The position numbers and the translations under genes were made by a program. A model generated the notes under the pieces. That model did not search any database and was not told where the DNA came from. It was given only the letters and a program-made list of their open reading frames with translations. DNA of 64,000 bases, from the NCBI GenBank assembly GCA_002685255.1, contig NYWU01000030.1:62001-126000 (forward strand). The letters are read 5' to 3'. The stretch is from Idiomarinaceae bacterium. Lineage in GTDB: Bacteria > Pseudomonadota > Gammaproteobacteria > Enterobacterales > Alteromonadaceae. How positions within the stretch are numbered: position 1 is the stretch's first letter; the number at the start of each line of letters is the position of its first letter. This document shows, piece by piece, positions 1-64,000 of the stretch.

Positions 1-93
1 TAAACCACCCATACTCAATACGCGGTTACGCACGGCTTCCAACTCCTCGTTAAACTTGTTGGAAATGTGCTTACCCATGTTTAATTTATCCAT
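1..93 (-). CDS. phoU: PhoU, phosphate-signalling protein (N-terminal 31 codons only)
   Basis: Only the first 31 codons lie in the window; the gene runs off the left edge. The visible start, MDKLNMGKHISNKFNEELEA, is very close to the start of E. coli PhoU (MDSLNLNKHIS...). PhoU is a cytoplasmic helical-bundle protein that links the Pst transporter to PhoR and keeps the Pho regulon off when phosphate is plentiful. The start ATG at 91-93 has a GGAG ribosome-binding site at 101-104 and lies 11 bases after the pstB stop, so phoU is the last gene of pstSCAB-phoU. Confidence 0.9.
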   Translation of the reverse strand, partial: MDKLNMGKHISNKFNEELEAVRNRVLSMGGL

Positions 94-104
94 GCCTGTA
101 CTCC

Positions 105-920
105 TTAACCGTACCGTCCAGTGATGTAATCTTCCGTACGTTTTTCCATGGGCGTGGTAAACAACGTGTCGGTGTTGGCATATTCAATGAGCTGACCCAT
201 ATACAAGAATGCGGTCTGATCAGACACACGTGCCGCCTGTTGCATGTTGTGCGTGACAATCACGACGGTATATTTTTGCTTTAAATCGGTGATGAGCTCT
301 TCAATCGTCAATGTCGAAATCGGGTCCAACGCTGAGGTCGGCTCATCTAACAGTAAAATTTCCGGCTCAATCGCGATCGACCGAGCAATGACCAAGCGCT
401 GCTGCTGACCACCCGATAAGCTAAAGGCACTCGCATTCAGTCGATCTTTTACCTCATCCCACAGTGCCGCGCCTCTCAGCGAGCGCTCAACAGCCTCGTC
501 CAACACACGGCGATCTTTAACGCCTTGCAAACGCAAACCATAGACCACGTTCTCATACACCGATTTTGGAAAAGGATTTGGGCGCTGGAAAACCATACCA
601 ATACGGCGTCGTAACGCGGCAACATCCACGCCCTTGTCATAGATGTTTTTACCGTGCAGTAAAATATCGCCTTTAACTTTGCAGCTCTCAACCAGATCGT
701 TCATGCGGTTTATGCAGCGCAGTAATGTCGATTTACCACAGCCAGATGGACCAATGAATGCAGTGACACCGTGTTTAGGGACACTCATCGAGATGTCGTG
801 CAACGCACGATCTTCTCCATAGTATAGACTCAAATTCTTAATTTCGAGTGCGCGCTGTTCGTCTGTTAAATTCGCCAGATCCAATTTTTCGCTGGCGCTA
901 TTTGGACTAACCGAAATCAT
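105..920 (-). CDS. pstB: PstB, phosphate ABC transporter ATP-binding protein
   Basis: A 271-residue ABC ATPase that powers phosphate import through PstA/PstC at the inner membrane. From the chosen start, Walker A is GPSGCGKST (about 57-65), the Q-loop region reads VFQRPNPFP (about 110-118), the ABC signature is LSGGQQQR (about 168-175), Walker B is ILLLDEP (188-194) and the H-loop is in VTHNM. The QRPNPFP stretch and the C-terminal GRYG are typical of PstB. An upstream in-frame TTG exists, but the ATG at 918-920 is preferred because AAGGG lies 8 bases before it. It sits between pstA and phoU. Confidence 0.96.
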
Positions 921-947
921 CAATGCTGCCCTTCTATTGGTAAGTGA

Positions 948-2609
948 TTATTGCTCAAGTGCACGATATTTCTCGCGTAAGTGATTACGCACACCGATAG
1001 CCGTAAGGTTGAGCCCTACTATCACAGTAATCAGTAAAAACGATGTGGCATAAACCAATGGCCGCGAAGCCTCTACGTTTGGACTCTGAAAGCCGACATC
1101 ATAAATATGGAATCCTAAATGCATAAACTTGCGATCAAGGTGGAAGTAAGGAAAGTTACCATCAACCGGAAGCATTGGTGCAGATTTAACCACGCCCACC
1201 AACATCAACGGCGCCACTTCGCCTGCCGCCCGTGCCACAGCAAGAATAAGGCCGGTCATTATTGCCGGAGACGCCATTGGCACGATAATTCGCCAGATGG
1301 TTTCCCACTTGGTGGCGCCTAGCGCAAGCGAACCTTCACGCAAGGTACTTGGAATACGGGCAAGCCCTTCCTCCGTTGATACAATCACCACTGGCAAGGT
1401 TAAGATCGCTAAGGTAATCGCAGACCACAGCACGCCTGGTGTACCAAAAGTTGGATTCGGTAATGCCTCAGGATAAAACACCTGGTCAATGCTTCCCCCC
1501 ACCATATAGACGAAAAAGCCGAGACCAAATACCCCATAAACGATTGAAGGCACGCCGGCGAGGTTAATCACGGCAATCCGAATCAGCTTGGTCACCGGAT
1601 TTTTGCCTGCGTACTCGTGTAAGTAAATCGCCGCAACCACACCAAAAGGTGTGACAATGACCGACATCAACAACACCATGAAAACCGTGCCAAAGATGGC
1701 TGGAAAAACACCGCCTTCAGTATTCGCCTCGCGGGGTGGTTCAGAGACAAACTTGCCAATCTGTTGGAAGAAGTGGCCGATCTTTGCAAGTAAATGCATA
1801 TCGTTCGGGAAGTTAACATCCAACACACGGTACAACGGGATAGCGACCTCTTCTCCTCGAAAGTCCTCGACAATAAGCGTATCGCGCGAGGCTTTATCGC
1901 GTATCGCAAACAGCTGCTTTTCTAGCTGTTGATAATCGGCTTGTAGCCGTTCTCGCTCCGCATCAAGTTCTGCCAGCGCCTGTTCAGTTAATTGACCTTC
2001 TAATTTTAAGCGACGCTCCTCGAGACCTAACTCACTCAGCAGGTAGTTAATACGACCGATCTCATCTTCTTGCAGATCCAGACCTTGCTCATGCAGTTCG
2101 ACAGCGCGCTCAACACGTTCAAATAAGACGTCGCGAAAATCACGCTCTTGGTGATTAGCAATTCGCTCACCCTGTTGTTCAATGGCGACGATACGACCAT
2201 AAAAGTTGCCGTCTTTTGTACGTTCGATTATCGCCATATCGGTTGGTGTTTGATCGTCAATGATGGTTGGCTCAACGACCCAAGTAAAATCCAACGGCAC
2301 GTATTCACGGTTACCGATTTTCATCAAGTAACGTGTAATTAATTCACCTTCGCTTGCATCGACCTCAACACCCGATTGACGAACACGGTCAATAGGCACT
2401 TCCTCGCTATCGTAGACTTCGCCAATTAACGTACGTGTCTCGCCCGTTGTCGTTTCGATGGTCATTTGATGAATCGCTGTCGGCCAGAAAAATGATAATC
2501 CGCGCCAGCCAATCATTAACACTAAGCCTATGACCGCCACCAAGCTCACGCTTACCGCGCCAGCCGTCAACCAAATCCAAGGCTTTCCAGTTCTAAACCA
2601 TTGCTTCAT
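948..2609 (-). CDS. pstA: PstA, phosphate ABC permease with large N-terminal extension
   Basis: Inner-membrane permease subunit of the Pst phosphate importer. At 553 residues it is nearly twice E. coli PstA (about 296). The first membrane segment is at about 12-34. It is followed by some 260 residues predicted to be periplasmic, including a charged, leucine-rich coiled-coil stretch at about 170-245. The permease domain (from about 300) has several membrane segments and the cytoplasmic coupling motif around EGSLALGATKWETIWRI. Large PstA proteins like this are known in Vibrio, Shewanella and Pseudomonas relatives. A GAGG precedes the ATG by a usual distance. It follows pstC after 21 bases in the pst operon. 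Confidence 0.93.
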   Translation of the reverse strand: MKQWFRTGKPWIWLTAGAVSVSLVAVIGLVLMIGWRGLSFFWPTAIHQMTIETTTGETRTLIGEVYDSEEVPIDRVRQSGVEVDASEGELITRYLMKIGNREYVPLDFTWVVEPTIIDDQTPTDMAIIERTKDGNFYGRIVAIEQQGERIANHQERDFRDVLFERVERAVELHEQGLDLQEDEIGRINYLLSELGLEERRLKLEGQLTEQALAELDAERERLQADYQQLEKQLFAIRDKASRDTLIVEDFRGEEVAIPLYRVLDVNFPNDMHLLAKIGHFFQQIGKFVSEPPREANTEGGVFPAIFGTVFMVLLMSVIVTPFGVVAAIYLHEYAGKNPVTKLIRIAVINLAGVPSIVYGVFGLGFFVYMVGGSIDQVFYPEALPNPTFGTPGVLWSAITLAILTLPVVIVSTEEGLARIPSTLREGSLALGATKWETIWRIIVPMASPAIMTGLILAVARAAGEVAPLMLVGVVKSAPMLPVDGNFPYFHLDRKFMHLGFHIYDVGFQSPNVEASRPLVYATSFLLITVIVGLNLTAIGVRNHLREKYRALEQ

Positions 2610-2630
2610 GAGTAACCTCTAACTGTCAGC

Positions 2631-4904
2631 CTACATCGAACTGTATTTGTCGCGTAACCGCTGACGGACAAATTCGGCGATGGTGTTAAAGAAGAACGTG
2701 AAGATAAACAACACGAATGCAGCTAAGAACAAGATGCGGTAATGCGAACTCCCCACTTCAGACTCTGGCATCTCCACCGCGATGTTTGCTGATAAGGTGC
2801 GCATACCCTCGAAAATATTCCAATCCATAATCGGTGTATTGCCGGTCGCCATCAGTACAATCATAGTCTCACCGACGGCGCGTCCTAAACCCATCATCAC
2901 CGCCGAGAAGATACCCGGACTAGCTGTCAGTAACACGACTTTTGTCAGGGTCTGCCAAGGTGTGGCACCGAGCGCTAACGAGCCATTGGAAAGATGCTTA
3001 GGGACACTGAATACCGCATCTTCAGCAATAGAGAAAATGGTCGGTATCACGGCAAACCCCATTGCAATCCCGACGACCAATGAGTTCCTCTGATCGAAGG
3101 TGACGCCAAGCTCATTGGTCAAATAGCCACGCACATTACCATCAAATAACTGTGCTTCCACCCACGGACTCATCGAGAACGATAACCAGCCAACGAATAA
3201 TACAAGCGGCACAAGAATGAGCGACGCACGTCCCTCGCCTAACGTAGTGCGGATATGGGACGGCAGTAACTGCCAAAGTGCTGCGAAGCCAATAATCGAC
3301 AACGGCGTTAAGATAATCACCGCAAGCACACCGGGTAAGTAAGCTTCAATGATTGGTGCTAGCCAAAGTCCCGCCAAGAAACCTAGGATAACCGTGGGTA
3401 AGGCTTCCATGATTTCCACGGTCGGCTTAACCACCTTGCGCACTGAAGGCGACATAAAGTAAGCCGTGTAAACCGCCGCCGCCAAGCCAATCGGCACGGC
3501 AAACAACATCGCATAAAGAGCGGCTTTTATTGTACCAAATGAAATAGGTACCAGACTAAACTTAGGCTCGAAGTCATCTGAGCCCGATGTCGACTGCCAG
3601 GTGTAAGAAGGTTCTGGATAACCTTCATACCACACTTGTTGCCACAGCCCACTCCAAGTCACTTCAGGATGCTCGTTATTCAGTTTAAACAACGTCAGCT
3701 CATTCCCCGCTTCGGCTAACAGGTGGTTAGCACGCGGGTCAATAGTGATCATCTGTGTGTCTAGGTTAGGCAGTGCTTCATGATACAGATCGGCCTCTGA
3801 TGTGGTATGAAACACGTTGAGTTTGCCATCATTGGTCACCGCATAAAACGTACGACGGTAGTCTTCGACTTCTAAATCAATAATCGGCCCGCCTGCATCA
3901 AACTGACGAATATACTTAAACGTTCGGCCTTCATCGGTGGGGACTTCAAACCATTGTGAGATAATGCCACTTTCATGCGTGACCAATACGGTCGCGGCCC
4001 CCGGCATCAAGTGTAATGACTGTGCCTGGCCGAACTGCCGTCCGTTAAGCGTGATTACTTGGCTTTCACTGACTGTACCCGACATGCTGACGGCATATAC
4101 CACAATACGGTTATTTATAAGCGCAAACACTTTGTTTAAATCGGGCGTAACCGCGATATCGCGTATAGCAGCGTTCAGTGTACGCTGCTCATATTTAGGT
4201 GTGAGTGATGTCTCACCCGTCAAAAAGTTTTGCTCTGCCGCAAACTTTGTGATTAATAACGTATCAGCGCCAGTGACAGCGGCCATCAACATGCCCTCTC
4301 CATCCGTGGCATAGGCTAACTGTTCCAGTGCACGCCCTTGCTGATCAACTTGCAGAGGTCGCTCGTCATTGAGTGTCTCAAAGCGCGGTACAATGAGTCG
4401 TTCGACTTGACGAGTGCCTTGAGTACGAGCTGTTTCAGGAAAAGTTACTGTGAACTTGGGTTGCACGATAATGGCTTCACCATTATCCAAACCATAGACG
4501 AACTGTTGATTGACCGGTAAGGACCGCGCAAAACTGGTAATTTGCCCCTCTGGCACCAACATACGTTGTTCGATGATGTCGCCCGTATTGCGGTCTGCAA
4601 ACTTATTATCTTGTAAGGCAAACAACTCGCCCTGACCCGATGCGCCAAAGCGATAACCAATTTCGGCCTGTTCTTCCATCCCGAGCGCTAAGGTTTGGTC
4701 GTTGGCTTTGATTTCAAAGCTATGTATCGGCTTAACCGAAGCCGACTCAAAAATGGGTTGTACAACGTAAAGTAGATAGAAAAATATCAACAACAGCGCA
4801 ACAAGTACCAGCACACCACCTGTCGTAACGCCGACACGAGCGAGTCTATCTTTTATTAGGCGCGTTTGGTTCGCTTTAAGCTGCTGTTCTGTCTGACTTT
4901 CCAT
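2631..4904 (-). CDS. pstC: PstC, phosphate ABC permease with large periplasmic domain
   Basis: The partner permease of PstA. It has 757 residues against about 319 in E. coli. After a cytoplasmic tail and one membrane segment (about 31-52) comes a region of about 400 residues rich in short beta-like repeats, resembling a propeller-type sensor fold, probably periplasmic. The conserved permease part begins near residue 450 (FSLVPISFGTIKAALYAML) and holds the coupling motif NGSLALGATPWQTLTK and the EALPTVILGF segment characteristic of PstC. The enlarged form matches the enlarged PstA next to it, so the two extensions may face each other. Only the permease half is assigned with certainty; the propeller reading is an inference from residue pattern. 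Confidence 0.92.
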   Translation of the reverse strand: MESQTEQQLKANQTRLIKDRLARVGVTTGGVLVLVALLLIFFYLLYVVQPIFESASVKPIHSFEIKANDQTLALGMEEQAEIGYRFGASGQGELFALQDNKFADRNTGDIIEQRMLVPEGQITSFARSLPVNQQFVYGLDNGEAIIVQPKFTVTFPETARTQGTRQVERLIVPRFETLNDERPLQVDQQGRALEQLAYATDGEGMLMAAVTGADTLLITKFAAEQNFLTGETSLTPKYEQRTLNAAIRDIAVTPDLNKVFALINNRIVVYAVSMSGTVSESQVITLNGRQFGQAQSLHLMPGAATVLVTHESGIISQWFEVPTDEGRTFKYIRQFDAGGPIIDLEVEDYRRTFYAVTNDGKLNVFHTTSEADLYHEALPNLDTQMITIDPRANHLLAEAGNELTLFKLNNEHPEVTWSGLWQQVWYEGYPEPSYTWQSTSGSDDFEPKFSLVPISFGTIKAALYAMLFAVPIGLAAAVYTAYFMSPSVRKVVKPTVEIMEALPTVILGFLAGLWLAPIIEAYLPGVLAVIILTPLSIIGFAALWQLLPSHIRTTLGEGRASLILVPLVLFVGWLSFSMSPWVEAQLFDGNVRGYLTNELGVTFDQRNSLVVGIAMGFAVIPTIFSIAEDAVFSVPKHLSNGSLALGATPWQTLTKVVLLTASPGIFSAVMMGLGRAVGETMIVLMATGNTPIMDWNIFEGMRTLSANIAVEMPESEVGSSHYRILFLAAFVLFIFTFFFNTIAEFVRQRLRDKYSSM

Positions 4905-4925
4905 ACCTTTCCTATTAACGTGTTA

Positions 4926-4947
4926 AGCCAGCGCATAAGCGCTGGCT
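4926..4947 (-). terminator. hairpin between pstS and pstC
   Basis: AGCCAGCGC, four bases, GCGCTGGCT: a perfect 9-bp stem in the pstS-pstC gap. On the minus strand it is followed by TTAACACG with no run of T, so it is more likely a partial terminator or an RNA-stabilising end that gives more pstS than pstCAB transcript. That arrangement is common for binding-protein genes in ABC operons. Confidence 0.55.
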
Positions 4948-4967
4948 ATTTACATTCTAACACTACT

Positions 4968-5951
4968 CTATTCTGCGTTATGTAAGCCCAGCTTCTTTAA
5001 CTCGGCATCAACAACCGCACGTGGCAATGCAATGTAGCCGTCTTTGTCGACAATATCCTGTCCTTGTTGCGACAGAATCATTTTGACGAATTCAGCTTCC
5101 GCTTTACTCAACGGTTGATTTGGATGTTTGTTCAAGTACACATATAGGAAACGCGCCAACGGATATTTACCCGCCAATGCATTTTCACGGGTTGCTGAAA
5201 CAAATTCGTGACTGTCACCGCGTGCAATCGGTACCGCCCGAACACCTGAAGTCACGTAACCGATGCCTGAGTAACCCACGGCATTCAGCGACGTTGAGAC
5301 CGATTGTACAACAGAGGCAGAGCCAGGTTGCTCATTTACATTGGCCTTAAAGTCACCGTCACATAGGCCCGCTTCTTTAAAGTAACCATAAGTACCTGAC
5401 ACCGAATTACGACCGTACAGTTGCAGATCTTTACTCGCCCAATCACCTGTTAAGCCGAGTTGCCCCCAGCGGGTGACTGGCTCTGAAAAGCCACATTTGC
5501 GTGTCGAAGAAAAGATGCCATCCACTTCTGCAATCGACAGCCCTTCAATCGGGTTATCTTTATGAACAAACACCGCGAGCGCATCAATAGCCACGCGAAT
5601 CGGTGTAGGCTTATAACCATGCCGCTGTTCAAATGCTTCTATTTCTTTTGACTTCATCGCGCGGCTCATCGGACCGAAGCTCGCTGTACCTTCGGTCAAT
5701 GCGGGAGGTGCCGTCGAGGAGCCCGCAGCCTGAATTTGGATGTTTACGCTAGGGTACATGCGTTTAAACTCTTCACCCCAGAATGTCATCATGTTGGCTA
5801 AGGTATCAGAACCTACAGAGGATAGATTGCCGGACAAGCCCGACACTTTCTCATATTTAGGTAAATCATCTGTCGCGTGTGCAGGACCTGCCAGAGCGAT
5901 TACCGCACTGACGCCTAAGAGCTGTTTGACTGCCTTGTTGAACCTGTTCAT
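4968..5951 (-). CDS. pstS: PstS, periplasmic phosphate-binding protein
   Basis: A 327-residue PstS-type solute-binding protein that captures phosphate in the periplasm and delivers it to PstC/PstA. The N-terminus is a clear signal peptide (hydrophobic core [12 protein letters not shown], cleavage after AHA near residue 26). Phosphate-contact motifs of the family are visible: [17 protein letters not shown] (near 77-87), GPMSRAM, and a serine-rich [12 protein letters not shown] loop. It has no lipobox, so it is soluble. It is the first gene of pstSCAB-phoU and has a PhoB box 67-85 bases upstream of its start. Confidence 0.95.
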
Positions 5952-6017
5952 GGTATGTGTCCTTATGTGACCTTCACGAAACGAGTTGATCGTATTTTCA
6001 GCAGTTTATGAGATTTG

Positions 6018-6036
6018 TGTGACAGTTTGATGACAA
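6018..6036 (-). promoter_or_regulatory. PhoB box of the pst operon
   Basis: Minus-strand TTGTCATCAAACTGTCACA: two 7-mers TTGTCAT and CTGTCAC spaced 11 bp, against a PhoB box of CTGTCAT-N4-CTGTCAC. A further GTCAT lies 9 bp upstream. A -10-like CATAAA follows about 8 bases downstream. The location just before pstS is the expected one. Confidence 0.85.
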
Positions 6037-6057
6037 TTATGACAAAAAAAAGTCAGT

Positions 6058-7365
6058 TTAGTGACGTTTACCAGTCACTCTGAGTCCCGCCGGCAGCCTA
6101 AACCAAAAGCGCGAACCTTTACCCAGCGCGCTATTAACTTGTAGCTCACAGTTATGATGTTGCAGCGCTTGCTTAACGATAGACAAACCTAAGCCCGTTC
6201 CGCCTCGCTCACTATTTCTATCTTTATCAACACGGTAAAAACGTTCGGTTAAACGAGGTAAATGCTCGGAGCCAATTCCTGGACCGGTATCCTCAACACT
6301 AAACTCAACTTCGCTACCAACCATTTGCCACGTGACGCGAATATCACCACCTTCTTGGTTATATCGAATCGCGTTAGTGATAAGGTTTTGCATAGCGCTT
6401 CGTAGCGCATCCTCTTTACCATAGACCTTAATTGGAGCAACTTCGAAGTGGACATTAATTGATTTTGCTTTTGCTAACTTTTCAGCTTCAGTTTGTAGTT
6501 GCTGCAATAGCACTGGCGCATCGACGACCCGATCAAATACATCATGAGAAGGCGTTTCCATGCGCGACAGCTCTAATAATTGATCGATCAGTAGACGCAT
6601 GCGTTCACTTTGACGCTGCATCTCACCGACCGCTTTAGTCATCATCGCCGGCGGTGTCATTGAGGGATCTTCGACCATTTCTAGGTAACCTTGCAGTACC
6701 GTCAATGGGGTCTTTAACTCGTGTGAAACATTGGCGACAAAATCTTTACGTAAGTTGTCCAACTGCTTTATTTGCGTTACATCACGCGCAACCAATAGGT
6801 ACTGGTCGTCACTGTAAGGCATAACGCGAATTTCGATATCAAGCGAGTCGCGCGCTGGAGAAGGTATCGTAAGTGCTTCCTCAAAGTTACCTTTACTCAG
6901 ATAACTGAAAAACTCAGGATGACGAATTAGGTTTGATAACCTCATGCCGGCATCATCTGGCCATTTTAGCCCAAAATAGAATTGCGCGAGTTGGTTGCTC
7001 CACAATAGTGAGCCATCGCGTCGGAACACGATGGCTGCATCTGGCAACGCTTCGGCCGCCTCACGGAAGCGACGGAGTAACTGAGCTAACGATCGACGCC
7101 TTTGCTGGCTTCGACGTTGATTACGGTAAATGCCATCGTAGATATAAGACCAACTACCAGGTGCCGTCGGTGGCATCATATTGCGGCTATTCCAAAGCCA
7201 ATCGGTCAGCTTTTGTTGGTAGTAATAATGCCAGACCAATAGACCCGCCATGGATAGCGACATCGCCTGCCAAAATATATCGAAAATGGCACCGACAATA
7301 GCAAAAGGCACTAAGTAAAGCACTAACCCCTTAAGTGCGCCGAAGCTACTATATTCCCTATCCAT
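6058..7365 (-). CDS. phoR: PhoR, phosphate-regulon sensor histidine kinase
   Basis: A 435-residue membrane sensor kinase that phosphorylates PhoB when phosphate is scarce, under control of PstSCAB-PhoU. Two close membrane segments (about 10-50) with hardly any periplasmic loop match PhoR, which does not bind phosphate itself. A PAS domain follows (about 100-200). HisKA holds VSHELKTPLTVL with the phospho-acceptor His215. The ATPase has NLITNAIRYN (N box), DTGPGIG (G1) and GGTGLGLSIVK (G2). It begins 10 bases after phoB and ends about 20 bases before the pst PhoB box, so phoBR and pst form one regulatory locus. Confidence 0.95.
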   Translation of the reverse strand: MDREYSSFGALKGLVLYLVPFAIVGAIFDIFWQAMSLSMAGLLVWHYYYQQKLTDWLWNSRNMMPPTAPGSWSYIYDGIYRNQRRSQQRRRSLAQLLRRFREAAEALPDAAIVFRRDGSLLWSNQLAQFYFGLKWPDDAGMRLSNLIRHPEFFSYLSKGNFEEALTIPSPARDSLDIEIRVMPYSDDQYLLVARDVTQIKQLDNLRKDFVANVSHELKTPLTVLQGYLEMVEDPSMTPPAMMTKAVGEMQRQSERMRLLIDQLLELSRMETPSHDVFDRVVDAPVLLQQLQTEAEKLAKAKSINVHFEVAPIKVYGKEDALRSAMQNLITNAIRYNQEGGDIRVTWQMVGSEVEFSVEDTGPGIGSEHLPRLTERFYRVDKDRNSERGGTGLGLSIVKQALQHHNCELQVNSALGKGSRFWFRLPAGLRVTGKRH

Positions 7366-7375
7366 AAACGTCTAG

Positions 7376-8062
7376 TTACCGGCTCGAAAAGCGATAGCCG
7401 ACGCCACGAACCGTCTGAATCAAACGATCGTAACCGTGCTCATGTAATGCTTTACGGAGGCGACGAATGTGGACATCAACCGTACGGTCTTCTACATAGA
7501 CGTTAGTTCCCCAAACTTGGTCAAGTAACTGTTCGCGGCTATAAACACGCTCGGGATGAGTCATGAAAAAGTGCAACAGTTTAAACTCGGTAGGGCCCAT
7601 GTCGATACTACTCTCCTGAGTAGAGATGCGGTGTGATACAGGGTCGAGTTTCAAACCTTCTATCTCGAGCGGCTCATCAAGTACCGTCGGAGCAACGCGA
7701 CGAAAAACTGCGCGCATACGTGCCATGAGTTCTTTCGGAGAAAATGGCTTAGTGATGTAGTCGTCGGCACCGACTTCGAGTCCGCGCACCTTATCTTCTT
7801 CCTCACCGCGTGCTGTTAGCATGATAATCGGAATATTACGGGTGAAATCATCGCTTTTGATTTTCTTAGCGAGTAGAATGCCTGAGCCCCCCGGTAACAT
7901 CCAGTCCAGAAGAACCATGTCTGGATAAGGTTCTGCAATTTTTGCTAGACCACTGTCATAGTCTTTAGCTTCAACGGCTTGGTAGCCGTGTTGCTCCATA
8001 ACAAAACTCAGCATTTCGCGAATTGGTGCTTCATCTTCTACTATGAGAATTCTACGCGGCAT
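7376..8062 (-). CDS. phoB: PhoB, phosphate-regulon response regulator
   Basis: A 228-residue OmpR/PhoB-type response regulator that binds PhoB boxes and activates phosphate-starvation genes. The receiver domain spans about 1-120, with the acidic pocket VEDEAP, phosphoacceptor Asp53 in LLDWMLPG and the conserved lysine in YITKPFSP. The winged-helix DNA-binding domain (about 130-228) ends in [12 protein letters not shown] and VRGVGYRFS. Length and motifs agree with E. coli PhoB (229). It is transcribed with phoR from a promoter region holding a likely PhoB box, which implies autoregulation. Confidence 0.96.
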
Positions 8063-8101
8063 TGATTGGTTTCCTGACTCGTTAAACTATGCGACATAGT
8101 A

Positions 8102-8120
8102 TTAACAATTATTATGACAG
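8102..8120 (-). promoter_or_regulatory. probable PhoB box before phoB
   Basis: Minus-strand CTGTCATAATAATTGTTAA: the first 7-mer is perfect, the second (TTGTTAA, 11 bp on) keeps the core less well. It lies 40-58 bases before the phoB start. Autoregulation of phoBR by PhoB is well established in relatives, which supports the call. Nearby, 8144-8156 (GTGACATTGTCAC) is a separate short inverted repeat of unknown role. Confidence 0.6.
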
Positions 8121-8160
8121 TTTTATTAAACTAGGTCACTTTTGTGACATTGTCACGATT

Positions 8161-9090
8161 TCATTGCAGCCACTGCAGTAACTGATGTAGAAGCGGTAGC
8201 GTCACGAACGCCAGTAAGATTCCATAGCCGACCATGGCGGCCGACAATATGGGTGCCAAACCGGCCATTATGGCAACGGCGCCCGCCGTAATCATGGGCG
8301 GCATTGCGGCTTCAAAAATAGTGACTTGCACCAGAGTGGATTCAATACCCGTGGTAGATGCCAATACCAACAATGTCACCGCGGGCATCACCAGTAATTT
8401 CAGCAGCAAGCCGACGGTGAGTGGTGTTTTACTGCCTTTCGGTAAACGGAATTTTAACTGAAACCCGACAGCGACCATGATGACAGGCACCAACGTGACT
8501 GCCAGCGACTCGGTGAGTACCGAGAACACCTTGGGGTAAGCCATATCCTTGATAATTAGAGCGATTATCAGCGCAATGAACGGTGGAAACAGCACGATTT
8601 TCTTGATGATATCCATAATGCGCGGACGCTCTGCAGACTCACCGGCAGCAAGCGGACGATACAGCGCTATGATAATTGTTGAATAAATAGCTAATCCAAA
8701 AAAAGAGCCGAACTGGTCGTAGAGCAGTCCATATACAATCGCATCACTACCATAGAAGGCTTCAATCATCGGGAAGCCAAAAAATGATGTGTTTCCAAGT
8801 GGTACACAGATCAGCAGCGCACCCGTCACCTCGCGCGACCAATTGAACCAACGACTTAGCAGCAACACCATAACTGCACTCATTGCCAGCAATAGCCACG
8901 GGGTAATAATTGGAATAATGAGATCGGAAGAAAAGTGTAAATCAGGGATCTTGGTAAAAATAACCCCCGGTAAAGCAGCGTAAATGACGTACAAATTGAG
9001 CACTTGCGCAGTGTTATCAGGGAACTTCCCAGCGCGTTTAATCACCACTCCAATCAACAAATAGATGGCAAGTACAATAAGATTCGTCAT
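8161..9090 (-). CDS. AEC family (auxin efflux carrier-like) permease
   Basis: A 309-residue membrane protein with about ten hydrophobic segments and little else, of the AEC/Mem_trans family (bile/arsenite/riboflavin transporter superfamily). Typical features are the start LIVLAIYLLIGVVIKRAGKF, the LGNTSFFGFPM motif in the middle and a C-terminal half with the EAAMPP motif. Bacterial members such as MdcF-like proteins move dicarboxylates or other small anions; the substrate cannot be read from sequence. It lies between the porin terminator and the phoB promoter and is probably its own unit. A link to phosphate is possible only by position. Confidence 0.8.
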   Translation of the reverse strand: MTNLIVLAIYLLIGVVIKRAGKFPDNTAQVLNLYVIYAALPGVIFTKIPDLHFSSDLIIPIITPWLLLAMSAVMVLLLSRWFNWSREVTGALLICVPLGNTSFFGFPMIEAFYGSDAIVYGLLYDQFGSFFGLAIYSTIIIALYRPLAAGESAERPRIMDIIKKIVLFPPFIALIIALIIKDMAYPKVFSVLTESLAVTLVPVIMVAVGFQLKFRLPKGSKTPLTVGLLLKLLVMPAVTLLVLASTTGIESTLVQVTIFEAAMPPMITAGAVAIMAGLAPILSAAMVGYGILLAFVTLPLLHQLLQWLQ

Positions 9091-9114
9091 GACGTCACTC
9101 GATTATCTGGCTCA

Positions 9115-9157
9115 ATAGATAGAGCAGCCAAAGGGTGGCTGCTCATCGCCTATCTAT
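9115..9157 (-). terminator. two-tier hairpin after the porin gene
   Basis: Inner stem GAGCAGCCA / TGGCTGCTC (9122-9130, 9136-9144) with a 5-base loop, extended by outer arms ATAGATAG (9115-9122) and CTATCTAT (9150-9157). It begins right after the porin stop. The T tract is weak, but the stem is strong. It probably ends the porin transcript. Confidence 0.65.
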
Positions 9158-9158
9158 C

Positions 9159-10091
9159 TTACCAAGAAAAATCGTGACGTATACCGATAGAAAGGTAGTC
9201 TTCTGTTAACTGCTGCCGGATATCGCGGTTACGCGCGGTGTAAAAAGCAAACAAACGCGTATTGTCGCCGAGATAATAATCACTTCCGACAGAGATCGAA
9301 TGATCTCGGTCGTCATCTTTAATAACTTGATACTGAATCTTAGGCACCCACGCCCCATAGCGTTTTGCGGCACTGACCAAAACGCCCTGAGCACTGATAA
9401 TACCATCAACTGACTGATAATCTTGCGCAGCAAAACCGAGCTTAATATCATTCACTTTAGTAGCGAAAGAGAATTGCACGATGTCAAAGCCATCGACCTC
9501 ATTATCAAATGCTAGCGCGGCATAGATGTCGCTGCTTTTGAGCTTCTCATCACCGTAGATCAGACCAAAGGATTGACCATTATCTACGCCTTCATCGTCC
9601 GAAAACACGTAGGTAAAGCCCAGTTTGAAGCCTTTATAGGCGGGCGAGTAATAAGTCAGACTGTTATCAGCGCGAACTTCACCTTCGAACAAGTACTTAA
9701 GGTCTGCGGTATAGTCTTTGAACTGGTCAATAGCGCCTTGAGAGTCTTTCAGGAAGGTATCGTAACGGCCCAGCATGACAGTACCAAAGTCGCCACGTAA
9801 ACCAACGATTTGATTACGGTCACTAATAGAGTCATCTTCATCAAAGCCTGCGAGGTCTACGCCCCACTCAAATTGATAGAACACTTCAAGATTATTATCG
9901 AGCGACTGCTGGCCTTTTAAGCCAAAGCGTGAAGAGTAGCTTTTGACCTCCGTATCATCTTGGTCCGCAATATCGCTGTATAACAAGCCGACGTTGGCAC
10001 GACCATAAACAGTAAGCGCATCACTGTTATCGTCAGCGTATGCGCTTACCGAGCTGCACACCAGTGCTGCATACATAAAATATCGAAACAT
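9159..10091 (-). CDS. outer-membrane porin, general diffusion type
   Basis: A 310-residue trimeric-porin-like beta-barrel protein. The signal peptide MFRYFMYAALVCSSVSAYA is cleaved before DD. The mature protein opens with LTVYGRANVGL, the usual first strand of OmpC/PhoE-type porins of marine gammaproteobacteria. It contains many alternating strands, an internal GLRGDFGTVMLGRYDT (the loop-3 area) and ends in IGIRHDFSW, whose terminal aromatic residue is the BAM insertion signal. The GTG at 10098-10100 is in frame, but the ATG at 10089-10091 fits the signal peptide better. It lies between a likely PhoB-driven TonB operon and phoB, so it may be a phosphate-induced porin. A degenerate PhoB-like repeat at 10181-10198 is weak. 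Confidence 0.88.
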   Translation of the reverse strand: MFRYFMYAALVCSSVSAYADDNSDALTVYGRANVGLLYSDIADQDDTEVKSYSSRFGLKGQQSLDNNLEVFYQFEWGVDLAGFDEDDSISDRNQIVGLRGDFGTVMLGRYDTFLKDSQGAIDQFKDYTADLKYLFEGEVRADNSLTYYSPAYKGFKLGFTYVFSDDEGVDNGQSFGLIYGDEKLKSSDIYAALAFDNEVDGFDIVQFSFATKVNDIKLGFAAQDYQSVDGIISAQGVLVSAAKRYGAWVPKIQYQVIKDDDRDHSISVGSDYYLGDNTRLFAFYTARNRDIRQQLTEDYLSIGIRHDFSW

Positions 10092-10236
10092 AAAATCCAC
10101 ACGATTGTTTCAGTTATTAATCGTAGTTTACGGGCTTCTTAGGAAACTACGCCTAAAAATGAACGTTTAGTTAAAACACCGTGTAGATTTTATTACAGTT
10201 TTCTTACTTTATGTACCTTTTATTGCAAAAGTGTGA

Positions 10237-11502
10237 CTAATTCATTGCGGTTTCGTTAACGCGCTGTTGGTAATCGACCTGACTCTTTGCGTACCGCTGC
10301 CACTGCTGCGCTGCCGCCTTACTCTCGGGGAATTCAATGGCTTTAGCAAATGAGTCAACAGCGTCCTCATAATGACGCTGGTTAACTGCGGCCATTCCCT
10401 GAAGTAACCATAAGTTACCCTCATTACGCACCTCACCCTTCTCAAGGGCCTTTTTAGCTAACATGGTCGCGCGCTCGTTTTTGTCCAGATTGAGTGCAAC
10501 GTGTGCTGCCTGAGCTAGCATCTCACCATCTTCGCTAACTTCGTCAGCCCATAAATAAGCATCCAGCGCTTGCTGATATTCCCGCGCCTGCATCAAACTT
10601 TGCGCATAGAACTTACGGTTGGCTAAATTCGCTTCCATTTTTTCAGCGTCAAAGCCATCTCGCATAATTTTTGCAGCTTTGTAAGGCAACTGATTAATAT
10701 AATAAACCTGAGCAAGATTACGTAATTCTCCTGCCGTATCGATGAACCCTTGCTGGTTTGCGGCTTCAAGCACTGCCAGTTGCTTTTTACTCTGCTCAAG
10801 TTGGCCATAAACTCCTGCTAGTTGTAGCCAATATTCCGGTTTACTATAGAGTTTTACTAAACGCTCCAGTACCGCTGCCACTTGCTCAGTTTGCTTCAGT
10901 TCATAATGAATAGCGCGAGCGAGTATTAACCAGTTCTCTTGTGGCGCTTTGTCTTCTTGATCAGCTGCCGTAATTGCTTTCTGAATAAATGGCAATGCTT
11001 CAGCAAACTGTTCAGCTTGGTATAATGCTTGAGCTTTAAGTACCCACGCTTTACTCAACTCGTCCGCCTTAGCGACCTTTTCCCAACGGTCCAAGTAACC
11101 GAGTGTCTCCTCGAAATCGCCTTGGGTCAGACTTAACTGTGCCAGGCTAAACAATGTGTTCTTTTTTAAAGAGACAGGAATCGGCGACTCCTCAACCACC
11201 TTGGCAAAGTAATCGATGGCTTTATCCACTTGCTCGTTGTCGTAATAGGTGTAGCCGTAGAAGTTCCAGAGCATCGCACGTTCATAGCTATTCATGCTAT
11301 CTGCACGATCCTCGACCGACTTCAACGCAGCTAAACCGGCTTGCACACCATTATCTTCTGCTTCTTTTTGTGCACGAGCTAACTGGCTATATACTTTCTC
11401 ACGCAATGCCGGTACGCGTTCCGTTGTCTGGGCCAGCACAGGCTGAACGAGCGTTGTACCTACAACCCAAGCAATTACGCCACTTAATAAAAGATGTTTC
11501 AT
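10237..11502 (-). CDS. periplasmic TPR-repeat protein of the TonB operon
   Basis: A 421-residue exported protein: signal peptide about 1-24 (cleavage after VLA), then helical tetratricopeptide repeats almost to the end, for example MLWNFYGYTYYDNEQVDKAI and LWLLQGMAAVNQRHYEDAVD. TPR proteins in this position accompany the TtpC-TonB2-type systems of Vibrio and Alteromonadales; they are thought to scaffold the complex in the periplasm, but the exact role is not known to me. It is the last gene of the DUF3450-ExbB-ExbB-ExbD-TonB-TPR series, 13 bases after tonB. No terminator is visible after it, so transcription may continue into the porin. Confidence 0.85.
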   Translation of the reverse strand: MKHLLLSGVIAWVVGTTLVQPVLAQTTERVPALREKVYSQLARAQKEAEDNGVQAGLAALKSVEDRADSMNSYERAMLWNFYGYTYYDNEQVDKAIDYFAKVVEESPIPVSLKKNTLFSLAQLSLTQGDFEETLGYLDRWEKVAKADELSKAWVLKAQALYQAEQFAEALPFIQKAITAADQEDKAPQENWLILARAIHYELKQTEQVAAVLERLVKLYSKPEYWLQLAGVYGQLEQSKKQLAVLEAANQQGFIDTAGELRNLAQVYYINQLPYKAAKIMRDGFDAEKMEANLANRKFYAQSLMQAREYQQALDAYLWADEVSEDGEMLAQAAHVALNLDKNERATMLAKKALEKGEVRNEGNLWLLQGMAAVNQRHYEDAVDSFAKAIEFPESKAAAQQWQRYAKSQVDYQQRVNETAMN

Positions 11503-11515
11503 TGCTCACCTCACC

Positions 11516-12118
11516 TTAATTCATTTCGAAGGTCATGCGGTTGCGGACCCCTTCTACTTCTACCGGCTCACCGTCGATAACCCGTGGCTTATACTTAAAC
11601 TTCAACACCGCTTCCATGGCTGAGTCCTCAAATATCCCCTGTGGCTCTGCTTCAACAACCACGGGGTTTTTCACCGAGCCCTGTTTGGTCACAGTAAACT
11701 CGACTACCACATAGCCCTCAATTCCTCGTTGCAGCGCACGACGAGGATACGTCGCCTGAACTTTAACGATAGGCAAATACTCGCCATCGCTCGCTTGTAG
11801 AGACGCGCCATTACCAATATCCGCACTGGCGCTGACATCGGCGCTAAAGTCATACGACCCCGAGCTATCCGTATCAACATCCGAACTCATGTCGGGTTGT
11901 GGTAAGTCTTCCGGTGGCTGCTCAGGTTCCGGCGGACGTTCTGGTTTGCGTTCTTTTTCCTGCACCTGTTCAGGTTCAGGTGTGCGCACAAAGTCCAAAA
12001 CACTGCCCTTTACCGGCTCCGACATCGCGCCCTCGCCTGAGCTAATTAACGACTGCATTAAATAGAACAGCCCAATGGTGACTGCGGCGGCAACTAATAG
12101 CGCGGCAATATATCTCAT
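11516..12118 (-). CDS. tonB: TonB-type energy transducer (TonB2-like)
   Basis: A 200-residue protein with one N-terminal membrane anchor (about 4-24), a Pro/Glu/Lys-rich stretch (about 47-75, for example PERPPEPEQPPEDLP) that spans the periplasm, and a C-terminal TonB domain (about 110-200). The domain has the usual YPRRALQRGIEGYVVVEFTV strand-helix core and ends KPRVIDGEPVEVEGVRNRMTFEMN-like. It carries the proton-motive signal from ExbB/ExbD to outer-membrane receptors. Short TonB proteins with this layout are the TonB2 type. It sits 2 bases after exbD. Confidence 0.93.
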   Translation of the reverse strand: MRYIAALLVAAAVTIGLFYLMQSLISSGEGAMSEPVKGSVLDFVRTPEPEQVQEKERKPERPPEPEQPPEDLPQPDMSSDVDTDSSGSYDFSADVSASADIGNGASLQASDGEYLPIVKVQATYPRRALQRGIEGYVVVEFTVTKQGSVKNPVVVEAEPQGIFEDSAMEAVLKFKYKPRVIDGEPVEVEGVRNRMTFEMN

Positions 12119-12120
12119 AG

Positions 12121-12528
12121 TTACTGCTCATCCGTTGCTACTGAAACATCAAACACGCCGGCAGCACGTGCCGCATCCATGACCTCAATTAAGGTCTTAG
12201 TATTTGATTCCTCATCCGCTTGAATAACGACGGATCCTTGCGGATTTTCGGCATAAAGACGTTCGATATTCGCTTGAACCGCACGTAAATCAATCTGACG
12301 CTTATTAATCCAAACTTCATTCGAGTCACTGATTGCCACCAAAATATTGGCGCGATTCTTCTGCACAGCAGTCGCTGCGTCTGGACGGTTAACATCAATA
12401 CCCGACTCTTTCACGAATGAGGCTGTCACGATGAAGAAGATCAACATGATAAAAACGACGTCGAGCATCGGCGTCATGTCGATAGCGCTCTCTTCTTCTT
12501 CAACTAAGTTGGCAAAATGCTGTTTCAT
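12121..12528 (-). CDS. exbD: ExbD/TolR-type proton channel subunit
   Basis: A 135-residue biopolymer-transport protein with one membrane segment. The conserved motif AIDMTPMLDVVFIMLIFFIV carries the proton-path aspartate (Asp23). The periplasmic domain (about 45-135) has the ExbD fold, ending in helix AARAAGVFDVSVATDEQ. It forms the energising channel with the ExbB protein encoded 1 base upstream. Confidence 0.94.
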   Translation of the reverse strand: MKQHFANLVEEEESAIDMTPMLDVVFIMLIFFIVTASFVKESGIDVNRPDAATAVQKNRANILVAISDSNEVWINKRQIDLRAVQANIERLYAENPQGSVVIQADEESNTKTLIEVMDAARAAGVFDVSVATDEQ

Positions 12529-12529
12529 A

Positions 12530-13060
12530 TCAGTGACGCTCCAATAAAATTCGATCTTCTAGTTTCATTCGCTCGCGGCGTGTCGTCCGTTGCAACCAAG
12601 TTGCGGCGAATACTCCAGATAGTGCTCCGACCATACCGGCCATCGTTGGGATTGTGGCTTTAGAAACACCCGATGCCATTGAGCGAGCACTTCCTGTACC
12701 TGTGATAGCCATCACGTCAAACACTTCGATCATGCCGGTCACGGTACCCATTAATCCAAGCAAAGGACACAAAGCGACTAATGCCTTTATCACTGGCAGG
12801 TTGCCGCCTAGCCCCAGCGCAACACGAGAAATCATCGCCTGACGAATTTGTTCAGCATTCCACGACGATTTATCGTCACGCTCTTTCCAGCGTTTGCGCG
12901 CATCTTTGACCGCTTTACGGTGGCCATTGAAAAAGTAGAAAATTCGCTCGAGTATCATCAGCCACATGCTGAAGATTAGGATTCCGATGACCAGCAGGAC
13001 ATGCCCGCCGGCCTCGATGAAATCTCTAATCGCATTGCTGAATTCAATCAGAAATAACAC
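12530..13060 (-). CDS. exbB: ExbB/TolQ/MotA-type channel protein (short)
   Basis: A 176-residue ExbB2-type protein with three membrane segments. The N-terminus FSNAIRDFIEAGGHVLLVIG is a typical short periplasmic helix. The conserved C-terminal part contains LCPLLGLMGTVTGMIEVFDV and MASGVSKATIPTMAGMVGAL, the two pore helices of the family. The start codon is GTG. It is one of two ExbB-like proteins in this operon; this compact one is the true ExbB partner of ExbD. Confidence 0.92.
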   Translation of the reverse strand: MLFLIEFSNAIRDFIEAGGHVLLVIGILIFSMWLMILERIFYFFNGHRKAVKDARKRWKERDDKSSWNAEQIRQAMISRVALGLGGNLPVIKALVALCPLLGLMGTVTGMIEVFDVMAITGTGSARSMASGVSKATIPTMAGMVGALSGVFAATWLQRTTRRERMKLEDRILLERH

Positions 13061-13062
13061 GA

Positions 13063-14439
13063 CTATTCTCCTCGCTCAGAGCGTTCAGCAATAATGCCTG
13101 ATGCTTGCTCCTGCAAAATGTGGATCATGTTTTTACTGCGTGTATGTAACATTGCGAATAGCAACGTCATCGGAATCGCGACAACAAGACCGAGTACTGT
13201 AGTCACCAATGCTTGCGAGATACCACCCGCCATCATTTTCGGGTCACCCGTACCAAACAAGGTAATTGCTTGGAAGGTATTAATCATACCGGTTACTGTA
13301 CCCAATAGACCCATCAACGGAGCGACAACCGAGATGATCTTGATAAACGTGAGGTTGCGGGTAATCTTCGGTACTTCGCGTAAGATGCCCTCACTCAGTT
13401 TGAGCTCAAGTGTTTCAGTATCCGCATCCGGGAACTTGTCTTTGATCAGCATGACACGACCCAGTGGGTTGTCTTCTTTTGGCTGCGGTGCTTTAAGTTG
13501 GCGTTTTACTTTGTTGCCAATAAGCATAAGTGATACGAAACGCTCAAGTGCAATCAACAAGCCGATTAAGCCGAGTCCCAGAATGATGTAGCCCACAGTT
13601 CCACCTTGGTCGACACGCTCTTTTAAGCTTGGCGCCTGCACCAACAATCCAAGAATCGAGCCGCCCGTTGGATCCAAGCCAAACGCGACCACGCCATTTG
13701 AGGCGTCTTGCAACTCATCAGCACTCTCGGTAAAGCGACCTGCCGGCTGACGGACTAATTCAGCGATGTTTCCGGTGGTTGCGTTATATTCAAGGTATGC
13801 GCCATCTGAAACAAGGTTGAACGCCCCTACACGCAAGACGTCTTCGACATCTTTCTCACCATCAGCTTCAGTCACAGGCGCTGAGAATTCCGCAATTTTG
13901 CCTGACTCGGTCATTTCTTTTTGTAGCGCCAGCCACACTTTCTCAATATCTTCGATCGAGGCGAGCTTAGAGGAGTTACTGATTTGCTCAGAAAGTTGCT
14001 TTAGCTCGTCAGAACGGCCAGGGTACTGCGCTGAAATAACGGAGTTTTGGAAGCTGCCAGCAGCATCATTAGTCACCTGCTGTAATACACCAAAGAGCTC
14101 TTTCAATGAGCCCATGCTTTGCGTCAAGGTATCTTGCAAGTTACCTAATTTAGTCTCATTGCTTTCAAAGCGTGTCTCTAAGTCTGACGCTTGTTGCTCA
14201 AGCGCTTGACGCTGTGCGATGGCATCACGCAACATTTGCTTTTGCTCTTGCTCCTGCTGACGGAAACGCTCTAAGCGAGCTTTGTTTTCTTCCGACTGTG
14301 CGTACTTACCTTGCTGAAGCTGCTCAAGCAACTGGTCAAGGTTGATTGGATCTTGCGGTTTAGGTGCCGCTTGCGCGCCAGCTACCAAACCTAAAGTTAG
14401 TGCTGCGCTGATTAATAGCTTGATTGGTTTCATCGACAT
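13063..14439 (-). CDS. TtpC-like long ExbB/MotA-family protein with periplasmic coiled coil
   Basis: 458 residues. A signal-like N-terminal segment (about 5-25) precedes a long coiled coil (about 45-150, Gln/Glu-rich), a mixed domain, a membrane segment near 280-300 and a C-terminal MotA/TolQ/ExbB domain with VAPLMGLLGTVTGMINTFQA and GGISQALVTTVLGLVVAIP. This is the layout of TtpC, the extra component that Vibrio TonB2 systems need for iron-siderophore uptake. It probably extends the ExbB channel into the periplasm. The start ATG has GGAG seven bases upstream. It begins 11 bases after the DUF3450 gene. Confidence 0.88.
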   Translation of the reverse strand: MSMKPIKLLISAALTLGLVAGAQAAPKPQDPINLDQLLEQLQQGKYAQSEENKARLERFRQQEQEQKQMLRDAIAQRQALEQQASDLETRFESNETKLGNLQDTLTQSMGSLKELFGVLQQVTNDAAGSFQNSVISAQYPGRSDELKQLSEQISNSSKLASIEDIEKVWLALQKEMTESGKIAEFSAPVTEADGEKDVEDVLRVGAFNLVSDGAYLEYNATTGNIAELVRQPAGRFTESADELQDASNGVVAFGLDPTGGSILGLLVQAPSLKERVDQGGTVGYIILGLGLIGLLIALERFVSLMLIGNKVKRQLKAPQPKEDNPLGRVMLIKDKFPDADTETLELKLSEGILREVPKITRNLTFIKIISVVAPLMGLLGTVTGMINTFQAITLFGTGDPKMMAGGISQALVTTVLGLVVAIPMTLLFAMLHTRSKNMIHILQEQASGIIAERSERGE

Positions 14440-14450
14440 CTTAGGACTCC

Positions 14451-15236
14451 TTAATCGGCAGCGTTAGTTGACGCAGTTTTATTCACGACGAGCGGTAGCA
14501 TCAACATATCTGGAGCGACCTGCTTACGTGCGATACGGATGGCAGTTTCAACAGCAGGGCGATGAGCCTGGTCAAGCTCCATCCACTGTTTGCTGTCGTT
14601 ATCCCAAATACCGAGGTGCTGCCCATCGCGTGACTTATAAATCAACGCCACACGACCTACGCGTAAGAACGTTACATCTTGCACTTGCCCATCGACAGAG
14701 TGCTCTGCCGTATAAGCCTCAATGTTACGACCGTAATCGGTCTCAATTTGATAAGCTTCCATAACGCGACGGAATTTCTCAGACACATCAACGTTGGCTT
14801 TGCCCATCAACTCACGCAAACCCGCGATGCGTTCATCTCGTTCTTGCTCTAAAAACGGTACATCGAGTTCGATAAAGTTATCGAGTGCATCAACCATACG
14901 AATCATCAAAGGAGTGATTTGGCGCTCAACGTAGCTCACTTGGTCAATCGATTGATTCAAGTCAGCCATCTCAACCTGTTGGTCGTTGATCTGGTTTTGA
15001 AGTTGGTTGGTGTAAACTTGCAGACCTTCAATTTCTTTCATGATCTGCTTGTACTGCTGCATGCGCTCTTGCATGGAGTCAGAGATTTTGTCTACAGTGA
15101 GCTGAGCCTCGCGTGCAGACTCATTGATATCGGAGGCGTTCTCAACGACTGGTTCTAAGGTTTTATCCTGTGCCAATGCCGATGTTGATAGAACGCAAGC
15201 CATCGCAATGGCTGTACTTGTCGCTAGCAACTTCAT
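14451..15236 (-). CDS. DUF3450 exported coiled-coil protein
   Basis: 261 residues: a signal peptide (about 1-22, cleavage after ALA), a heptad-rich coiled coil (about 40-115, including YTNQLQNQINDQQVEMADLN), then a compact C-terminal domain ending in PLVVNKTASTNAAD. It matches DUF3450, which almost always heads TonB operons with two ExbB-like proteins in marine gammaproteobacteria. The biochemical role is unknown to me; together with the coiled coil of the next protein it may form a periplasmic rod. It is the first gene of the operon and lies about 75 bases behind four PhoB-like repeats. Confidence 0.85.
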   Translation of the reverse strand: MKLLATSTAIAMACVLSTSALAQDKTLEPVVENASDINESAREAQLTVDKISDSMQERMQQYKQIMKEIEGLQVYTNQLQNQINDQQVEMADLNQSIDQVSYVERQITPLMIRMVDALDNFIELDVPFLEQERDERIAGLRELMGKANVDVSEKFRRVMEAYQIETDYGRNIEAYTAEHSVDGQVQDVTFLRVGRVALIYKSRDGQHLGIWDNDSKQWMELDQAHRPAVETAIRIARKQVAPDMLMLPLVVNKTASTNAAD

Positions 15237-15309
15237 ATGTGACCCTTTACTTAGGTTGGTGAATTTTTAAACACCCAGATGAAAGATGCGACAACTTTAG
15301 TGATTTTTC

Positions 15310-15349
15310 GTGACAGCTTAATGACGTAAATATGTCAACTTTGTGACAA
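15310..15349 (-). promoter_or_regulatory. tandem PhoB boxes before the TonB operon
   Basis: On the minus strand four 7-mers follow each other at exact 11-bp steps: TTGTCAC, TTGACAT, ACGTCAT and CTGTCAC. This is two adjoining PhoB boxes on one helical face, the arrangement used where two PhoB dimers bind side by side. They end about 74 bases before the DUF3450 start. A -10 is less clear (possibly ACTAAA, around 15297-15302). Confidence 0.75.
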
Positions 15350-15372
15350 CGATAAAGATTGCGTCTGTAAGC

Positions 15373-15406
15373 CTAATCGATTAGTTTAAAGAGAGTCTTT
15401 AAACTA
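15373..15406. promoter_or_regulatory. two overlapping palindromes before the sensor kinase
   Basis: CTAATCGATTAG (15373-15384) is a perfect 12-bp palindrome. It runs into TAGTTTAAAGA / TCTTTAAACTA (15382-15392 and 15396-15406), an 11-bp inverted repeat around GAG. They lie between the PhoB boxes of the leftward operon and the rightward kinase gene, 30 bases before its ATG. They may be repressor or activator sites, or a leader hairpin. Confidence 0.5.
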
Positions 15407-15435
15407 GGTAAGCGGCACTTAAATTATAACTTATT

Positions 15436-17184
15436 ATGGCTTACAAAAGCATATCTTATTCGCTTCTCACCCGCGTTCTGTCTGTCTATTTTTTACTAAC
15501 GCTTACAGTCACAGCGGTACAAATTGGTGCAGAATATTTTGACACTAAACGTGTGTTAGTCGCCGAACTGCAAAACCAACAAAGTACCTTTAATGGTTCA
15601 CTGACGCGTTCCTTGTGGGAGTTCAATACCCCCCAAATTGAGACCATCGCTGACGGTCTAATCAGCATTCCGGCAATTGCGGGTGTGTTAATAAGAGACG
15701 AAAGTGGTAAGCCTGTTATTCAAATTGGTGAAACCTTACCCGTGGATAATTTACCTGAACGCGCTTCCGAAGGTTATGTCGTTCCCGAGGAAAACGGCAC
15801 CTTTGGTTTCTACAATGCGCTGATTTTTGAGTTTTCTGGCCACTCAACTCGGGTGGGCGATGTATCACTCTTTACCACCCGCGATATTGCCATCGACCGC
15901 ATCAAGATCAGCCTCGCATTTATTGTCGGTAATGCGATTATAAAAAGTGCGTTCTTACTTATCCTTTTTACCATCGCGTTCCAACGCATGCTTAACCAAC
16001 CCTTAAACGATCTCACTCGACAAATTAATAGTTTTCGGTTGGATAATTTAGACGCGTCACGCATCAAACTCGATGAACGACATCACAATGAGTTGGTACT
16101 GATTGAGCAAGCATACAATCAACTCATCGATAACATTGAAGACTATCAAGAAGATCTAGAGCGGACACAGCATAAACTTAAGTTAGCCAACCGCCAATTA
16201 GATGAACAAAATGCTATCCTCGAACAGGAAGTTGCTCGGAAAACCTCGCGTTTAAGTCAGGTGATGCTTGACCTCGAGCAGCGCAAAAATGAATTGGAAA
16301 TTCGGCAAGAAAAACTGGAACGAGAAATCAGTCAACGCCGTGCGATGGAAACTAATTTGCGCGAATCGAACGATCGGCTTCAGTCGTCACTCGATCATCT
16401 TAAAAATACTCAACAACAACTTATTGAATCCGAGAAAATGGCTTCTTTAGGTGGTCTTGTCGCGGGTATTACACACGACGTAAACACACCCATCGGTATT
16501 AGCGTAACGGCTAACTCGTTTTTAAAAGAGAAACTCGAAAACCTTGATCGCATGCTAAACGACAAAACATTAACGCAAGCACAACTGGGCAAATATATAG
16601 AAGAAAGTCGTGAAAGCATTCAACTACTTGAGAATAACCTTAATAGAGCATCAGAGCTTATCAGTAGCTTTAAGCAAGTGGCAGTTGATCAAACATCAGA
16701 TGCTATTCGCGACATTGATTTAAAACGTTACGTAGGCGATCTGGTTCAGTCATTGCAACCGCAACTCAAAAAACAAAATCACCATGTGCGCATTGATTGT
16801 CCTGACGACTTATATGTTCGCTGTACAGCCGGTGCGTTGTCGCAAATTTTTACTAACCTGATTATGAATTCCATACTGCACGGATTCGAGGGCATCAGTG
16901 AAGGTGAAATGCATATTGAAATCCGTACTGAAACCGATGCTAATCAGACCGACAGACTCCATGTGGTATACTCCGATAACGGTCACGGTATGAATGAAGA
17001 GCAGCTAGAGAAACTGTTCGACCCATTCTTCACAACCAAGCTAAACCAAGGCGGTAGTGGCTTAGGCACGCATATCGTTCGCAACCTAGTCACACAAACA
17101 TTGGACGGCGAAATCACCGCTTCTAGTGAGCCGGGTCAAGGTTTAACGTATCGGTTCTCCTTCCCAATCATTATCTTAAGATAA
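15436..17184 (+). CDS. membrane sensor histidine kinase with long coiled coil
   Basis: 582 residues. One membrane segment (about 9-31), a periplasmic sensor domain (about 35-155), a second membrane segment (about 158-183), then a HAMP-like region and a long coiled coil (about 215-335). HisKA holds LVAGITHDVNTPIGIS with His347 as likely phosphoacceptor. The ATPase has NLIMNSILHGF, DNGHGMN and GSGLGTHIV. The LxxGITHxxNTPIG form is typical of kinases resembling the GAF/7TMR class in Vibrio and Shewanella. No response regulator is adjacent, so the partner is unknown. It starts divergently from the PhoB-controlled TonB operon and 12 bases before rdgC, which may share its transcript. Confidence 0.85.
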   Translation: MAYKSISYSLLTRVLSVYFLLTLTVTAVQIGAEYFDTKRVLVAELQNQQSTFNGSLTRSLWEFNTPQIETIADGLISIPAIAGVLIRDESGKPVIQIGETLPVDNLPERASEGYVVPEENGTFGFYNALIFEFSGHSTRVGDVSLFTTRDIAIDRIKISLAFIVGNAIIKSAFLLILFTIAFQRMLNQPLNDLTRQINSFRLDNLDASRIKLDERHHNELVLIEQAYNQLIDNIEDYQEDLERTQHKLKLANRQLDEQNAILEQEVARKTSRLSQVMLDLEQRKNELEIRQEKLEREISQRRAMETNLRESNDRLQSSLDHLKNTQQQLIESEKMASLGGLVAGITHDVNTPIGISVTANSFLKEKLENLDRMLNDKTLTQAQLGKYIEESRESIQLLENNLNRASELISSFKQVAVDQTSDAIRDIDLKRYVGDLVQSLQPQLKKQNHHVRIDCPDDLYVRCTAGALSQIFTNLIMNSILHGFEGISEGEMHIEIRTETDANQTDRLHVVYSDNGHGMNEEQLEKLFDPFFTTKLNQGGSGLGTHIVRNLVTQTLDGEITASSEPGQGLTYRFSFPIIILR

Positions 17185-17196
17185 AGGCGCTTAATT

Positions 17197-18090
17197 ATGT
17201 GGTTTAAAAACGCCCGCGTGTATCGCTTTGGCGAGTCATTTCAATTACCCGAAAACTTTGAGTCTCACCTTCAAGCACAGCTATTTAAGCCGTGTAGCCG
17301 GCAGGATATGACCAGCTTTGGTTGGACGTCCGTTTTTGGTGCACAAAGTGAAGTACTTCATCATGCGGTTGAGCAAAGCTATTTAGTCTGCGCTCAACGC
17401 GAAGAAAAGGTGTTACCGGCTGCGGTAGTCAATGCTGAACTTGAGCAAAAAGTACAAGCGATTCAAGACACCGAGGGCCGTCCCGTTAATGGTAAAGAAA
17501 AGAAAAATCTTAAAGAAGATATTACCCATCAACTGCTACCCCAAGCATTTAGTAAGTTTCGTAAAACATGGGCTTACATTGATTTAAAACGTCAACTCGT
17601 CATTGTTGATGAATCAAGTGCTAATAAAGCAGAAGATTTGCTCGGCTTATTACGTGCGAGCGTAGGCTCTTTACCCGTCAAACCGATTGCTCTTGCGGAG
17701 TCGGCAGAAGTGCTACTCACCGAGTGGCTCACCACACAAGCATTACCCAGTCGATTCGATTTAGGCGATGAGCTTGAACTGCGCTCGCCACAAGCAGATG
17801 GCGGTATCATCCGTTGCAAACAAGAAGATCTCACGCGCGAAGATGTTCAGGCTCATGCAGCTGCCGGCAAACAGGTAGTTAAATTAGGTCTCGTTTGGAA
17901 CGAACACATCGAGTGTGTCATCGAGGCCGATTGGGCGTTGAAACGCATAAAAGCAACGGATCAGTTACTAGACGATCAAGATGACTGGAATGACGCCTCG
18001 CCGGAACAAAAACTCGATAGCGACCTAGCCCTCGTGTCTGCTGAACTCGGTGCTTTACTTGACGATTTATTCAGTATTTCAACTGAGTGA
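17197..18090 (+). CDS. rdgC: RdgC, recombination-associated DNA-binding protein
   Basis: 297 residues, the usual size of RdgC (303 in E. coli), with the characteristic start MWFKNARVYRF and the FGWTSVFG motif near residue 43. RdgC forms a ring-shaped dimer around double-stranded DNA and restrains RecA-promoted exchange at replication forks. Further family marks are the KEDITHQLLPQAFSK and AYIDLKRQLVIVDESSANKAE segments. It follows the kinase gene by 12 bases and overlaps the oppositely directed HDOD gene by 12 bases at its end. Confidence 0.95.
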   Translation: MWFKNARVYRFGESFQLPENFESHLQAQLFKPCSRQDMTSFGWTSVFGAQSEVLHHAVEQSYLVCAQREEKVLPAAVVNAELEQKVQAIQDTEGRPVNGKEKKNLKEDITHQLLPQAFSKFRKTWAYIDLKRQLVIVDESSANKAEDLLGLLRASVGSLPVKPIALAESAEVLLTEWLTTQALPSRFDLGDELELRSPQADGGIIRCKQEDLTREDVQAHAAAGKQVVKLGLVWNEHIECVIEADWALKRIKATDQLLDDQDDWNDASPEQKLDSDLALVSAELGALLDDLFSISTE

Positions 18091-18930
18091 AGTGCGTAAA
18101 GCTTGATAACGGTTCTGGGTCGATTCGTCGTCCCAGAAATCGTTTACGGGAATAATCTCTCGTTGTTGGTATTCGGCTAGCGTCATCGCCCCATCAATGG
18201 GTCTAGAGTGCCCCGTTAATAAACTGGCGATATGCACGATATCGCAGTAGTTCACCACTAAGGGGTCGTTAAGATCCTCAAACCGCCCACGGTTATAAAA
18301 ATAAGGCACCTTGATAAGATTGGGGGCGAAGCGCCAGTGCTCTAAAACGCTGACGCCCAAGCTGCGATCAAAGTGTGTAATGGTTTGGTTCATAAACGAT
18401 GGATTGGCAAAACTATCATCGAATTCATCAGCAATTTTTAGAATAGGTGCAACACCGATTCTGCATACCATACCCGCTAATAGCGACACGTCTTGATGTA
18501 GGCGGTTACAATAACCACGTTCGTGCAGATGTTGAGTGACGATAACCGAAGCAGCAGCGATGTCACGCGATTCGGTTAAAAATTTCTGTGCGTATTGTTT
18601 AACGATGTCATTCTTCGGGTTAAAGATCTGTTCCACAGCCATCGCTACCACTAACGTGCGGATCCGACGTAGACCAATGCGCGTGAGTGCCTGCATCAAA
18701 CTTTCTGCGCGTGCTCGCCCACTTAGGTAGGCGCTATTAGCCAACCGAATCAACCGCGCACTCAATGCAGTGTCATGCTGAATAATAGCCGCTAAGTCTT
18801 GTAAATTAGTATCCGGATTACTGGTCGCTTGACGGATTCGCTCTGCGGTTTCTGGCAACCCGGGTAACTTTAGTTGGTCCCGTTGAATTCTGTCTTCTAT
18901 CAATAAATACAGTGCGTTAGTTGCCGTCAT
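18079..18930 (-). CDS. HDOD-domain protein
   Basis: 283 residues with one HDOD domain (about 18-215). The start LKLPGLPETAERIRQATSNP and the following DTALSARLIRLANSAYL match the domain well. HDOD is related to the HD phosphohydrolases but normally lacks the metal-binding HD pair; such proteins usually act in signalling or stress regulation rather than as enzymes. No second domain (EAL, REC) is attached. It converges on rdgC with a 12-base overlap. Confidence 0.88.
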   Translation of the reverse strand: MTATNALYLLIEDRIQRDQLKLPGLPETAERIRQATSNPDTNLQDLAAIIQHDTALSARLIRLANSAYLSGRARAESLMQALTRIGLRRIRTLVVAMAVEQIFNPKNDIVKQYAQKFLTESRDIAAASVIVTQHLHERGYCNRLHQDVSLLAGMVCRIGVAPILKIADEFDDSFANPSFMNQTITHFDRSLGVSVLEHWRFAPNLIKVPYFYNRGRFEDLNDPLVVNYCDIVHIASLLTGHSRPIDGAMTLAEYQQREIIPVNDFWDDESTQNRYQALRTSLS

Positions 18931-19033
18931 GACTCGTTTCCAGATCCTTATTCATTACCTAACTTGCGATATTGTCCGCATCGCATTAAATTGTTTTAAC
19001 TCATTTTACTACTATACCGACAAAGTTGAACTT

Positions 19034-20719
19034 ATGTTAAAACAAATTTTCACCATTGCGCCATTGGTTCTTGCTTTATCAGCTTGTTCAGAACAAGCGA
19101 CTTCTCAGGAAACACAACCAAACCAAGCTTCCACAGCTTCAGCCCAGCAGACGTCTGATTACACCCTTGTCAAAGGTGCTGAAGATCGCTTTGGGATTTA
19201 TACGGACTACACACTAACGTCTGACATTTCGCACCTTACAACTAATCAAAAAGAAATGTTGGGGTTACTGATTGAAGCCGCCAAAATCATGGATGACCTC
19301 TTCTGGCAACAGGCCTTCGCCCATGACAAGCGTTCATTCATAAATGCGGTTCCTGATTCAGCGCAACCATTCGCTGATATTAATTACGGCCCGTGGGATC
19401 GACTCAACGGTGATAAACCGTTTTTGCGTGAGTTTAGCGAGAAGCCACCAGGCGCCAATTTCTATCCTGCTGATATGAGCAAAGAAGAGTTTAATGACTT
19501 TAGCAATGAAGAGAAGACGAGCGAGTATACGCTAATTCGTCGAGACGGCTCGGGTCAGCTGACCGTGGTACCCTATGCAAGTGCATACTCAGACGAGCTC
19601 AAGCAAGCGGCTAAACTGCTTCGTCAGGCAGCTGAGTTAGCCGAGGATCCGGACTTTGCTCACTACTTGAACCTACGTGCCGACGCGTTTTTAAGTAACG
19701 AGTACCGTCCATCCGATTTAGCCTGGATGGACATGCAAAACAATGACATTGATGTGGTCATCGGCCCTATTGAAACCTATGAGGATCAGCTGTTTGGCTA
19801 CAAAACAGCATTTGAGGCTTATGTACTGATTAAAGATAAACAGTGGAGCGAACGACTTGCTAAATACGCGCAGTTTTTACCTGAGTTACAGCGCGGCTTG
19901 CCTGTTGAGGATAAGTACAAGCAAGAAATGCCAGGTGCTAACGCACAATTAAATGCCTACGATGCGGTCTATTTTGCTGGCCACTCAAACGCAGGCAGCA
20001 AAACTATTGCTATCAACCTGCCTAACGATGAATACGTGCAGCTTGAAAAAGGCACTCGCCGTTTACAACTTAAAAACGCGATGCGTGCCAAATTCGACAA
20101 AATTTTGCTCCCTATCGCCGAGCAGCTGATAGTGCCGGAACAACGCGAAAACATTACTTTTGATGCATTCTTCGCTAACACTATGTTCCACGAAGTAGCT
20201 CATGGACTGGGTATTAAAAATACAATCAATAATAAAGGAACCGTGCGCGCTGCGCTAAAAGAGCACGCATCAGCACTCGAAGAAGGTAAAGCTGATATCT
20301 TGGGCTTATACATGGTCACCCAGCTGTTCGAAAAAGGTGAACTGTCTACAGGTACCCTACAAGACTATTATACAACCTTCATGGCAAGTATATTCCGCTC
20401 AGTTCGCTTTGGCGCTTCCAGCGCTCATGGCAAAGCTAACATGATCCGCTTTAACTATTTTGCTAATGAAGGTGCATTTACTCGAAATGCCGATGGCCAA
20501 TACGCCATTAATATGGAGAAAATGCGCGCAGCCATGACCAGTCTCTCGGAGAAGATCTTGCAATTGCAAGGGGACGGTAACTACCAAGGCGTGAGTGAGC
20601 TAGTTGATCGTCTCGGGGTCATTAGTCCTCAATTACAGTCCGATTTAGATAAACTATCGAATGCAGGCATTCCAGTAGATGTCACATTTAATCAAGGAAA
20701 AGCCGAACTTGGGCTTTAA
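19034..20719 (+). CDS. lipoprotein, dipeptidyl-peptidase III (M49)-like metallopeptidase
   Basis: 561 residues from the chosen ATG. The N-terminus KQIFTIAPLVLALSAC is a lipoprotein signal, with Cys in an LSAC lipobox (about residue 18); the longer in-frame start at 18929 would bury this signal and overlaps the HDOD start, so it was rejected. A zinc site is visible as HEVAHG (386-391) and, 30 residues on, EEGKAD (416-421). These correspond to the M49 pair HELLGH ... EECRAD, except that this protein has HEXXH rather than HEXXXH. It therefore probably cleaves short peptides near the membrane. It is a single-gene unit followed by a hairpin. Confidence 0.82.
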   Translation: MLKQIFTIAPLVLALSACSEQATSQETQPNQASTASAQQTSDYTLVKGAEDRFGIYTDYTLTSDISHLTTNQKEMLGLLIEAAKIMDDLFWQQAFAHDKRSFINAVPDSAQPFADINYGPWDRLNGDKPFLREFSEKPPGANFYPADMSKEEFNDFSNEEKTSEYTLIRRDGSGQLTVVPYASAYSDELKQAAKLLRQAAELAEDPDFAHYLNLRADAFLSNEYRPSDLAWMDMQNNDIDVVIGPIETYEDQLFGYKTAFEAYVLIKDKQWSERLAKYAQFLPELQRGLPVEDKYKQEMPGANAQLNAYDAVYFAGHSNAGSKTIAINLPNDEYVQLEKGTRRLQLKNAMRAKFDKILLPIAEQLIVPEQRENITFDAFFANTMFHEVAHGLGIKNTINNKGTVRAALKEHASALEEGKADILGLYMVTQLFEKGELSTGTLQDYYTTFMASIFRSVRFGASSAHGKANMIRFNYFANEGAFTRNADGQYAINMEKMRAAMTSLSEKILQLQGDGNYQGVSELVDRLGVISPQLQSDLDKLSNAGIPVDVTFNQGKAELGL

Positions 20720-20736
20720 GTAGTTCACTTGAACTC

Positions 20737-20760
20737 AGCGTGCGCCTATTGGCGCACGCT
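20737..20760 (+). terminator. hairpin after the M49-like gene
   Basis: AGCGTGCGCC, TATT, GGCGCACGCT: a perfect 10-bp GC-rich stem 18 bases after the stop. The following bases are not T-rich, so termination may need other factors. Confidence 0.6.
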
Positions 20761-20767
20761 ATCAACT

Positions 20768-20796
20768 TTGCCTACCCCCAAACCCTGTGCTAGAAT
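20768..20796 (+). promoter_or_regulatory. sigma-70-type promoter for sulP
   Basis: TTGCCT, 17 bases, TAGAAT: five of six consensus bases in the -10 and four in the -35 at ideal spacing. It would give a leader of about 130 bases before the permease, containing the inverted repeat GTGGTT / AACCAC (20809-20814, 20822-20827). Confidence 0.55.
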
Positions 20797-20828
20797 CCGC
20801 GCGCTTCAGTGGTTGAACTTTAACCACA

Positions 20829-20862
20829 GTGTCACATCCGTGTCAGTTCATTCAATTACACT
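20829..20862 (+). promoter_or_regulatory. candidate PhoB box and -10 before sulP
   Basis: GTGTCAC and GTGTCAG spaced 11 bp (20829-20835, 20840-20846), both with a full TGTCA core, followed after 10 bases by TACACT (20857-20862) as a possible -10. The box-to-minus-10 distance is that of PhoB-activated promoters. The flanking bases match less well than in the pst box. Confidence 0.5.
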
Positions 20863-20934
20863 GCATGCTCCGTACATGTGACATACAAACTAGATGCACT
20901 CCATCTCACTGAATTTTTAATTGGGTAACGTTTT

Positions 20935-22419
20935 ATGTGGAAGTCTATCCAGGCAAACTGGTTTTCAAACCTGCGCGGTGATGTACTATCGGGTCTTGTT
21001 GTTGCTTTAGCACTCATTCCCGAAGCCATTGCTTTCTCAATTATTGCGGGCGTTGATCCTAAAATCGGGCTTTATGCGTCGTTTGCCATCGCTGTCATCA
21101 TCTCGTTCACCGGTGGGCGCCCAGGCATGATCTCAGCTGCGACTGGTGCTATGGCCCTGTTAATGGTGACACTGGTTAAAGAGCATGGTTTAGAATACCT
21201 TCTCGCCGCAACGTTACTCACGGGTGTATTACAAATAATCGCAGGCTATTTAAAACTGGGCGAACTGATGCGTTTTGTGTCTCGGTCGGTCGTTACAGGG
21301 TTTGTTAACGCACTGGCGATTCTGATTTTTATGGCTCAGTTACCCGAGCTTACTAATGTCACTTGGCATGTTTATGTTATGACCGCGGCAGGATTGGCGA
21401 TCATCTATGGTTTCCCCTATATCCCCGTTATTGGCAAGATGTTGCCGTCACCGTTGATTTGTATTCTTTCATTGACGGTTATCGCGATTTACTTTGGCAT
21501 CGACGTGCGCACGGTCGGCGACATGGGTGAACTCCCCGATACACTGCCAGTATTTTTATGGCCCGATGTACCTCTTAACTTTGAAACGCTGGCCATTATT
21601 TTCCCTTATTCCCTCGGTTTGGCGATAGTCGGTATGCTTGAGTCACTGATGACTGCAACCATTGTCGACGACCTCACCGATACATCGAGTGATCGCAACC
21701 GCGAGTGTAAGGGTCAAGGTATCGCCAATATCGGCTCGGGTCTGCTCGGGGGTATGGCAGGTTGCGCAATGATAGGTCAATCAATTATTAATGTTAAATC
21801 AGGTGGTCGTACGCGGCTCTCCACATTTATCGCCGGTACTTTTTTGTTGATATTGATCTTATTTTTAGATGAATGGCTAAAACAAATTCCAATGGCTGCA
21901 CTGGTTGCAGTGATGATTATGGTTTCGATTGGTACCTTCAGCTGGGACTCAATTCGGAACCTCAAACAACACCCACTGTCTACCAATATTGTTATGTTAG
22001 CGACAGTTGCCGTGGTCGTTGCGACTCACAACTTGGCGCTAGGCGTATTTGTTGGCGTACTATTAGCGTCAGTATTCTTTGCTAATAAAGTGGGCCATTA
22101 CATGGCTGTAACGTCGAGTTTAAATGAGGCGTCGTTCTGTCGCACTTATAAAGTCGCAGGGCAAGTTTTCTTCAGCTCGTCCGAAAAATTTATTGCCGCG
22201 TTCGATTTTAAAGAAGGTGTCGATAAGATTGTTATCGACCTTAGCGAGGCGCACTTTTGGGATATCACCGCGGTCAATGCGCTTGATCGGGTAGTTATTA
22301 AGTTTAGACGTGAAGGTGCAGAAGTCGACGTTATTGGATTGAACAAAGCCAGCGCGACTATCGTCGATCGCTTTGGAGAACATAACCAAAGTGATGCCAA
22401 AGACTTGATCGGACATTAA
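20935..22419 (+). CDS. SulP family anion permease with STAS domain
   Basis: 494 residues. The membrane domain (about 15-375) shows the SulP signature around [20 protein letters not shown] near the N-terminus, [13 protein letters not shown], and the [16 protein letters not shown] region. A short cytoplasmic STAS domain follows (about 385-490, with [20 protein letters not shown]). SulP proteins move sulfate, bicarbonate, or other anions, often with Na+ or H+; the substrate is not readable here. A UspA gene follows by 14 bases, a pairing seen in many proteobacteria. A candidate PhoB box upstream raises the possibility of phosphate-linked control. Confidence 0.9.
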
Positions 22420-22433
22420 TTAAGGTAAGTCGT

Positions 22434-23282
22434 ATGAAACACGTTATCGCTTGTATTGATGAATCACGCATGGCGCATGCGGTTACACAGTATGCCACAT
22501 GGTCTGCTCAGCGGCTGCAAACACCATTGACATTATTTCACGTATTAGATGAGCTGCGTTACCCCGTCAACTCGGATATGACAGGAAATATTGGCTTAGG
22601 TAGCCGAGAGTCGTTACTTGAAGAACTTGCCGAACTTGATGAGCGTCGTAATAAACTCGCCTTGGAGCATGGTCATCATCTACTTGAAGCGGCAAAAAGT
22701 TATGCTGAAGAAATGGGCGCAGATGATGTGCATTTACGCCAAAGACATGGCGACTTAGCCGAGTCACTTGCGACACTCGAAGATGAGCTGCGATTATTGG
22801 TAATTGGCTTACACGGTGCGGAGACCTGTGACAGCGATCGTTTAGGTCATCAAATTGAGACCATCGTGCGCAATGTTCGTCGCCCTATTTTAGCGGTGCC
22901 GGAAAACTATAAAGCGCCGACCAATGTAATGCTTGCCTTCGATGGTAGTGACGTTTCTCGTAAAGGCGTCAAGATGTTGGCTGAATCTCCGCTGTTCGTC
23001 GGTATGCCCATTCATGTCGTTATGGTGGGTGCGGCGACAGCTGACGCGAACGCATCGGTCGAAGCTGCGGTCAGTCATTTACAAGAATTTCGTCACCAAG
23101 TGAGCTATGAAATCAGAGCCGGTGAAGTTGAATCAACTTTGCGCGATATTCAACAAGAGCGTAATATCGACATGCTCATTATGGGGGCCTACAGCCACTC
23201 AAAGTTACGCCAGTTGTTTATGGGAAGCACCACATCAAAGGTGCTATCTCGCGCTACAACACCGGTTTTACTACTTCGTTAA
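22434..23282 (+). CDS. tandem-domain universal stress protein (UspA family)
   Basis: 282 residues made of two Usp domains (about 1-145 and 155-282). Both begin with a strand ending in an acidic residue (KHVIACIDES; NVMLAFDGSD). The second ends in the nucleotide-binding loop IMGAYSHSKLRQLFMGSTT, followed by PVLLLR; the first has the weaker IGLHGAETCDSDRLGHQIE. Its job is probably regulatory, perhaps linked to the SulP transporter with which it is co-transcribed. Confidence 0.9.
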   Translation: MKHVIACIDESRMAHAVTQYATWSAQRLQTPLTLFHVLDELRYPVNSDMTGNIGLGSRESLLEELAELDERRNKLALEHGHHLLEAAKSYAEEMGADDVHLRQRHGDLAESLATLEDELRLLVIGLHGAETCDSDRLGHQIETIVRNVRRPILAVPENYKAPTNVMLAFDGSDVSRKGVKMLAESPLFVGMPIHVVMVGAATADANASVEAAVSHLQEFRHQVSYEIRAGEVESTLRDIQQERNIDMLIMGAYSHSKLRQLFMGSTTSKVLSRATTPVLLLR

Positions 23283-23308
23283 TTATATACACCTTAGGAA
23301 CTCTTTGA

Positions 23309-24523
23309 ATGACGCCAGATTGGCAAGAATTAGAGCTTGATGATGCACTGATATCAGTGCTCAAAGCAGCAGGTCTAAATAAGCCTGCCAAGGTTCAGCA
23401 AGCGGCTTTGCCGGCCGCAATGGATGGTCACGATCTGTTGATCAGTTCGCCGACCGGTACGGGTAAAACCTTAGCGTTTTTGCTGCCCGTTTTGCAGCAC
23501 ATGATTGATTTTCCCCGTAAGCAGCCAGGCCCTGCGCGCGCTCTGATAATGGCTCCTACGCGCGAGCTTGCAGAGCAAATCTATCAACAAGCCGAAATGT
23601 TTCGTGAGCTTACCAAGCTTACGTCGATTGTGGTGACAGGTGGGGTTAATTACGGTAGCCAGTTGAACCGACTCGAACAGAGTCATGATCTCGTTATCGC
23701 TACCCCCGGACGCTTATTGGACTTGCTAGAAGCAGAGCAATACGAACTCGAAGCCGTCGAGTGGCTGGTTATTGATGAAGCAGACCGCATGTTGGACATG
23801 GGCTTTAAGGACGTAGTTAAAGATATCGCTATGCATGCCCGAAACCGCCAGCATGCTATTTTATGTTCAGCCACGATAGACAGCGAGGGCGTTGCAGCTT
23901 TCTCGCGCTCTTTGCTTAATGAACCAGAGCTGGTAGAAGTTACACCGCCTAAGCGAGAGCGCGGTAAAATTATCGAACAAGTCTACCTAGCCGATACAGA
24001 CGAGCATAAACGCCAGTTACTGCTCGCTCTGTTAAAGCAGCATCCAGGCCGCTCAATTATTTTTGCGCGCACGCGTGAACGTGTGCAGGCGTTAGCCAGC
24101 TTCCTGCAATCTGTCGATGTACCCGTCATGTTTTTACGTGGTGACTTGCCCCATGCTGAACGCCAGCAAAAGATTATTGAATTTAAACGTCGTGACAATG
24201 CAGTGTTAGTGGCTACCGATGTCGCCTCGCGTGGACTCGATATCGATGAAATTAAGTTGGTGATTAACTACGACTTACCAAAGCAAGCTGACGTTTATGT
24301 CCACCGTATTGGTCGTACCGCTCGTGCCGGACAAAAGGGTCTTGCGGTGTCTCTTGTGGAAGCGCATGATGCACTGTTACTCGGTAAGATTGAGCGCTAT
24401 ATGGAACACCGCCTCGATCGTCGAGTCATTGATGGTCTTAAACCTCAATATAAGTTTCCATCAACAGACAAAAAGCGTGTTAAAAAGAAGAAACAAGCGA
24501 AGAAAACTAAAAAGCGCCGTTAA
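23309..24523 (+). CDS. DEAD-box RNA helicase, SrmB-like
   Basis: 404 residues with all DEAD-box motifs: Q motif KPAKVQQAALPAAMDG, motif I SPTGTGKT (about 49-56), Ia PTRELAEQIY, Ib TPGRLLD, II DEAD (in LVIDEADRMLDMGF), III SAT, IV SIIFARTR, V ATDVASRGLD and VI HRIGRTARAG. The C-terminus is a short tail of about 35 residues rich in Lys and Arg (KKRVKKKKQAKKTKK). Length and the SPTGTGKT form of motif I are closest to SrmB, which helps assemble the large ribosomal subunit; RhlE is the alternative. Its stop lies inside a bidirectional terminator. Confidence 0.9.
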   Translation: MTPDWQELELDDALISVLKAAGLNKPAKVQQAALPAAMDGHDLLISSPTGTGKTLAFLLPVLQHMIDFPRKQPGPARALIMAPTRELAEQIYQQAEMFRELTKLTSIVVTGGVNYGSQLNRLEQSHDLVIATPGRLLDLLEAEQYELEAVEWLVIDEADRMLDMGFKDVVKDIAMHARNRQHAILCSATIDSEGVAAFSRSLLNEPELVEVTPPKRERGKIIEQVYLADTDEHKRQLLLALLKQHPGRSIIFARTRERVQALASFLQSVDVPVMFLRGDLPHAERQQKIIEFKRRDNAVLVATDVASRGLDIDEIKLVINYDLPKQADVYVHRIGRTARAGQKGLAVSLVEAHDALLLGKIERYMEHRLDRRVIDGLKPQYKFPSTDKKRVKKKKQAKKTKKRR

Positions 24524-24535
24524 TTACGGCGCTTT
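24511..24535. terminator. bidirectional terminator built into two stop codons
   Basis: AAAGCGCCGT, TAATT, ACGGCGCTTT: a perfect 10-bp stem. The loop carries the helicase stop TAA (24521-24523) and, on the other strand, the VanZ-like gene's stop (24520-24522). A-rich and T-rich flanks on either side fit intrinsic termination in both directions. Confidence 0.75.
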
Positions 24536-24894
24536 CGATATAACCAAAGCAAAGAGAAGTAGGCGACCACACCTGCTGCATCAGCAAGCCAGTCCATCAC
24601 GTCAGAACCTCTGCCCGGAATGTAATACTGAATAACTTCTATCGCGCAACCATAGATTAATAGTAGCGCAATAGCGATTTTCCCCGATAAGTCGAACGCC
24701 TTATGTAACGTCACACTCAGTAAGAAAAACGCGGTAAAGTGAACCCACTTGTCAGCGTGAGGGATCATCCGACTTGCTTCATGGCTCGGAAATTGCCATA
24801 AGAACGCAATCGTAATGACCACTAATAGACTTACAAAAATCGCACGTGCCAACATGCGGGAGGTATTTAGGTTACTCAACGTCCTGTCCTTCAT
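24520..24894 (-). CDS. VanZ-like small membrane protein
   Basis: 124 residues with about four hydrophobic segments. The arrangement PHADKWVHFTAFFLLSVTLHKAF, then GKIAIALLLIYGCAIEVIQYYIPGR-like and GSDVMDWLADAAGVVAYF matches the VanZ-like family (conserved D/H, E-Q, and R-x-x-D-x-x-D positions). Function in Gram-negatives is unknown. Its start overlaps the end of thiI by 23 bases, so it is translated from the thiI transcript. Confidence 0.8.
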   Translation of the reverse strand: MKDRTLSNLNTSRMLARAIFVSLLVVITIAFLWQFPSHEASRMIPHADKWVHFTAFFLLSVTLHKAFDLSGKIAIALLLIYGCAIEVIQYYIPGRGSDVMDWLADAAGVVAYFSLLWLYRKRRN

Positions 24895-26329
24895 ACACCG
24901 AAACGTTATCGTACCCTGCTTCCTGCAGTAACAACGTTTGCATTTTACTCATCACACCCTGCGAACAATATAATAGATAGTGTTTTGAGTCATCCAGTTT
25001 TACAAACTCTGACTGAACCTTAAAGAATGGCATTTCGATCACGTTCAATGACGTCGTTAACGGGTCATCCTCGATTTCCTCTGCGGTACGTATATCGACG
25101 ATAACTTTGGGCTTATCGGACTCGGTTTGCTTTAACTGAACTTGTTGTTGAGCAGCATCCGCAATATCCTGCATGCTTAATACTTGCGCATTACGAACCA
25201 CGTGCTCGATAAGGTTCATATCAAGTTTCTCTTCCTCAGCCAGAATCGCCTGTTCGTTTGCTTTCACCGTCGGCTTATTGGAGATAACACCACAGTACTC
25301 AGGGATGGTTTTCGCCAACGCTTCGGTGCCGATGCGTTTAGCTTGATCAACGATGGTCTGCTTATCTGCGGTAATCAACGGACGCAAAACCAGTGTATCG
25401 GTGGCTTTATCGATAACCTGTAAGTTCGCTAAGGTTTGACTCGAGACTTGGCCAATGGCCTCACCGGTCACTAGCGCCTGCGCTTTTAAGAAGTAGCCGA
25501 CCCGTGTTGCAGCTCGGAGCATTTGTCGCTTCAAAACAACGCCCATCGCTCCATTATCGACGTTGGTTAAAATATCTTCGACGATAGGCGCAAAATCAAC
25601 ACTGACAAACTTGATCGGGTGCGACTTAGTAAAGCGTTCCCAAAGGTAGTGACAAATTTGCTTAACGGCCACCTCGTGCGCGTCGCCACCTAAATTAAAA
25701 AAGCAAAAGTGAGTGCGCGCCCCTCGACGAATAAATTCAAAGCTCGCAACGCTCGAGTCAAACCCACCGCTCATTAAACTTAAAACAGTTTCTTGCGTTG
25801 GAATTGGAAAACCGCCTAGACCTTGTCGCCGTTCACCCACTAATTGAATATTCTGTTCAATAATCTGCAGGGTGATTTCATGCTCAGGTGACTTCAACTG
25901 GACTCGAGCCGAGGGTTGATGCTCCAAAAGGTAGCCGCCGATATAGCGTTCAAGTTGCTGCGAAGAGAAATCGTGATGACCTTTACGTTTGACCCTAACG
26001 GCAAAAGTTTGCTGGGCAATTTTTTCTAACCAAAACTGAGCAACCCACTCAGACAATGCCTCAAACTCATCTAATGGGCGTTCAATTACTTCTGCGAACC
26101 AAGATATTCCTGGCGTGCACGAGAGTTTATCAATGATCGCCTGGCGCGCCTGATCGTCATCAGCAGCGGTGCTAACTTCGATACGGTCCCATAGCCATTT
26201 GACATATAGCCCAGAATCAATATCGGCTAAAACCTTCCTAAGGTTATTCGTTAATACTTTGCCGTAACGTTTCCGGACTGATCGGCTTTTGATGGTGATT
26301 TCGGCATGCAACCGTACAACGAACTTCAT
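24872..26329 (-). CDS. thiI: ThiI, tRNA 4-thiouridine synthase with rhodanese domain
   Basis: 485 residues (E. coli 482). ThiI puts sulfur into U8 of tRNA and supplies sulfur for thiazole synthesis. The N-terminal ferredoxin-like and THUMP domains (about 1-165) lead to the PP-loop ATPase motif SGGFDSSVAS (near 186-195). A C-terminal rhodanese domain (about 400-485) has the sulfur-carrying cysteine in YCSQGVMSKMQ, equivalent to Cys456 of E. coli. It therefore has the full proteobacterial architecture. Confidence 0.95.
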   Translation of the reverse strand: MKFVVRLHAEITIKSRSVRKRYGKVLTNNLRKVLADIDSGLYVKWLWDRIEVSTAADDDQARQAIIDKLSCTPGISWFAEVIERPLDEFEALSEWVAQFWLEKIAQQTFAVRVKRKGHHDFSSQQLERYIGGYLLEHQPSARVQLKSPEHEITLQIIEQNIQLVGERRQGLGGFPIPTQETVLSLMSGGFDSSVASFEFIRRGARTHFCFFNLGGDAHEVAVKQICHYLWERFTKSHPIKFVSVDFAPIVEDILTNVDNGAMGVVLKRQMLRAATRVGYFLKAQALVTGEAIGQVSSQTLANLQVIDKATDTLVLRPLITADKQTIVDQAKRIGTEALAKTIPEYCGVISNKPTVKANEQAILAEEEKLDMNLIEHVVRNAQVLSMQDIADAAQQQVQLKQTESDKPKVIVDIRTAEEIEDDPLTTSLNVIEMPFFKVQSEFVKLDDSKHYLLYCSQGVMSKMQTLLLQEAGYDNVSVYEGQDVE

Positions 26330-26365
26330 GGTGGCCTCAGTTTCCGCTTGGTATAAAAACCACCA

Positions 26366-26371
26366 ATTATA
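26366..26371 (-). promoter_or_regulatory. probable -10 element of thiI
   Basis: A perfect TATAAT on the minus strand, 37 bases before the thiI start. No convincing -35 is visible at 16-18 bases. Confidence 0.4.
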
Positions 26372-26400
26372 CGATTTTTTGGTCCTTCGAGCTAGTTAAG

Positions 26401-27330
26401 CTACTCAATTACATCAACTGGATCGGACTCTTTTGCCTTACCTTGCATGATAGCAATATCTACGCGTCGGTTAAGCGCACGGTTAGATGCTGAGTTATTA
26501 GGAACTATAGGTTTGGTATCTGCATAGCCCATCGTCACTAGCCGCGATTGGTCAAACCCCTCAACCGTTGTCATTTCCTCAGCGACCGCAACGGCACGTT
26601 TAGCCGATAGATCCCATTTAGAACTGTACATTTCAGAAACCAATGGTTGGTTGTCCGTATGACCAGAAATCGTAATCTCTCCAGGAATATCCTTTAATGC
26701 TTGAGCCACTTCACGAATGACCGGTTTAAACTGTGGCTGCAAAAAGGCCGATCCCTCGGGGAAGGAGCCATTTTCTTTAATTCGGATTATTATTTGCTGA
26801 CCCAACTGCTCGAGTTCGAGCGTGCCCGCTTTGATATTATCATTCAGCTGCTCGCGGATACGCTCCATCAGCTCCTTAACCTCCTCTTCCATAGCAGGTG
26901 CCGTTTTTGAACTTTCTGCCGCTTTTTTATCCTCACTACTATCTGCTTGCTGACCGCCACGTTCAGTCTGTTGACCGCCTGCAAAGTCAGACTCACCCTC
27001 CTGAAACTCCAACATCTGCTGAGTCATCTCGACGGTCTGCTGCTGAATCGTTTCGATAGGTGTTGGCTCGGGTCGTCCGGGGCGAAATTCTTGCGCAATG
27101 ACACTTGTGCCTTTAGGGATATCCTTTACTTCGATTTTATTTTGTACACCCAAGGCGTACTTCATGGACCCGGCAATTTGCTTGAATTTCAATACATCCA
27201 TTTCGGAAAAGGCTAGTAGCAGCACAAAGAAACACATCAATAGTGTCATTAAATCGGCAAAAGTCGCCATCCACATGGGAAGCCCAGGTGGTGGGCAACG
27301 GCATTCTTCTTGATCGTCTGCTGCAGCCAT
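26401..27330 (-). CDS. pomB: PomB/MotB flagellar stator protein (sodium type)
   Basis: 309 residues. One membrane segment (about 22-45) contains the ion-path aspartate in MATFADLMTLLMCFFVLLLAF (Asp26, equivalent to PomB Asp24). A plug/linker region and a charged stretch follow, then an OmpA-like peptidoglycan-binding domain (about 185-300) with ITISGHTDNQP, SAKRAVAVAEEM and NRALNRRVDI. The proline-rich start and length match Vibrio/Shewanella PomB rather than E. coli MotB. It forms the stator with PomA, encoded 5 bases upstream. Confidence 0.93.
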   Translation of the reverse strand: MAAADDQEECRCPPPGLPMWMATFADLMTLLMCFFVLLLAFSEMDVLKFKQIAGSMKYALGVQNKIEVKDIPKGTSVIAQEFRPGRPEPTPIETIQQQTVEMTQQMLEFQEGESDFAGGQQTERGGQQADSSEDKKAAESSKTAPAMEEEVKELMERIREQLNDNIKAGTLELEQLGQQIIIRIKENGSFPEGSAFLQPQFKPVIREVAQALKDIPGEITISGHTDNQPLVSEMYSSKWDLSAKRAVAVAEEMTTVEGFDQSRLVTMGYADTKPIVPNNSASNRALNRRVDIAIMQGKAKESDPVDVIE

Positions 27331-27335
27331 AAGCG

Positions 27336-28103
27336 CTATTCTTCCTCGCTACCGTCGGTAACGCGTTTTGATTCAGCAAGGTAGTTACGCAGCAACCCCT
27401 CAATGACTCGCGGGTTCTGGCCGTCCTGAATACCTAAAATCGCATCTAGAATTAATTGCCGATTGAGTTTTTCTTGTTCAGCACGCAGTACCAATTTGTT
27501 CGCAATCGGAATGGCGATGACGTTTGCCAAGAAGGCACCATACAACGTCGTCAACAACGCGACAGACATCGCGGGACCAATTGCTTTCGGATCATCCATA
27601 TTTGCTAACATCGCAACCAGACCAATCAAGGTACCAATCATCCCCATAGCAGGTGCCACGTCTGCCAACACTTTGAAGAACCGAGCTCCTTCCTCATGGC
27701 GTGAGAAACTCATACCGATATCTTTACTGAGCGTTTGCTTAACGACTTCGGCGTCGTGCCCATCAACGAGCATATCGACCCCTTTTCTAAAAAACGGGTT
27801 GGGTATTTCGGCTTCTTCTAACGCGAGAAATCCACCTTTACGCGCTGAATCTGCCATCTCGACAGCGCTATCAATCAGCTCTTGTGGATGCTCGATCTTA
27901 AAGAAGAACGCTTTCACCACGACTTTGCCGGTAGCAAAGAATTGTTGCAGTGGAAAGTTGGCCATGACGATGAACAAGGAGCCACCCACAACAATCAATA
28001 CTGACTGAGTGTCGATGAAAAGACCGGGGTCACCACCTAGTATCATTGCGGCAATGACAAAGCCTATGGCTCCAATGATCCCTACCAGCGTTGCTATATC
28101 CAC
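27336..28103 (-). CDS. pomA: PomA/MotA flagellar stator channel protein (sodium type)
   Basis: 255 residues with four membrane segments, the length of Vibrio PomA (253) rather than E. coli MotA (295). Family segments include GGSLFIVMANFPLQQF near the start and the pore part APAMGMIGTLIGLVAMLANM plus ALLTTLYGAFLANVIAIPIA. The start codon is GTG. PomA/PomB use sodium flow to turn the flagellar motor. The pair stands apart from other flagellar genes and has its own sigma-28 promoter. Confidence 0.94.
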   Translation of the reverse strand: MDIATLVGIIGAIGFVIAAMILGGDPGLFIDTQSVLIVVGGSLFIVMANFPLQQFFATGKVVVKAFFFKIEHPQELIDSAVEMADSARKGGFLALEEAEIPNPFFRKGVDMLVDGHDAEVVKQTLSKDIGMSFSRHEEGARFFKVLADVAPAMGMIGTLIGLVAMLANMDDPKAIGPAMSVALLTTLYGAFLANVIAIPIANKLVLRAEQEKLNRQLILDAILGIQDGQNPRVIEGLLRNYLAESKRVTDGSEEE

Positions 28104-28208
28104 TCAGCTTCCTCCACTTGACGCGGTAAATTTGGCTACTCGCTCAATTTTAAACATCCCACTCAACGTGGCAACCCATATTGTAAAATTAAGTAAACCA
28201 CGCATTGA

Positions 28209-28235
28209 TCATCGGCTGACATTCGAGTTTCTTTA
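28209..28235 (-). promoter_or_regulatory. sigma-28 (FliA) promoter of pomAB
   Basis: Minus-strand TAAAGAAA, 11 bases, GCCGATGA, against the FliA consensus TAAAGTTT-N11-GCCGATAA. The TAAA-N15-GCCGATRA core is exact at correct spacing. It lies about 105 bases before the pomA GTG. Confidence 0.8.
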
Positions 28236-28275
28236 TATGATAATGAGCCTATGTTAAGACTAAAGGTGACGTACT

Positions 28276-28518
28276 ATGACTAAAAAGGAAGAAAACCTCT
28301 CTTTCGAACAAGCACTGCAACAGCTTGAGCAGTTAGTTAACGAGCTTGAACAAGGCGACCTTCCCTTGGAAACGTCACTCGAAAAGTTTGAGCAAGCAGT
28401 TAAACTCTCGCGCTTGAGCCAAACGCAGTTGCAAAACGCCGAACAAAAAGTCGCCACCTTACTCGAAAAAAATGGTGAGCAAGTACTTACCGAACAGCAA
28501 GGTGAGGCGCGGGAGTGA
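28276..28518 (+). CDS. xseB: XseB, exodeoxyribonuclease VII small subunit
   Basis: 80 residues, the size of E. coli XseB. The helical signature LSFEQALQQLEQLVNELEQG and LPLETSLEKFEQAVKLSR is diagnostic. Several XseB copies coat XseA to form exonuclease VII, which degrades single-stranded DNA. The gene heads the xseB-ispA-dxs series and overlaps ispA by 4 bases. Confidence 0.96.
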   Translation: MTKKEENLSFEQALQQLEQLVNELEQGDLPLETSLEKFEQAVKLSRLSQTQLQNAEQKVATLLEKNGEQVLTEQQGEARE

Positions 28519-29402
28519 ATATTAAGCAGTTTACAGCCGATGTCCGCGAAAACGTTGACCGAAGACTCAACCAATTAATTGAGGCAAGCCTGGCCTCAAG
28601 CGCATTAAAAGAAGCAATGGCGTACGGCGTATTATTGGGCGGGAAGCGCATTCGTCCCTATTTAACGATGACAGTAGCAGAACTCTGTGGCGCTAAACCC
28701 GATGATGCGCTCGATGCAGCCTGCGCGGTTGAGCTTATCCATGCTTACTCATTAATCCATGACGATTTACCAGCCATGGATGATGATGAACTGCGCAGAG
28801 GCCATCCCACCTGCCATATTAAATTTGGCGAGGCGACCGCTATATTAGCGGGTGATGCGCTGCAAACACTGGCGTTCGAGGTATTAAGCTCGACACACAA
28901 CACAACGTTACCTGCTGCTCGCCGCATCGCTATGATTCAACAACTGGCTCAAGCAAGCGGTGCTAACGGTATGTGTTTAGGGCAGTCACTGGATCTGAAC
29001 GCAACGGGACAACCCATTGATGAGCAAGCCCTGGAGTCGATTCATCGACACAAAACCGGCGCACTGATCCGCGCGTCTGCAGCATTAGGCGCATTGTCGG
29101 GCAGTGAAAGCAGTCAACAGTATCTGTCTGACTTTTGCGACTTTGCCAGTTGGATAGGACTCGCCTACCAAGTTTACGATGACATACTAGACGTCGTAGG
29201 CAATACAGAGGTCATGGGTAAGCCGCAAGGTTCTGATCAGGCACACCATAAAGCAACTTACGTTGCGTTACTTGGGCTTGACGGAGCGAACGAAAAACTG
29301 CTGTCATTACACCAACAAGCACTACTGTCACTTAACAAGATCCCGTACAATACCCAAAAACTAGAAACATTTTCTGAGATCTTGCTGCGGCGGGATCATT
29401 AA
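28515..29402 (+). CDS. ispA: IspA, farnesyl diphosphate synthase
   Basis: 295 residues. It condenses isopentenyl diphosphate with DMAPP and geranyl diphosphate to farnesyl diphosphate. Motifs include GGKRIRPYL (IPP binding), the first aspartate-rich motif [14 protein letters not shown] (about 82-95), [10 protein letters not shown] and the second aspartate-rich motif YDDILD (about 221-226). The size and [10 protein letters not shown] form match E. coli IspA. It lies between xseB and dxs, as in many gammaproteobacteria. Confidence 0.96.
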
Positions 29403-29416
29403 GCAATACGAGACTT

Positions 29417-31264
29417 ATGACCAAATTATTAGACGGTATTGAATACCCAACAGACTTGCGCAGATTACCTACGCATCAATTAAAATCAGTTTGCGACGAG
29501 GTTCGTGCATACTTATTAGACTCTGTCAGCCGCAGTAGCGGACACTTGGCATCGGGGCTGGGTACTGTTGAGCTGACTGTAGCTCTACATTATGTCTATA
29601 ACACACCGCAGGATAAGTTGGTTTGGGATGTGGGTCACCAAGCTTACCCACATAAGATACTCACTGGTCGTAAGAAGCAGTTGCACACAATCCGTCAAAA
29701 GGACGGGTTACACCCTTTTCCTTGGCGCGAGGAAAGCGAATACGATGTGTTGTCCGTAGGTCATTCCAGCACCTCTATTTCAGCGGCTTTAGGGATAGCA
29801 GTAGCAGCACAACGCTCCGGTTCTAATGAAAAAGTCGTTTCCATTATTGGTGATGGCGCTATGACTGCCGGTATGGTATTCGAAGCCATGAACCATGCGG
29901 GCGACATCAAACCCGATATGTTAGTCGTATTAAACGACAACGACATGTCCATCTCAGAGAATGTCGGTGCATTAAATCAACACTTTGCACGTTTGCTGTC
30001 TGGCCGCTTTTACACGAAAATTCGTGAACAAGGTAAAAAGCTACTCAAACCATTACCGCCGATACACCATTTGGCGAGCCGCGCCGAAGAACATATGAAA
30101 GGCATGATGGCGCCGGGTACTATATTTGAAGAGTTGGGTTTCAATTATATTGGCCCCATTGATGGACACGATGTAGACACACTGGTCGAAACACTCAAAA
30201 ATATGAAACACTTGCGTGGCCCGCAACTGCTTCACGTGGTGACTCAAAAAGGTAAGGGCTACCGTCCCGCAGAGGCTGACCCGATTGGCTACCATGGCGT
30301 GCCCAAGTTTGATCCCGCGCAGTCAACACTGCCGAGTAAAAAGCCGGGCATACCAAGCTACTCCGAAGTGTTTGGTGATTGGCTTTGCGACCACGCGCAA
30401 GAAGACACAAAATTGATGGCGATTACACCGGCGATGCGCGAAGGTTCCGGTATGGTTAAGTTCTCTAAGCTTTATCCCGACCAGTATTTTGATGTGGCCA
30501 TCGCTGAGCAACACAGTGTCACCTATGCCGCTGGACTTGCTATTGCTGGATTTAAACCCGTTGTTGCCATTTACTCGACCTTCTTGCAACGAGCTTATGA
30601 CCAGGTCATACATGATGTCGCACTTCAGAATTTGGATGTTTTATTTGCCATTGATCGCGCAGGTATTGTCGGGGCCGATGGTCCTACACACCAAGGCGCG
30701 TTTGACTTAAGCTATCTACGCTGTATTCCGAACATGGTCGTGATGACCCCAAGCGACGAGCAAGAATGCCGCGACATGCTGTTCACGGGCTATCATTATC
30801 AAGGACCTGCTGCTGTACGTTATCCACGGGGTAGCGGCACGGGGGTTACCTTAAGAGAACGCGATAACTTGCTCGAAGTAGGTAAAGCAAAACCAGTGCG
30901 CGACGGTAAACAAGTCGCTATCCTTAACTTCGGCACGCTATTGCCAGAAGCCATTGCGGTCGCCGAAGCAATTGATGCAACAGTTATCGATATGCGCTTT
31001 GTTAAACCTATCGATAAACAGGCGATTGTCAAAGCAGCTGACGAACACCAGTTGTTGGTAACGCTTGAAGAGAATGCAACGGCCGGTGGCGCAGGCAGTG
31101 CTGTAAACGAGTCGCTTGCCGAAGCTGGCTTAACTGTTCAAACATTGAATATCGGTTTACCTGATGAGTTTATCAAACATGGTAGCCAAAACGAGGTTAA
31201 GAAAGAGCTAGGGCTTACCCAGGAAACGATTAAAGCGCGCATTCAGGCTCATCTAAAACAGTAA
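29417..31264 (+). CDS. dxs: Dxs, 1-deoxy-D-xylulose-5-phosphate synthase
   Basis: 615 residues (E. coli 620). A thiamine-diphosphate enzyme making DXP from pyruvate and glyceraldehyde 3-phosphate, the entry step of the MEP isoprenoid route. Seen: [17 protein letters not shown] with the family His, the TPP motif GDGAMTAGM (near 144-152) ending in [23 protein letters not shown] with the catalytic Glu, [15 protein letters not shown] and the C-terminal transketolase domain. It starts 14 bases after ispA and supplies the substrate route for that enzyme. Confidence 0.97.
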
Positions 31265-31269
31265 TGGTA

Positions 31270-31770
31270 TTAAGCGGCTGTTAACCAGTCGCTACCGATT
31301 TGAGTAGCGAGTATGAGTTGCAAGACAATATTACTCGCAATCCCCGCAAGTACATCATCTAACATGATGCCAGACCCGCCACGCAAACGTTTGTCGAGCC
31401 AACTTATTGGCCAAGGCTTCAAGATATCGAAGATTCTAAACACCAGAAACCCTAGCACTAAAAGTCCCAAATTAGCGGGCAGAGCCCACATAGTAAACAT
31501 TAACCCGACAAACTCATCCCAAACAATCGCCGGATGGTCGTGCACCCCCATCTTGTCGGCTGCGCTACGACAGATGTAGATACCCAACACCGCGCAGACC
31601 GCTGTAATAACACTGTAGCTCGTGACATCAAGCCACAACATCAGATAAACCAAAGGTACTGCTGCGAGTGTGCCGAACGTACCCGGTGCTTTGGGGGCTA
31701 ACCCCGAACCAAAGCCAAGCGCTAATAGGTCAACGGGGTTCGCGAGTGAAAGGCCTGGGAAGCGGCGCAT
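31270..31770 (-). CDS. pgpA: PgpA, phosphatidylglycerophosphatase A
   Basis: 166 residues from the ATG at 31768-31770; a TTG five codons upstream is also open. PgpA dephosphorylates phosphatidylglycerophosphate in the inner membrane. The start NPVDLLALGFGSGLAPKAPG and the motif VWDEFVGLMFTMW are close to E. coli PgpA, as is GGSGIMLDDVLAGI with its conserved acidic pair. It follows thiL with the ATG one base beyond the thiL stop, the usual thiL-pgpA coupling. Confidence 0.94.
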   Translation of the reverse strand: MRRFPGLSLANPVDLLALGFGSGLAPKAPGTFGTLAAVPLVYLMLWLDVTSYSVITAVCAVLGIYICRSAADKMGVHDHPAIVWDEFVGLMFTMWALPANLGLLVLGFLVFRIFDILKPWPISWLDKRLRGGSGIMLDDVLAGIASNIVLQLILATQIGSDWLTAA

Positions 31771-31771
31771 A

Positions 31772-32767
31772 CTATGACGTTCCAAAATGATTATAGCCGA
31801 GTTTCATATCCGGGAGCTGCCAATGCTCACCATGATAAGTCATGGTGACTTCACGTTGCTCATCTTTAACGATGCGTCCGATACAAACGGGTTTATCTTT
31901 CAAATGTGAAGTGATGGTCTCTAATCGCCCCCTATTCTGCTCTGGCACAGTGAATAGGAGCTCATAGTCATCGCCTGCGGTTAAAGCTAATGAAAAGGCA
32001 TCATCTAAATCGAGAGTCTCGGTCAGCGCCAGCGACAATGGCAGTTTATCCAACTCAAGTTGAACGCCCATCTGGCCATGCTTGGGTAACAGATGGGAGA
32101 GGTCGGCCAACAGCCCATCAGAAACGTCAATACAACTGTTGGCGACGCCTCGGAGTAACTGCCCCAGCGCGACACGTGGCGTAGGATAGTGCAGTCGATT
32201 CACAAGCGTCTGTAAGTGGCGGTGTGTAGTCGAAAGGTCACCCTGCAATAGACGTAATGCCAGACCCGCATCACCTAACGAACCACTGACATAAAGCCAG
32301 TCTCCAGCTTTAGCTTGGTCGCGGCGAATCGCTGTTCCCTTGGGCAGTACCCCTTGTGCTGTGTAAGTTAACGTCAAAGGCCCGCGCGTTGTATCGCCAC
32401 CCACGAGGTCACACTCGTAATAATGTGAAATTTCCTTTAGCCCTTCGCTAAAGTCATTTAGCCAATCTTCATCAATAGCGGGTAAAGTAAGCGCCAAGCT
32501 GCCCCAGCTTGGTGCTGCTCCCATCGCTGCTAAGTCGCTTAAGTTGACAGCCACAAGCTTATGACCGATGGCACGGGGTGGTGTATTCTTGTCAAAATGC
32601 ACACCCTCTACCATTGTATCGGTCACGGTGACCAATTGATGATCCTCGGGCACTTCGGTCACCGCACCATCATCACCGACGCCAACAATAACGTCGCCGC
32701 GATAAGATTCAGCTTTAAAGTAGTGCTCAATGAGGTTAAATTCGTCGAGTTTTGGAGTATTTGTCAT
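31772..32767 (-). CDS. thiL: ThiL, thiamine-monophosphate kinase
   Basis: 331 residues from the ATG at 32765-32767, which gives the E. coli-like start (E-F-xLI). It phosphorylates thiamine monophosphate to the active cofactor. Motifs of the PurM-like fold are seen: GVGDDGAV (metal/nucleotide), AVNLSDLAAMGA, GGDTTRGPL, CIDVSDGLLADL and TAGDDYELLFTV. An upstream in-frame codon would place the start within the nusB terminator and was rejected. Dxs nearby also uses thiamine diphosphate. Confidence 0.94.
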   Translation of the reverse strand: MTNTPKLDEFNLIEHYFKAESYRGDVIVGVGDDGAVTEVPEDHQLVTVTDTMVEGVHFDKNTPPRAIGHKLVAVNLSDLAAMGAAPSWGSLALTLPAIDEDWLNDFSEGLKEISHYYECDLVGGDTTRGPLTLTYTAQGVLPKGTAIRRDQAKAGDWLYVSGSLGDAGLALRLLQGDLSTTHRHLQTLVNRLHYPTPRVALGQLLRGVANSCIDVSDGLLADLSHLLPKHGQMGVQLELDKLPLSLALTETLDLDDAFSLALTAGDDYELLFTVPEQNRGRLETITSHLKDKPVCIGRIVKDEQREVTMTYHGEHWQLPDMKLGYNHFGTS

Positions 32768-32769
32768 AA

Positions 32770-32794
32770 GGAAAAAGAGCGGCAAGCCGCTCTT
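32770..32794 (-). terminator. intrinsic terminator after nusB
   Basis: Minus-strand AAGAGCGG, CTTG, CCGCTCTT followed by TTTCC: an 8-bp stem plus T run directly after the nusB stop, with the thiL ATG only a few bases beyond. It may attenuate thiL-pgpA relative to ribH-nusB. Confidence 0.75.
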
Positions 32795-32797
32795 ATA

Positions 32798-33217
32798 TTA
32801 TTGGCGAGCAGGTCTCAGTGCATCGACAGCCTTGTCGAGTACACCGTTAACAAACCGGTGACTATCGTCAGCACCAAAGGACTTCGCTAATTCGATGGCT
32901 TCATTGATCGCTACCTTGTACGGAACATCATAGCGTTCACGTAGTTCATAGGCGGCAATACGTAATACCGCTAGCTCTACCGGATCGAGTTCACTAATAG
33001 GACGGTCAAGGTAAGGCGCAATTGCCTCATCTAAGCTTTTGTAAAACGCGCCCACGCCACGAAGCAACTCTAAAAAGTAATCGACATCGACTTTACTGGT
33101 GTCGTTGTCTGTCAGGAACTGTGCTTCGATCTCATTAAACGTGTTTTGCGATAACTGCCATGAATATACCGCTTGTACTGCAAGCTTTCTCGCTTTTCTG
33201 CGTGCTGCTGGTTTCAT
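32798..33217 (-). CDS. nusB: NusB, transcription antitermination factor
   Basis: 139 residues (E. coli 139). NusB binds the boxA RNA with NusE and supports rRNA transcription. Family marks: [19 protein letters not shown] at the start, [17 protein letters not shown] and [31 protein letters not shown] at the end (read as separate blocks). It lies 16 bases after ribH, the classic ribH-nusB order. Confidence 0.97.
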
Positions 33218-33233
33218 TCTTAATGCGTTCCTG

Positions 33234-33698
33234 TTAAATCTTATCCAAGACGTTAACCATCTCTAACGCACTCAGTGCTGCTTCAGAGCCTTTATTACCG
33301 GCTTTTGAACCGCTGCGCTCGATGGCTTGTTCCAGAGTATCTGTTGTGATGATGCCAAACGCCACTGGAAGACCAAACTCCATTGCAACACGGCCTAAAC
33401 CACTGTTGCTCTCGCCGGCGACAAAATCAAAGTGAGGCGTACCACCTCGAATAACAGCGCCTACAGCAATAATCGCATCATATTTGCCAGATTCTGCTAA
33501 ACGCTTTGCTGTCACCGGAATTTCATAGGCTCCAGGAACGCGCACAACAGTAATGTCATCGTCGGCTACCTGGCCATATTGCTTCAATGTCTGAACAGCG
33601 CCTTGTAAGAGGCTTTCAACAACAAAGTGATTAAAACGAGACACGATAATGGCAAATTTTTTGCCAGGTGCATTAATGCCACCCTCAATGATATGCAT
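33234..33698 (-). CDS. ribH: RibH, lumazine synthase
   Basis: 154 residues from the ATG at 33696-33698; an upstream start would add eight residues without homology (E. coli RibH has 156). It makes 6,7-dimethyl-8-ribityllumazine, the last intermediate of riboflavin. Motifs: [40 protein letters not shown] with the catalytic His, and [14 protein letters not shown]. No ribBA or ribE is in view; only the ribH-nusB part of the cluster is here. Confidence 0.95.
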
Positions 33699-33751
33699 GC
33701 TTGGAATTCCTTGTAATCTCAATAATGCGCAAATAATATCACATTTTAACG

Positions 33752-34405
33752 TTATTTTCGGGCTAACGTGTAGGAATAAAATACTTCTCGGGTGTCCCTG
33801 TTCGTTGCTACTTTACGCGCAGCACTATTTTCGAGGACTGCCAACGCCGACTGATTGGACTCTGCAACAGGAAACAGCACTTGCGCCCATGGCCAGCTGG
33901 CCCTCAACCAATCGGTAGTCAGGGCAAATAAATCATTATGCAAACTACGCGCAATTGCATCCTGCCCTAGCCACCATGTCACTTCAGCATGAAAGCGGCT
34001 GGCATCCAGTGCTGCACCGTTAGCTCGCTCTGATGAGACCGGCGCAAAAAACAGCATACCAACAACCTGTTGCGTCTGCTTATCAGTGACAACGAAGCTA
34101 AACCCCGCCTTACGTTTCATCTGCTTCAGCATATGCTGAACCATCGATGTGTTTTGTTCTTCGGATGTTTTGCTACTCGGCCAACTCCACCCTAATTGTT
34201 CGTACAACCATGGCTGCGAGTCCATGTAAGTTCGGTAAATAGCACCCGCATCAGCACTTTCTAACGCTTCAATTTTGAGTCGTGGTGACTCAGTTCCTTG
34301 AGCCATCGACCAATCGTCTTGCCAAAAGTCGGCGGCTTGTACGCCTACACTCAAGGCTAGAGAAAAAACAATAATAAGTACTGTTGCGGTACGCTGAATT
34401 AACAT
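33752..34405 (-). CDS. GNAT-like acetyltransferase with a signal peptide
   Basis: 217 residues. The first 24 form a signal peptide (core [13 protein letters not shown], cleavage after VQA). The rest looks like a GNAT fold: an N-terminal helix pair [20 protein letters not shown], the strand [29 protein letters not shown], then a long helix and [18 protein letters not shown], which resembles the usual NxxAxxLYExxGF end. Acetyl-CoA is not expected in the periplasm, so either the protein binds another ligand or the leader is an anchor. The gene overlaps the acyltransferase stop by 7 bases and ends the DUF3014-acyltransferase-GNAT operon. Confidence 0.6.
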
Positions 34406-35001
34406 TGGGCGCGCTTGCCCCGTGCATGTGCAAAGAAGCCTTTCACACGCTCTAATTCACGCTCTATTTCACCATTGATCATCATCGCTGGACCAATATC
34501 GATTGCCTTACGAGCAAAGTCCATAGCCACTGGCACGACCGGAACATTCGCCTGTTTTGCAATATGCAAAAAACCCGACTTCCATTGCTTAACTTTTTTG
34601 CGAGTTCCCTCAGGTGTAATCACTAACACGAGTTCGTGTTTCATCTTAAATTCCTCAACCATCCTGCCAACAACGCCGTTAGCTGCCGAACGGTCTATGG
34701 GAATCCCGCCCAGTTTTAACATTAGCCCTTTAATCGGAAAGCGAAACAAACTGGCCTTACCCAAGTAATTCAATTTTAGACCTAGCGCGAGCATGACAAA
34801 CACGCCCACCGGAAAATCCCAGTTTGATGTATGCGGTGCGATGGGAATGATCGCTTGCCGAGTATCCGGCATTGAGCCATTAATTTTCCAGCCACCCATT
34901 AACCGCATACCGACACGGCCTACCCAACGCGAAAAGCGATTTCCTTGTGATGGGAAATCGCCTTCCAAATTACTCGGTATTACATCTTTATTTTCTGTCA
35001 T
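34399..35001 (-). CDS. 1-acylglycerol-3-phosphate acyltransferase family protein
   Basis: 200 residues of the PlsC-like superfamily. The HX4D catalytic motif is APHTSNWDFPVG (His near 53) and the acceptor motif is ITPEGTRKKVKQWKSGFLHIA; GGIPIDRSA precedes it. The variant HTSNWD, rather than NHxxxxD, is that of a separate bacterial subfamily often annotated as glycerol acyltransferase; it may act on lysophospholipids or another lipid. Its ATG overlaps the DUF3014 stop as TAATG, so the two are translationally coupled. Confidence 0.8.
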   Translation of the reverse strand: MTENKDVIPSNLEGDFPSQGNRFSRWVGRVGMRLMGGWKINGSMPDTRQAIIPIAPHTSNWDFPVGVFVMLALGLKLNYLGKASLFRFPIKGLMLKLGGIPIDRSAANGVVGRMVEEFKMKHELVLVITPEGTRKKVKQWKSGFLHIAKQANVPVVPVAMDFARKAIDIGPAMMINGEIERELERVKGFFAHARGKRAQC

Positions 35002-35876
35002 TAATTCTCTCTGAACGCTGCTTTTACTTCTCTTAACTTAGCTTTGATTCGCTCAATATTCTTAGGACCCATGCGCAAAAGTTGCTTTTGAGCCGGCGGC
35101 AACGCCTCCAATGACGAATCATGATAAGTATACATGACACTATCGTCATCTACTTGCACCAAAGATTCTGGCACAGGCGTCTCGAGCAGCACATTGATAG
35201 CTTCGATAACCGCATTTTTAAACTCACTGTCTGGATAGCCGATCTCACCGTAAGCTTCTTGAAACAGCGGCTTAAATAACTGGTAGTTATCCACTAATGC
35301 TTCCGCATTGAGACTGGTAAACCAGTCCACAATAGGATCGTAGCGCTGGTAGCTCTGTTCATCGATGTATAAATCACCTTCAACTTCGATGACGGAAAAA
35401 CGACCGTCTGGACGCTGTACTACCGTTCTATCGGTTACCAGCATACCATTTCTTAGGTTATCGATAATTACCACTGCATCTTTAATCAGTTGCGAGCTTT
35501 TAAGTGGCTGAATCTCGACACCGCTATTGTCTAACTCCTGTAGCACCGTCGGTGTACTTTCATTCAGTTCAGGTAACGTGATAGCCGGCTCTGGCTCTTC
35601 AGGCTCTTCAACGTTCTCCTCCGGTGTCGCTACCGGTTCAGGTTCAGGCTCGGGCTCCGGCTGTGGTTCGGGCTCCTTCGGCTCGACCGCAGGCGCTTCT
35701 TCAGGCTGCTTCGGCAACTCCATACTTTGAGACTGTTTAGGCTCCGTATTGTTCGAACCGCTCAACATCCACCAACTAACGCCACCAATAATAATAGCGA
35801 CAACAATAACTGCAACGACCCAGCGAGCGGTGTTGCTACTGCTTTCTTTATCAGGATAATTATCGTGTTCTGCCAT
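35001..35876 (-). CDS. DUF3014 membrane-anchored protein
   Basis: 291 residues: a short cytoplasmic tail, one membrane segment (about 20-40, VVAVIVVAIIIGGVSWWML), a Pro/Glu-rich spacer (about 50-98) and a globular periplasmic domain (about 105-291). The domain contains DNLRNGMLVTDRTVVQRPDG and ends PPAQKQLLRMGPKNIERIKA, which match DUF3014. Function is unknown. It is the first gene of an operon with a lipid acyltransferase and an exported GNAT-like protein, which hints at an envelope role. Confidence 0.8.
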   Translation of the reverse strand: MAEHDNYPDKESSSNTARWVVAVIVVAIIIGGVSWWMLSGSNNTEPKQSQSMELPKQPEEAPAVEPKEPEPQPEPEPEPEPVATPEENVEEPEEPEPAITLPELNESTPTVLQELDNSGVEIQPLKSSQLIKDAVVIIDNLRNGMLVTDRTVVQRPDGRFSVIEVEGDLYIDEQSYQRYDPIVDWFTSLNAEALVDNYQLFKPLFQEAYGEIGYPDSEFKNAVIEAINVLLETPVPESLVQVDDDSVMYTYHDSSLEALPPAQKQLLRMGPKNIERIKAKLREVKAAFREN

Positions 35877-35904
35877 GCCCTGCGGTCCTCATTGTTGCAA
35901 TAGA

Positions 35905-36687
35905 TTATGGTCGATCGCTTTCAGCGCGCATGAATACAAGTTCTTTTCCACTCGATTCAGACTCTGAAAAACGGTAGCCCGCGTAGTTAAACGCTTTTAA
36001 ATCAGACACACTTTCAGGCTTTTGGTTCACCATAAAGCGAGCCATAAGCCCACGTGCTTTCTTCGCATAAAAGCTGATCACCTTAAACTGGCCGTTTTTC
36101 TCATCCTTAAATACCGGCGTAACCAGCTCGGCATTCAACGCTTTTTTGTTCACTGACGAAAAGTACTCGTTCGAAGCCAAGTTAACCAATACATCGCTAC
36201 CCGTTTGCTTCAAATCCGCATTGAGCATTTCAGTAATTTGGTCGCCCCAAAATTCATAGAGATTTTTACCCCGGTGATTATCTAACTTTGTGCCCATCTC
36301 AAGACGATAAGGCTGCATCAGATCGAGCGGTCTCAATAAACCGTATAGCCCGGACAAAATTCTCAGTTGCTGTTGCGCTGAACGCACCTCTTCGTGAGTC
36401 ATCGAATCAGCATCTAAGCCCGCGTAAACATCGCCATTAAATGCGTAAATAGCAGGTCGCGCATTTTCCTCGTTAAAAGGACGAGTCCACTCGGTAAACC
36501 GAGCCGCATTTAAGCCTGCCAATTTGTCACTGATTTTCATCAGTGACCCAAGCTGCTGTGGAGTCAGCTCGCGGCAACGTTGAACCAGCGTTTCAGCCTC
36601 GTCAAGCAACCGAGGTTGCGTTGCCTCAACCGCAAGATGTTCGGATTCATAATCTAAATTCTTGGCCGGTGAAAGTACCGCGAGCAT
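35905..36687 (-). CDS. yaaA: YaaA (DUF328), peroxide-stress DNA-binding protein
   Basis: 260 residues (E. coli 258). The start [15 protein letters not shown] is diagnostic, as are [31 protein letters not shown] and [13 protein letters not shown]. YaaA lowers free iron and protects DNA under hydrogen peroxide stress. It is 16 bases downstream-to-upstream from secF on the same strand but is probably a separate unit. Confidence 0.95.
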
Positions 36688-36703
36688 ATTGTTCTCCTAT
36701 CAA

Positions 36704-37654
36704 CTATTGCAGCGGATCCTGATCCGCACCTTCTTTTTCAACTTCAGTTGGCATGAGGTCATCACGACTGACTCCCAGCGTAAGTGCCACGCTACTTGCC
36801 ACGAAGATCGATGAGTAAGTACCCACAATCACACCAAATAATAACGCAGTAGCGAAGCCATGGATCAATTGTCCACCAACAAAGAACAGCGCCAACAACA
36901 CTAAAATAGTGGTTAATGAAGTAATTAAAGTTCGACTCATGGTATCCGTTAACGCTCGGTTAATAACCTGCGTTGGTGTCAGCTTAGCGTACTTCCGGAA
37001 CGTCTCACGCACACGGTCTGATACCACCACGGTATCGTTTATCGAATAACCAATGACTGCAAGCAATGCAGCAAGCACGGTCAAGTCAAACTCAAGTCCT
37101 AATACTGAGAATAACCCCAAGGTCAAAATGACATCGTGGGCCAGGGCGGATACGGCACCTACGGCCAAACGCCATTCGAATCGCATCGCGATGTAAATCA
37201 AGATACATATCAACGCGGTCAGCATAGCTAAACCACCTTGCTCAACGAACTCGTCACCCACATTAGGACCAACGAATTCGATACGACGCATCTCAATGGA
37301 CGAATCAATATTGTCGCGCAAAGTCGTTAAGATCTGCGTCCCAAGCTCTTCGGCTTTAACACCTTCACGTGGTTCAAGGCGAATCAACAGATCCTGCTGA
37401 GTACCATAGTTTTGAACAACGGCATCATCAAAGCCGCCCGACTCAAGAGTGCTGCGCACCTGGTCGAGGTCAGCCGCTTGTGGAAAGCCAACCTCAATCA
37501 AGGTACCGCCGGTAAAATCCAAACCAAAATTCAGTTTGTTGACCGATAGTGACACGATTGACGCGATAAGGAGCAAGCCACTGATGAGTGCAAATACTCC
37601 ACGAAAGCGCATGAATCCTATGCGTTCTTTTGTATTAATTAACTGTCTCATCAT
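36704..37654 (-). CDS. secF: SecF, protein-export membrane protein
   Basis: 316 residues with six membrane segments: one near 17-37, a periplasmic domain with FGLDFTGGTLIEVGF, then five in the C-terminal half. The family motif VGYSINDTVVVSDRVRE-like block (VIGYSINDTVVVSDRVRETF) and NRALTDTMSRTLITSLTT are present. SecF with SecD uses the proton or sodium gradient to pull exported proteins through SecYEG. Two ATGs in a row start the gene; the second is better spaced from AGGG. Confidence 0.96.
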   Translation of the reverse strand: MMRQLINTKERIGFMRFRGVFALISGLLLIASIVSLSVNKLNFGLDFTGGTLIEVGFPQAADLDQVRSTLESGGFDDAVVQNYGTQQDLLIRLEPREGVKAEELGTQILTTLRDNIDSSIEMRRIEFVGPNVGDEFVEQGGLAMLTALICILIYIAMRFEWRLAVGAVSALAHDVILTLGLFSVLGLEFDLTVLAALLAVIGYSINDTVVVSDRVRETFRKYAKLTPTQVINRALTDTMSRTLITSLTTILVLLALFFVGGQLIHGFATALLFGVIVGTYSSIFVASSVALTLGVSRDDLMPTEVEKEGADQDPLQ

Positions 37655-37659
37655 TCACC

Positions 37660-39504
37660 CTAAATTGATAACTTGCTAAGACGCTTGCCACCCCAAATGG
37701 AGTTAACAATCGCTCGCGTACCGACAATAGCGGTAAACATCGACGTGATAATACCGATTGCCAATGTGATGGCGAACCCTTTAACCGGTCCATTACCTAC
37801 CGCAAAAAGGATGATCGCAGCGATCAACGTAGTGATGTTCGCATCAGCGATGGTCGACAAGGCACTATCATAACCATGATGAATCGCCTGCTGAGGACTG
37901 CGTTTAGCACGAATTTCTTCTCTAATCCGCTCGAATATCAGCACGTTGGCATCGACCGCCATACCGACCGTCAAGACGATACCCGCCATTCCCGGTAAGG
38001 TGAGTGTTGCGCCCGGAATCATCGACATCACACCGATAATCAAAATGATGTTCGTAGCCAAGGCGACATCCGCAACAATGCCAAACTTGCGGTAGTACAG
38101 CACCATAAACAGCAGCACTAGCACCAAGCCCCAAATAATCGCCTGTGTACCGGCATCGATGTTTTGTTGGCCCAAGCTCGGACCCACCGTCCGTTCTTCA
38201 ACAATTTGAATCGGCGCAATCAACGCACCCGCACGAAGCAAGAGCGAAAGGTTTTGCGCTTCTTGCGGACCTACACCGGTGATACGGAAGCTGCTGCCCA
38301 AACGAGATTGAATGGTTGCCACACTGACGACTTCTGCTTTCTTATTAAATTGCAGGTTACCCTCAGCATCGCGTTCGCCGGTTGATTCATATTCCATGAA
38401 AACGGTCGCCATAGGCTGGCCAACATTATCTTTAGTCGCCAGTGACATCTTGTCGCCGCCCACACCGTCGAGCTCAATATTGACCTGTGGACGATTGTAT
38501 TCATCGTAACCAACGCCTGCATTAACAATGTGGTCACCTGTTAGAATCACATCTTCTTTTAACAGTTGTGGACCACCGTTACGCGACGGGAGTAGCTCAC
38601 TACCAAACGGTACGCGACCATTCACTGCGTCACGGACATCGTTTTCGGTATCAACAAGGCGGAATTCAAGTGTCGCGGTCGCACCTAAGATTTCCTTTGC
38701 CCGAGCCGTATCTTGTACGCCTGGTAATTCAACCACAATACGATTAGCGCCTTGACGTTGAATAACGGGTTCAGCAACGCCAAGTTCGTTAACCCGGTTT
38801 CGCATAATGGTAATGTTTTGGGATACCGCATAGTCACGGGTTTCAGCAAGCTTTTGCTCGGTCATTTGCATGCGAATCGTATTGGTCTCCGCATCCGCCA
38901 ACATCTGGTAGCCTTGATAGCGTCCATCAAGATACGCCTCGGCTTGCTGAAAGTCTTCATCTGAACGGAGCTCAACGTTAATAGCATTATCTTCAACACC
39001 TACATTGGTGTAACGAATACGCTCCTCGCGCAAAGAACTTCGGATAGTATCTTTCATACCATCGAGAATTTTGCGCATGGCTTCGTTCATATCGATTTCC
39101 ATCAAGAAATGAACGCCGCCACGTAAATCTAGGCCCAGCTTCATGGGTTCTGCGCCAATGCTTTTTAACCAGCCTGGCGTCGCGGGTGCTAAGTTAAGTG
39201 CAACAATATAGTGCTCACCTAAGCGCTTATTGAGTGCTTCACGCGCTTGCAGTTGCTCTTTATCGGAGCTCAGTCGTACGAGTACTTGTTCTTCCTCAAG
39301 CGCAACAGATTTGGGTGAGATGTCTTCTGACTTGAGCGTTTCACGTACTAAATCAAGCGTTGAGGCATCTACTGTTGCTTGACGATCTGCGGAAATTTGA
39401 ACTGCGGGATCTTCGCCGTAAATGTTAGGCAGCGCATACAGCGCTGCCAACAAAATAACGAAAATTACGAGCAGGTTTTTCCACAACGGGTATTTATTTA
39501 ACAC
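37660..39504 (-). CDS. secD: SecD, protein-export membrane protein
   Basis: 614 residues (E. coli 615). An N-terminal membrane segment (about 8-26), a large periplasmic region with [15 protein letters not shown] and [19 protein letters not shown], then five C-terminal segments including [17 protein letters not shown], the conserved D-x-N pair of the ion path. It begins 24 bases after yajC and ends 5 bases before secF. Confidence 0.97.
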
Positions 39505-39528
39505 GTCGTGCCTACCTTACATTTTCTA

Positions 39529-39864
39529 TTAGAGAGACTTCATTGTACCTTTTGGAAGAACTGAGGTAACTGCTGCTTTCTGAACAGTCACTTCCATTTC
39601 TTCACTTAGTGCGATGACGATAAAATCTTTGTCGTCACTTACTTTAGTAATTTTGCCAACCATGCCGCCTTGAGTGAGTACTTCATCACCTTTGCTAAGC
39701 GAACTAATGAGCTCTTTATGCTGCTTCATGCGTTTGGCTTGTGGACGGTAAATCAAGAAATAAAATACCAAACCGAATAATAGCAGCATGATGATCAATT
39801 CCATGCCGCCACCTTGAGCAGCTGCACCATCTTGCGCGTATGCAGGGCTAATAAAAAAACTCAT
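39529..39864 (-). CDS. yajC: YajC, Sec translocon accessory protein
   Basis: 111 residues with a single membrane segment (about 22-42, ELIIMLLLFGLVFYFLIYRP) and a small cytoplasmic domain containing KGDEVLTQGGMVGKITKV. YajC associates with SecDF and YidC. It starts the yajC-secD-secF operon. In most gammaproteobacteria tgt precedes yajC; here the upstream neighbour is a regulator gene instead. Confidence 0.96.
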   Translation of the reverse strand: MSFFISPAYAQDGAAAQGGGMELIIMLLLFGLVFYFLIYRPQAKRMKQHKELISSLSKGDEVLTQGGMVGKITKVSDDKDFIVIALSEEMEVTVQKAAVTSVLPKGTMKSL

Positions 39865-39999
39865 AATGTTTCCTCGATTGATGTTGCTTTATAATAATTG
39901 AACGCCACTCATTTCAGATGAGGGCTGATTTTTTAATTGCAAGTGCTAGCGCTACAGTTTATCGGATTTTTACCGCATTTTATATGCCTAGCACTCAAC

Positions 40000-41520
40000 C
40001 TAGATTTCAAGTCCCATCGCTTTTAAGCGACGGCGTAAACCAACCTGCGAAACTTTCAACGCCCACATCATTTTCTCCGTGTCACCACTATAACGTTCGT
40101 AGTGCTCGCGGATGGTCGCTTCGCCCAAGTCTTGAGCTGTGTGAATACCATCAAAGCGTTGAATCAACTGATAAACTGAAGCACGAGAAATATTAAGCTC
40201 ACGTGCCGTCGCTTGTAGTTCAAAACGGTTATTTTGTAACGATTCAATGAGCTCATCTTTACTGACGCTATTAGGTTTGCGCGATTTAGTCACTTTCTTG
40301 GTGCTGCTTGGGCCAGGCAACTCTTGCTTAGAAGCAAGTATACTGAGCAACTGCGGGTCTAAATATAAGCGTTCCTTGTCACGACTATCAATCACAATTT
40401 GTCGAGCAACATTACGTAGTTGTCTTACGTTACCGGGCCAGTTAAACATCAGCAGCTGCACCATGAGCTCAGTCGGCACTTCCACATCAAAACTCTTCTT
40501 CACGTGAACGCGGGCCCATTGTTCACTGACAAAGTGAATAAATAGCAAACCGATATCTTCACGCCGCTCGATTAAACTAGGTACAAACAGTTGATATGCC
40601 GATAATAGGTTGTTTAACCGCCAAAGCAGCGAACTTTTATTTTCAGGACAATTGTCATACGTGCTGGTCAGCATAAAGCGACATTTTAACGCCACAGGGT
40701 TTGAGTCATTCATTGCGAGCACTTTTTGTGCTTTAAACGCTTTGAATATTAACTCATGGACTTTCTCCGAAGCATCCTCAAGATCTTCCAATAAAATAGT
40801 GCCGTGCCCCGCTTGCTCGAGCCATCCTTTTCGTCGCTGTCCATTTCGCACAACGCCAAACAACTCTTCTTCTGCAACCGCGTCATGAATGGCAGCAACG
40901 TTCACGGAAATAAAAGGCTCGTCGGCTTGGTCACTGTAATCATGAATACTGCGTGCAATATGCTCTTTGCCAACACCCGCTGCACCACGGATCATGACAG
41001 GCAAATTAAGACGCGCGATATTCTTAGCTTTCTCTCTGACGGCGGCTATATCTGGACTAATGCCTAAAATAAGGTTGTCATCGGGAACCAGCATGTGTTG
41101 TAGCGGTAAAAATTTAAGCAGCAATACGACCTTGTTACTCAAGGTAAGAATGACGCCCTCGTGTATATCGTCAGACGTAAGCAAATACTCTTGCTGCAAC
41201 GAGCGACCCGGAATCGTTACCTCGGTGCTCGTGCTATGGGCACGAACCCGGTAAAGATCGTCTGAGTCCTTTTGAATAATCAATGGCGAGCGACTAATGT
41301 GCGGATCAGCCAACGGCTTTCCAGCATAACCATTTTTAGAAAATTCAGGCCGATTGCGACTCACATAGCCGCGCCCTTCTCGGTCTAAGTCTAGCAGTGG
41401 AGCCACCTCACCAACACGATTAGCGTTAGGATGGAGCGCAATCACTAACATAGGAACAACAGATTGCTGCTTATCCAGAGAGTCATGCGCGTGCTGTGTT
41501 TTTATATCGGCTATATCCAT
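40000..41520 (-). CDS. FHA / AAA+ (NtrC-like) regulator lacking the GAFTGA loop
   Basis: 506 residues. Residues about 45-140 look like an FHA domain (DPHISRSPLIIQ, then strands to VVLLLKFL). The AAA+ domain (about 150-385) resembles sigma-54 activators: Walker A GAAGVGKE (179-186) and FNWPGNVRQLRN. But the stretch where GAFTGA should be reads FGVVRNGQRRKG (221-232), and the Walker B segment reads TILLEDLED (241-249) instead of xLFLDE. Two Fis-like helix-turn-helix units end the protein (about 420-457 and 468-505). It is thus probably a DNA-binding regulator that does not open sigma-54 promoters. It is divergent from yicG-crbS. Confidence 0.75.
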   Translation of the reverse strand: MDIADIKTQHAHDSLDKQQSVVPMLVIALHPNANRVGEVAPLLDLDREGRGYVSRNRPEFSKNGYAGKPLADPHISRSPLIIQKDSDDLYRVRAHSTSTEVTIPGRSLQQEYLLTSDDIHEGVILTLSNKVVLLLKFLPLQHMLVPDDNLILGISPDIAAVREKAKNIARLNLPVMIRGAAGVGKEHIARSIHDYSDQADEPFISVNVAAIHDAVAEEELFGVVRNGQRRKGWLEQAGHGTILLEDLEDASEKVHELIFKAFKAQKVLAMNDSNPVALKCRFMLTSTYDNCPENKSSLLWRLNNLLSAYQLFVPSLIERREDIGLLFIHFVSEQWARVHVKKSFDVEVPTELMVQLLMFNWPGNVRQLRNVARQIVIDSRDKERLYLDPQLLSILASKQELPGPSSTKKVTKSRKPNSVSKDELIESLQNNRFELQATARELNISRASVYQLIQRFDGIHTAQDLGEATIREHYERYSGDTEKMMWALKVSQVGLRRRLKAMGLEI

Positions 41521-41558
41521 AATTTGCTAGTCCTTAAGCATTATCGTCGTCTCTTGCA

Positions 41559-41572
41559 CCATAATACTGTGC
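41559..41572. promoter_or_regulatory. degenerate copy of the 48.7-kb palindrome
   Basis: CCATAATACTGTGC matches CCATAGTACTATGG at 11 of 14 positions. It lies in the gap between the FHA regulator and the yicG-crbS pair. It may be a CrbR site allowing autoregulation; chance similarity is not excluded. Confidence 0.35.
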
Positions 41573-41652
41573 TACCTTAAAAACTGCTACATTTCTAATC
41601 GAATCTATGGCACTGTTGACTTTATTTTGTGTCCGAAAGCGCCTCGATCAAA

Positions 41653-42276
41653 ATGTCCTCAATTGACTTACTATTTTACCTAACTGACTTAGCGGGTGTC
41701 GCTGTATTTGCGGTAGCAGGTACATTACTTGCGTTCCGTAAAAAAATGGACGGATTTGGTGTCATTATTCTCGCTTCTGCAACAGCCATTGGTGGTGGTA
41801 CGACGCGCGATCTAATCTTAGGTTTACCCGTATTCTGGACGCACGACCCGACGTATATTTATGTCATCGTTGCCGTTGCATTGCTCACTATCGTGTGGCT
41901 GAGATTCAAGTCTTACATCCCTATCAACACCCTGTTAGTCGCTGACGCCTTTGGCCTCGCTTTTTTCGCAACCATGGGCGCTCAAAAAACCTTGGCAGCA
42001 GGCTTTACCCCTTTCATCGCTGTGATCATGGGCACAGTATCAGCATGCTTTGGCGGCATGCTGCGCGATGTATTAGCGCGCGATGTCCCGATGGTTTTGA
42101 AAAGTGAGCTCTATGCAACGACTTGCATCATCGGCGCAACGATTTATACGGTTTTAGTGCCTTACTTTCCTGTCACTGCATTGGCAGCAAGTATGCTAGC
42201 CACGCTCGTTGTGAGGCTCGGGGCTATCCGATACCAATGGTCTTTACCTGTGTTTAAAGAACACGAGCATCATTAG
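41653..42276 (+). CDS. YicG/UPF0126 (TRIC-like) membrane protein
   Basis: 207 residues with about seven membrane segments arranged as two similar halves. Motifs are DLAGVAVFAVAGTLLAFRKKMDG-like, AIGGGTTRDLILG and, in the second half, GTVSACFGGMLRDVLARDVP; the repeated GGxxRD(l/v)L is the family mark. UPF0126 proteins share their fold with TRIC cation channels, and some members are linked to glycine uptake. A GTG eight codons earlier is possible, but the ATG at 41653 fits family starts. It lies 2 bases before crbS and is probably co-transcribed. Confidence 0.85.
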   Translation: MSSIDLLFYLTDLAGVAVFAVAGTLLAFRKKMDGFGVIILASATAIGGGTTRDLILGLPVFWTHDPTYIYVIVAVALLTIVWLRFKSYIPINTLLVADAFGLAFFATMGAQKTLAAGFTPFIAVIMGTVSACFGGMLRDVLARDVPMVLKSELYATTCIIGATIYTVLVPYFPVTALAASMLATLVVRLGAIRYQWSLPVFKEHEHH

Positions 42277-42278
42277 CC

Positions 42279-45200
42279 ATGCTATCTATCGGCTGGATTA
42301 TCGCGATTGCGGTCGCTTACCTTTGCCTGCTATTTTTCATCGCCTACCGAGGCGATAATCTAAGCCGAAAACGCGTTAAACCCTATCGATATGCGTTGGC
42401 TCAAGGTGTTCATTGTACCTCTTGGGCGTTTTTTGGCACGGTCACCCAATCGGCAATTTATGGTTGGTCTTTTGCCCCCACCTACATTGGCGCAATTCTA
42501 GTTTTCCTTGTATTTCACCGTGTTCAACTCCGCTTGCTAAGCTACTGCAAGCAGCAAAACATCACGTCAATCGCCGACTTAGTCGGTAGTCATTTTGGTC
42601 GCTCGTCGATGTTATCCGGTTTTATCGCTATCACCGCATTGGTTGCCGTTGTGCCTTATATTTCACTCCAACTCCGAGCCGTAACCGCGAGTGTAACCAC
42701 GTTAACGGGCGTCGCAACAGGCGCTAATACATTCTTTGATTTAGCTCTGCTTGTCACACTCGCGATGGTTAGTTTTGCGTTTTTGTTTGGTACTCGGCGT
42801 TTGTCTTTAGCGGAGCAACATAATGGGTTGATGGACGTCGTGGCGTTTGAATCTATCGTTAAATTGGTTGCTTTTATGATAGTGGGCGCATTTGCATGTT
42901 GGTCCCTATTCGATGGCATGGTGGACTTAGTCGAACAAAGTATAGCGGCGCCTTCAGTAAAAACGATTCTTGAGGGCCGCCCCGATGGTATCTATATTTT
43001 TATTGTGTATGCCTGTCTTGGGGCGTTATCGATGTTCTGTCTCCCCCGTCAATTTCACGTGAGTTATATCGAGTGTAATCATCCTGACGAACTCAAAGTC
43101 GCGCGATGGGCGTTTCCACTTTATCTATTCGCTATCAACTTTTTCATTTTACCTATTGCGCTAGCTGGGCTAGTGCTAGCACCGGAGTACGCTCATACCG
43201 ACATGTTTATGTTGGCTCTGCCGATCATAGCAGAACGCCCCGACATTAGTATTGTCGCTTTTATTGGCGGTCTTTCCGCTTCAACAAGCATGGTGCTCAT
43301 AGCCTTATTAGCCCTCAGTATCATGATGTCTAACGATGTGGTAATTCCAAGCTGGCTGCATCTATTCAAACATCCGAGCCGGAGACTATCTCCCCGTCTA
43401 GTCCTCAATATTCGCCGTGCCACTATTATTGTAGTCATGTTGTTGGCTTATGGTTATTATCAGCTCACCTTAGAATCGCTGCCGCTGGTCAACTCCGGGC
43501 TTATTGCGTTGGCTTTACTTGCTCAGTTGGCACCCGGTATTCTGGCTACCGTGCTATGGCCTCGCGCCAGTGGTTTGGGTGTGAGTGCCGGCATTCTTGT
43601 CGGTTGGCTCGTCTGGGTTTGGCAATTACTGATGCCCGCCCTAAACACCCAACAGCCGATGCTGGATACCGAACTTGCAGACGGTGTGGTATTGAGCTTA
43701 ACACTGAACTTTTCAGTGTTTTGGTTCTTTTCCATACTGCGCCCACAAATCCCAAACATTACAGCGCCAACCGTAAAAGATAGCATTGAGTCGGGTAGTC
43801 TCACTTGGGCGCGGCTTTATACGGTTTTATCAACGTTCTACACTGATGCTCAACTACGTATCATTCAGCGTCGCCTGAATATCGACTTATTTTCACAAGA
43901 TAACCACGCCATCGTACCCACGGATGTCATGGTGCGTGTGGAACGAGAACTGTCTGCGGTGATAGGCACATCGGCTAGCCGGCTATTATTAGAGTCGGTA
44001 TCTGAACAACACGTCCTGTCTGTCGATCGGATGGTGGACTGGGCCGCCGAAGCCTCAAAACTCTATCGATTTAACCGTGAGCTTTTGCAAGCTTCGGTAG
44101 AGAATATTCCGCAAGGTATTAGTGTGATCGACCAAAAGCTTCGCTTGGTGGCGTGGAACCAACGCTATGCTGATATATTCGACTACCCGACTGGGATGTT
44201 AGAAACCGGTATCCCAGTCGAAAAGTTGCTTCGCTTTAATGCCCAACGCGGTATGTTGAGTTCGCAGGAAACAGACATCGAAAAGGAAATTCAAAAACGT
44301 TTAGGCTACCTAAGGTCAGGCAGCGCTTACTCCTACCAGCGCCAGCAAGGTGAGAGAATCATCGAGTTGCATGGTAACCCAATGCCTGGTGGTGGTTTTG
44401 TTACCACTTACAGCGATATTACAGAAAAAGTAGCGGCGCAAAACCAGTTACGTCAAATCAATGAAGAGCTTGAGCAACGTGTTGCAGACCGCACAGAGCA
44501 GTTATTAATCGCCAAACAAGCAGAAGAGCATGCGCACCGCAGTAAATCTCGTTTTTTTGCTGCAGTCAGTCACGACTTAATGCAGCCGTTTAACGCAGCC
44601 AGCCTTTTCACCGATATGTTGGTTGCCAAATCATCAGCCAGCCAGCGTCCTATTGCCGATCACTTAAAGCAGTCCTTGGAACAAGCCGAAGAACTGCTCA
44701 CCATGCTGTTAGACATGACAAAACTGGATAGCGGTCACCTCAAACCAGAGTACCAAACCTTTGAGCTCAGCTCCGTACTCAACCCTTTAGTCGAGCGCTA
44801 CCGTTTTATGGCGCAAGACAAACAATTAGCGTTTCACTTCATTACGAGCCGTGTTCGCGTGCGTAGCGATCGCCGACTGCTAACTCGTGTCTTCCAAAAT
44901 CTGTTATCAAACGCGTTGCGCTACACTCAAACAGGACGTATCACGGTGGGTTGCAAACGCGCAGGTAGCCAAGTCACAGTATGGGTTATCGATACCGGCC
45001 CCGGTATTCCCGAGCACAAGCAAAGAGAGATTTTTCAGGAGTTTCATCAGTTGCATAGTGAGAGTGATAACCCAGGCTTGGGGCTGGGATTATCCATTGT
45101 TGAACGTATTTGCCGCTTGATGAACCTACCGCTAACGTTGCGTTCGGTAGTTGGCAAAGGCACCGCTTTTGGGGTTACTTTCAATGCGCTTGCGGCACTG

Positions 45201-45614
45201 CCTCCGCAATCTAATCCAGATATCGGCGAAGAGACCGATAACGTCGAACCATTACTCAGTGGTTTTCATGTTTTAGTTGTCGACAACGATCCTCAGGTGC
45301 TGTTTGCCACCAGTGAATTACTAAAAGGTTGGGGCGCCGAAGTTACAACAGCTGAGGGCATGAGGGACTTGACGTCGTTAGCAGCATGCGACTTAATTTT
45401 TGCTGACTATCACTTAAACCATGGACAGACGGGTGTTGAAGTCATCGAAATGCTTCGAACACAGTGGAATAGTGATACACCAGCCATTATTAATTCCGCA
45501 GATCCTACGGAATCAGTGCGTCAAGCAGCGATGTCAGTTGAAGCCTACTTTATCCCGAAACCGCTTAAAGTGGGTGCTTTAAAACGCTTACTCAAGCGAA
45601 TCCGAGGCGGATAA
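42279..45614 (+). CDS. crbS: CrbS-like hybrid histidine kinase with SLC5 transporter domain
   Basis: 1111 residues. Residues about 1-500 form a 12-13-segment sodium/solute symporter (SLC5) domain (AYRGDN, HCTSWAFFGTVTQSA). Then come a PAS domain (about 605-705, NIPQGISVIDQKLRLVAWN), a HisKA with AAVSHDLMQPFNAAS (His765), an ATPase (NLLSNALRYT, DTGPGIP, GLGLGLSIV) and a receiver domain (about 996-1110) with Asp1043 in FADYHL and the conserved KP lysine. This is the layout of CrbS of Vibrio and Pseudomonas, which with CrbR switches on acetyl-CoA synthetase during acetate use. The crbR-like gene converges on it with a 27-base overlap. Substrate is inferred from the homologue only. Confidence 0.85.
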   Translation: MLSIGWIIAIAVAYLCLLFFIAYRGDNLSRKRVKPYRYALAQGVHCTSWAFFGTVTQSAIYGWSFAPTYIGAILVFLVFHRVQLRLLSYCKQQNITSIADLVGSHFGRSSMLSGFIAITALVAVVPYISLQLRAVTASVTTLTGVATGANTFFDLALLVTLAMVSFAFLFGTRRLSLAEQHNGLMDVVAFESIVKLVAFMIVGAFACWSLFDGMVDLVEQSIAAPSVKTILEGRPDGIYIFIVYACLGALSMFCLPRQFHVSYIECNHPDELKVARWAFPLYLFAINFFILPIALAGLVLAPEYAHTDMFMLALPIIAERPDISIVAFIGGLSASTSMVLIALLALSIMMSNDVVIPSWLHLFKHPSRRLSPRLVLNIRRATIIVVMLLAYGYYQLTLESLPLVNSGLIALALLAQLAPGILATVLWPRASGLGVSAGILVGWLVWVWQLLMPALNTQQPMLDTELADGVVLSLTLNFSVFWFFSILRPQIPNITAPTVKDSIESGSLTWARLYTVLSTFYTDAQLRIIQRRLNIDLFSQDNHAIVPTDVMVRVERELSAVIGTSASRLLLESVSEQHVLSVDRMVDWAAEASKLYRFNRELLQASVENIPQGISVIDQKLRLVAWNQRYADIFDYPTGMLETGIPVEKLLRFNAQRGMLSSQETDIEKEIQKRLGYLRSGSAYSYQRQQGERIIELHGNPMPGGGFVTTYSDITEKVAAQNQLRQINEELEQRVADRTEQLLIAKQAEEHAHRSKSRFFAAVSHDLMQPFNAASLFTDMLVAKSSASQRPIADHLKQSLEQAEELLTMLLDMTKLDSGHLKPEYQTFELSSVLNPLVERYRFMAQDKQLAFHFITSRVRVRSDRRLLTRVFQNLLSNALRYTQTGRITVGCKRAGSQVTVWVIDTGPGIPEHKQREIFQEFHQLHSESDNPGLGLGLSIVERICRLMNLPLTLRSVVGKGTAFGVTFNALAALPPQSNPDIGEETDNVEPLLSGFHVLVVDNDPQVLFATSELLKGWGAEVTTAEGMRDLTSLAACDLIFADYHLNHGQTGVEVIEMLRTQWNSDTPAIINSADPTESVRQAAMSVEAYFIPKPLKVGALKRLLKRIRGG

Positions 45615-46232
45615 CATCTGCCTGAATAGAATCCCAGCTTGGGTTCGATTGACACAATGGAGTTTCCTTAAAATCGCAGAAACATGCTGCTTGATGGTAG
45701 TTTCTTGTACACCAAGATCAAACGCGATTTGTTTATTCAGGCGTCCATCGGCAATCGCCTTTAAGACTTTTAGTTGTTGAGGGGTTAAACTTTCTAAGCT
45801 GCGAGCAAAGTTCACCACATCTTGATCGGTCTCGGTCAAGTCCACCAGTCCTTCGGGTAGCCAGTTATCACCCGCTAACACAGTTTCCACTGCCGAGGCC
45901 CACTCCGGTAATGGCACCGATTTAGGTATGTAAGCACTGGCCCCTAGAGCCATCGCCTGACGAATAATATTGGCATTTTCATTGGCGGAGACAATAACCA
46001 CAAGCACGTCAGGAAACTGACTTCGCAATAATGTTAAGCTAGTCAACCCTTCGTTACCCGGCATGGACAGATCAAGAAAAACTAGCTCAAGTTGTGGGTT
46101 TTGCTTTAACTGCGACTCAAGCTGAGCGAAAGTTGACGCCTCTAACACGTCAGATTCGAGTGTTTCACCCAGTGCCTGTTTAATCGCCGCGCGAAAGATA
46201 GGATGGTCGTCTGCGATGATGGCACGTGCCAT
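45588..46232 (-). CDS. crbR: CrbR-like LuxR-family response regulator
   Basis: 214 residues from the ATG at 46230-46232 (an ATG eight codons upstream is also possible). The receiver domain (about 1-120) has ADDHPIF, the phosphoacceptor Asp in LVFLDLSMPG and the lysine in AYIPKS. The LuxR-type helix-turn-helix (about 145-205) reads LTPQQLKVLKAIADGRLNKQ followed by IAFDLGVQETTIKQHVSAIL. It is the natural partner of the SLC5-containing kinase next to it; in Vibrio the pair activates acs. Here possible targets are the adjacent receptor and permease-ligase-hydrolase genes. Confidence 0.82.
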   Translation of the reverse strand: MARAIIADDHPIFRAAIKQALGETLESDVLEASTFAQLESQLKQNPQLELVFLDLSMPGNEGLTSLTLLRSQFPDVLVVIVSANENANIIRQAMALGASAYIPKSVPLPEWASAVETVLAGDNWLPEGLVDLTETDQDVVNFARSLESLTPQQLKVLKAIADGRLNKQIAFDLGVQETTIKQHVSAILRKLHCVNRTQAGILFRQMLSASDSLE

Positions 46233-46296
46233 GGAGCTAAATACCGTATTAAGCATTTGTTGATGCCACCATGCTAACCAGTTTTAAGGGAATATA

Positions 46297-46321
46297 CCAG
46301 TGCGAGCATAACTCGCACTGG
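46297..46321 (-). terminator. hairpin after the TonB-dependent receptor
   Basis: CCAGTGCGAG, CATAA, CTCGCACTGG: a perfect 10-bp stem 21 bases past the receptor stop and before crbR. On the minus strand it is followed by TATATT, a poor T tract. Confidence 0.6.
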
Positions 46322-46342
46322 TCACTGTGGGTCCATCAGTAA

Positions 46343-48559
46343 TTAGAAACGATAGCCTACTGTCAGTGATACTGTGCGAGGGTCACCGTAGTACCCTGTG
46401 ACGATGTTTTCACCGAAGGTAGAGCCAAAGTTATAGCCCGCTAGACGATATTCTTCGTCAAATACATTTTTGGCATGTAAGCCAACATTCCACTGACCAC
46501 TGGTTGAGTACCAAACCAAGCTAGTATTAACCAGGCTATAGGCTTCTTCATCCAACGGTGAAGGAACTTCAAAAATCTGTGTGTCATCTCGATACGAGAC
46601 CGAGGTCGACCATACCAATGAGCCGCTGTCCAGGATAAATTCTTTATTGAAACCCAAGTTCGCAGTCAGTTTAGGCGTATTCGCAAATGACCACGTGTCC
46701 GACACATCTTCAACTTGCCCTGTTTGCGGATTGAAGAAAGCAACCTCATCAAACTCGGCATCGATATAGCCCAACGAGCCAGTAAAATTTAGCGTTTCCG
46801 TGGCGGCAAAAGTCGCTTCCAGTTCAAAGCCCTGTACTGTCGAGTCCGCAGCATTAAGCACTTGTGACGCAACGCCCCCTGTTTCAACAGCGCGTTGAAC
46901 GGTTACTTGCATATCTTGATAGTCGGAATAGAAGACTGCGCCATTCAAACGCAAACGACTATCGAGCCACTCGCTCTTAACACCGAATTCATAGGTGTCT
47001 ACGATTTCAGGGTCGTACGGATTGGCAGCGTCAGGGTTGAGGCTCACGTCTGCCCGCATATCAACACCACCGGATTTGAAGCCATTGCTATAACTGGCAT
47101 ACCACATCATCTCGGGGGTCATTTGATAGCTAACACTCGCGTGTGGTGAGAACTTACTCCAATCCTCTTTAGTGTTAAAGTCCGAGTTCACCACAATCGG
47201 ATCCGCTGAATAATCGCCCCTATCGAGGAACTTAACCCCAGCATACGTATAGCGATATACGTCGGCGTCTTTCTCGTCACGCGTGTAGCGTCCACCGACT
47301 GTTACCGACCATTGGTCATCTAATTTGTAGCTTGCTTGGCCAAAAATCGCCTCGCTCGTCGTATCGACACAGCCGCCATTGTCGATCGTCAGATTCAATA
47401 ACCCTAGCACCGTGCCAAAAACGCCACAGGCTGTGCCATCATAAAAATATAGACCACCAATAAAGTTTAAGCGGTCATCCGAGTAGGTGAGCTGAAACTC
47501 TTGTGTCGTTTGGTCATCATCATAGTAAGCAGGTACTAACAGTACGGGGTTGACCGTTGAGTCAAAATCAATGTTGGTATCAGTACTGCCTTCACGATAC
47601 GCGGTGATCGACTTGAAGCCCCACTGAGCGTCGACATCCCAATCAACAGTCAAAGAGTAGCCTTCGGTTTCAACCGAGTTATCGGTCGGCATCGCGGTAT
47701 AAGAATCAAATACGTCGTCAAGATAGGGTTCATCACTTAACAGTGATGGTAATAGTCGGTGTCCTCCGCGTGCATTAGAATCGTCTTGAGTCCAGTCCGC
47801 GGCAAATTTAACATCAACATCTTTGCTCGCTAGCCAGCGTGCATTGAATCGTCCTGTCACCAACTCTTTATTATAGTTATCTGCACCCGTGTTAACGAAC
47901 TCTCCGTAACCATCGCGATTCAATGTTGCGAATGCACCGCCAATATAGAAGTTGTTACTCAGTGCCGTTTGACCGGCGACTTTTAAGTCGGTTTGGTTGT
48001 AAGTGCCAATGGTGCCCTTAACTTCAAATTCGTTGTAGCCCGTTAGGTCACGAGTGACATACTTCATCGCACCACCAATGGTGTTCTTACCGTATAAGGT
48101 GCCTTGAGGACCGCGTAAAACTTCCACACGTTGTACATCAAGCACTTCAAGCACAGCTCCTTGTGGACGCGCTACATAGACGTCATCAATATAAATACCG
48201 ACGCCAGGCTCAAAGCCCCACAATGGATCTTGTTGTCCGATACCACGGATATAAGCCGTCAGTGTTGAGTTGGTTCCACGGCTGACTTGAAAAGTCGTAT
48301 TGGGCATTTTGTACTGTAACTCAGTGATATCTTCGATACCGTCTCGCTCAAGTTCTTGCTCACCAAAGGCACTGACGGCTACCGGCACTTCTTGCAGGCT
48401 TTCGTTAGTCCGACGAGCAGTGACCTCAATGCGTTCAAGTTTATCGGATGCCTGCTGTTCGTTTTGTTCGGCGTTATCCTGCGCCCACACCGACGCGCTA
48501 CTCAGCGCACCTGTCATCGCTAGCGTTAACAGCGAAAGTTTAAATCCTTTGTTGTTCAT
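46343..48559 (-). CDS. TonB-dependent outer-membrane receptor
   Basis: 738 residues from the ATG at 48557-48559, which has GGGGAAA before it and opens a signal peptide (cleavage after VWA). A TonB box is visible as ERIEVTARR, followed by a plug domain (about 50-165, with EVPVAVSAFGEQEL, IRGIGQQD and VEVLRGPQGTLYGKNTIGG) and a 22-strand barrel ending in TVSLTVGYRF. The RRTNESLQEVP start is that of receptors widespread in sphingomonads and Alteromonadales that take up varied organic compounds, not only siderophores. It is divergent from the GntP-ligase-hydrolase operon, which suggests its ligand is the substrate of that pathway. Confidence 0.92.
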   Translation of the reverse strand: MNNKGFKLSLLTLAMTGALSSASVWAQDNAEQNEQQASDKLERIEVTARRTNESLQEVPVAVSAFGEQELERDGIEDITELQYKMPNTTFQVSRGTNSTLTAYIRGIGQQDPLWGFEPGVGIYIDDVYVARPQGAVLEVLDVQRVEVLRGPQGTLYGKNTIGGAMKYVTRDLTGYNEFEVKGTIGTYNQTDLKVAGQTALSNNFYIGGAFATLNRDGYGEFVNTGADNYNKELVTGRFNARWLASKDVDVKFAADWTQDDSNARGGHRLLPSLLSDEPYLDDVFDSYTAMPTDNSVETEGYSLTVDWDVDAQWGFKSITAYREGSTDTNIDFDSTVNPVLLVPAYYDDDQTTQEFQLTYSDDRLNFIGGLYFYDGTACGVFGTVLGLLNLTIDNGGCVDTTSEAIFGQASYKLDDQWSVTVGGRYTRDEKDADVYRYTYAGVKFLDRGDYSADPIVVNSDFNTKEDWSKFSPHASVSYQMTPEMMWYASYSNGFKSGGVDMRADVSLNPDAANPYDPEIVDTYEFGVKSEWLDSRLRLNGAVFYSDYQDMQVTVQRAVETGGVASQVLNAADSTVQGFELEATFAATETLNFTGSLGYIDAEFDEVAFFNPQTGQVEDVSDTWSFANTPKLTANLGFNKEFILDSGSLVWSTSVSYRDDTQIFEVPSPLDEEAYSLVNTSLVWYSTSGQWNVGLHAKNVFDEEYRLAGYNFGSTFGENIVTGYYGDPRTVSLTVGYRF

Positions 48560-48673
48560 GGTGTTTCCCCTGACATTTATTGTCATTGTTATTGCAATTA
48601 TTGGCTGTGCATCACGCACCAGAATCATGGCTGTTAAATAACCTAGCGCAAAATGTTAAAAAAGTGATCTGTA

Positions 48674-48687
48674 CCATAGTACTATGG
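48674..48687. promoter_or_regulatory. 14-bp perfect palindrome in the divergent promoter
   Basis: CCATAGTACTATGG lies about midway between the receptor start (48559) and the permease start (48769), the position expected for an operator controlling both. The CrbR-like regulator is the nearest candidate binder. A weaker copy occurs at 41559-41572. Confidence 0.5.
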
Positions 48688-48768
48688 GTTAACTCCACGC
48701 GTTCACGCACAATAGAGCCATGCAACGACCAGAACATGGCCCGTTATTAACTCGTTGCGAGGTATTTC

Positions 48769-50064
48769 ATGTTAAGTATGATTGGATTGGTGGGCGGTTT
48801 ATTGCTGCTCATTGTACTCACGTTAAGAGGAATGAACCTCTTTATCAGTGCACCGCTGTGTGCGGTTGTCGTTGCTTTGTGTAGCGGTATCCCGTTGTTC
48901 ACTGGCGATGTTAACTTTGTCGCCGCCTATATGGATGGGTTTGCCGGCTTTGTCGCCGCTTGGTTCTTTATGTTCCTCCTCGGCTCCATGTTCGGTAAAT
49001 TTATGGAAGATACCGGCGCGGCAGACAGTGTTGCCAAGTGGATTATTGACCGACTCGGCAAAAAACAAGCCGTATTAGCCGTCGTATTAGCCTGCGCTAT
49101 CTTGACTTACGGTGGTGTGAGCGTGTTTGTGGTCGCTTTTTCAGTCTACCCTATGGCACTCAGTCTATTTAAAGACGCTAACTTGCCACGTCGCTTCATT
49201 CCTGCCGCACTGTCGTTTGGTTCAGTTACTTTCACCATGACCTCGGCGGGTTCACCCGAAATTCAAAACTGGATCCCGATAAAGTATTTAGGGACATCTC
49301 CCTATGCAGCGTGGGAAGTCAGTTTAGTGGTCGCTGTCTTTATGGCAGTATTTGGCTATTGGTGGCTAACCAAGATTATCAATCGCGCCGTTGCACGTGG
49401 CGAGCATTTTGAAGCGCAAGAGCACGATCCGGTACTGCTTGAGCGCGACTTACCCAACCCTTTGGCAAGTTTAGTCCCGCTTCTAGTTGTATTGGGGCTC
49501 TCATTTTCATTTCATGAGCAACTTGCCCAAAACGCGCTTATCGTCGCATTGCTTGGTGGCGTAATCGCTATTGCTATCATCAACTACAACTACTTCCACA
49601 AACCTCAGCTGGCAATATCTGATGCCACCACAGGTGCGCTTGTCGCTATCGGCAATACGGCAGCCGTAGTTGGGTTTGGCAGTATCGCCAAAATCACGCC
49701 TGCCTTTGATACCGCGGTAAATGCTATGACCAGTCTACCCGGTAACGAGCTGGTCGGCGCAGCCGTTGCTGTCAGTGTGATCGCAGGCTTAACAGGTTCT
49801 GCCTCAGGTGGACAAGCCATTGCCCTGCCCGAAGTCGGTCCCCACTACATGGATGCAGGCGTTAACCCAGAGCAGCTACACCGTATTGTTTCGATATCAT
49901 CGGGTGCACTCGACTCGCTACCGCACAATGGCTATGTGGTCACAACGATTCGCGCCATTTGTAAGCAGAGTCACAAAGATGCATACCCTGCAGTGGCCGC
50001 TGTCACCGTCGTAGTGCCGCTGATTGGACTCAGCTTAGCTATCGCACTCTTCATGCTGTTTTAA
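48769..50064 (+). CDS. GntP-family permease, hydroxyacid type
   Basis: 431 residues with about 12 membrane segments. Typical stretches are FLLGSMFGKFMEDTGAADSV, YGGVSVFVVAFSVYPMAL, TMTSAGSPEIQN and, near the end, SISSGALDSLPHNGYVVT. These match the GntP branch annotated as D-3-hydroxybutyrate or short hydroxyacid permeases rather than gluconate permeases; the exact substrate is not certain. It is the first gene of a three-gene operon with an acyl-CoA ligase (16 bases on) and an exported hydrolase. Confidence 0.8.
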   Translation: MLSMIGLVGGLLLLIVLTLRGMNLFISAPLCAVVVALCSGIPLFTGDVNFVAAYMDGFAGFVAAWFFMFLLGSMFGKFMEDTGAADSVAKWIIDRLGKKQAVLAVVLACAILTYGGVSVFVVAFSVYPMALSLFKDANLPRRFIPAALSFGSVTFTMTSAGSPEIQNWIPIKYLGTSPYAAWEVSLVVAVFMAVFGYWWLTKIINRAVARGEHFEAQEHDPVLLERDLPNPLASLVPLLVVLGLSFSFHEQLAQNALIVALLGGVIAIAIINYNYFHKPQLAISDATTGALVAIGNTAAVVGFGSIAKITPAFDTAVNAMTSLPGNELVGAAVAVSVIAGLTGSASGGQAIALPEVGPHYMDAGVNPEQLHRIVSISSGALDSLPHNGYVVTTIRAICKQSHKDAYPAVAAVTVVVPLIGLSLAIALFMLF

Positions 50065-50080
50065 TTGAGAGGCTAAAACG

Positions 50081-51724
50081 ATGTTAACTACAGAACTTTC
50101 TGGCAATATGATGCAGCGCCCGCTCCAAATTATTGATATCTTGCGCTACGCAGCAACCCGTTACCCACATCAAGAAATCGTCACACGCCGTCTTGAAGGT
50201 GACCACCACCGCTATGGTTACCAAGCGTGCTACCAACGCACTTGTCAGTTGGCGCATGGGCTCAAACAATTAGGTATTCAGCCAGGGGAACGCGTCGCTA
50301 GCCTCGCCTGGAATACCTATCGTCATATGGAGTTATACTACGCGGTCAGTGGCATCGGCGCGGTGATGCACACAGTCAACCCGCGCTTATTTGAGGACCA
50401 AATCGCTTGGATTTTGAACCATGCCGAGAGCACTTGGGTGTTTGTTGATATATCCTTCTTAGCGATACTTGAGCAAATAGCGCCGGAACTCAAACACGTA
50501 AAAGGGTTTATCGTGATGGTCGACGAGGATCAAATGCCCGATCCCAAGCTCGATAACCTTTATAATTATGAAACCCTGCTTGCCTCTAATGCGCCCGCTT
50601 ATGATTGGCCAGATATAGATGAACAGAGTGCAGCTCTGCTGTGTTATACATCAGGCACCACGGGGCATCCGAAAGGCGTACTGGCTTCACATCGGGCCAT
50701 GGTGCTTCATGCGCAAGCAACGATGGGTAAGGATATGCTTGCACTTGATGAAGACACTGTCTTAATGCCGATGGTGACCATGTATCACGTCGCTGCATGG
50801 GGTGCACCTTACGCGGCCCCCCTTGCAGGTAGTAAATTAGTGTTCAGTGGTGACGGTACGTCAGGCGAGGTGATGAGCGAACTTATTCGGCAAGAACAAG
50901 TGAGCGTTGGTTTGGGCGTGCCTACTATTTGGCTGACTCTGCACAATCATTTATCAGAATCAAAGCAATCGATACCTACTTTAAAGCGCGTTTGTGTGGG
51001 CGGCGCGGCCTCCCCGCTGGGGCTCGTTAAAACCTACGATCAGGTTTATGACGTCTACTGGCAGCCGATTTGGGGCATGACAGAGACAGGGCCCTTGGTG
51101 TACTCAGCCCCGCCTACTCGCGATATTCTGACACGTAGCAAGGAAGAACAATATCGGATTCAGACCACTGCTGGTCGCCCAGTATTTGGCTCTGAAGCGC
51201 GTATCGTCGATTTAGATAACAATCCGCTCCCCCATGACGGTGAAACACGTGGCGAGTTGCAGGTAAGAGGTCATTGGATTGCCAGTCAATACTTCCGTAA
51301 CGATGATCTGACGAGCTTCCCTGACGGTTGGTTAGCGACTGGCGATATCGCCGTGATTGATCCAGAGGGCTTTATGAAAGTCGTTGACCGCAAAAAGGAT
51401 GTCATTAAAAGCGGCGGTGAATGGATAAGCTCGCTTGATATCGAAAATATCGCCAGCCAACACCCCGCAGTGAATGAAGCCTGTGTTATTGGTGTTAAAC
51501 ATCCTAAATGGGACGAACGCCCGTTGCTACTTATCGTACCTAATGCGGGTAAAGCAATTGACGAAACAGAAGTCAAAGACTTCTTGACCGGGAAAATCGC
51601 ACGTTGGTGGATGCCCGACGCTATTCTGTTTGTCGAACAGTTACCGCACACCGGCACAGGTAAGCTCCTCAAAACTGAACTTAGAACACAGTATCAAAAT
51701 TTCTTACTGGAGAACGCATCATGA
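50081..51724 (+). CDS. AMP-dependent acyl-CoA synthetase
   Basis: 547 residues of the ANL family; it activates a carboxylic acid with ATP to an acyl-AMP and then a CoA thioester. Motifs: CYTSGTTGHPKGVLAS (P-loop, about 188-203), WGMTETGPL, the hinge GDIAVIDPEGFMKVVDRKKD and the catalytic lysine in TGTGKLLKTELR. The first residues (LQIIDILRYAATRYPHQEIV) are those of medium- and long-chain-type ligases. GAGAGG precedes the start. The ATGA overlap with the next gene shows coupled translation. Confidence 0.9.
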   Translation: MLTTELSGNMMQRPLQIIDILRYAATRYPHQEIVTRRLEGDHHRYGYQACYQRTCQLAHGLKQLGIQPGERVASLAWNTYRHMELYYAVSGIGAVMHTVNPRLFEDQIAWILNHAESTWVFVDISFLAILEQIAPELKHVKGFIVMVDEDQMPDPKLDNLYNYETLLASNAPAYDWPDIDEQSAALLCYTSGTTGHPKGVLASHRAMVLHAQATMGKDMLALDEDTVLMPMVTMYHVAAWGAPYAAPLAGSKLVFSGDGTSGEVMSELIRQEQVSVGLGVPTIWLTLHNHLSESKQSIPTLKRVCVGGAASPLGLVKTYDQVYDVYWQPIWGMTETGPLVYSAPPTRDILTRSKEEQYRIQTTAGRPVFGSEARIVDLDNNPLPHDGETRGELQVRGHWIASQYFRNDDLTSFPDGWLATGDIAVIDPEGFMKVVDRKKDVIKSGGEWISSLDIENIASQHPAVNEACVIGVKHPKWDERPLLLIVPNAGKAIDETEVKDFLTGKIARWWMPDAILFVEQLPHTGTGKLLKTELRTQYQNFLLENAS

Positions 51725-52908
51725 GTACACTAAAAACTGCCAAGCTGAGCCTTGTTGCGCTCTGTGGCTTGTTTATTTCAATCACGCAGGCGCAAGAACC
51801 CCTGTTAGTGGAAAAACAAAGCTTTCAAATGGATAACTACACCACGGTGGGAGGGGAAACCATCAAGGATGTCACTGTCGGGTGGGAGGCTTACGGTGAG
51901 CTTAATGAGACTAAAGATAACGTAATTCTTATTACTCACTTCTTTTCTGGCAACAGCCATGCGGCGGGAAAATATACGCCTAATGATCCGCAAGCGGGCT
52001 ATTGGGATGCCATTATTGGCCCTGGGAAGGCAATCGATACCAATAAATTCTACGTCGTAAGTATCGATTCTTTAGTTAACGCTTACCCGAATCTACCGAG
52101 TGTCATCACCACCGGCCCAGCAAGTATCAACCCTGATACAGGCAAGCCCTACGGTCTTGATTTTCCTGTGGTCACTATTCGCGACTTCGTCAACGTACAA
52201 AAAGCATTGCTTGAATCAAAGGGAATTAACAAACTCCACGCAGTGGTAGGCGCGTCCATGGGCTCACTGCAAGCTATCGAATGGGCATCAGCCTATCCAA
52301 ACTGGGTCGACCGGATGGTTTCGGTCATCGGCACCGCAAAAATGGATGCGTGGACCATTGCCGGTCTCGAAATGTGGTCTCAAGCTATCAAGCTGGATCC
52401 AAACTGGCGCGATGGTGATTATTACGGCCATGACGCTCCAATTGATGGCGTCACTATGGCTCAGGCGATGATTACTCATGGCGCCATGCACCCCGAGATC
52501 TTCAATCAAAGTGCACCTCAGCAACCGACGTTGCCAGAGGGTGGGCTTGAAACAGTTAACAACCAACTACCCGCGGCTAAATGGTTATTCGACAGCAGCC
52601 GCGCACGCGCTCCACTGGCTGATGCCAATCATATCCTTTATTTAGTAAGGGCTAACCAGCTCTTTATTGCAGGCCACAAAGACACCTTAGAACAGGGATT
52701 AGCTAATGTGACAGCGAAGTCGCTATTCTTGCCGTCGAGTAACGATTTACTGCTCATGCCTTATATGGCTGAACACGCCAACGCGATGTTAAACGATTTG
52801 GGTAAAGAGTCAGAGCTAGAATACATCGAGGGGCCATGGGGCCACCTCAATGGTCTTTTCTCGATTCAATCAAAAGCCACTAAGTTGACGCAGTTTTTGA
52901 ACCAATAA
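51721..52908 (+). CDS. exported alpha/beta hydrolase of the homoserine acetyltransferase (MetX)-like family
   Basis: 395 residues. The first about 24 are a signal peptide (KLSLVALCGLFISITQAQ). The rest matches the MetX-like alpha/beta-hydrolase fold: VGWEAYGELN, the oxyanion region LITHFFSGNSH, a nucleophile elbow VGASMGSLQ (Ser179), a likely acid in SSNDLLLMP and His in GPWGHLNG. Cytoplasmic MetX makes O-acetylhomoserine; an exported copy more likely hydrolyses an ester in the periplasm. Its place behind the ligase and permease supports this. No met genes are nearby. Confidence 0.8.
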   Translation: MSTLKTAKLSLVALCGLFISITQAQEPLLVEKQSFQMDNYTTVGGETIKDVTVGWEAYGELNETKDNVILITHFFSGNSHAAGKYTPNDPQAGYWDAIIGPGKAIDTNKFYVVSIDSLVNAYPNLPSVITTGPASINPDTGKPYGLDFPVVTIRDFVNVQKALLESKGINKLHAVVGASMGSLQAIEWASAYPNWVDRMVSVIGTAKMDAWTIAGLEMWSQAIKLDPNWRDGDYYGHDAPIDGVTMAQAMITHGAMHPEIFNQSAPQQPTLPEGGLETVNNQLPAAKWLFDSSRARAPLADANHILYLVRANQLFIAGHKDTLEQGLANVTAKSLFLPSSNDLLLMPYMAEHANAMLNDLGKESELEYIEGPWGHLNGLFSIQSKATKLTQFLNQ

Positions 52909-52911
52909 TAT

Positions 52912-54663
52912 TTAGGAGCCGCCGAACAGGCGGCCCTTCAACTTATCTTTCAACGAATCCTCAATTTTAGACTTAAGCAGCTCCTCAAGTTGCTTATCTA
53001 AACTGTCAGACTGCCCTTGCCAGTCACCGAGCTGATTCAAGAATGCTTCTTCACCGCCCATTTGCTCGTTAACTTTTGCCATCAAGTCTTGCTTAATCGA
53101 CTGCAGCTTTTCTGAAGCCTCGCCGAGTGCCGCTTGCGAGAGCATTTTTCCAAGCTGATCGTCCAAATCGGAATTCAACGAAAGGCTCGGACTCACGATA
53201 CTCCCACCCACATCAGTATTCACATCGAGACGATTAAGTTGGCCCAAGGCGTTAGCAATCGCTTTGGTAATTTTGCTCGTCCCTGACGCATCGACTTTTA
53301 AATCAAGCAATTTAACCAGTGCTGAACCATCAAGCTCATTGCCTTTCACCCGCACGGAGCCATCGCTATCTAGTATCGAAGAAATGAGTGATGCCGCTAT
53401 CTCACTGTTATTGACTAGGTCAATATTACTTAACTGTGCGCCTTTCAACTGCCACTGCTGTTTTGCGTCAATGCCACTGGGCAACAGCGCTAGCTCACCA
53501 TTCAAGTTAAATGAGCGCCACAGTGATGCATTATCTGCACGAGCTTGATAAGTCGTCGACTGACCCAATAAATCATGCTGATAAGTAATATTCTCCCAGT
53601 TGACATCCACTTGTGTGCCCGCAATCAGGATCTCCGTACGCGCCTTTTTGATTAATAACTCGGGCGCTGCATCCTGCTCGGCAAAACTAATGTTTTCGCC
53701 CATACCACGGGCTTTTTCTATGGTTTGGCTATCATCTGCCCGCGCAAGCATCGGTGCAATCTGCTCATAAGCGAGTAACACATAGTGACTCCATTTCTTG
53801 GCCTCCTCACCCAGCAATAGGCCTGTCACGTTTTGAATACCCGTCTCATTGAGCTGGAAGAATGATCGAATTCGGTCGATATCATTACCCGGCGCCGCCT
53901 TTACCTCACTGAGCTGAGTCTTCACCGTATCAATGCTTTGTTCAAGTTCTGCCTTAAATTGCGCAACCGCTTCTTTATCTTGTCGAATTTGTTGTTTCAA
54001 TTTATCGAGTTGCTTTTTACGCTCAGCAATATCTCCGAGCCCCTCGATCTTACCCGACGTTAGTTGTTCTATTTGCTGCTTATACTGCTCAATCTTTTCC
54101 TTTTTCGGTAACTGGTCGCGAGCTTGCTTAAATTCAGTTTCTTGTTGCTTAACCTTTTGCTTGGCCGTCGCGATCACATCCTCCGTCTGCAAACCGACTT
54201 GCGCGACAATTTCATCAGTCGAAGGCAGTTTAGCCTTAACTGACGACCAACCATCCGAAGCCCAACTTTTGACCTGATCTTTATTAATAGATACATAGAC
54301 CTCACCGGGTGATTCACGTTTTTGTGCCAAACGCACTCCAGTGACATCCAGCTGTTCCATTAATACACGACCAAGAATTAGCTCGCTCAGACTCACATCA
54401 CCACTGATACGTTCAGCCTGCACACGGTTTAAATCGGGTTGATTAGGGTCAGTAATTTGTACCCCTGTCAACGTCAACCGGACAGGTGACCACTGGTGAG
54501 AAACCTCAGCTACATTCACCTCAGCACCGTTCAAGCGTCCAAGAGTCTGCTCAAACGTAAATTTCAAAATGGTGTCTAAAAATAGCCAAGACAATAAAAC
54601 CAGAGTGCCTAACACAACAAAAAACGCGCCGAGCCCAGGCCATCTAATGATACTCTTACTCAT
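52912..54663 (-). CDS. TIGR03545 family protein
   Basis: 583 residues. One N-terminal membrane segment (about 10-32) follows the family start IRWPGLGAFF. A domain with VAEVSHQWSPVRLTLTGVQI is followed by a long coiled coil (about 165-255, KQQETEFKQARDQLPKKEKI and similar), then an AsmA-like beta-rich part (about 370-500) and a charged helical end. The beta region and membrane anchor recall AsmA/TamB-type envelope proteins. Function is unknown. TIGR03545 and TIGR03546 genes are typically neighbours, and here they are separated by 1 base. Confidence 0.8.
   Translation of the reverse strand: MSKSIIRWPGLGAFFVVLGTLVLLSWLFLDTILKFTFEQTLGRLNGAEVNVAEVSHQWSPVRLTLTGVQITDPNQPDLNRVQAERISGDVSLSELILGRVLMEQLDVTGVRLAQKRESPGEVYVSINKDQVKSWASDGWSSVKAKLPSTDEIVAQVGLQTEDVIATAKQKVKQQETEFKQARDQLPKKEKIEQYKQQIEQLTSGKIEGLGDIAERKKQLDKLKQQIRQDKEAVAQFKAELEQSIDTVKTQLSEVKAAPGNDIDRIRSFFQLNETGIQNVTGLLLGEEAKKWSHYVLLAYEQIAPMLARADDSQTIEKARGMGENISFAEQDAAPELLIKKARTEILIAGTQVDVNWENITYQHDLLGQSTTYQARADNASLWRSFNLNGELALLPSGIDAKQQWQLKGAQLSNIDLVNNSEIAASLISSILDSDGSVRVKGNELDGSALVKLLDLKVDASGTSKITKAIANALGQLNRLDVNTDVGGSIVSPSLSLNSDLDDQLGKMLSQAALGEASEKLQSIKQDLMAKVNEQMGGEEAFLNQLGDWQGQSDSLDKQLEELLKSKIEDSLKDKLKGRLFGGS
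52918..52934. terminator. hairpin at the junction of the convergent genes
   Basis: GCCGCC, GAACA, GGCGGC, inside the last codons of the TIGR03545 gene and just past the hydrolase stop. No T run on either side; it may slow transcription from either direction. Confidence 0.3.
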
Positions 54664-54664
54664 A

Positions 54665-55171
54665 TCAACCTCTTAAATCCGAATATACTTGCCACAGCCG
54701 GCTTCCCTTTAGAACGCGCACAATTTTTAGTTTATTAAACGTTGCCTGAATCCGTTTGCGGTAATTAATCACGATGTAATAAGTCGCCCCCCAAACGATA
54801 GGACTGACGATAAGGCTGAAAATGAAGCTTCCCATCGTAATCGTGTGATAAAACAAGGAAACACGTCCAATAGCTGTCGCGTAGACAGCTTCATAAATTG
54901 CTTGCCAACTGTCGGCTCTGAGTATAGATTCGCCAAAGCTGTGAAACATCGGATCGAGTAAATACGCGAGCCCCGAAAACACAGCGAACGAGACCAGAAA
55001 CAGTGATAAATTGACTCGGAAAATCAAGGCTGCAAGTAAGATAATTAAGTTATGAACACGCCACAGTGGCGTTAATCCTAGAAACATGCCCAGCACCACC
55101 GCAATGGCCAATGAGCGGGCGCTCGTTTCTGAGTTTAGCGCTTTCAGTATTCGCGCTAATAACGTAAGCAT
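54665..55171 (-). CDS. TIGR03546 family membrane protein
   Basis: 168 residues with three or four hydrophobic segments. Family marks are the start LLARILKALNSETSARSLAI with GMFLGLTPLWRVHNLIILL and a later LDPMFHSFGESIL. It resembles DUF2062-like membrane proteins. Function is unknown. It is the first gene of the pair with TIGR03545, which suggests they work in one complex in the envelope. Confidence 0.8.
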   Translation of the reverse strand: MLTLLARILKALNSETSARSLAIAVVLGMFLGLTPLWRVHNLIILLAALIFRVNLSLFLVSFAVFSGLAYLLDPMFHSFGESILRADSWQAIYEAVYATAIGRVSLFYHTITMGSFIFSLIVSPIVWGATYYIVINYRKRIQATFNKLKIVRVLKGSRLWQVYSDLRG

Positions 55172-55282
55172 GGCAACATCCTTTTGAATTATTTTTAACT
55201 AATATAGTGTTTGATTCGTGCCTAAAGCAAATAACCTGTTATGTTTTTATAAAAGCTTTTCATTAAAGAGAAATACTCACTC

Positions 55283-56740
55283 ATGCAACAACAAGTTCAA
55301 TTAATTATCAATGATATTAGCGATTGGCAGCCGTACTATCCGAGTCAGTCATTGCTAACAGCCAATGAGTACCTACAAACACCGGCTGCGGGCAAAAGCC
55401 ACATTCTAAACTTATGCGACGATCTCAGTTATCTCTCGACCGGCTACTATGTCAGCTTGTTGGCAGAAGCGCGTGGACAGCGCGTACTGCCGTCAGTTAA
55501 CACCATCAATGATCTAAATAACTTTAATCATTATCAGCTGTTGGCAAATCCGGTCGATAAAACAGCCAGCAAGTACCTTGCCAAACAGACCGGTGGTACC
55601 ATGCAACTCATCGTCTGCTTTGGACAAACGTCAGTGGAGCCGTTAAAGCACTTGGCACGACAGCTTTTTGACCGATATCCATGCCCAATTATTAATATTA
55701 ATTTCATCAAAGAAAATGATCGTTGGTTAATTCAGTCTCTCAGCGCTGGTCGGCTCGCGGATTTAACTGATGATGAGCAAACCTTATTTGGCGAGTCATT
55801 GGACTTATTTAATAAACGGGTTTGGCGCAAAGCTCGTGCAAAAAAAGAATATCGCTATGATTTGGCAATCCTTTATAACCCTGAAGAAGCCATACCAACC
55901 AGTGATAAAAAAGCACTCAATTTATTTATTAAAGCAGCCAAAGAGTGCGACATTGAAGCAGAGCTTATTACAGCAGATGACTACAACCGCTTGCTTGAAT
56001 TTGATGCGCTGTTTATTCGTGAGACGACTAAAATCAGTCATTACACGTATCACTTCGCAAAAAAAGCTGAAGCAAACGGTATGGTCGTCATTGACCATCC
56101 CGACTCGATCGTAAAATGTGCCAACAAAGTATTTCTAAAAGAATTGCTCGATAAGCATCATGTCGCAACACCTAAAACCGAGTTGCTATTGTTGCAGTCT
56201 GATATCGACTATAAGGAACTGGGCGAACAACTCGGTTATCCAGTGGTATTAAAAATTCCAGATGGCTCTTTTTCTATCGGCGTAGAGAAAGTCGAAAATG
56301 AGACTGAATTTAAAGCGGCAGCTGAACGCCTATTTGAACAGTCGACTATTTTATTAGCCCAAGAGTTTCTAAAAACCGAATACGACTGGCGCATTGGTGT
56401 ACTCAATAATCGCCCGATATACGCATGTCAGTACTTTATGGCTCGCAATCACTGGCAAATCTATAACCACAATGAGTCCAGCCGTGCTAAAAGTGGTTCT
56501 TTTGAAACCTATGGCGTTCATCAAGCACCCAAAGAGGTGGTTAAGCTCGCATTACAAGCGACTAAACTTATTGGTGATGGGCTATACGGTGTTGATGTAA
56601 AAATGACTCAGAGAGGCCCTGTCATCATTGAGATCAACGATAACCCATCTATCGAATCAGGTGTTGAAGATAAACTGCTTGGGTATGAGCTTTATCGTTT
56701 AATTATGGCTGATTTTGGGCGCCGGTTAGATGAACACTAA
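55283..56740 (+). CDS. RLAN-RimK ATP-grasp ligase
   Basis: 485 residues. The N-terminal part (about 1-185) matches the RLAN domain that precedes RimK-like ATP-grasp enzymes. The ATP-grasp part (about 195-480) has VIDHPDSIVKCANKVFLKEL, GYPVVLKIPDGSFSIGVEKV, the acidic cluster YGVDVKMTQRGPVIIEINDN and PSIESGVED, with the E-x-N metal pair intact. Enzymes of this class join an amino acid (often glutamate) to a protein or small peptide. The GNAT gene overlaps it by 11 bases, so substrate modification and acetylation are probably linked. The acceptor is unknown. Confidence 0.82.
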   Translation: MQQQVQLIINDISDWQPYYPSQSLLTANEYLQTPAAGKSHILNLCDDLSYLSTGYYVSLLAEARGQRVLPSVNTINDLNNFNHYQLLANPVDKTASKYLAKQTGGTMQLIVCFGQTSVEPLKHLARQLFDRYPCPIININFIKENDRWLIQSLSAGRLADLTDDEQTLFGESLDLFNKRVWRKARAKKEYRYDLAILYNPEEAIPTSDKKALNLFIKAAKECDIEAELITADDYNRLLEFDALFIRETTKISHYTYHFAKKAEANGMVVIDHPDSIVKCANKVFLKELLDKHHVATPKTELLLLQSDIDYKELGEQLGYPVVLKIPDGSFSIGVEKVENETEFKAAAERLFEQSTILLAQEFLKTEYDWRIGVLNNRPIYACQYFMARNHWQIYNHNESSRAKSGSFETYGVHQAPKEVVKLALQATKLIGDGLYGVDVKMTQRGPVIIEINDNPSIESGVEDKLLGYELYRLIMADFGRRLDEH

Positions 56741-57206
56741 TTGCGGCTTTAAGATCGACCCTTGCCAGCGCAGTGATATCACTGCGCTAGTCGAATTAGA
56801 GAACCAAGTTTTTGATTATTCTCGTATCAGCAGACGTAACTTTATACGTCTGCTACAAAGTCCTGCTGCCTTTATTTTGCTTGCCAAAGACAGTGCAGAT
56901 CAGTTGGCGGGTTATGCAGTTATTTTAACTCGACGTAATAGTCGCTACGCACGTATTTATTCCATTGCCGTCGCCCCGGCATTTCGCGGTCAAGGCGTAG
57001 CCAAGCTGTTAGTTAATGAAGTGATTAAAACACAACGTCAGCAGGATCGTCTTGGATTATCATTAGAGGTGAAGTTGGATAACAAGCAAGCAATCCAACT
57101 TTACCAGTCTCTGGGGTTCGAGACCGTCGATATTCTGGTCAACTATTACGATGACGGTACTGACGGGTTAAAAATGCGACTTACTTTTGATCCGGAAAGT
57201 CACTAA
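56730..57206 (+). CDS. GNAT acetyltransferase, RimI-like
   Basis: 158 residues. The acetyl-CoA motif A is IAVAPAFRGQGVAKLLVNEVI (R/Q-x-x-G-x-A form) and motif B is NKQAIQLYQSLGFETVDI. Compact N-acetyltransferases like RimI have this layout. It overlaps the RLAN-RimK gene at its start and the oppositely directed GDPD gene by 26 bases at its end. Likely substrate: the product or target of the RimK-like ligase. Confidence 0.85.
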   Translation: MNTNCGFKIDPCQRSDITALVELENQVFDYSRISRRNFIRLLQSPAAFILLAKDSADQLAGYAVILTRRNSRYARIYSIAVAPAFRGQGVAKLLVNEVIKTQRQQDRLGLSLEVKLDNKQAIQLYQSLGFETVDILVNYYDDGTDGLKMRLTFDPESH

Positions 57207-58209
57207 ATACGCCCTGTACACCAGCTTCTTTTAACCAACCTCGCAATTGCTTGAGTGACTCAACACCTTGGGGTAATTGATCAGCGCGCAATGTATAAAC
57301 GTGCACTTTAAGCCCGACTTTTTCAGCATTTTCGAGTACATCGCTCCAAACCGGTTGACCGTCTTTGACCTCCTTGAGTACGTGACCTAACCACAAGCCA
57401 ACGTGATCGACATACGAGGTCAAAGATTCTAAGCCCGCATAAGTTCTCAGCGCATCGTAATCAATAGGCGTCTCGCCCCAAGAGTTGTCAGCGATCAACT
57501 GAACCAACGGAAAATCACAATGAAATTCTCGCTTCACTCGCCTGAGTGTTTCGGGATCAAACGACTGCAGATAGAGAGGTGTTGCTTGCTGTTGATCGGA
57601 ATAACCGTTTTTGCTCAGCACATTCATTACCACCGCTAGCGGATCGTAATCCTGATCGCGATACCAACGAGAAGCTTTCACCTCAATGTAGACACCTGTG
57701 TTCTTATTTCTAACGCGATTGAGTTCCTGAATAAGATTCAGCGACTCGGCTAACGTTTGAATTTTGAATTCGACCTGATTATTTTGAAACCGCTGAGGAT
57801 AACGCGCGGACCCATCGCTGTTTCGGCGTGGCGTGAGTCTGAGCTGCTTTAAGTGATTGAGAGTGAAGTCCACCGCATAATAGCTTCCATCGGGACGGTG
57901 CCGTTCAGGAAAGACTTCTGCGACGTTCGTCACCGCATCGAGTTGAGCATCGTGCAATACAACCGCTTTGCCGTCGCGGCTCAACTGCACGTCTTGCTCG
58001 ATATAGTCCGCTCCCAAAGCATAAGCCATCACCGTTGCAGCCTGCGAATGCTCGGGTAGATAACCTGACGCACCTCGGTGGGCGATATCGATAAACTCAG
58101 GCAATTTGATGGGAGCAACAGCGAGCTCTTCGGTCGAGTTGTCCGCCTGTGCAGAAACCGATAACGATGAGAACCACGCGATTCCAGCAACCACCGATAT
58201 CCACTTCAT
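57181..58209 (-). CDS. glpQ: secreted glycerophosphodiester phosphodiesterase
   Basis: 342 residues with a signal peptide (cleavage after VSAQA). It splits glycerophosphodiesters to glycerol 3-phosphate and an alcohol in the periplasm. Motifs: IAHRGASGYLPEHS with the catalytic His/Arg/Glu set, YIEQDVQLSRDGKAVVLHD (metal and second His), and IEVKASRW. It belongs to the GlpQ type. The start ATG overlaps the upstream cysteine-synthase-like gene as ATGA. The product glycerol 3-phosphate would be a phosphorus source, but no PhoB box is seen before this operon. Confidence 0.9.
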   Translation of the reverse strand: MKWISVVAGIAWFSSLSVSAQADNSTEELAVAPIKLPEFIDIAHRGASGYLPEHSQAATVMAYALGADYIEQDVQLSRDGKAVVLHDAQLDAVTNVAEVFPERHRPDGSYYAVDFTLNHLKQLRLTPRRNSDGSARYPQRFQNNQVEFKIQTLAESLNLIQELNRVRNKNTGVYIEVKASRWYRDQDYDPLAVVMNVLSKNGYSDQQQATPLYLQSFDPETLRRVKREFHCDFPLVQLIADNSWGETPIDYDALRTYAGLESLTSYVDHVGLWLGHVLKEVKDGQPVWSDVLENAEKVGLKVHVYTLRADQLPQGVESLKQLRGWLKEAGVQGVFSDFPDQK

Positions 58210-59264
58210 GAGTCATCTCCTGACCAATTGACCTCGATCAGACGGTCACCTAAATGCTGATAACGTTCGGTTAACTGTTCAATCGGTTCAGGCTCGATAG
58301 CTAAGCCCTTTTGCGTGAGATACTCGTTGTTGTAGAGCTTACTGGCTGAGCGCTCACCTAGGTCACAGGCAAATGTCACAATATTACGTCCTCGCTCACC
58401 ATTCAACGCCGCTGCATAAGCAGCGGCGAGGTTGAGTGCTGAGCTACTCCCCAAGACGATTCCATCTTGCTCGCGCACGTAGCGTGAAATACTAATGAGG
58501 TCTTGGTCCGGTAAATTGACAGCATGTTTAATACGCGCCTGCCTAAAGTTATCCACCAAACGCATGATCCCAATACCCTCTGTCATTGAGCTACCGTTTG
58601 AGACATATTCACCGGTTCGCAAAAACTCAAAAATCCCTGAGCCATCGGGATCAGCAAGCCACACGTCAATATTAGGGTTTTGTTCCTTAAAATACCGGCT
58701 ATTACCACCGATGGTGCCGCCCGTCCCCGCAACGGAAACAAAGGTATCGATATCGCCATTCAGTTGTTGCCAAATTTCGGGCCCAGTGTGCAAATAGTGG
58801 GCGCGCGCATTACTGGTATTCTCAAACTGATTAGCCCACCAGCAATCATCACGCTCTTCCGCAATACGGCGTGCCGTGTGATAAAAATGATTAGGATTTT
58901 TAAAAGGTACTGGGTCAACCGTCTTAAGTTGACCTCCGTGTAAAGCTATCATGCGTTCTTTCTCAGGTGATTGATCATTAGGCATAACCGCCAACATGTT
59001 CAATCCAAACGACTTGGCAACCAACGCTAAGCCAATCCCCGTATTACCTGCGGTGCCCTCGACGACGGTCATACCAGGCTTAAGTTCGCCGCGTTCCATC
59101 GCATCTTCTATTAACTGCTTAGCAGCGCGATCTTTTATCGAGCCACCTGGATTCTGGAACTCACACTTTAAGTATATATTACTGCCACTCAGTTCAGACA
59201 GTGAGTGCACTTTAAGCAAATCCGTTTGCCCAACTAAATCACTGGTACGTTGACCTACCAACAT
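58206..59264 (-). CDS. cysteine synthase-like PLP enzyme
   Basis: 352 residues, fold-type II PLP family. The PLP lysine is in PGGSIKDRAAKQLI (about 41-54) and the phosphate loop in EGTAGNTGIGLA; the Thr-Ala-Gly-Asn-Thr-Gly form is a variation on TSGNTG. VAGTGGTIGGNSRYF is the cofactor-phosphate glycine loop. It is 30 residues longer at the end than E. coli CysK, and the C-terminal part (LTERYQHLGDRLIEVNW) is not familiar. It may make cysteine from O-acetylserine or be a related beta-replacement enzyme. It is coupled to the GDPD gene by ATGA, an unusual pairing. Confidence 0.85.
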   Translation of the reverse strand: MLVGQRTSDLVGQTDLLKVHSLSELSGSNIYLKCEFQNPGGSIKDRAAKQLIEDAMERGELKPGMTVVEGTAGNTGIGLALVAKSFGLNMLAVMPNDQSPEKERMIALHGGQLKTVDPVPFKNPNHFYHTARRIAEERDDCWWANQFENTSNARAHYLHTGPEIWQQLNGDIDTFVSVAGTGGTIGGNSRYFKEQNPNIDVWLADPDGSGIFEFLRTGEYVSNGSSMTEGIGIMRLVDNFRQARIKHAVNLPDQDLISISRYVREQDGIVLGSSSALNLAAAYAAALNGERGRNIVTFACDLGERSASKLYNNEYLTQKGLAIEPEPIEQLTERYQHLGDRLIEVNWSGDDS

Positions 59265-59350
59265 TTGTACAGTCCTCTACTTCGCTGTTGCATAGTATGC
59301 AGTATCTCCGTTGAGCAAATTCGGTTCAACTCTATTTGCATTGGATTTAC

Positions 59351-59367
59351 TGCACTTTAAAGGTGCA
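59351..59367 (+). promoter_or_regulatory. NtrC binding site before glnK
   Basis: TGCACT, five bases, GGTGCA: 11 of 12 fixed positions of the NtrC consensus TGCACC-N5-GGTGCA. It lies about 85-100 bases upstream of the sigma-54-like promoter, the usual enhancer distance. A poorer second half-site set follows at 59370-59386. Confidence 0.75.
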
Positions 59368-59448
59368 CCTGCACCAAGCGTATGCCACGAAAACGGTCAA
59401 TCATTCACACGATTCACACAACTCTTTGTTTTATATTGATTTTATATC

Positions 59449-59463
59449 TGGCACGAATTGTGA
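59449..59463 (+). promoter_or_regulatory. probable sigma-54 promoter of glnK-amtB
   Basis: TGGCACG (59449-59455) is a perfect -24 element. The -12 element is imperfect: TTGT at 59458-59461 is one base close, and at the exact spacing GTGA is read. With the NtrC site upstream and glnK downstream the assignment is still likely. Confidence 0.6.
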
Positions 59464-59498
59464 ATTAACAATTCATCTACATTAACGGAGTGCTGGTT

Positions 59499-59837
59499 AT
59501 GAAAATGATTACTGCATTAATCAAACCATTCAAATTGGACGATGTTCGACAAGCTCTAGCCGATATTGGTTGTACCGGTATGACGATTGCTGAAGTACGC
59601 GGTTTTGGCAGACAAAAAGGGCACACAGAGCTGTATCGAGGAGCAGAATACAGGGTCGACTTCCTTCCCAAGATCCGCTTGGAACTTGCTGTAAGCGACG
59701 ACCAACTGGATCGCGCCGTTGAGGTTATTTCCGAAGCCGCTCACACCGGTAATATCGGCGATGGCAAAATTTTCGTTACACACCTCGAACACTGCGTGCG
59801 TATTCGTACGGGTGAAGTCGACCAAGAAGCCCTGTAA
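59499..59837 (+). CDS. glnK: GlnK, PII nitrogen-signalling protein
   Basis: 112 residues from the ATG at 59499, preceded by GGAG; this matches PII starts (MKxITAxIKPFKLDDVR). The T-loop GRQKGHTELYRGAEYRVDF carries Tyr51, the uridylylation site, and the B-loop is GNIGDGKIFV. PII proteins bind ATP, ADP and 2-oxoglutarate and report nitrogen status. It stands directly before amtB, so it is named GlnK and would plug the ammonium channel when nitrogen is plentiful, although the C-terminus RIRTGE resembles both GlnB and GlnK. Confidence 0.93.
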   Translation: MKMITALIKPFKLDDVRQALADIGCTGMTIAEVRGFGRQKGHTELYRGAEYRVDFLPKIRLELAVSDDQLDRAVEVISEAAHTGNIGDGKIFVTHLEHCVRIRTGEVDQEAL

Positions 59838-59853
59838 CTAAGGAGAATACGTG

Positions 59854-61032
59854 ATGAATGCAATTTCTCTCACAAACACGGAGTACGCGTTAAATACGCT
59901 GTACATTTTATTATCAGGTGCATTTGTAATGTGGATGGCAGCCGGTTTCGCCATGCTTGAAGCTGGGCTCGTGCGAAGCAAAAACACCACTGAGATTCTG
60001 ACTAAAAATATCGTCTTGTTTGCGCTTGCCTGTATTGCCTACCTCGTTATTGGCTACACACTGATGTATGGCACCGGTGGTTCTGATAGTTTCGCCGACG
60101 ATGCCGACTTTTTTTTCCAGAGCGTGTTTGTTGCCACCGCGATGTCGATTGTTTCTGGTGCGGTCGCTGAACGTATGAAATTACTCGCATTTTTTGTTTT
60201 TGCGGTCGTTTTATCTGCCTTTATTTACCCTTATCAAGGGGGCTGGAGCTGGGGAGGCGGCTTTCTTGCCGAGGCCGGCTTTGTCGATTTTGCTGGCTCG
60301 GGCATTGTTCATATGGCGGGCGCTGCGGCAGCACTCGCAGGTGTCCTATTGTTAGGTCCTCGCCGTGGAAAATACAAAGACGGCAAACCGACGGCTATTC
60401 CCGGTGCCAATATGCCGTTGGCGGCACTTGGGACATTAATTCTATGGTTCGGTTGGTTTGGGTTCAATGGCGGTTCACAGCTGGCTATCCACGATATCAA
60501 CAATGCCAATGCCGTGGCTCGTGTATTTGTAAACACAAATTCAGCAGCTGCCGCAGGCGCCGTGGGCGCACTCCTCATTACTGTACTCATTTGGCGCAAG
60601 GCGGATCTCACTATGATAGTCAATGGTGTTTTAGCAGGTTTGGTCGCGATTACCGCTCAACCATTAACCCCAGCGCCAGAGCATGCCTCCATCATTGGCT
60701 TTAGTGCCGGCTTGTTAGTGGTCATATCGATTATTACCCTTGACCGCATTCGTATCGATGATCCAGTCGGCGCGTTGTCCGTACATGGTGTAGTAGGTTT
60801 TTATGGCTTAATGCTCGTCCCTCTCACCGATACTAACGCAGCTTGGTCAACCCAACTTTTAGGTGCTGGGGCGATATTTGGCTGGACTTTTGCGACCAGT
60901 CTGGCTATTTGGTATCTGTTGAAAGTCACAGTGGGTATTCGTGTAAGCGAGGAGCAAGAGTATCTGGGCGGCGATATCAGTGAATGCGGTGTCGAGGCTT
61001 ACCCAGAGTTTACGAGCTCAACGAAACGTTAG
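59854..61032 (+). CDS. amtB: AmtB, ammonium channel
   Basis: 392 residues with about 11 membrane segments. Motifs: AAGFAMLEAGLVRSKNTTEI, a DFAGSGIVHMAGAAAALAG signature with the first pore His, WFGWFGFNGGS and GALSVHGVVGFYGLM with the second pore His. The ATG at 59854 has AGGAG 8 bases before it; the GTG at 59851 is less well spaced. There is no signal peptide, unlike E. coli AmtB. It forms a nitrogen-controlled operon with glnK. Confidence 0.93.
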   Translation: MNAISLTNTEYALNTLYILLSGAFVMWMAAGFAMLEAGLVRSKNTTEILTKNIVLFALACIAYLVIGYTLMYGTGGSDSFADDADFFFQSVFVATAMSIVSGAVAERMKLLAFFVFAVVLSAFIYPYQGGWSWGGGFLAEAGFVDFAGSGIVHMAGAAAALAGVLLLGPRRGKYKDGKPTAIPGANMPLAALGTLILWFGWFGFNGGSQLAIHDINNANAVARVFVNTNSAAAAGAVGALLITVLIWRKADLTMIVNGVLAGLVAITAQPLTPAPEHASIIGFSAGLLVVISIITLDRIRIDDPVGALSVHGVVGFYGLMLVPLTDTNAAWSTQLLGAGAIFGWTFATSLAIWYLLKVTVGIRVSEEQEYLGGDISECGVEAYPEFTSSTKR

Positions 61033-61104
61033 TTAATCAACGTTTGCCTGTGACCTACTCCATTGTTAAGTTAAGAAATACTTAATACGTAAGGGTTAAG
61101 TCTC

Positions 61105-62220
61105 ATGGCATCATCAAAAGAATACTGTATTGAACTACTCAATCGAGCAGGCATTCAAATCAACGGCTCCCACCCTTGGGATATGCAAGTACACGATGAC
61201 AGCATCTTTGATCAGGTGCTGTCACGTGGCAATTTAGGGCTTGGAGAAACCTATATGGCGGGACTTTGGGATGCTGAGCGTTTAGACCAGTTTTTCCACC
61301 GCCTATTGCGTTCTGGGGTGCAAGATGAGGTCAATCCCGCGCGCCTAATTTTTCACTCGTTGAAAAGTCGTTTATTTAATCTGCAAGACGATAAGCGTGC
61401 CTGGGAAGTTGGGCAAAAACACTACGATATTGGTAATAAACTGTACCAAGCCATGTTAGACGAACGCATGGTATACACCTGCGGCTACTGGCGTGACGCT
61501 GATAATCTCGACGATGCACAGCGCGACAAATTAGAGCTTAGTTGTCAGAAACTGCAACTCAAACCGGGTATGAAAATACTTGATATAGGCTGCGGCTGGG
61601 GCAGCTTTATGCAGTATGCCGCAGAACACTATGGCGTCGAGTGTGTCGGTGTTACGATATCAAAGGAGCAAGTGCGCTTAGGAGAAGAGCGGTGTAAAGG
61701 CTTGCCTGTAGAGTTTCGTCTGCAAGACTATCGTGATCTCGACGAGTCATTTGATCGCATCATCAGTTTGGGCATGTTTGAACATGTCGGTCAGAAAAAC
61801 TACGAAGATTACATGGATGTCGCTCGGCGCTGTCTAAAGGATGATGGGCTATTCTTACTGCATACCATTGGTAAAAATGTTTCAGACACAGCAGCCGACC
61901 CCTGGATAAGCCGCTATATTTTTCCTAATGGCGAAATCCCATCAATTGCGCAAATTGGTGCAGCATTAGAAGAACGGTTTGTGTGTGAAGACCTTCATAA
62001 CTTTGGTGCTGATTACGATAAAACCCTGATGGGCTGGTTCGAAAACTTCGATACAGCGTGGCCTCAACTCCAAGGTGATTACGAAAAAACATTTTATCGA
62101 ATGTGGAAATACTACTTGCTGTCATGCGCAGGCGCATTTCGCGCCCGCGACATTCAACTATGGCAATGGGTGCTTAGTAAACAAGGTATTGAAGGTGGAT
62201 ATCATCGACCATTTGTTTAA
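61105..62220 (+). CDS. cfa: Cfa, cyclopropane-fatty-acyl-phospholipid synthase
   Basis: 371 residues (E. coli Cfa 382). It transfers a methylene group from S-adenosylmethionine to unsaturated lipid chains, mostly on entry to stationary phase. Seen: an N-terminal helical domain, QKHYDIGNKLYQAMLDERMVY-like block (HYDIGNKLYQAML), SAM motif I LDIGCGWGSFMQYAAEHYG, GMFEHVGQKNY and the C-terminal IFPNGEIPSIAQI. No RpoS-specific promoter feature was identified. Confidence 0.94.
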   Translation: MASSKEYCIELLNRAGIQINGSHPWDMQVHDDSIFDQVLSRGNLGLGETYMAGLWDAERLDQFFHRLLRSGVQDEVNPARLIFHSLKSRLFNLQDDKRAWEVGQKHYDIGNKLYQAMLDERMVYTCGYWRDADNLDDAQRDKLELSCQKLQLKPGMKILDIGCGWGSFMQYAAEHYGVECVGVTISKEQVRLGEERCKGLPVEFRLQDYRDLDESFDRIISLGMFEHVGQKNYEDYMDVARRCLKDDGLFLLHTIGKNVSDTAADPWISRYIFPNGEIPSIAQIGAALEERFVCEDLHNFGADYDKTLMGWFENFDTAWPQLQGDYEKTFYRMWKYYLLSCAGAFRARDIQLWQWVLSKQGIEGGYHRPFV

Positions 62221-63263
62221 GAACCAATATTAAACTCGTGCGTAAACATATCCCAGAATGCTAAAAATAGGGCCGCGATAAGCGGTCCAATCACAAAACC
62301 AGTGATACCAAACAAACTTAATCCACCCAGTGTCGAAAATAAAACAATGTAGTCAGGCAGTTTAGTATCTCGCCCCACCAGTAGAGGACGTAAAACATTA
62401 TCAGCGAGTCCGATTATAATGACTCCGTAAAGCAGCAATACCACGCCGTCAAAAATTGCGCCGGTACTTAACAGGTATACTGAAACCGGTAACCAAACTA
62501 TCGCTGCACCCACAGCGGGGATAAGCGATAAAAACGCCATCACGACACCCCATAACACCGGTGCTGGAATGTCCAGTAGCGCAAAAATGATTCCCCCTAA
62601 CGCACCTTGAACCATGGCGACAACGATGTTTCCTTTTACTGTTGCGCGCGTCACCTCAGCAAACTTCTTGAAGAGCTGGTGCTCGCGTTCATCTCCTAGC
62701 GGCAATGCTCGGACCATCAAACGGATCAATTTGTTACCGTCACGAAGTAGAAAGAATGTCAGATAAAGCATTAACCCCAGATTCATAACAAATCCAAAGG
62801 TGTTTTGCCCAACGACAAGCGCCTCTTGCGCAAAAAATTGACTAGCGCTCATTGCCCACTGCGATATACGCTCGGGTAGCGACTCGATATCAATACCCAA
62901 GCGGGCTAGCAAATCAGGTAAGAACGGCAGGCCTTGCTCTATTTTATCAACGATTTGAGCGACACTAACGTCACCTGAAGCAAGTCGTTGATATAGCTGA
63001 ACGCCCTCTTGGATAAATGAATACGCCACAGCAAGCACTGGAATCACAACAATGAAGGTCGCAACTAACAAGGTTAGTAAAGCGGCTCGATTACTGCGCC
63101 GCCCCAGCATGCGCTTAAGCCTAATTTGCAGAGGGTAAAAGATGACTGCAACAGCACACGCCCAAAAAATCGACGCCCAAAATGGCTTAAGTATGAGCGC
63201 AAAAGCAATACTTACCGCCAGCAGCATAAGCAGAAATGAACGTGTTTCCAATTTATCTTGCAT
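62217..63263 (-). CDS. AI-2E family transporter (UPF0118/PerM)
   Basis: 348 residues with about eight membrane segments in the PerM/TqsA layout: paired N-terminal segments, a soluble loop (about 85-140), then the four C-terminal ones. Family marks are FFLLRDGNKLIRLM, GVVMAFLSLIPAVGAAIVWLP and DNVLRPLLVGRDTKLPDYIV. The ATG at 63261-63263 is preferred because GGA lies 6 bases before it. Members include the autoinducer-2 exporter TqsA and sodium/proton antiporters, so the substrate is open. It overlaps the cfa stop by 4 bases, converging. Confidence 0.85.
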   Translation of the reverse strand: MQDKLETRSFLLMLLAVSIAFALILKPFWASIFWACAVAVIFYPLQIRLKRMLGRRSNRAALLTLLVATFIVVIPVLAVAYSFIQEGVQLYQRLASGDVSVAQIVDKIEQGLPFLPDLLARLGIDIESLPERISQWAMSASQFFAQEALVVGQNTFGFVMNLGLMLYLTFFLLRDGNKLIRLMVRALPLGDEREHQLFKKFAEVTRATVKGNIVVAMVQGALGGIIFALLDIPAPVLWGVVMAFLSLIPAVGAAIVWLPVSVYLLSTGAIFDGVVLLLYGVIIIGLADNVLRPLLVGRDTKLPDYIVLFSTLGGLSLFGITGFVIGPLIAALFLAFWDMFTHEFNIGS

Positions 63264-63334
63264 AATCATTCCGTTTAATAGAAGCTTGTCAGAACAGCAT
63301 GTCCCATATTAGTAAATGATTTACGCATAAGATA

Positions 63335-63349
63335 GTGCGATGATCGCAC
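63335..63349. repeat. short inverted repeat before the last gene
   Basis: GTGCGA, TGA, TCGCAC: a perfect 6-bp inverted repeat that covers an alternative ATG of the following gene. It may be an operator. Confidence 0.3.
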
Positions 63350-63363
63350 GCATATGGAAACAA

Positions 63364-64000
63364 ATGGACGATACATCAAACCCTTACAGCTTTTCTACAT
63401 GGTGTCGCGAAACACTTGTTGAGTTCACTCAGTTGAACGCAGAAAAACAAGTGTTCGGTGGATTTCTCATAGCAGTGCTACTTACAGCCTGTGTTCAACT
63501 TATCGAATTTACCGGCGGTCTGCCAAGTGTGTTCGAACACTTAATTTACTTTCCGCTGATATTTGCAGGTTTATTACTCGGTCCTCGTATCGGCGCGTTG
63601 GGAGGCTTCGTTACAGGATTAATGCTAACCCCGTTGTTTTTTCCGACAGAGCTCATTGACCAAGAAAGTACCCTGATTGACTGGCCAGTGCGCCTATTAA
63701 TGTTAACGTTACTCCCACTCATTACAGGCCTCATTAGCCGTTCTGTTCAGCAACTTCATCACTTAGAAAGCAAAGCAAAGAAAACTTTTCAGGGAACCGC
63801 ATTGCCGAACCATGAGGCATTACTGGATCAAATCAACGAATGGTCGAAGCAAAACTCAGCCCCCACTGATGCGTTAATGGATATTATTAATTTAAGACTC
63901 AGCAATATTGATAAATTACGTAATCAAGTGGGTCAGCAGAAAGCGGATAGAATCGTTGCTGAGTTGGCTAAGCAATTAAAAGAGGCGCTTGGGCAGTCCG
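63364..64000 (+). CDS. membrane sensor with GGDEF-like domain (partial at right edge)
   Basis: Open to the window edge; 212 codons visible. The chosen ATG at 63364 has GGAA five bases before it; another ATG at 63340 is in frame but lies within an inverted repeat. Four hydrophobic segments (about 32-115) hold LLGPRIGALGGFVTGLMLT and LLMLTLLPLITGLI, typical of a MASE-like input domain. Then TALPNHEALLDQINEW and INLRLSNIDKLRNQVGQQKA look like the first half of a GGDEF domain, but the usual iDlDnFK is altered, so it may be degenerate. The GGDEF motif itself lies outside the window. Confidence 0.65.
   Translation, partial: MDDTSNPYSFSTWCRETLVEFTQLNAEKQVFGGFLIAVLLTACVQLIEFTGGLPSVFEHLIYFPLIFAGLLLGPRIGALGGFVTGLMLTPLFFPTELIDQESTLIDWPVRLLMLTLLPLITGLISRSVQQLHHLESKAKKTFQGTALPNHEALLDQINEWSKQNSAPTDALMDIINLRLSNIDKLRNQVGQQKADRIVAELAKQLKEALGQS

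Follow-up and report, generated by a model that had tools for sequence, protein, structure and literature searches.

A six-gene operon of the TonB2 type in an Idiomarinaceae bacterium is preceded by four PhoB half-sites at exact 11-bp steps, and the same kind of box stands before its counterparts in most related genera. Membership of the operon in the Pho regulon is well supported by this comparison of sequences, and the motor that it encodes probably drives a lipoprotein–receptor pair that imports a phosphorus compound.

The operon lies on the reverse strand of the window, the stretch of 64,000 nucleotides that was analysed. Its first gene is ttpB-like (14451..15236; DUF3450, 261 aa; PF11932, 3.3e-85) and is followed by a ttpC-like gene (13063..14439; 458 aa) with a C-terminal MotA_ExbB domain (PF01618, 6.8e-30) and an N-terminal half that is weakly DUF3450-like (PF11932, 3.1e-7; 30.4 bits, short of the curated 32.6). 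Next come an exbB-like gene with a GTG start (12530..13060; 176 aa; PF01618, 6.1e-21), an exbD-like gene (12121..12528; 135 aa; PF02472, 2.7e-31), a tonB-like gene (11516..12118; 200 aa; PF03544, 2.7e-20) and a gene for a TPR protein that is ttpD-like by position and repeats (10237..11502; 421 aa; TPR models). The row is that of TonB2 systems (a DUF3450 TtpB, TtpC, ExbB, ExbD, TonB and a TPR TtpD), and the domain matches (DUF3450, MotA_ExbB twice, ExbD, TonB_C and TPR) agree with the leftward gene order given in the preliminary description. All six genes recur with similar spacing in 72 of 73 orthologous loci; the remaining one (L189) is on a contig of 5855 bases.

The four half-sites, equivalent to two adjoining Pho boxes, occupy 15310..15349 on the reverse strand and read, from 15349 to 15310, TTGTCAC-AAAG-TTGACAT-ATTT-ACGTCAT-TAAG-CTGTCAC, with 3 mismatches in 28 positions to four copies of YTGTCAY at 11-bp steps. 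The mismatches are distributed 0, 1, 2, 0 along the array; the half-sites are unequal, which makes the second 18-bp box the weaker of the two. The preliminary description had reported these repeats and judged them hard to get by chance, and both points hold: no other four-copy array in the window, on either strand, comes as close; arrays with five or fewer mismatches were absent from 300 dinucleotide shuffles; and the 14 other step lengths tried (7–21 bp) gave four-copy arrays with seven mismatches at best in the real sequence. A chance origin is thus ruled out by the window scan and the shuffles. A −10-like hexamer, TAAAGT (15294..15299, reverse strand), is set exactly 10 nt beyond the last half-site, and the ATG of the DUF3450 gene follows 73 bp from the end of that half-site and 57 bp from the hexamer. 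The front therefore has the build of a Pho-regulon promoter, with at least two 7-bp repeats in 11-bp steps and, some 10 nt ahead of a −10 element, the box in place of the −35. The hexamer is found at this exact offset in 41 of 72 orthologs, other offsets reaching at most five. The intergenic region is shared with a divergent gene for a sensor histidine kinase (15436..17184, forward strand), which has a CHASE5-like region below cut-off.

Reference sites come from the same genome. Downstream of the operon, PhoB, PhoR, PstS, PstC, PstA and PstB all pass NCBIfam cut-offs; the genes for the first three span 4968..8062 on the reverse strand (PhoB 7376–8062, PhoR 6058–7365, PstS 4968–5951), and the second-best array in the window (6008..6047, reverse strand, five mismatches) stands before pstS. 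The perfect sites that this genome has before pstS, ppk and phoD share consensus and step with the array at 15310–15349. A genome-wide scan for two half-sites with at most two mismatches returned 226 sites vs 184 for the reversed pattern, mostly noise, and reliance was placed mainly on its four perfect sites.

Conservation was assessed in orthologs, defined as the 73 highest-scoring ttpB matches (down to 204 bits, with a single match taken from each genome and the window's own excluded); a second ttpB copy in genome G094 (203 bits) was assigned to a third group, and L199 (40% identity, box-less, from a genome lacking the lipoprotein described below) was kept among the 73 and scored as a miss. 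At the set threshold, a Pho box precedes the operon in 56 of the 73 orthologs, and 35 of 42 genera have it in at least one genome, 29 of them in all sampled genomes. Among the named loci the box is present in 55 of 79, one of the 80 (L256) being left out for its short upstream stretch. The box-less fronts number 17 of 73 and 24 of 79, respectively, and 16 of those 24 are from Pseudoalteromonas. The conservation that the preliminary description asked for, of the repeats ahead of DUF3450 operons in relatives, is thus present in orthologs, whereas none of 20 paralogous DUF3450 operons has the box at the same threshold (one passes a looser one). It is likewise absent from seven third-type copies, and 17 DUF3450 loci from outside the group have neither the box nor the receptor–lipoprotein pair. 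The paralogs and third-type copies were chosen by hand from listings, as were sets of 19 loci for the outside-group comparison and 20 for a check of type II secretion genes. These three null counts rule out the box as a general property of DUF3450 operons. A simple scan with a Fur-box consensus found no excess in either class and gave no support for a Fur-controlled paralog.

Controls gave far lower counts: 14 of 604 other gene fronts in the same loci (ORFs of 150–440 aa; ttpB, phoBR and pst genes excluded), 1.55 of 73 shuffled ortholog fronts and 2–8 of 73 at other step lengths. A point against is that the opposite strand of the ortholog fronts also scores in 11 of 73. In an alignment of 14 Idiomarinaceae sequences, the conserved fraction is 0.84 in the half-sites, 0.83 in the −10 site, 0.77 in the spacers and 0.54 in the rest; that the spacers are conserved almost like the half-sites is a further point against. 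Linkage to phoBR and pst is insufficient to explain the conserved box. Of the family loci, covered for roughly 4 kb upstream and 16 kb downstream, 69 show neither PhoB nor PstS, and 53 of these still have it; the named loci, covered for at most 9 kb to either side, have it in 31 of 54 cases away from both genes, less often than beside one of them (24 of 25). The adjacency of phoBR-pst and a porin, noted in the preliminary description, is real in the window, but phoBR or porin linkage is seen in only part of the group. The porin is not favoured as the outer-membrane partner; a porin match occurs in 7 of 73 family loci, and the porin of the window has no array.

The proposed partner is instead a TonB-dependent receptor (contig C25:5266-7932) encoded beside a beta-helix lipoprotein of the ElpS type (C25:8024-10780) in the same genome. 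A lipobox-bearing lipoprotein thus adjoins a TonB-dependent receptor, as in the ElpS/CC0171 pair. In Idiomarina itself the pair is not adjacent to the operon; in the window genome some 61 kb separate the two, and a perfect Pho box (C25:10845-10862) stands before the lipoprotein gene. Within about 9 kb of the operon, the 80 named loci contain the receptor in 52 cases, the lipoprotein in 53, PstS in 24 and PhoB in 18; the lipoprotein is present at 50 of the 52 loci with the receptor, and 28 of the 80 have no receptor in reach. In the family loci, where only 4 kb upstream was covered, the receptor is found in 35 of 73 and the lipoprotein in 30 of 73. The row pstS-lipoprotein-receptor-ttpB recurs at 16 of the 80 named loci and, extended by phoB and co-directional, at nine (seven Alteromonas and two Glaciecola); the Alteromonas macleodii plasmid pBGP9 has the same phoB/pstS-lipoprotein-receptor-ttpB order. 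Of the 30 best family loci, 28 have a Pho box before the lipoprotein gene, the window genome included; so do 22 of the 31 named loci with the start in reach, the other nine being box-less. Across 98 genomes, 72 have both operon and lipoprotein, two the operon only, seven the lipoprotein only and 17 neither (Fisher 1.1e-11, treating genomes as unrelated). The seven genomes with the lipoprotein and no operon count against a partnership. The dedication to phosphorus suggested by the preliminary description is strengthened by a pair that neighbours the operon in many relatives and often has its own Pho box. The fold of the lipoprotein offers no clue to the ligand: a model, built on a single-domain homolog (from L264) rather than the Idiomarina protein, had no PDB match below E 0.001 and resembles only generic beta-helices, and a PDB sequence search with the lipoprotein gave zero matches.

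Such a motor might instead be PhoB-controlled and yet general, a second Ton motor that adds energiser capacity for several receptors made under phosphate limitation and has no dedicated partner. The genome has 30 receptor plug matches and only two strong TonB genes, both near DUF3450 genes (a third TonB match is below cut-off), and four of the 30 receptor fronts carry Pho-box-like repeats of their own; a general motor is nonetheless unlikely, given that one receptor–lipoprotein pair in particular shows both linkage to the operon and co-occurrence with it, linkage in relatives having been examined for that one pair among the receptors. The receptor could be served by this TonB or by the other TonB of the genome (contig C14).

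A second alternative follows from Caulobacter crescentus, in which ElpS (CC0170) is an extracellular lipoprotein made under phosphate starvation and, as here, has a neighbouring TonB-dependent receptor gene, cc0171, expressed in rich and poor medium (PMC2996285). Motor and lipoprotein may act on the envelope or on extracellular phosphatase activity rather than in import, since ElpS is released and has been suggested to raise alkaline phosphatase activity; in the portions of that paper available, elpS/cc0171 is linked to type II secretion genes and a Ton motor is unmentioned (PMC2996285). Homologs of the pair in two alphaproteobacteria, Sphingomonas and Indioceanicola (two of five plasmid records examined), show the same lipoprotein-receptor-gsp layout as cc0170/cc0171, a likeness in gene order, and among 20 loci from beyond the window's family six have type II secretion genes (five with GspD and GspE, one with GspE alone). 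The recurring neighbours in the present group, however, are the receptor, the Ton motor and, at 16 of the 80 named loci, an upstream PstS in the one row described above, which points to import and makes an envelope or phosphatase role improbable.

Parts of this arrangement have known parallels. PhoB-controlled TonB-dependent receptors of Caulobacter are thought to be importers of phosphate-containing compounds, but no motor is described for them in the text available, where ExbB has zero occurrences (PMC11208175). In Vibrio vulnificus, TonB2 and TonB3 comprise TtpB, TtpC, ExbB, ExbD, TonB and TtpD, the same six gene types as the window operon by layout as described (PMC6957404). TonB3 is headed by a receptor gene, like many relatives of the window operon; its activation is reported for serum and for glycerol minimal medium low in casamino acids, and the title of a work cited there places it under Lrp and CRP, whereas TonB2 is iron-induced and carries siderophores, PhoB control not being described in the accessible part of the source (PMC6957404). 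Closer in regulation is exbB2-exbD2-tonB4 of Pseudomonas aeruginosa, a putative TonB system termed uncharacterised that belongs to the PhoB/sigma-VreI regulon of phosphate starvation and is transcribed from a PhoB-bound promoter (PMC7035377, PMC4971064). It requires the sigma factor VreI, unlike the window operon as read here; the excerpts of its gene listing name no DUF3450, TtpC-type or TPR gene and no lipoprotein–receptor pair, and place it beside a two-partner secretion pair and genes whose function is unknown (PMC7035377, PMC4971064). Because a TonB system of the PhoB regulon is already reported in P. aeruginosa, the preliminary description went too far in calling the arrangement undescribed, and the DUF3450 type is better regarded as a variant. 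No report of a PhoB-controlled DUF3450/TtpC operon was found by title and abstract in the open-licence literature.

At low phosphate, PhoR would phosphorylate PhoB, and PhoB dimers would bind the in-phase repeats as a −35 substitute and draw RNA polymerase to the −10 site that lies 10 nt further on, making the array a predicted point of phosphate response. That a different regulator of the OmpR family uses it, or that it is a relic which PhoB no longer controls, is hardly credible: the support for PhoB is sequence evidence and the third half-site is weak, but the array shares consensus and step with the perfect pstS, ppk and phoD sites, and most genera keep the box, including at loci with PhoB and PstS out of reach. 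Under PhoB control, the TtpB-TtpC-ExbB-ExbD-TonB-TtpD motor would power the co-induced receptor and its ElpS-type surface lipoprotein, with which it would partner physically; these would carry a phosphorus compound in short supply, either phosphate or a phosphate ester, across to the periplasm for PstS or phosphatases to take over.

At nanomolar levels, the usual answer to how phosphorus crosses the outer membrane is porins, and uptake of phosphorus compounds is rarely ascribed to TonB motors. Idiomarina-related marine bacteria seem to maintain, for the outer membrane, a second motor that a shortage of phosphate turns on, in a group that includes the marine genera Alteromonas, Colwellia, Idiomarina and, less clearly, Pseudoalteromonas. 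Whether this amounts to a lineage-wide, phosphate-dedicated Ton machine, with a PhoB-controlled motor and a lipoprotein-capped receptor pumping phosphate or phosphate esters to PstS, we consider evenly balanced. If true, passage of phosphorus at ocean-level concentrations would be energised and would not rely on porin diffusion alone, and the little-understood DUF3450/TtpC Ton systems and ElpS-type lipoproteins would gain a role. With a conserved Pho-regulon motor and pair, active uptake of phosphorus across the outer membrane could be tested directly by simple deletions.

The operon (window 10237-15236, minus strand) encodes, in order, DUF3450 (TtpB-like), TtpC-like, ExbB, ExbD, TonB and TPR (TtpD-like) proteins. 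It is preceded on the minus strand, from 15349 to 15310, by four PhoB half-sites (TTGTCAC, TTGACAT, ACGTCAT and CTGTCAC) whose successive starts are 11 bases apart. Measured against four copies of YTGTCAY, this array has 3 mismatches in 28 positions and is the best-scoring such site when both strands of the window are scanned; the pstS promoter ranks second. Arrays with five or fewer mismatches were absent from 300 dinucleotide shuffles of the window, and at 14 alternative step lengths the best four-copy array in the real window had at least 7 mismatches. The hexamer TAAAGT lies 10 bases 3' of the last half-site, the expected -10 position for a PhoB-dependent promoter; in E. coli, the pho box is described as replacing the -35 region near the -10 (PMC4971064).

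The repeats that the preliminary description proposed to look for before DUF3450 operons of relatives are present there. DUF3450 matches occur in 98/98 family genomes searched and form two groups: that of the operon itself, and a paralog that is more distant and occurs in most of these genomes. Upstream regions were compared for 73 genes orthologous to that of the window, for 20 paralogs and for 7 copies of a third type. A fixed rule defined the box: on the coding strand and no more than 400 bp upstream, either two half-sites carrying up to 2 mismatches or three carrying up to 4. The box was found before 56 of the 73 orthologs, none of the 20 paralogs and none of the 7 third-type copies. Controls gave lower counts: 11/73 on the opposite strand, 1.55/73 in dinucleotide-shuffled ortholog fronts, 2 to 8 of 73 at steps other than 11 bp, and 14/604 in the 400 bp before other genes of the same loci. 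At least one genome carries the box in 35 of 42 genera, and every sampled genome does in 29. Among 80 named loci, 79 have enough upstream sequence and 55 of these carry the box; Pseudoalteromonas accounts for 16 of the 24 without it. The box is commoner where PhoB or PstS adjoins (24/25 named loci). Linkage to these genes is rejected as its sole explanation, since the box persists in 31/54 named and 53/69 family loci with neither in reach. A -10-like hexamer stands exactly 10 nt past the last half-site in 41 of the 72 orthologs where that half-site could be placed, and in at most 5 at any other offset. Across 14 Idiomarinaceae sequences, conservation is 84% in the half-sites, 83% in the -10 site, 77% in the spacers and 54% in the rest of the 200 bp. 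Taken together, the box conservation, the controls, the -10 offset and this footprint make direct control of the operon by PhoB very likely, as judged from sequence.

Leftwards past the operon lie a porin, a transporter, phoB, phoR and pstSCAB. The PstC (757 aa) and PstA (553 aa) encoded at 948-4904 are long, and their best permease-model stretches are only C-terminal. A histidine kinase with a CHASE5-like region (15436-17184) is divergent from the operon and shares its promoter region; a histidine kinase is also divergent beside the operon in four fetched loci (L107-L110). In the TtpC-like protein (13063-14439), the N-terminal half weakly matches DUF3450 (3.1e-7, below the cut-off), and TtpC looks as if it were a DUF3450-ExbB fusion. 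The window TtpB is 98% identical to that of Idiomarina sp. MD25a, the closest among named genomes.

In 28/73 relatives, the operon is directly preceded by a co-directional gene for a TonB-dependent receptor of about 890 aa, itself mostly preceded by a gene for a lipoprotein with beta-helix features. Within about 9 kb, the receptor is present at 52/80 and the lipoprotein at 53/80 named loci; in the family set, for which 4 kb upstream was fetched, the counts are 35/73 and 30/73. The receptor lies downstream of the operon in 17 named loci, all Pseudoalteromonas by title. The genes pstS, lipoprotein, receptor and ttpB are consecutive in 16/80 named loci; in 9 of these (7 Alteromonas, 2 Glaciecola) phoB leads the row, all co-directional, and a phoR-like frame intervenes in both mapped examples (L251, L264). 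On the Alteromonas macleodii plasmid pBGP9 (L345, NZ_OX359244.1 15166-29091), a single row runs from phoB and phoR through genes for a phosphate-binding protein, a 2OG-Fe(II) oxygenase, the lipoprotein and the receptor to the start of the TonB operon, with DUF3450 and two ExbB-type genes; being on a plasmid, this module may move between strains. A Pho box precedes the lipoprotein gene in 28 of the 30 best family loci and in 22/31 named loci. Among 98 genomes, 72 have operon and lipoprotein, 2 the operon only, 7 the lipoprotein only and 17 neither, counts that ignore relatedness. Two by-eye observations concern genes upstream of ttpB: a putative mechanosensitive-channel-like membrane protein of about 424 aa between receptor and operon in Pseudidiomarina (L245, L249; about -1400 to -110 from ttpB), and a small putative sulfotransferase-like protein, of a family of 5, in L153, L290 and L296.

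In the window's genome (2.77 Mb, 46 contigs), the receptor and lipoprotein homologs (contig C25, 5266-7932 and 8024-10780) lie about 61 kb from the operon. The lipoprotein gene has one of only four perfect two-repeat Pho boxes genome-wide; the remaining three precede pstS, ppk-ppx (L103:5762-9415, contig C8) and a PhoD phosphatase gene. The partnership of the motor with this pair is moderately supported. The main rival reading is a general second Ton motor serving several phosphate-regulated receptors, and it is favored by Pho-box-like repeats at 4 of the 30 receptor fronts (30 plug matches) of this genome. The genome has only two strong TonB genes, each near a DUF3450 gene, and one further match below the cut-off. 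Contigs C3 (L097:3505-9993) and C20 (L098:94-6497) each carry a pair of Oar-like receptors about 1050 aa long; the three that were scanned contain CarboxypepD_reg plus OMP_b-brl_4. Pho-box-like repeats lie 62-103 bp upstream of three of these four receptor genes, and the stretch available upstream of the remaining one is too short. A gene for an Exo_endo_phos protein runs divergently from the receptor pair on C3. On contig C17 (L102:3549-7711), the PhoD-type phosphatase gene with the perfect box converges with a receptor gene whose three-repeat box has 4 mismatches.

Outside the family, an order-level search of 247 genomes found two genomes of one genus in another family that score like the operon's group, with the pair in 2/2 and the box in 1/2. 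In the named set, box and pair are both present at the Pleionea sediminis and Kangiellaceae MAG loci and both absent from a Pseudomonadales MAG locus; both are also absent from 17 DUF3450 loci of other groups. Plasmids of Bacteroidota and of other Pseudomonadota carry homologs of the lipoprotein. Of 20 loci outside the window's family, 19 have a receptor nearby, 6 have gsp genes (5 GspD and GspE, 1 GspE alone) and none has a TtpB match. At L361, in another family of the same order, a TonB match lies about 2 kb before the pair, with no TtpB match; a different Ton motor is perhaps tied to the pair there. A PDB sequence search with the lipoprotein found no relative, and an AlphaFold model of a single-domain homolog from L264 (mean pLDDT 84) matched only generic beta-helix folds. 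In Sphingomonas and Indioceanicola, the order lipoprotein, receptor, type II secretion genes equals the Caulobacter layout of cc0170 (ElpS), cc0171 and gsp genes described in PMC2996285, which presents ElpS as made under phosphate starvation and as a suggested stimulator of alkaline phosphatase. The pair may be likened to ElpS and CC0171 by shared layout and by homology within the wider family.

The six-protein TonB2 layout is described in Vibrio vulnificus; in that species, TonB2 serves siderophore transport, and TonB3 is reported to transport no known iron compound (PMC6957404). Receptors under PhoB are described in Caulobacter (PMC11208175), and exbB2-exbD2-tonB4 of Pseudomonas aeruginosa is placed in the PhoB/sigma-VreI regulon and termed uncharacterised (PMC7035377, PMC4971064). 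A Ton system under phosphate-starvation control is therefore not wholly new, and the preliminary description's "undescribed arrangement" has to be narrowed accordingly: as far as the open-licence literature searched shows, what is new is a lineage-wide PhoB-controlled motor of the TtpB-TtpC type, together with its link to a receptor and a lipoprotein of the ElpS type.

PhoB regulation of the operon is well supported by the sequence comparisons, and the most likely reading is a PhoB-driven motor acting with the lipoprotein-receptor pair to import a phosphorus compound. Low phosphate would activate PhoB, which would switch on a separate Ton motor together with the ElpS-type lipoprotein and its receptor; these would import a putative phosphorus compound, which would then be used by PstS or phosphatases.
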